From: Streptomyces sp. NRRL S-87
GTDB lineage: Bacteria > Actinomycetota > Actinomycetes > Streptomycetales > Streptomycetaceae
Direction of reading: 5' to 3'
Assembly: GCF_000719335.1 (NCBI RefSeq)
Contig: NZ_JOGB01000093.1
Coordinates: forward strand, 1-16,825
Length of the DNA: 16,825 bases
This document shows, one piece after another, positions 1-16,825 of the stretch; position 1 is the stretch's first letter; every line of letters starts with the position of its first letter. Made by a program: the position numbers and the translations under genes. Under the pieces are notes generated by a model. The model saw only the letters and a program-made list of their open reading frames with translations. It was not told the DNA's origin and made no database searches.

Positions 1-108
1 CGGGTCCTCGGCGAGAAGCGCGTCGAGGATCGTGTCGCTGATCTGGTCAGCGATCTTGTCGGGGTGGCCCTCGGTCACGGACTCCGAGGTGAACAGGCGG
101 CGGGACAC
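1..108 (-). CDS. metK: S-adenosylmethionine synthetase, 5' end only (runs off the window)
   Basis: Only the first 36 codons are present; the gene continues past the left edge. The GTG start at 108 gives a protein beginning [20 protein letters not shown], the highly conserved MetK N-terminus. The EGHPDK segment contains the conserved His and Asp of the ATP/phosphate site. MetK makes S-adenosylmethionine from methionine and ATP in the cytoplasm. A GGGAG Shine-Dalgarno lies just upstream of the GTG. An overlapping ATG two bases earlier is out of frame and does not give MetK. It follows coaBC on the same strand after a 197-base gap, so it may have its own promoter. From memory, the gmk-rpoZ-coaBC-metK order is shared with Mycobacterium. 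Confidence 0.95.
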
Positions 109-193
109 ATCGCTCCCTGGGGTTGCAGCGGCTGCTGGCTGAATGGTTTCGCGGACCTCGTCCGGGGGCTGCGCCCGACCGGGATCCGGTTCT

Positions 194-219
194 AGCTTAT
201 CGGGCGCTTCCGCGGCCCG
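194..219 (-). promoter_or_regulatory. Hairpin and candidate -10 box between coaBC and metK
   Basis: On the minus strand a short hairpin (arms at about 212-219 and 201-207, one bulged C, GGAA tetraloop) ends just before TAAGCT at 194-199, which fits the Streptomyces TANNNT -10 pattern. No good -35 is seen 17-18 bases upstream. The hairpin could end coaBC transcripts and the box could start metK with a leader of roughly 80 bases. The leader can form further small GC stems, for example GGAC/GTCC. I could not match it to a SAM riboswitch. Tentative. Confidence 0.3.
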
Positions 220-305
220 GACCACGCGTCTCGCCAAATGGGAGGGCTGTGACCTGCGGCACTCCATTGTGACGTAGGTCCGACGCGTGGAACAAGAGCC
301 GTTCC

Positions 306-1508
306 TCAGGCGAGTCGCGGCGCCACGAGGTCCCAGATGCGGTCAGCGAGGGACTCCTTGGGACCATAGGGTACCGGCGATTCTCCGCCATCAGAAGAGA
401 GGATGACGGCTTCGTTCTCCTCCGAACCAAAGGTCTTGGTGGCTCCGACCTCATTGACGACAAGAAGATCGCACTTCTTGCGGCGGAGCTTGGCCCAGCC
501 GTTCGCGAGCACGTTGTCCGTTTCGGCGGCGAATCCGACGACGACCTGGCCGGGCCGTGCGCGGTCCGCGGAAATCTCCGCGAGGACGTCCGGATTGCGG
601 ACCAGCTCGACCGGAGCCGGCTCTTCCCCGTCCTTCTTCTTGATCTTTCCCTCGGCGTACGCGGCTGGCCGGAAATCGGCTACGGCGGCCGCCATCACCA
701 CCGCGTCCGCGTCCGCAGCGGCCTTGAGCACCGCCTCCCGCAGCTGTACGGCGGTCCCGACCCGGACCACGTCGACCCCGGCCGGGTCCGCCAGCGCGGT
801 GTTCGCCGCGACGAGCGTGACGCGGGCGCCGCGCGCCACCGCCGTACGGGCCAGGGCGTAGCCCTGCTTGCCGGACGAGCGGTTGCCCAGGAAGCGGACC
901 GGGTCCAGCGGCTCGCGCGTGCCGCCGGCGCTGATGACGACGTGCCGGCCCCGCAGGTCGGGCTCGGCGGTCCCGCGGTCGAGCACCCTGCGACAGACCT
1001 CGAAGATCTCCTCGGGGTCCGGCAGCCGGCCCTTGCCGGTGTCGACGCCGGTCAGGCGGCCGACGGCGGGCTCGATGACCACGGCGCCGCGGCGGCGCAG
1101 GGTGGCCACGTTCTCCTGGGTGGCGGGGTGCTCCCACATCTCGGTGTGCATCGCGGGGGCGAAGACCACGGGGCAGCGGGCGGTCAGGAGGGTGTTGGTC
1201 AGCAGGTCGTCGGCCAGCCCGTGGGCGGCCTTGGCCAGCATGTCGGCGGTGGCGGGGGCCACGACCACCAGGTCGGCGCCCTGGCCGATGCGCACGTGCG
1301 GGACCTCGTGGACGGCGTCCCAGACCTCGGTGGAGACCGGGTTGCCGGACAGCGCCGACCAGGTGGCCTCCCCGACGAAGTTCAGGGCCGAGGCGGTGGG
1401 AACCACCCTGACGTGGTGCCCCGACTCGGTCAGCCGGCGCAGCAGCTCGCACGCCTTGTAGGCGGCGATGCCGCCGCTGACCCCCAGGACGACCTTCGGC
1501 TTGTCCAC
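306..1508 (-). CDS. coaBC: Bifunctional phosphopantothenoylcysteine decarboxylase / phosphopantothenate-cysteine ligase
   Basis: This 400-residue protein carries out two steps of coenzyme A synthesis: ligation of cysteine to 4'-phosphopantothenate, then FMN-dependent decarboxylation to 4'-phosphopantetheine. The CoaC domain spans about residues 1-178, with the flavin-binding SGGIAAYK segment near 11-18 and the likely catalytic His71 in PHVRI. The CoaB domain spans about 186-400, with [22 protein letters not shown] near 195-216, AAVADFRP near 274-281 and KIKKK near 288-292. The GTG start at 1508 was chosen because GGAG sits 5 bases upstream and the protein then begins [13 protein letters not shown] at the domain edge; the open frame extends 47 codons further upstream without homology. 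Two CoaC positions look atypical: His121 stands in the PxMN motif, and the flap reads TGVDTGKGR without a Cys. It lies between rpoZ and metK. Confidence 0.95.
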
Positions 1509-1556
1509 TGCGTCTCCGCTCCCCGGCATCCCAGTCCGCACGATCTGCTCTGTCCG

Positions 1557-1596
1557 GACTGTTGCACTGTTGGTCTGGTGCTCTGCTGCTCTGTTG
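1557..1596 (-). repeat. Five imperfect tandem octamers in the coaBC leader
   Basis: Read on the plus strand the units are GACTGTTG, CACTGTTG, GTCTGGTG, CTCTGCTG and CTCTGTTG, so the minus-strand (mRNA-sense) unit is approximately CARCAGNG. They lie 48-88 bases upstream of the coaBC GTG. The 8-base period is not a codon multiple, so this is not a coding repeat. Function unknown; it could be a protein-binding or unstructured leader element. Confidence 0.6.
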
Positions 1597-1648
1597 CTGT
1601 GTCCGCTCCGCCCGCGCCCGAACTGCGCGCGCGTCCGCGTCCATGACA

Positions 1649-1687
1649 CACCACAGGCCCGGCAGTCGCGCTGCCGGGCCTGTGGTG
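1649..1687 (-). terminator. Perfect 17-bp hairpin downstream of rpoZ
   Basis: Arms at 1649-1665 and 1671-1687 are exactly complementary with a 5-base loop (1666-1670). The hairpin begins 28 bases after the rpoZ stop. There is no U-tract on the exit side (TGTCATGG), which is common for Streptomyces terminators. It would separate rpoZ from coaBC, or act as an mRNA 3'-end stabiliser. Confidence 0.75.
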
Positions 1688-1714
1688 AAGATGCTCCGTG
1701 TGGTGCCGCGGGGC

Positions 1715-1987
1715 TTACTGGGCCGGGCCCTCGATGGCCTCGGAGGTCAGCAGACCGGCGTTGATCTCGCGCAGGGCGATCGACAGCGGCTTCTCGTGGA
1801 CGTGGGTGTCCACCAGGGGGCCGACGTACTCGAGCAGGCCCTCACCGAGCTGGGAGTAGTACGCGTTGATCTGACGCGCACGCTTGGCCGCGTAGATCAC
1901 GAGGCTGTACTTCGAGTCGGTTGCCTCGAGCAGCTCGTCGATCGGCGGGTTGATGATGCCCTCGGGCGCGGTGATGGAAGAGGACAC
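1715..1987 (-). CDS. rpoZ: DNA-directed RNA polymerase omega subunit
   Basis: This 90-residue protein is of usual actinobacterial omega length. Omega helps assemble and stabilise the beta' subunit of RNA polymerase. Conserved omega features are visible: the N-terminal [19 protein letters not shown] segment (about residues 12-30), then the AAKRARQIN helix (about 33-41), which is the family signature. The GTG start at 1987 has a GGAAGG-type ribosome site 6 bases upstream and gives [10 protein letters not shown]. It follows gmk after 40 unusually A/T-rich bases and is itself followed by a strong hairpin, so gmk-rpoZ may form one transcript end. The same gmk-rpoZ-coaBC order is known in other actinobacteria. 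Confidence 0.96.
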
Positions 1988-2027
1988 GCTCTACCTTCCG
2001 AAGATGGGTAAAAGATCAAACAAACGA

Positions 2028-2591
2028 TCAAACAACTTCCATCAAGGCTAGCAGCTCACGCGCTACGTCCTCGACGGAGGTGTTGACAAGGGTCGTGTCG
2101 AACTCGGATTCGGCGGCGAGCTCGACCTTGGCGGCTTCCAGACGGCGCTCGATGACCTCGGGGGCCTCGGTGCCGCGGCCGGTGAGCCGGCGGACCAGTT
2201 CCTCCCAGCTCGGTGGGGCCAGGAAGACCAGCTGCGCCTCCGGCATGGACTCGCGCACGAGCCGGGCGCCCTGGAGATCGATCTCCAGGAGCACCGGCTC
2301 GCCGGCCTCCAGCCGCTCGACGACGGCGGCCCGGGGGGTGCCGTACCGGTTGCCCGCGAACTCGGCCCACTCCAGCAGTTCGCCGTTGGCGACGAGCTTG
2401 TCGAACTCGTCGTCGCTGACGAAGAAGTAGTGGACACCGTGCCGCTCACCGGGTCGCGGCTTGCGGGTGGTGGCCGACACCGAGAGCCATACCTCGGGGT
2501 GGACCTTGCGCATATGCGCGACGACCGTGCTCTTGCCGACCCCGGAGGGGCCGGAGAGCACGGTCAGCCGCGGACGAACCTCTGCTGCCAT
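2028..2591 (-). CDS. gmk: Guanylate kinase
   Basis: This 187-residue protein phosphorylates GMP to GDP with ATP. The P-loop [10 protein letters not shown] lies near residues 13-22. The GMP-binding region includes [13 protein letters not shown] and the YFFVSDDEF and [17 protein letters not shown] stretches, all standard for guanylate kinases. The ATG at 2591 was chosen over an upstream extension reaching 2720 because the family start (a few residues before [12 protein letters not shown]) falls here and the upstream residues overlap the end of mihF without homology. No convincing Shine-Dalgarno precedes the ATG, but GATAAT lies exactly 6 bases before it, which suggests a leaderless mRNA. It lies 61 bases after mihF and 40 bases before rpoZ. 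Confidence 0.95.
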
Positions 2592-2597
2592 GGAGCG

Positions 2598-2627
2598 ATT
2601 ATCCCGGTTCTCAGGAGCGCCTGGGAA
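2598..2627 (-). promoter_or_regulatory. Candidate leaderless promoter of gmk
   Basis: Minus-strand GATAAT at 2598-2603 is a good -10 box and is separated by 18 bases from a weak -35, TTCCCA, at 2622-2627. The expected transcription start falls on the A of the gmk ATG (2591). This is the geometry known for Streptomyces leaderless transcripts and agrees with the missing ribosome site. Inference from sequence only. Confidence 0.5.
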
Positions 2628-2652
2628 CACGGGAGGCCTCCGAGCGACCCGG

Positions 2653-2976
2653 TCAGGAGCCGGAGACGCCGAACTCACGCTCCAGGGAGGCGATCTGGTT
2701 CGTCCCGAGACCTCGGACACGGCGGCTCTCGGAAATGCCGAGCCGCTCCATGATCTGCTTGGCGCGGACCTTGCCGACGCCGGGAAGGGACTCGAGCAGG
2801 GCGGAGACCTTCATCTTGCCGATGACGTCGTTCTCCTGGCCCTGCTTGATGACCTCGTGGAGCGAGGCGCCGGAGTGCTTGAGTCGATTCTTCACCTCGG
2901 CCCGCTCCCGGCGAGCCGCGGCGGCCTTTTCGAGCGCGGCTGCGCGCTGTTCAGGGGTAAGGGGCGGAAGAGCCAC
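2653..2976 (-). CDS. mihF: Integration host factor, actinobacterial type (sIHF/mIHF), nucleoid-associated DNA-binding protein
   Basis: This 107-residue basic protein is unrelated in fold to E. coli IHF; in actinobacteria it binds DNA, shapes the nucleoid and affects development and antibiotic production. The sequence has a charged N-terminal helix ([20 protein letters not shown]) and a C-terminal helix-two-turns-helix region (about residues 57-85) with the [19 protein letters not shown] core. The GTG start at 2976 was chosen because GAGGTGA lies 8 bases upstream and the family begins at ALPPLTPEQ; a 21-codon upstream extension has no homology. A good promoter lies about 110 bases upstream. 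It sits between pyrF and gmk, as I recall it does in Mycobacterium and S. coelicolor. Confidence 0.95.
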
Positions 2977-3086
2977 GCCTACGTCACCTCGGATGTCGAA
3001 CTGTCGGATACGGACCGGTGGGGAACCGGAAGGCACCACACCGGGAGAGCTACGAACAACGGATGTGCACGTTGGCTCTGGTCGGG

Positions 3087-3115
3087 AGACTAGCGGCCAA
3101 GACCGCTCCAGTCAG
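3087..3115 (-). promoter_or_regulatory. Vegetative-type promoter upstream of mihF
   Basis: On the minus strand CTGACT (3110-3115), a 17-base spacer and TAGTCT (3087-3092) match TTGACN/TANNNT well. The expected start near 3080 gives a leader of about 105 bases. The spacer holds an inverted repeat AGCGG-N6-CCGCT (3092-3107) that could be an operator. This suggests mihF and the genes after it need not depend on the pyr promoter. Confidence 0.6.
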
Positions 3116-3164
3116 CGAGAACGGACGAAAAGTCCTGGTCAGCCTCCACTGAACCGTACATCGA

Positions 3165-3188
3165 GGACAAATCACCCCGGTTTTGTCC
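3165..3188 (-). repeat. Inverted repeat GGACAAA-N10-TTTGTCC after pyrF
   Basis: Seven-base perfect arms at 3165-3171 and 3182-3188 are separated by 10 bases and lie 28 bases past the pyrF stop. It is A/T-richer than its surroundings. It could be a weak pyrF terminator (no U-tract follows) or a dimeric regulator site. I recognise no known operator. Confidence 0.4.
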
Positions 3189-3216
3189 GGCTACCGACCT
3201 GCGAGTTCGTCACATC

Positions 3217-4059
3217 TCACCGCGCCGCGGAGACGGCCTCGCGGATCTCGGCGGCGAACCGGGCCGCGGCCGAGCGCAGCGCGTCCACGTCGGGACCGTA
3301 CGTGAGGACCCCCCGCGAGACGTTCGGGACGACGTTGCGCACCGCGGCGCCGAAGACGGCCGGCAGATCGGCCGCGGTGGCGCCCTGGGCGCCGATGCCC
3401 GGGGCGAGCAGGGGGCCGTTGATGTCCAGGTCGAAGGAGGACAGGTCGCCCAGGGTGGCTCCGACGACCGCGCCGAAGGACCCCATGGGCTCGGCGCCCG
3501 CGTTCTCCTCGGCCAGGTGCTTCAGCATGGTGGCGCCGATGGTCAGGCCGTCCTCGCGGACCGCCCGCTGCACCTCGGCACCCTCCGGGTTGGAGGTCAG
3601 CGCGAGGACGAAGAGCCCGGCGCCCGACTCGCGCGCGAGGTCCGCGGCCGGCTTCAGGGAGCCGTAGCCCAGGTACGGGGTGACGGTGAGGGCGTCGGAG
3701 AACAGCGGGGAGTCCGGGCGCAGGAAGGCCTCGGCGTACGCGGCCATCGTCGAGCCGATGTCGCCGCGCTTGGCGTCCATGACCACCAGGGTGCCCGCGG
3801 CCCGGGCCTCGGCGACGGTGCGCTCCAGGACCGCGAGCCCGCGGGAGCCGAACCGCTCGAAGAAGGCGGCCTGCGGCTTGAAGACGGCCACCGAGTCGGC
3901 CAGCGCCTCCACGACGGTGCGGGAGAACGCCTCCAGGCCCTTGACGTCGTCGTCCAGGCCCCAAGAGGCCAGCAGGGCGGCGTGCGGGTCGATGCCCACG
4001 CACAGCGGGCCCCGCTCGTCCATGGCGGAGCGCAGGCGGGTGCCGAAGGAGATGGTCAC
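3217..4059 (-). CDS. pyrF: Orotidine-5'-phosphate decarboxylase, type 2
   Basis: This 280-residue protein converts OMP to UMP, the last step of de novo pyrimidine synthesis. The catalytic motif [12 protein letters not shown] lies at about residues 93-104 with Lys97, and the N-terminal [10 protein letters not shown] and [12 protein letters not shown] segments are typical of the longer type 2 enzymes found in actinobacteria. The C-terminal [10 protein letters not shown] segment fits the phosphate-binding region. The start is a GTG at 4059 that overlaps the pyrD stop by 4 bases (GTGA), so translation is probably coupled to pyrD; no strong ribosome site is seen. It is the last pyrimidine gene of the operon; mihF follows after 240 bases with its own promoter. 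Confidence 0.96.
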
Positions 4060-5168
4060 GAGGCGGCAGCCTTTCGGGTCTCGGCGCCGACCGCGTCGGC
4101 GAGCGTGGCGTACGGACTGGCGGCCAGGCGGGCCGCCAGGCCCTTGTGGATGGCGCGGGCGTAGCAGGGGCCCTCGTAGATGAAGGCGCTGTAGCCCTGG
4201 ACCAGGGTGGCGCCGGCCAGGATCCGCTGCCAGGCGTCCTCGGCGTTCTCGATGCCGCCGACACCGATCAGGACGATCCGGTCACCGACCCGGGCGTACA
4301 GGCGGCGCAGGACCTCCAGGGAGCGCTCCTTGACCGGGGCCCCGGACAGTCCGCCGGCCTCCTTGACCAGGTCCGGGGAGGACTTCAGGCCCAGGCCCTC
4401 GCGGGCGATGGTGGTGTTCGTGGCGATGATGCCGTCCAGGCCCAGCTCCAGGGCGAGGTCGGCGACCGCGTCCACGTCCTCGTCGGCGAGGTCGGGGGCG
4501 ATCTTGACGAGCAGCGGGACCCGGCGGCCGGGGACGCTGCGGTCGGCGGCCGCGCGGACGGCGGTCAGCAGCGGGCGCAGGGACTCGGTGGCCTGGAGGT
4601 TGCGCAGGCCGGGGGTGTTGGGCGAGGACACGTTGACGACGAGGTAGTCGGCGTGCCGGGCGAGCCGCTCGGTGGAGAGCACGTAGTCGGCGGCGGCCTC
4701 GGCCTCGGGCACGACCTTGGTCTTGCCGATGTTGACGCCGACGACCGTCTTGAAGACCGGCTTCCGGGCCGCCAGGCGGGCCGCGACGGCCTCGGAGCCC
4801 TCGTTGTTGAAGCCCATGCGGTTGATCAGGGCGCGGTCCGGGACCAGGCGGAACAGCCGCTTCTTGGGGTTGCCGGGCTGGGCCTGGCCGGTGACCGTGC
4901 CGATCTCGACGTGGTCGAAGCCGAGCATGGACATGCCGTCGATGGCGACGGCGTTCTTGTCGAAGCCGGCGGCGAGGCCGAAGGGGCCGTGCATGCGCAG
5001 GCCCAGGGCCTCCGTGCGCAGCTCCTCGTACCGGGGCGCGAGGTAGGCCGCGACGAACGTGCGCAGGACCGGGGTGCGGGCCGCGAGACGGATCCAGCGG
5101 AAGGCCGTGTAGTGGGCCCGCTCGGCGTCCATCCGCTTGAAGACCAGGTTGAAGAACAGCTTGTACAT
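4056..5168 (-). CDS. pyrD: Dihydroorotate dehydrogenase (quinone), class 2
   Basis: This 370-residue FMN enzyme oxidises dihydroorotate to orotate and passes electrons to membrane quinone. The N-terminal helical segment ([12 protein letters not shown] and on to about residue 45) is the membrane-associating extension that defines class 2. FMN-binding AAGFDKN lies near 66-72 and the catalytic SSPNTPGLR near 181-189, with Ser182 as the likely base. TNTTI near 250-254 and the later GVGGI region complete the barrel. The ATG at 5168 is clear, though its ribosome site is poor (two AAGGGAT repeats at 10 and 19 bases). It follows carB after 97 bases containing a terminator-like hairpin, and it overlaps pyrF by 4 bases. 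In M. tuberculosis, from memory, pyrD is not in this operon. Confidence 0.96.
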
Positions 5169-5219
5169 CGTCCGATTTATCCCTTGAATCCCTTGTGCGC
5201 TCGAAAGGACCTCATGAAA

Positions 5220-5251
5220 GGGGGGACACCGGTCGATCGCCGGTGCCCCCC
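5220..5251 (-). terminator. GC-rich hairpin with short U-run between carB and pyrD
   Basis: Arms 5240-5251 and 5220-5232 pair as six G-C pairs, one bulged A, then CACCGG/CCGGTG, closing a 7-base loop. In the minus-strand transcript UUU follows directly. It begins 14 bases after the carB stop. This looks like an intrinsic terminator or partial terminator inside the pyr operon, which would lower pyrD-pyrF expression or protect the upstream mRNA 3' end. Confidence 0.65.
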
Positions 5252-5265
5252 TCTCGTACGGGCTA

Positions 5266-8566
<3,301 letters not shown>

Positions 8567-8574
<8 letters not shown>

Positions 8575-9709
8575 GCTCGGCCTCCATCAGGGATACGAAG
8601 CGGTCGAAGAGGTACGCGGCGTCGTGCGGGCCCGCGGCCGCCTCGGGGTGGTACTGGACGCTGAAGGCCGGCTGGTCGAGCAGCTGGAGGCCCTCCACCA
8701 CGTCGTCGTTCAGGCAGACGTGGGAGACCTCGGCGCGGCCGTAGGGGGTGTCGGAGACCTTGTCGAGCGGGGCGTCGACGGCGAATCCGTGGTTGTGGGC
8801 GGTGACCTCGACCTTGCCGGTCGTGCGGTCCTGCACCGGCTGGTTGATGCCGCGGTGGCCGTACTTCAGCTTGTACGTGCCGAAGCCGAGCGCGCGGCCG
8901 AGGATCTGGTTGCCGAAGCAGATGCCGAAGAGCGGGGTCCTGCGCTCCAGGACGGCCTGCATGACGGAGACCGGGTGGTCGGCGGTGGCCGGGTCGCCGG
9001 GGCCGTTGGAGAAGAAGACGCCGTCCGGCTGGACCGCGTAGACCTCCTCGGCGGTCGCGGTGGCGGGCAGGACGTGCACCTCGATGCCGCGCTCCGCCAT
9101 GCGGTGCGGGGTCATGCCCTTGATGCCGAGGTCGACGGCGGCGACGGTGAAGCGCTTCTCGCCGATCGCGGGGACGACGTACGCCTCCTTGGTGGCGACC
9201 TCGGCGGAGAGGTTCGCGCCCTTCATCTGCGGCTGCTCCTGGACCTTCGCCAGCAGCGCCGCGTCGTCGGCGACGGCCGTGCCGGAGAAGATGCCGACGC
9301 GCATCGCGCCGCGCTCGCGCAGGTGGCGGGTCAGGGCCCGGGTGTCGATGCCGGAGATGCCCACGACGCCCTGGGCGGCGAGCTCCTCGTCGAGGGAGCG
9401 GCGGGAGCGCCAGTTGGAGGGCTTGCGGGCGGGGTCGCGGACCACGTAGCCGGACACCCAGATGCGGCCGGACTCGGGGTCCTCGTCGTTGACACCGGTG
9501 TTGCCCACGTGCGGGGCGGTCATCACGACGACCTGGCGGTGGTACGAGGGGTCGGTCAGGGTCTCCTGGTAGCCGGTCATGCCGGTGGAGAACACGGCCT
9601 CGCCGAAGGTCTCCCCCACGGCCCCGTAGGCGCGTCCGCGGAAGATGCGGCCGTCTTCCAGGACGAGTACGGCGGGAGTTTTCACGGCTCCCCTGGTGGA
9701 GGTCGTCAT
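8567..9709 (-). CDS. carA: Carbamoyl-phosphate synthase, small (glutamine amidotransferase) subunit
   Basis: This 380-residue protein hydrolyses glutamine and channels ammonia to CarB. The N-terminal CarA domain (about 1-150) carries [18 protein letters not shown] near 32-49. The class I amidotransferase domain (about 187-380) has the nucleophile Cys264 in FGICFGNQ and the catalytic pair His354 and Glu356 in [10 protein letters not shown]. The ATG at 9709 shares four bases (ATGA) with the stop of the upstream membrane-protein gene and is preceded by GGAAGG 9 bases away; a much longer upstream open frame in this phase only overlaps that gene. The stop overlaps carB by 8 bases, so the two subunits are very probably made in coupled fashion. 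Confidence 0.97.
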
Positions 9710-10287
9710 CGTTCGGCGCCTTCCGTCGTGGTGGATTGGTTCATGGAGTTGATGGCTTCGACCCAGGCGGCGTGCTCGGCCGCGCGGTCGGAGCGGAATC
9801 CGGAGTCGATCAGCTTGTCGCCGTGCGCCCATGTGACGACCAGCAGACCGCCCTCGGTCAGTACCTTGCCCGCGATTCCCTTGTCGAGGCGGGCGCCGCG
9901 CAGTTGCCCGGCGGGTACGAAGAAGTCGGTGGCACCCGGACGGACCACGTCCAGGCCCGCGTCGGTGAGGGTGAGCTCGACGCGGCTGCGGACCCCGAGG
10001 CCGTGCGCCACGATGCGGTCCAGCCACTGGCCCGCCGTGGTCGACCCGTGGTACCGGCCGGTGAGGGCGAGCCGGTGTGCCGGCAGCCCGTCGGGAGCGG
10101 CGGGCAGCTCGGGCAGGTCGCCCTGGAGCGTGCCGCGCCACTTCCAGCCCTGGCGCATCAGCCAGTAGACGAACGCGATGAAGACCAGGAGGCCGAGGAC
10201 CCACGCGATGCGTGCGCCCCAGTCCGTCACCTTCGCCGACTCACGTTCGGCCGCCTGTGCGGCCAGATGGATTGCTGCAGGTGTCAC
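9706..10287 (-). CDS. Small membrane protein with a PH-like soluble domain, between pyrC and carA
   Basis: This 193-residue protein of unknown function has one clear transmembrane helix at about residues 26-44 ([19 protein letters not shown]) followed by a basic stop-transfer stretch (RQGWKWRGT), so the roughly 145-residue remainder is probably cytoplasmic. That part is beta-rich: [18 protein letters not shown], [13 protein letters not shown] and [15 protein letters not shown] segments, then a C-terminal helix ending [10 protein letters not shown], which resembles bacterial PH-like domains. No catalytic motif is visible. Its GTG start overlaps the pyrC stop by 4 bases and its stop overlaps the carA ATG by 4 bases. 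A gene in the same slot exists in M. tuberculosis (Rv1382, from memory), so linkage to pyrimidine genes is old. The start could instead be the GTG at codon 20; the overlap favours the one chosen. Confidence 0.85.
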
Positions 10288-11570
10288 GCGAGGTTCCCGT
10301 CCACGACCGTTGCCCGGCCCCGCAGGAAGGTGTAGGTGACGCGACCCGGCAGCTCGCGGCCCTCGTAGGGCGTGTTGCGGCTGCGGGAGGCGAAGTGCGC
10401 GGGGTCCACGACACCACGGTACGCAGGATCCACCAGCGTGATGTTCGCGGGCTCACCTGCCGAGACGGGGCGTCCGTGGCCGTCGAGGCGGCCGATGCGG
10501 GCCGGGGCGGCGGACATGCGGTCGGCGACGCCGGCCCAGTCGAGCAGGCCGGTCTCGACCATGGTCTGCTGGACCACGCTCAGCGCCGTCTCCAGGCCGA
10601 CCATGCCCATGGCGGCCGCGGCCCACTCGCAGTCCTTGTCCTCGTGCGGGTGCGGGGCGTGGTCGGTGGCGACGATGTCGATCGTGCCGTCGGCCAGGGC
10701 CTCGCGCAGGGCCAGGACGTCGCGCTCGGTGCGCAGCGGCGGGTTGACCTTGTAGACCGGGTTGTACGAGCGCACCAGCTCGTCGGTGAGGAGCAGGTGG
10801 TGCGGGGTGACCTCGGCGGTCACGTCGATGCCGCGGGACTTGGCCCAGCGGACGATCTCGACGGAGCCGGCGGTGGACAGGTGGCAGATGTGGACGCGGG
10901 AGCCGACGTGCTCGGCGAGCAGCACGTCGCGGGCGATGATCGACTCCTCGGCGACGGCCGGCCAGCCGCCCAGGCCCAGCTCGGCGGAGACGGTGCCCTC
11001 GTTCATCTGGGCGCCCTCGGTCAGCCGGGGCTCCTGGGCGTGCTGGGCGACGACGCCGCCGAAGGCCTTCACGTACTCCAGGGCGCGGCGCATGATCACG
11101 GCGTCGTCGACGCACTTGCCGTCGTCGGAGAACACCTTCACGTTGGCGGCGGACTCGTGCATGGCGCCCAGCTCGGCGAGCTGCTTGCCCTCCAGGCCGA
11201 CGGTGACGGCGCCGATGGGCTGCACGTCGCAGTAGCCGTGCTCCTGGCCGAGGCGGTAGACCTGCTCGACGACGCCCGCGGTGTCGGCGACGGGGAAGGT
11301 GTTGGCCATGGCGAAGACCGCGGTGTAGCCGCCGCTCGCGGCGGCGCGGGTGCCGGTCAGGACGGTCTCGGAGTCCTCGCGGCCGGGCTCGCGCAGGTGC
11401 GTGTGGAGGTCGACCAGACCGGGCAGCAGGATCTGGCCCTCCGCCTCGATGACCTGCGCGCCCTCGGCCGACAGGCCGGTGCCCACGGCGGCGATGGTCT
11501 CGCCGTCGATCAGGACGTCCTGCGCCTCGCCGCCGAGGACCTTCGCGCCACGGATCAGGATCTTGCTCAT
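10284..11570 (-). CDS. pyrC: Dihydroorotase, type I
   Basis: This 428-residue zinc amidohydrolase cyclises carbamoyl aspartate to dihydroorotate. Metal and active-site residues expected for type I enzymes are present: His56 and His58 in DLHTHLREPG (54-63), Asp150 in FSDDGK, His177 in AQHAQE, His230 in ICHLST and Asp303 in ATDHAPH. The substrate-binding MPNT-type motif here reads AMANTFPVAD near 87-96. The ATG at 11570 lies 2 bases after the pyrB stop with GAGGAG about 11 bases upstream inside pyrB. An upstream extension of the frame runs through pyrB and has low-complexity composition, so it was discarded. The stop overlaps the membrane-protein gene by 4 bases. Type I dihydroorotases often associate with aspartate transcarbamylase, whose gene is adjacent. 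Confidence 0.97.
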   Translation of the reverse strand: MSKILIRGAKVLGGEAQDVLIDGETIAAVGTGLSAEGAQVIEAEGQILLPGLVDLHTHLREPGREDSETVLTGTRAAASGGYTAVFAMANTFPVADTAGVVEQVYRLGQEHGYCDVQPIGAVTVGLEGKQLAELGAMHESAANVKVFSDDGKCVDDAVIMRRALEYVKAFGGVVAQHAQEPRLTEGAQMNEGTVSAELGLGGWPAVAEESIIARDVLLAEHVGSRVHICHLSTAGSVEIVRWAKSRGIDVTAEVTPHHLLLTDELVRSYNPVYKVNPPLRTERDVLALREALADGTIDIVATDHAPHPHEDKDCEWAAAAMGMVGLETALSVVQQTMVETGLLDWAGVADRMSAAPARIGRLDGHGRPVSAGEPANITLVDPAYRGVVDPAHFASRSRNTPYEGRELPGRVTYTFLRGRATVVDGNLA

Positions 11571-11572
11571 GG

Positions 11573-12562
11573 TTACTTGGTCTCCTCGGTGCGCGCGGCG
11601 TGGGACGGGGTGGTGACGGCGGGCTCGGAGCCGCCGAGCAGCAGGTAGAGGACGGCCATCCGGACGAAGACGCCGTTGGCGACCTGCTCGATGACCGTGC
11701 AGCGGTCGGAGTCGGCGACGTCGGCGGTGATCTCCATGCCGCGGACCATCGGGCCGGGGTGCATCACGACGGCGTGCTCCGGCATCTTGGCCATGCGCGC
11801 GCCGTCCAGCCCGTACCGGCGGGTGTACTCGCGCTCGGTCGGGAAGAACGCGGCGTTCATGCGTTCGCGCTGCACACGCAGCATCATCACGGCGTCGGAC
11901 TTCGACAGCACCTCGTCGAGGCCGTACGAGACCTGGCAGGGCCAGGTGTCGACGCCGACCGGGAGCAGGGTGGGCGGGGCCACCAGGGTGACCTCGGCGC
12001 CGAGGGTGTGCAGCAGGTCGACGTTCGAGCGGGCCACCCGGCTGTGCAGCACGTCGCCGACGATCGTGATGCGCTTGCCGGCCAGGTCCTCGCCGAGGGC
12101 GTCGGGGCCGATCAGGCGGCGGCGCATGGTGAAGGCGTCGAGCAGGGCCTGGGTGGGGTGCTGGTGGGTGCCGTCGCCCGCGTTGATGACGGGGGCGTCG
12201 ATCCATCCGGAGGTGGCCAGGCGGTAGGGGGCGCCCGAGGCGCTGTGGCGGATGACCACGGCGTCCACGCCCATGGCCTCCAGGGTCTGGGCGGTGTCCT
12301 TGAGGGACTCGCCCTTGGAGACGCTGGAGCCCTTGGCCGCGAAGTTGATCACGTCGGCGGACAGGCGCTTCTCGGCGGCCTCGAAGGAGATCCGGGTGCG
12401 GGTGGAGTCCTCGAAGAAGAGGTTGCAGATCGTGCGGCCGCGCAGGGTGGGCAGCTTCTTGATCGGCCGGTCGGCGGTCCGGGCCATCTCCTCGGCGGTG
12501 TCGAGGATGAGGACGGCGTCGTCGCGCGTGAGGTCGGCGGCCGAGATGAGGTGGCGCTTCAT
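11573..12562 (-). CDS. pyrB: Aspartate carbamoyltransferase, catalytic subunit
   Basis: This 329-residue enzyme joins carbamoyl phosphate and aspartate, the committed pyrimidine step. Carbamoyl-phosphate-binding [12 protein letters not shown] lies near 50-61 (STRTR at 53-57), the mobile-loop lysine is Lys84 in [16 protein letters not shown] is at 135-144, and HPGPMVRG at 268-275 is the C-terminal aspartate-site motif. No pyrI regulatory-subunit gene is next to it, as expected for actinobacteria. The ATG at 12562 has GGAG 7 bases upstream. A 163-base, very G/C-rich gap separates it from pyrR, unlike the tight spacing of the rest of the operon; pyrC starts 2 bases after its stop. Confidence 0.97.
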
Positions 12563-12639
12563 CTGGGTGCTCCGGGTTCTCGGATGGAGGAGAGGCGGGC
12601 TCGGGGGTGGGGCGGGCAGGCCGGAGGCGCGCCGGGCGC

Positions 12640-12687
12640 GGGACGTGGTCCCGGCCGGGCGGGCCCGGGTGTCCGGCGGTGCGCCGG
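12640..12687 (-). other. Hairpin-rich spacer between pyrR and pyrB
   Basis: Within the 163-base gap (12563-12725) two small hairpins are clear: GGGAC/GTCCC (12640-12652, 3-base loop) and CCGGCG/CGCCGG (12673-12687, 3-base loop). No U-tract follows either and no PyrR-loop consensus is seen. They may slow transcription or set differential mRNA decay between pyrR and pyrBC. Function unproven. Confidence 0.35.
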
Positions 12688-12725
12688 CCCGTCGGTGCGG
12701 GCGGGCGCGCGGGCACCCGGAAGGG

Positions 12726-13298
12726 CTAGTGGCCGTTCGTCGCGGCCGGGCCCTGGCCGAGCAGCACGGCGTCGCGGCCGTCCTCCTCGTCGAGCTGGAC
12801 CTTGACCGTCTCGCGCAGCGAGGTGGGGAGGTTCTTGCCGACGTAGTCGGCGCGGATCGGGAGTTCGCGGTGGCCGCGGTCGACGAGGACGGCGAGCTGC
12901 ACGGCGCGGGGGCGGCCGAGGTCGCCGAGGGCGTCGAGGGCGGCGCGGATGGTACGGCCGGAGAAGAGGACGTCGTCGACGAGGACGACCAGGAGGCCGT
13001 CGAGGGTGTCGACGGGGATCTCGGTGCGGCCCATCGCGCGGGCGGGCTTCATCCGCAGGTCGTCGCGGTACATGGTGATGTCGAGCGAGCCGACCGGCAC
13101 CTTGCGGCCGGTGATCTCCTCCAGCTTCGCGGCGATCCGGCGGGCGAGGAAGACGCCCCGCGTCGGGATGCCGAGGAGGACCACGTCGTCGGCGCCCTTG
13201 GCGCGTTCGACGATCTCGTGGGTGATGCGGGTCAGTACCCGCGCGATGTCGGAGGCCTCGAGTACCGGCCGTGCCGCATCGGTGGCGTGCGTGTCCAT
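12726..13298 (-). CDS. pyrR: Pyrimidine operon RNA-binding regulator PyrR / uracil phosphoribosyltransferase
   Basis: This 190-residue protein binds UMP and an mRNA hairpin to repress pyr genes; homologues may also convert uracil and PRPP to UMP. The PRPP-binding motif [13 protein letters not shown] lies at about 104-116. Earlier segments [13 protein letters not shown] (42-54) and [10 protein letters not shown] (72-81) are standard PyrR features, and the basic residues between them fit the RNA-binding face. The ATG at 13298 has a near-perfect AAGGAGGT ribosome site 7 bases upstream. That site lies inside a hairpin carrying the PyrR recognition loop, which suggests translational autoregulation. 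It is the first gene of the pyrimidine operon and is divergent from bldD. Confidence 0.97.
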
Positions 13299-13304
13299 GA
13301 AAAG

Positions 13305-13346
13305 GACCTCCTTCTCCGCCTCACTGGACGGAACTTAAAGGACGTC
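13305..13346 (-). promoter_or_regulatory. PyrR-binding hairpin that contains the pyrR ribosome-binding site
   Basis: The minus-strand RNA forms a lower stem, GACGUCCUU (13338-13346) with AAGGAGGUC (13305-13313), 8 pairs and one G/G mismatch; then an asymmetric internal loop; then an upper stem CCGUC/GGCGG (13327-13331 with 13316-13320) closing a six-base loop CAGUGA (13321-13326). The UCCAGUGAGGC core matches the known PyrR binding-loop consensus (UCCNGNGAGG). The lower stem contains the whole AAGGAGGU Shine-Dalgarno (13306-13313), so PyrR-UMP stabilisation would block initiation. There is no terminator alternative. Confidence 0.75.
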
Positions 13347-13361
13347 TGTCGTAGCTCCTCC

Positions 13362-13367
13362 ACCGTA
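13362..13367 (-). promoter_or_regulatory. Candidate -10 box of the pyr operon
   Basis: Minus-strand TACGGT fits TANNNT. The expected start near 13355 lies 9 bases before the left arm of the PyrR hairpin, giving a leader of about 57 bases that holds the complete element. No good -35 hexamer is seen upstream, so support is positional. Confidence 0.4.
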
Positions 13368-13405
13368 TCAGTGCCGCCGGGCTGATCGCGCCACGGGGAC
13401 GGCGA

Positions 13406-13426
13406 CACGGGTGCGAACCACCCGTG
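13406..13426. repeat. 8-bp perfect inverted repeat in the pyrR-bldD intergenic region
   Basis: CACGGGTG (13406-13413) and CACCCGTG (13419-13426) flank a 5-base centre. It lies about 39 bases upstream of the candidate pyrR -10 box and about 27 bases upstream of the bldD -35. The position between divergent promoters suits an operator. I do not recognise the motif. Confidence 0.45.
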
Positions 13427-13452
13427 CGTGGGGCGGGGCGCGGCCATTCGGC

Positions 13453-13482
13453 TTGACGCATCCACGTAACGCTGCGTAACCT
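13453..13482 (+). promoter_or_regulatory. bldD promoter
   Basis: TTGACG (13453-13458), an 18-base spacer and TAACCT (13477-13482) form a strong vegetative-type (HrdB-like) promoter. The predicted start near 13489 gives a bldD leader of about 53 bases. BldD operators overlap the spacer, the -10 box and the start site. Confidence 0.8.
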
Positions 13483-13495
13483 CACAGTGAGTTAC
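13466..13495 (+). promoter_or_regulatory. Two abutting BldD-type operator boxes
   Basis: GTAACGCTGCGTAAC (13466-13480) fits every position of the published BldD consensus nTnACnC(A/T)GnGTnAn. CTCACAGTGAGTTAC (13481-13495) fits with one mismatch and directly follows it. Together they cover the -10 box and expected start, so bound BldD should repress its own gene. BldD autorepression is known in S. coelicolor; the tandem reading is from this sequence. Confidence 0.75.
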
Positions 13496-13541
13496 CAGCC
13501 GCGCGGCGGAGCCGCACGTCGTCATAGCGTCCGGGAGCCTT

Positions 13542-14042
13542 ATGTCCAGCGAATACGCCAAACAGCTCGGGGCCAAGCTCCGTGCGATCCGCACCCAGCA
13601 GGGCCTTTCCCTCCACGGTGTCGAGGAGAAGTCCCAGGGCCGCTGGAAGGCGGTCGTGGTGGGCTCGTACGAGCGCGGGGACCGCGCCGTCACCGTCCAG
13701 CGGCTCGCCGAGCTCGCGGACTTCTACGGCGTTCCGGTGCAGGAACTGCTGCCGGGCACGACCCCGGGCGGGGCCGCCGAGCCGCCGCCGAAGCTGCGCC
13801 TGGACCTGGAGCGCCTGGCCCACGTCCCCGCGGAGAAGGCCGGCCCGCTGCAGCGCTACGCGGCGACCATCCAGAGCCAGCGCGGCGACTACAACGGCAA
13901 GGTGCTGTCGATCCGCCAGGACGACCTGCGCACCCTGGCCGTCATCTACGACCAGTCCCCCTCGGTCCTCACCGAGCAGCTGATCAGCTGGGGCGTGCTG
14001 GACGCGGACGCGCGCCGCGCCGTCACGCACGAGGAGGCGTAG
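13542..14042 (+). CDS. bldD: Developmental master repressor BldD, c-di-GMP-responsive
   Basis: This 166-residue transcription factor represses sporulation genes during vegetative growth; a c-di-GMP tetramer bridges two monomers to enable DNA binding. The N-terminal XRE-type helix-turn-helix domain spans about residues 5-72 (LGAKLRAIRTQQGLSLHGVEEKS and GSYERGDRAVTVQRLAELAD regions). The C-terminal c-di-GMP domain carries the bipartite signature RGD (114-116), eight residues, then RQDD (125-128), all intact. The ATG at 13542 has GGGAG 4 bases upstream. It is the only plus-strand gene here, divergent from the pyr operon and convergent with nusB. From memory it differs from the S. coelicolor protein at only a few residues, mainly at the C-terminus, which supports a Streptomyces source. 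Confidence 0.98.
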   Translation: MSSEYAKQLGAKLRAIRTQQGLSLHGVEEKSQGRWKAVVVGSYERGDRAVTVQRLAELADFYGVPVQELLPGTTPGGAAEPPPKLRLDLERLAHVPAEKAGPLQRYAATIQSQRGDYNGKVLSIRQDDLRTLAVIYDQSPSVLTEQLISWGVLDADARRAVTHEEA

Positions 14043-14078
14043 CCCCTCCGCGGTCCCGGTGAGGGGCCGCAGAAACGT

Positions 14079-14131
14079 AACGCCGATGGGCCTGGCCCGA
14101 AGCAGAGCTTCGGGCCAGGCCCATCGGCGTT
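14079..14131. terminator. 24-bp perfect hairpin between convergent bldD and nusB
   Basis: Arms 14079-14102 and 14108-14131 are exactly complementary with a 5-base loop CAGAG. It begins 36 bases after the bldD stop. Being symmetric it can stop transcripts from both sides; the minus-strand exit carries ACGUUUCU while the plus-strand exit is C-rich. A further GC palindrome (14132-14148) directly follows. Confidence 0.85.
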
Positions 14132-14153
14132 CCCCGCCCGGGGCGGGGAGACG

Positions 14154-14190
14154 CGGAAGGGCCCGCAGCCAATGGCTGCGAGCCCTTCCG
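14154..14190 (-). terminator. Hairpin directly downstream of nusB
   Basis: The outer stem pairs CGGAAGGGC (14154-14162) with GCCCTTCCG (14182-14190); a 2x2 internal loop follows, then an inner stem GCAGCC/GGCTGC (14165-14170 with 14174-14179). It lies 23 bases past the nusB stop. No U-tract. Probably terminates the efp-nusB transcript, backed up by the 24-bp hairpin beyond it. Confidence 0.65.
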
Positions 14191-14213
14191 AAGTGCGCGG
14201 ACCAGCGACGGCA

Positions 14214-14645
14214 CTACGCCTCGCGGCGCAGCTTCGGCTTCAGGTCCTTGAAGCGGCCCAGCAGGCCGTTCACGAAGGCCGGCGAGTCGTCCGTGGAGAA
14301 CTCCTTGGCCAGCTGCACGGCCTCGTCGATGCACACGGCGTCCGGGGTCTCGTCCTCCCAGATCAGCTCGTACGCGCCGAGGCGGACGATGTTCCGGTCC
14401 GCGACGGGCATCCGGTCGAGGTCCCAGTCCACCGCGTAGGTGGCGATGAGCTCGTCGATCCGGGCCACGTGCTGGGCGTACCCCTCGACCAGCTGCATCG
14501 TGTACTCGGCGACCGGCGGCTGCCGGTCGTCCGAGCGCGAGTGCCGGACCCAGTCGGCGAGTACCGTCTGCACGCCCTCGTCGCGCTGGTCGGCCTCGAA
14601 GAGGATCTGGAAGGCGCGCTTGCGGGCCTTGCTGCGGGCAGCCAC
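14214..14645 (-). CDS. nusB: Transcription antitermination factor NusB
   Basis: This 143-residue, all-helical RNA-binding protein works with NusE (ribosomal protein S10) at boxA RNA to prevent early termination in rRNA operons. Family signatures are present: ARKRAFQILFEAD near residues 7-19, a central IDELIATYAVDWDLDRMPVADRNI region near 63-86, and LGAYELIWEDETPDAVCIDEAVQLAKEF with the C-terminal FVNGLLGRF near 123-131. The GTG start at 14645 lies 2 bases after the efp stop, so translation is probably coupled; no strong separate ribosome site is seen. Adjacency of efp and nusB is common in Gram-positive bacteria. Confidence 0.96.
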   Translation of the reverse strand: MAARSKARKRAFQILFEADQRDEGVQTVLADWVRHSRSDDRQPPVAEYTMQLVEGYAQHVARIDELIATYAVDWDLDRMPVADRNIVRLGAYELIWEDETPDAVCIDEAVQLAKEFSTDDSPAFVNGLLGRFKDLKPKLRREA

Positions 14646-14647
14646 GG

Positions 14648-15214
14648 TTAGCTGTTCACCCGGCCGAGGTAGCTGCTGTCACGGGTGTCGACCTTGATCT
14701 TCTCACCGGTGGTGATGAAGAGCGGGACCTGGATCTCGTGGCCGGTCTCCAGGGTGGCGGGCTTGGTGCCACCGGTGGAGCGGTCGCCCTGGACGCCGGG
14801 CTCGGTGTGCTGGATGGTCAGCTCGACGGACGCCGGGAGCTCGACGTAGAGCACCTCGCCCTCGTGCTGCGCGACCTGGGCGGTGAAGCCCTCGATCAGG
14901 AAGTTGGCGGCGTCGCCGACGTTCTTGCGGTCGATGTGCAGCTGGTCGTAGGTCTCCATGTCCATGAAGACGAAGTACTCGCCGTCCATGTAGGAGAACT
15001 GCATGTCGCGGCGGTCGATGGTGGCCGTGTCGACCTTGACGCCCGCGTTGAAGGTCTTGTCGACGACCTTGCCGGACAGCACGTTCTTGAGCTTGGTGCG
15101 CACGAAGGCCGGGCCCTTGCCGGGCTTGACGTGCTGGAACTCGACGACGGACCAGAGCTGGCCCCCGTCGAGCTTGAGCACCATGCCGTTCTTGAGGTCG
15201 TTCGTGGAAGCCAC
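14648..15214 (-). CDS. efp: Translation elongation factor P
   Basis: This 188-residue, three-domain factor relieves ribosome stalling at consecutive prolines. The domain I loop reads KPGKGPAF (about 30-37) with Lys33 at the tip; the palindromic PGKGP form is the one I associate with actinobacterial EF-P that acts without lysine modification. The C-terminal [20 protein letters not shown] segment and the ending GRVNS match the family. The GTG at 15214 was chosen because it gives the usual 188-residue [10 protein letters not shown] start with AGGAG 11 bases upstream; an in-frame TTG at 15223 would leave only 2 bases of spacing. It follows the M24 gene by 60 bases and precedes nusB by 2. Confidence 0.97.
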
Positions 15215-15259
15215 GGTTGCCAAATCTCCTGGACTGAAAGACCACGGGTGCGGGCCCCC

Positions 15260-15275
15260 GCCCGGCGTGCCGGGC
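15260..15275 (-). terminator. Small GC hairpin at the stop codon of the M24 gene
   Basis: GCCCGG (15260-15265) pairs with CCGGGC (15270-15275), leaving a CGTG tetraloop, and touches the last base of the upstream gene's TAG stop. It is weak and lacks an adjacent U-tract, though UCUUUC occurs further on. It may partly separate the M24 gene from efp. Confidence 0.35.
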
Positions 15276-16381
15276 TAGAGCGCGAGCAGCTCCTTGGTCG
15301 TAATGGTGAGTAGCTCGGGTCCGCCGTCCGCCTCGGGGCGTACGACGAGCGTGTCATCGATCCGGACTCCGCCCCGCCCCGGGAGGTGGACCCCAGGTTC
15401 GACGGTGACCGGCACGCAAGCGTCCAGTTTACCCATTGCGGCGGGTGCGAGCTGCGGGTCCTCGTCGATTTCGAGTCCGACACCGTGTCCCGTGCACGGC
15501 GCGAGCGCTTCACCGTGTCCGGCCGCGTCGATCACGTGGCGTGCGGCCCGGTCGACGTCCCGGTACGCCGCCCCTGGCGTGAGGGCCTCACGGCCCGCCC
15601 GCTGGGCCGCGAACACCAGCTCGTACAGCTCGATCTGCCACTCCGCGGGGGTGGTGCCGATGACGAAGGTGCGGCCGATCTCGCAGCGGTAGCCGCGGTA
15701 GTTGGCGCCCAGGCACACCGAGAGGAAGTCGCCCTCCTCCACGCGCCGGTCGGTGGGCCGGTGCCCGGAGCGCCCGGAGTTGGGGCCGGTGGCCACCGAG
15801 GTGCGGAAGGCGGGTCCGTCCGCGCCGTGGTCGACCAGCCGGCGCTCGAGCTCCAGCGCGAGGTGCCGCTCGGTCCGGCCGACGAGGATGGACTCCAGCA
15901 GCTCGCCCAGGGCCTGGTCGGCGATCTCCGCCGCAATGCGCAGGCAGGCGATCTCCTCCTCGTCCTTCACCAGCCGCTGCTGTTCGACGGCGTGGCCGAG
16001 GTCGCCCAGCCGCAGCCGGGGGGCCACCGAGTGCAGGGCCCGGTGGCGGGCGACGGTCAGGTCGTGCTCCTCCACGGCGAGGCTGTCGGCACGAGCCGCC
16101 TGGGCGTGGTCGGCCGCCGCGACCGCGGGGTCGCCGCCGGGACCGTCCAGCACGCTCAGGCGCAGGTGGGCGTCGAGGCGCCCCTCCTGGGGGTCCCCGG
16201 TGGGGGTGTCCCGGCAGAACAGCAGGTCCTCGGAGGGCCCGAGCAGGAGGACGGCGCCCTTGGGCGCGGCTCCGGCGAGGTAGCGCACGTTCGCCGGGCG
16301 GGAGACGAGTGCTGCGGAGCTGCCCGCTGCGGCGAAGCGGTCACGGATCAGGTCACGGCGGGCCGCGTACACCTCTGACAT
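15275..16381 (-). CDS. M24-fold (Xaa-Pro peptidase/creatinase-like) protein with altered metal-ligand residues
   Basis: This 368-residue protein has an N-terminal creatinase-type domain (about 1-135) and a C-terminal pita-bread domain (about 139-368). Visible landmarks are KDEEEIACLRIAAEIAD (139-155), VATGPNSG (196-203), CLGANYRGYRCEIGRTF (223-239), CTGHGVGLEIDEDP (296-309), VTVEPGVHLPG (325-335) and GVRIDDTLVV (338-347). At the five positions that bind metal in Xaa-Pro aminopeptidases (Asp, Asp, His, Glu, Glu) it has Cys223, Glu234, His299, Glu328 and Asp342, so only two match. It may have shifted or lost peptidase activity; orthologues are usually annotated aminopeptidase P or PepQ. The ATG at 16381 has no ribosome site but TACCCT lies 6 bases upstream, suggesting a leaderless mRNA. 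efp follows after 60 bases. Confidence 0.85.
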   Translation of the reverse strand: MSEVYAARRDLIRDRFAAAGSSAALVSRPANVRYLAGAAPKGAVLLLGPSEDLLFCRDTPTGDPQEGRLDAHLRLSVLDGPGGDPAVAAADHAQAARADSLAVEEHDLTVARHRALHSVAPRLRLGDLGHAVEQQRLVKDEEEIACLRIAAEIADQALGELLESILVGRTERHLALELERRLVDHGADGPAFRTSVATGPNSGRSGHRPTDRRVEEGDFLSVCLGANYRGYRCEIGRTFVIGTTPAEWQIELYELVFAAQRAGREALTPGAAYRDVDRAARHVIDAAGHGEALAPCTGHGVGLEIDEDPQLAPAAMGKLDACVPVTVEPGVHLPGRGGVRIDDTLVVRPEADGGPELLTITTKELLAL

Positions 16382-16387
16382 GTTTTG

Positions 16388-16393
16388 AGGGTA
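16388..16393 (-). promoter_or_regulatory. Candidate -10 box for a leaderless M24-gene transcript
   Basis: Minus-strand TACCCT fits TANNNT, and exactly 6 bases (CAAAAC) separate it from the ATG at 16381, placing the expected start on the initiation codon. No Shine-Dalgarno is present, which agrees. The -35 is poor. Same geometry as at gmk. Confidence 0.5.
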
Positions 16394-16476
16394 AGAGTCT
16401 GTTTCCGCTGTCGCCTGTGGAGTGCGTCCGGACGGTGTCGGGGGCGGGAGCCCGCCTCGAAGCGGGAATGCCGTCA

Positions 16477-16533
16477 CGTGGTGTGTGGGGGAGGCGCTTG
16501 ACGGGGGTGGCAGGCTGGACCGGAGGCAGGCCC
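16477..16533 (+). repeat. Small GC-rich repeat, copy 1 (divergent)
   Basis: Starts with CGTGGTGTGTGGG (16477-16489), has GGCGCTTGAC (16493-16502) and GGGGTGGC, and ends near GGCAGGCCC (16525-16533). These blocks occur in the same order in copy 2 on the other strand. The TCCCC block and the 12-base palindrome seen in the other copies are missing or degraded. Confidence 0.6.
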
Positions 16534-16577
16534 GGGCCGAGGGGGGCCGCAGGCCCGGGCGAAGCCCCGAAGCCCTT

Positions 16578-16643
16578 GGGGTGGGCCTGCCGCTGGGCCT
16601 GCAGGCCACCCCTGTCAAGCGCCGAGGGGACCCACACACCACG
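16578..16643 (-). repeat. Small GC-rich repeat, copy 2 (inverted)
   Basis: On the minus strand it reads CGTGGTGTGTGGG (16643-16631), TCCCCTCG, GGCGCTTGAC (16623-16614), the palindrome GGCCTGCAGGCC (16596-16607) and CAGCGGCAGGCCCACCCC (16595-16578). It shares 20 consecutive bases with copy 3 at its start and 18 at its end. With copy 1 it forms an imperfect inverted pair that could fold as one long hairpin. Confidence 0.7.
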
Positions 16644-16726
16644 GGACGGCCCACGGGTCGGCGGAAGACGCGGCCGTCGGCGGTAGGGGCTGCAATCAGC
16701 ACACCGGGGTGTGAGGGCACCAGGGG

Positions 16727-16820
16727 GTGGTGTGTGGGTCCCCTCGCCTCTTGACCCGTCATGGCCTGCAGGCCTCCCCCAGCTACCGCTGGGAGGTGCC
16801 CCCAGCGGCAGGCCCACCCC
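16727..16820 (+). repeat. Small GC-rich repeat, copy 3 (with palindromic insert)
   Basis: Identical to copy 2 over the first 20 bases (16727-16746), then CTTGAC, the palindrome GGCCTGCAGGCC (16763-16774) and the 18-base end CAGCGGCAGGCCCACCCC (16803-16820). Between palindrome and end it has about 28 extra bases that fold as a hairpin (CTCCC...CAGC with GCTGGGAG). That insert resembles hairpin repeats I recall as frequent between Streptomyces genes. Confidence 0.7.
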
Positions 16821-16825
16821 TGGGG

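Follow-up and report, generated by a model that had tools for sequence, protein, structure and literature searches.

The pyrR leader and its hairpin

The window, that is, the whole stretch of 16,825 nucleotides from Streptomyces sp. NRRL S-87 analysed here, carries pyrR and pyrB on its minus strand. The product of pyrR (positions 12726 to 13298), the PyrR regulator/uracil phosphoribosyltransferase, scored 294.6 bits against NF003547 (cut-off, 230) and matched solved PyrR structures; a stretch of 16 residues, which we take to be the RNA-binding stretch, is almost unchanged in the solved PyrR proteins listed. The genome thus encodes the protein that translational repression through a PyrR loop calls for. 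The pyrB gene, for aspartate carbamoyltransferase (11573 to 12562; NF002032, 402.8 bits; cut-off, 263), lies 163 bases past pyrR, as the preliminary description of this DNA had stated. The gap (12563 to 12725) is 55% C and held no second PyrR loop in the sequence and loop scan. bldD (13542 to 14042) is divergent from pyrR.

A PyrR-loop hairpin lies directly before pyrR, at 13346 to 13305 of the minus strand (GACGUCCUUUAAGUUCCGUCCAGUGAGGCGGAGAAGGAGGUC), and sequence, fold, alignment and covariation confirmed that it is real. Its hexaloop, CAGUGA (13326 to 13321), is closed by the five upper pairs described before and by a sixth, U13332-A13315, the upper stem being 13332 to 13327 paired with 13320 to 13315. 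A UUUAA side bulge is present. The lower stem joins 13346 to 13338 with 13313 to 13305 through five pairs (13342 to 13338 with 13309 to 13313), a single mismatch of G13343 facing G13308 and three further pairs (13344 to 13346 with 13307 to 13305). The pyrR Shine-Dalgarno (SD) sequence, AAGGAGGU (13306 to 13313, minus strand), has seven of its eight bases paired inside the hairpin, the exception being G13308. The preliminary description, in which the lower stem paired the complete ribosome site, was therefore correct in essence but slightly overstated how much of the SD sequence is paired.

The leader piece 13346 to 13296 folded at -19.9 kcal/mol (z, -3.1), and 2 of 200 shuffles folded as well. 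Counting against the hairpin, a 221-base stretch around it, much of which lies before the probable point of transcript initiation, gave a z of -0.13 and a centroid that paired differently. The computed cost of opening the SD sequence was 4.8 kcal/mol at 30°C in the window and averaged 5.3 kcal/mol (range, 0 to 11.6) over 154 leaders of class Actinomycetes (hereafter, the class). At such costs the hairpin is predicted to be mostly closed even without PyrR, which counts against the explanation preferred below; PyrR would deepen the block rather than create it. In the window (13313 to 13270; GUCC with GGAC) and in relatives, the first pyrR codons can also pair with the 3' end of the SD region. 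A hairpin at the start codon as a competitor of the lower stem was considered and set aside: own pieces were a little more stable than swapped ones (-9.12 versus -8.34; 0 of 200 swaps; n = 96 species), and composition or kinship could explain this difference.

A -10-like box, TACGGT (13362 to 13367, minus strand), is found just upstream. Of 67 Streptomyces-like leaders, 64 had a TANNNT box at this place, 16 to 36 bases ahead of the UUUAA anchor, versus 0, 3 and 1 in three intervals further upstream; in the other 87 class leaders it stood there in 66, versus 6, 10 and 4 in the upstream intervals. From this box we infer that the transcript starts near 13354, some 8 bases ahead of the hairpin. 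A start downstream of 13346 had been named as fatal to the proposed control, and the predicted box places it upstream of the hairpin instead. Moreover, a leader this short would have no room for an attenuator or for a competing upstream structure.

Conservation in class Actinomycetes

Named genomes yielded 80 loci when searched, and PyrR was also sought in 216 genomes of the class and 119 of the phylum, where it was among the matches listed in 213 and 115, respectively. From the matches listed we took 120 regions, 73 of the class and 47 of other classes, the 73 leaning to better-scoring PyrR proteins. The element stood directly before pyrR in the window and in all 80 named-genome loci, and it lay at most 20 bases from an in-frame start codon in each of the 73 class loci taken from the matches listed. 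The f4/g4 loci L152 and L153 carry the same element at pyrR. A structural scan detected it ahead of pyrR in 189 of 201 loci and gave no hit at 98,281 antisense and 80,400 coding control positions.

Compensatory changes in the stems, which the preliminary description had proposed as a check, were looked for in an alignment (A1) of 99 of the 118 distinct class elements; the 19 left out are mostly from Streptomyces, plus L071, L078 and L081. Across this alignment, 92.9% of the cells of a 14-pair structure were paired, versus 51.8 to 62.4% when the 3' side was slid. Double-changed cells numbered 38 (shuffle mean, 11.8; 0 of 500 shuffles reached 38), and seven pairs were changed in both partners (shuffle mean, 4.9; 12 of 500 shuffles reached 7). 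The stems thus covary. In the tree sign tests seen, independent changes were too few for significance; the accompanying upper-stem counts include loci outside the class, where the scanner required four upper pairs, and the class set lost 0 loci. RNAalifold agreed on the upper stem and on the core of the lower stem, adding one U-G pair, and did not predict the three outer pairs. Upper pair 4 was C-G in 114 of 123 unique class elements, U-A in 9 and broken in none. The position equivalent to the G13343/G13308 mismatch formed a standard pair in only 16% of 123 unique relatives. The lower-stem core hardly varied, as expected if it doubles as the SD sequence.

RF00515, the PyrR model of Rfam, placed the element here at 34.8 bits, below its cut-off of 54 (E, 0.13). 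The loop half of its consensus (UUUAA bulge, NNGNGA hexaloop and AAGG arm) aligned in the window, and in this first half the element resembles the Bacillus PyrR attenuator. It differs from the attenuator in its score under the cut-off and in the terminator half, which is absent downstream of the loop. Indeed, no terminator-like site was found between 12500 and 13700 of the window, and none in the leaders of the 154 class loci examined, in all of which the element stands directly before pyrR; the earlier statement that no terminator is present was thus borne out. Six class relatives gave no RF00515 match at E 0.1. This attenuator-shaped model missed the class element in seven of the seven loci tested.

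We then searched genomes with a covariance model (R1). It found one site in the window's own genome (66.9 bits) and one strong site in each of 61 genomes of the genus, with seven weak extra sites of about 21 bits. Of 98 class genomes, 96 had a match, as did 385 of the 393 in a larger draw that overlaps the 98. Among the eight genomes missed, three had no PyrR among the matches listed; G188 had PyrR, and the element was not found. Eight genomes without PyrR above the NF003549 cut-off, picked for the absence of a PyrR match (seven) or of the element (one), gave no R1 match above 18.8 bits. By these counts the element keeps near-constant company with pyrR, and a hairpin over the pyrR ribosome site appears to be the standard form in the whole class. 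In G394, an incomplete genome, there were two sites, each at a contig end.

Copies at carA and leaders of other classes

Two strong sites occurred in 12 genomes of the 393-genome draw, all of family f22. We compared 17 f22 genomes, eight with two sites (L231 to L238) and nine with one, and two of them were read base by base. The second element lies directly before carA, which stands 1.4 to 13.4 kb beyond pyrC in the two-site genomes; in the one-site genomes, carA lies -24 to +36 bases from pyrC and lacks its own element. A copy at carA was thus present in 8/8 genomes with carA away from pyrC versus 0/9 with carA in place. An element that accompanies carA when the gene moves argues for action at the ribosome site, not with a terminator, and for a role in the pathway beyond pyrR alone.

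Outside the class, the full element was present in 35 of the 47 loci of other classes of Actinomycetota and absent in 12. It was far from pyrR in 28 of the 35 and close in 7, and an intrinsic terminator was found in 19 of the 28 far leaders. In 23 of these 28, a start codon followed by at least 6 codons lay 7 to 18 bases past the AAGG of the loop; random upstream positions gave 8.5, and 0 of 500 were as high as 23. Applied to 40 further loci (31 far, 3 close and 6 without the element), the same rule returned a start codon in 25 of 31 far leaders (control mean, 10.7; 0 of 1000 as high). Over both sets (L155 to L201 and L248 to L287), a short open reading frame (ORF) with the 3' arm of the loop as its would-be SD sequence was present in 48 of 59 far leaders, some of these loci being close kin. 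The spacing of the start codon after AAGG peaked at 12 to 13 bases, and 12-base control intervals gave 16, 15, 20 and 30 of 59 at four downstream positions and 22 and 2 at two upstream ones.

The leader ORFs are 15 to 71 codons long. Where a leader has a U-run (29 cases), the ORF extends beyond the first one in 27. Among the 19 ORF leaders without a U-run, 16 ORFs end on a pyrR start codon (ATGA/GTGA or TGATG), versus 1 of 19 for a control frame that is neither that of the leader nor that of pyrR; with a U-run, the figures were 9 of 29 versus 3 of 33. These comparisons suggest a leader peptide gated by PyrR. A ribosome on an ORF that crosses the terminator would keep the terminator from forming, and the conserved AAGG arm can also serve as an SD sequence; leader ORFs, if translated, would thus link attenuation with translational control.

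We consider it a little better than an even bet that these forms are variants of one translation gate across Actinomycetota, in which the 3' arm, AAGG(A/G)G, serves as the SD sequence of the first ORF, namely pyrR in class Actinomycetes and a leader ORF of 15 to 71 codons in most other leaders. Without a U-run, the ORF would usually end on a pyrR start codon and relay the block; with a terminator, it would run through, and PyrR, by halting translation of the leader, would determine termination. Where the operon is broken, carA would take its own gate, and Streptomyces and near kin, having opened a gap after pyrR, would use another route, perhaps through Rho. Close and distant relatives with the same hairpin show different ways of relaying the signal to later genes.

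Control of pyrR and of the later genes

The explanation that we prefer, at a probability of about 85%, is that a hairpin gate over the pyrR SD sequence, closed by PyrR with UMP, controls pyrR translation; when pyrimidines are abundant, the regulator very probably represses translation of its own gene. The pyrR mRNA would start about 8 bases before the PyrR-binding hairpin, with the SD sequence within the lower stem. PyrR with UMP on the hexaloop and upper stem would keep the hairpin shut, so that loading of the 30S subunit is blocked and pyrR translation falls; at low UMP, PyrR would release the RNA and ribosomes would compete the lower stem open. Binding of this hairpin by PyrR and UMP as the signal are inferred by analogy with PyrR biochemistry in other bacteria. 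The loop over the SD sequence, the terminator-free leaders, the upstream -10 box and the covarying stems support the earlier claim of translational control as opposed to attenuation. Set against this are the RF00515 score under the cut-off, the unremarkable 221-base fold, G188 with a PyrR but no detected element, and the action of ArgR and WhiA on this promoter in other Streptomyces.

PyrR-dependent translational repression of pyr genes was reportedly described in Mycobacterium smegmatis by Fields and Switzer in 2007 (J Bacteriol 189:6236). In that system a PyrR loop is said to lie where ribosomes bind on the first pyr gene, with no attenuator. The window element belongs to this known kind: the 3' arm of the PyrR loop is the SD sequence, and no terminator precedes the gene. 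We know of no essential difference between the two systems, other than the long gap that separates pyrB from pyrR in Streptomyces. The surprising part is the carA copies and the leader ORFs. In ribosomal-protein operons, too, an autogenous translational repressor shuts the ribosome site of the leading gene, and the block spreads by coupling; the present repressor differs in that it is expected to answer to UMP, and the protein and the RNA are unrelated. A literature search, mostly without subscription papers, found no report on the Streptomyces PyrR hairpin, on a carA copy or on PyrR-gated leader peptides.

Two other readings of the hairpin were weighed against the translational gate. In Bacillus-type attenuation, the loop would act as an anti-antiterminator and transcription would terminate before pyrR. 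The loop is of the same family, terminators do accompany it in most far leaders outside the class, and RF00515 matched seven loci of the terminator-bearing type tested there at 47.4 to 60.8 bits, three of them above the cut-off. However, the window and the 154 class leaders are free of terminators, the loop sits directly over the SD sequence and only about 8 bases are predicted before it, so that we regard attenuation here as highly improbable. The hairpin might instead set a constant low level of translation while ArgR, WhiA and others control the operon on the DNA. For S. coelicolor, PMC5839063 lists ARG boxes at pyrB, at the start of pyrR and upstream of bldD; pyr genes rise in an argR mutant; the pyrR/bldD region of S. 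venezuelae is bound by WhiA (PMC3781837); and the hairpin is stable alone. Against this reading, the loop letters are kept across the class, although a bare SD hairpin would not need them, and the element was not found in the eight genomes without PyrR over the cut-off. Control on the DNA with a passive hairpin thus seems to us unlikely. The window regions to which these reports relate are 13299 to 13541, between bldD and pyrR, and 12562.

How the signal reaches pyrB becomes a matter of comparison: most class relatives overlap pyrR and pyrB by 4 bases, f22 places a copy of the hairpin at carA, and neither arrangement is seen in Streptomyces. An overlap of exactly 4 bases between the end of pyrR and the start of pyrB was present in 62 of 73 class loci from outside the genus, and the distance lay within -8 to +8 in 70; translational coupling through such an overlap would carry the block on. 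In Streptomyces, the gap exceeded 60 bases in 59 of 62 named loci, the 163 bases of the window being near the long end, and a gap was also present in a few loci titled other than Streptomyces and in some outside the class. PyrR might gate only pyrR, with pyrB and later genes escaping it in Streptomyces, which is compatible with the translational gate at pyrR. This escape is a real alternative, if the less probable course. The long gap speaks for it, as do the lack of a second strong PyrR site in the 61 genus genomes and the pairing of the pyrB SD sequence with the pyrR tail, which was not above that of shuffled tails (0.61 versus 1.07; n = 64). The overlaps and the f22 copies argue the other way, since together they make control of the later genes seem selected for. 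Moreover, in PMC3293853 a pyrB promoter fusion of S. coelicolor gave less than 1 unit of light and a pyrR fusion gave measurable ratios, so that pyrB probably rides on the pyrR transcript.

If pyrB and later genes do follow the translational gate at pyrR, our guess for the route in Streptomyces is polarity, perhaps with Rho: untranslated pyrR message would be exposed to Rho or to decay. The C minus G value of the window's gap was 0.25, reached by 0.4% of equal-length segments of the window's minus strand, three other segments included, and over 64 species the mean was 0.18 in the gap versus 0.10 in pyrR. A Rho/rut-like gap is kept as a guess, the outcome being mixed: the gap exceeded every pyrR interval in only 26 of 64 species and every pyrB interval in 14 of 64. 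Long-range pairing of the pyrB SD sequence with the end of pyrR was likewise unsupported over the 64 species, and the high value in the window alone (3.86 versus 0.38) was taken as chance. A second PyrR loop before pyrB was dismissed after a single loose motif match (L006).

Elsewhere in the window, a long, nearly perfect inverted repeat (14079 to 14131) lies between bldD and a convergent minus-strand gene (14214 to 14645). Matches to miRNA families at this repeat were put down to chance; it is probably a terminator for one or both flanking genes. Finally, the minus strand carries a Streptomyces-metK RNA (RF03063) at 113 to 234, which scored 82.6 bits (cut-off, 44.2).
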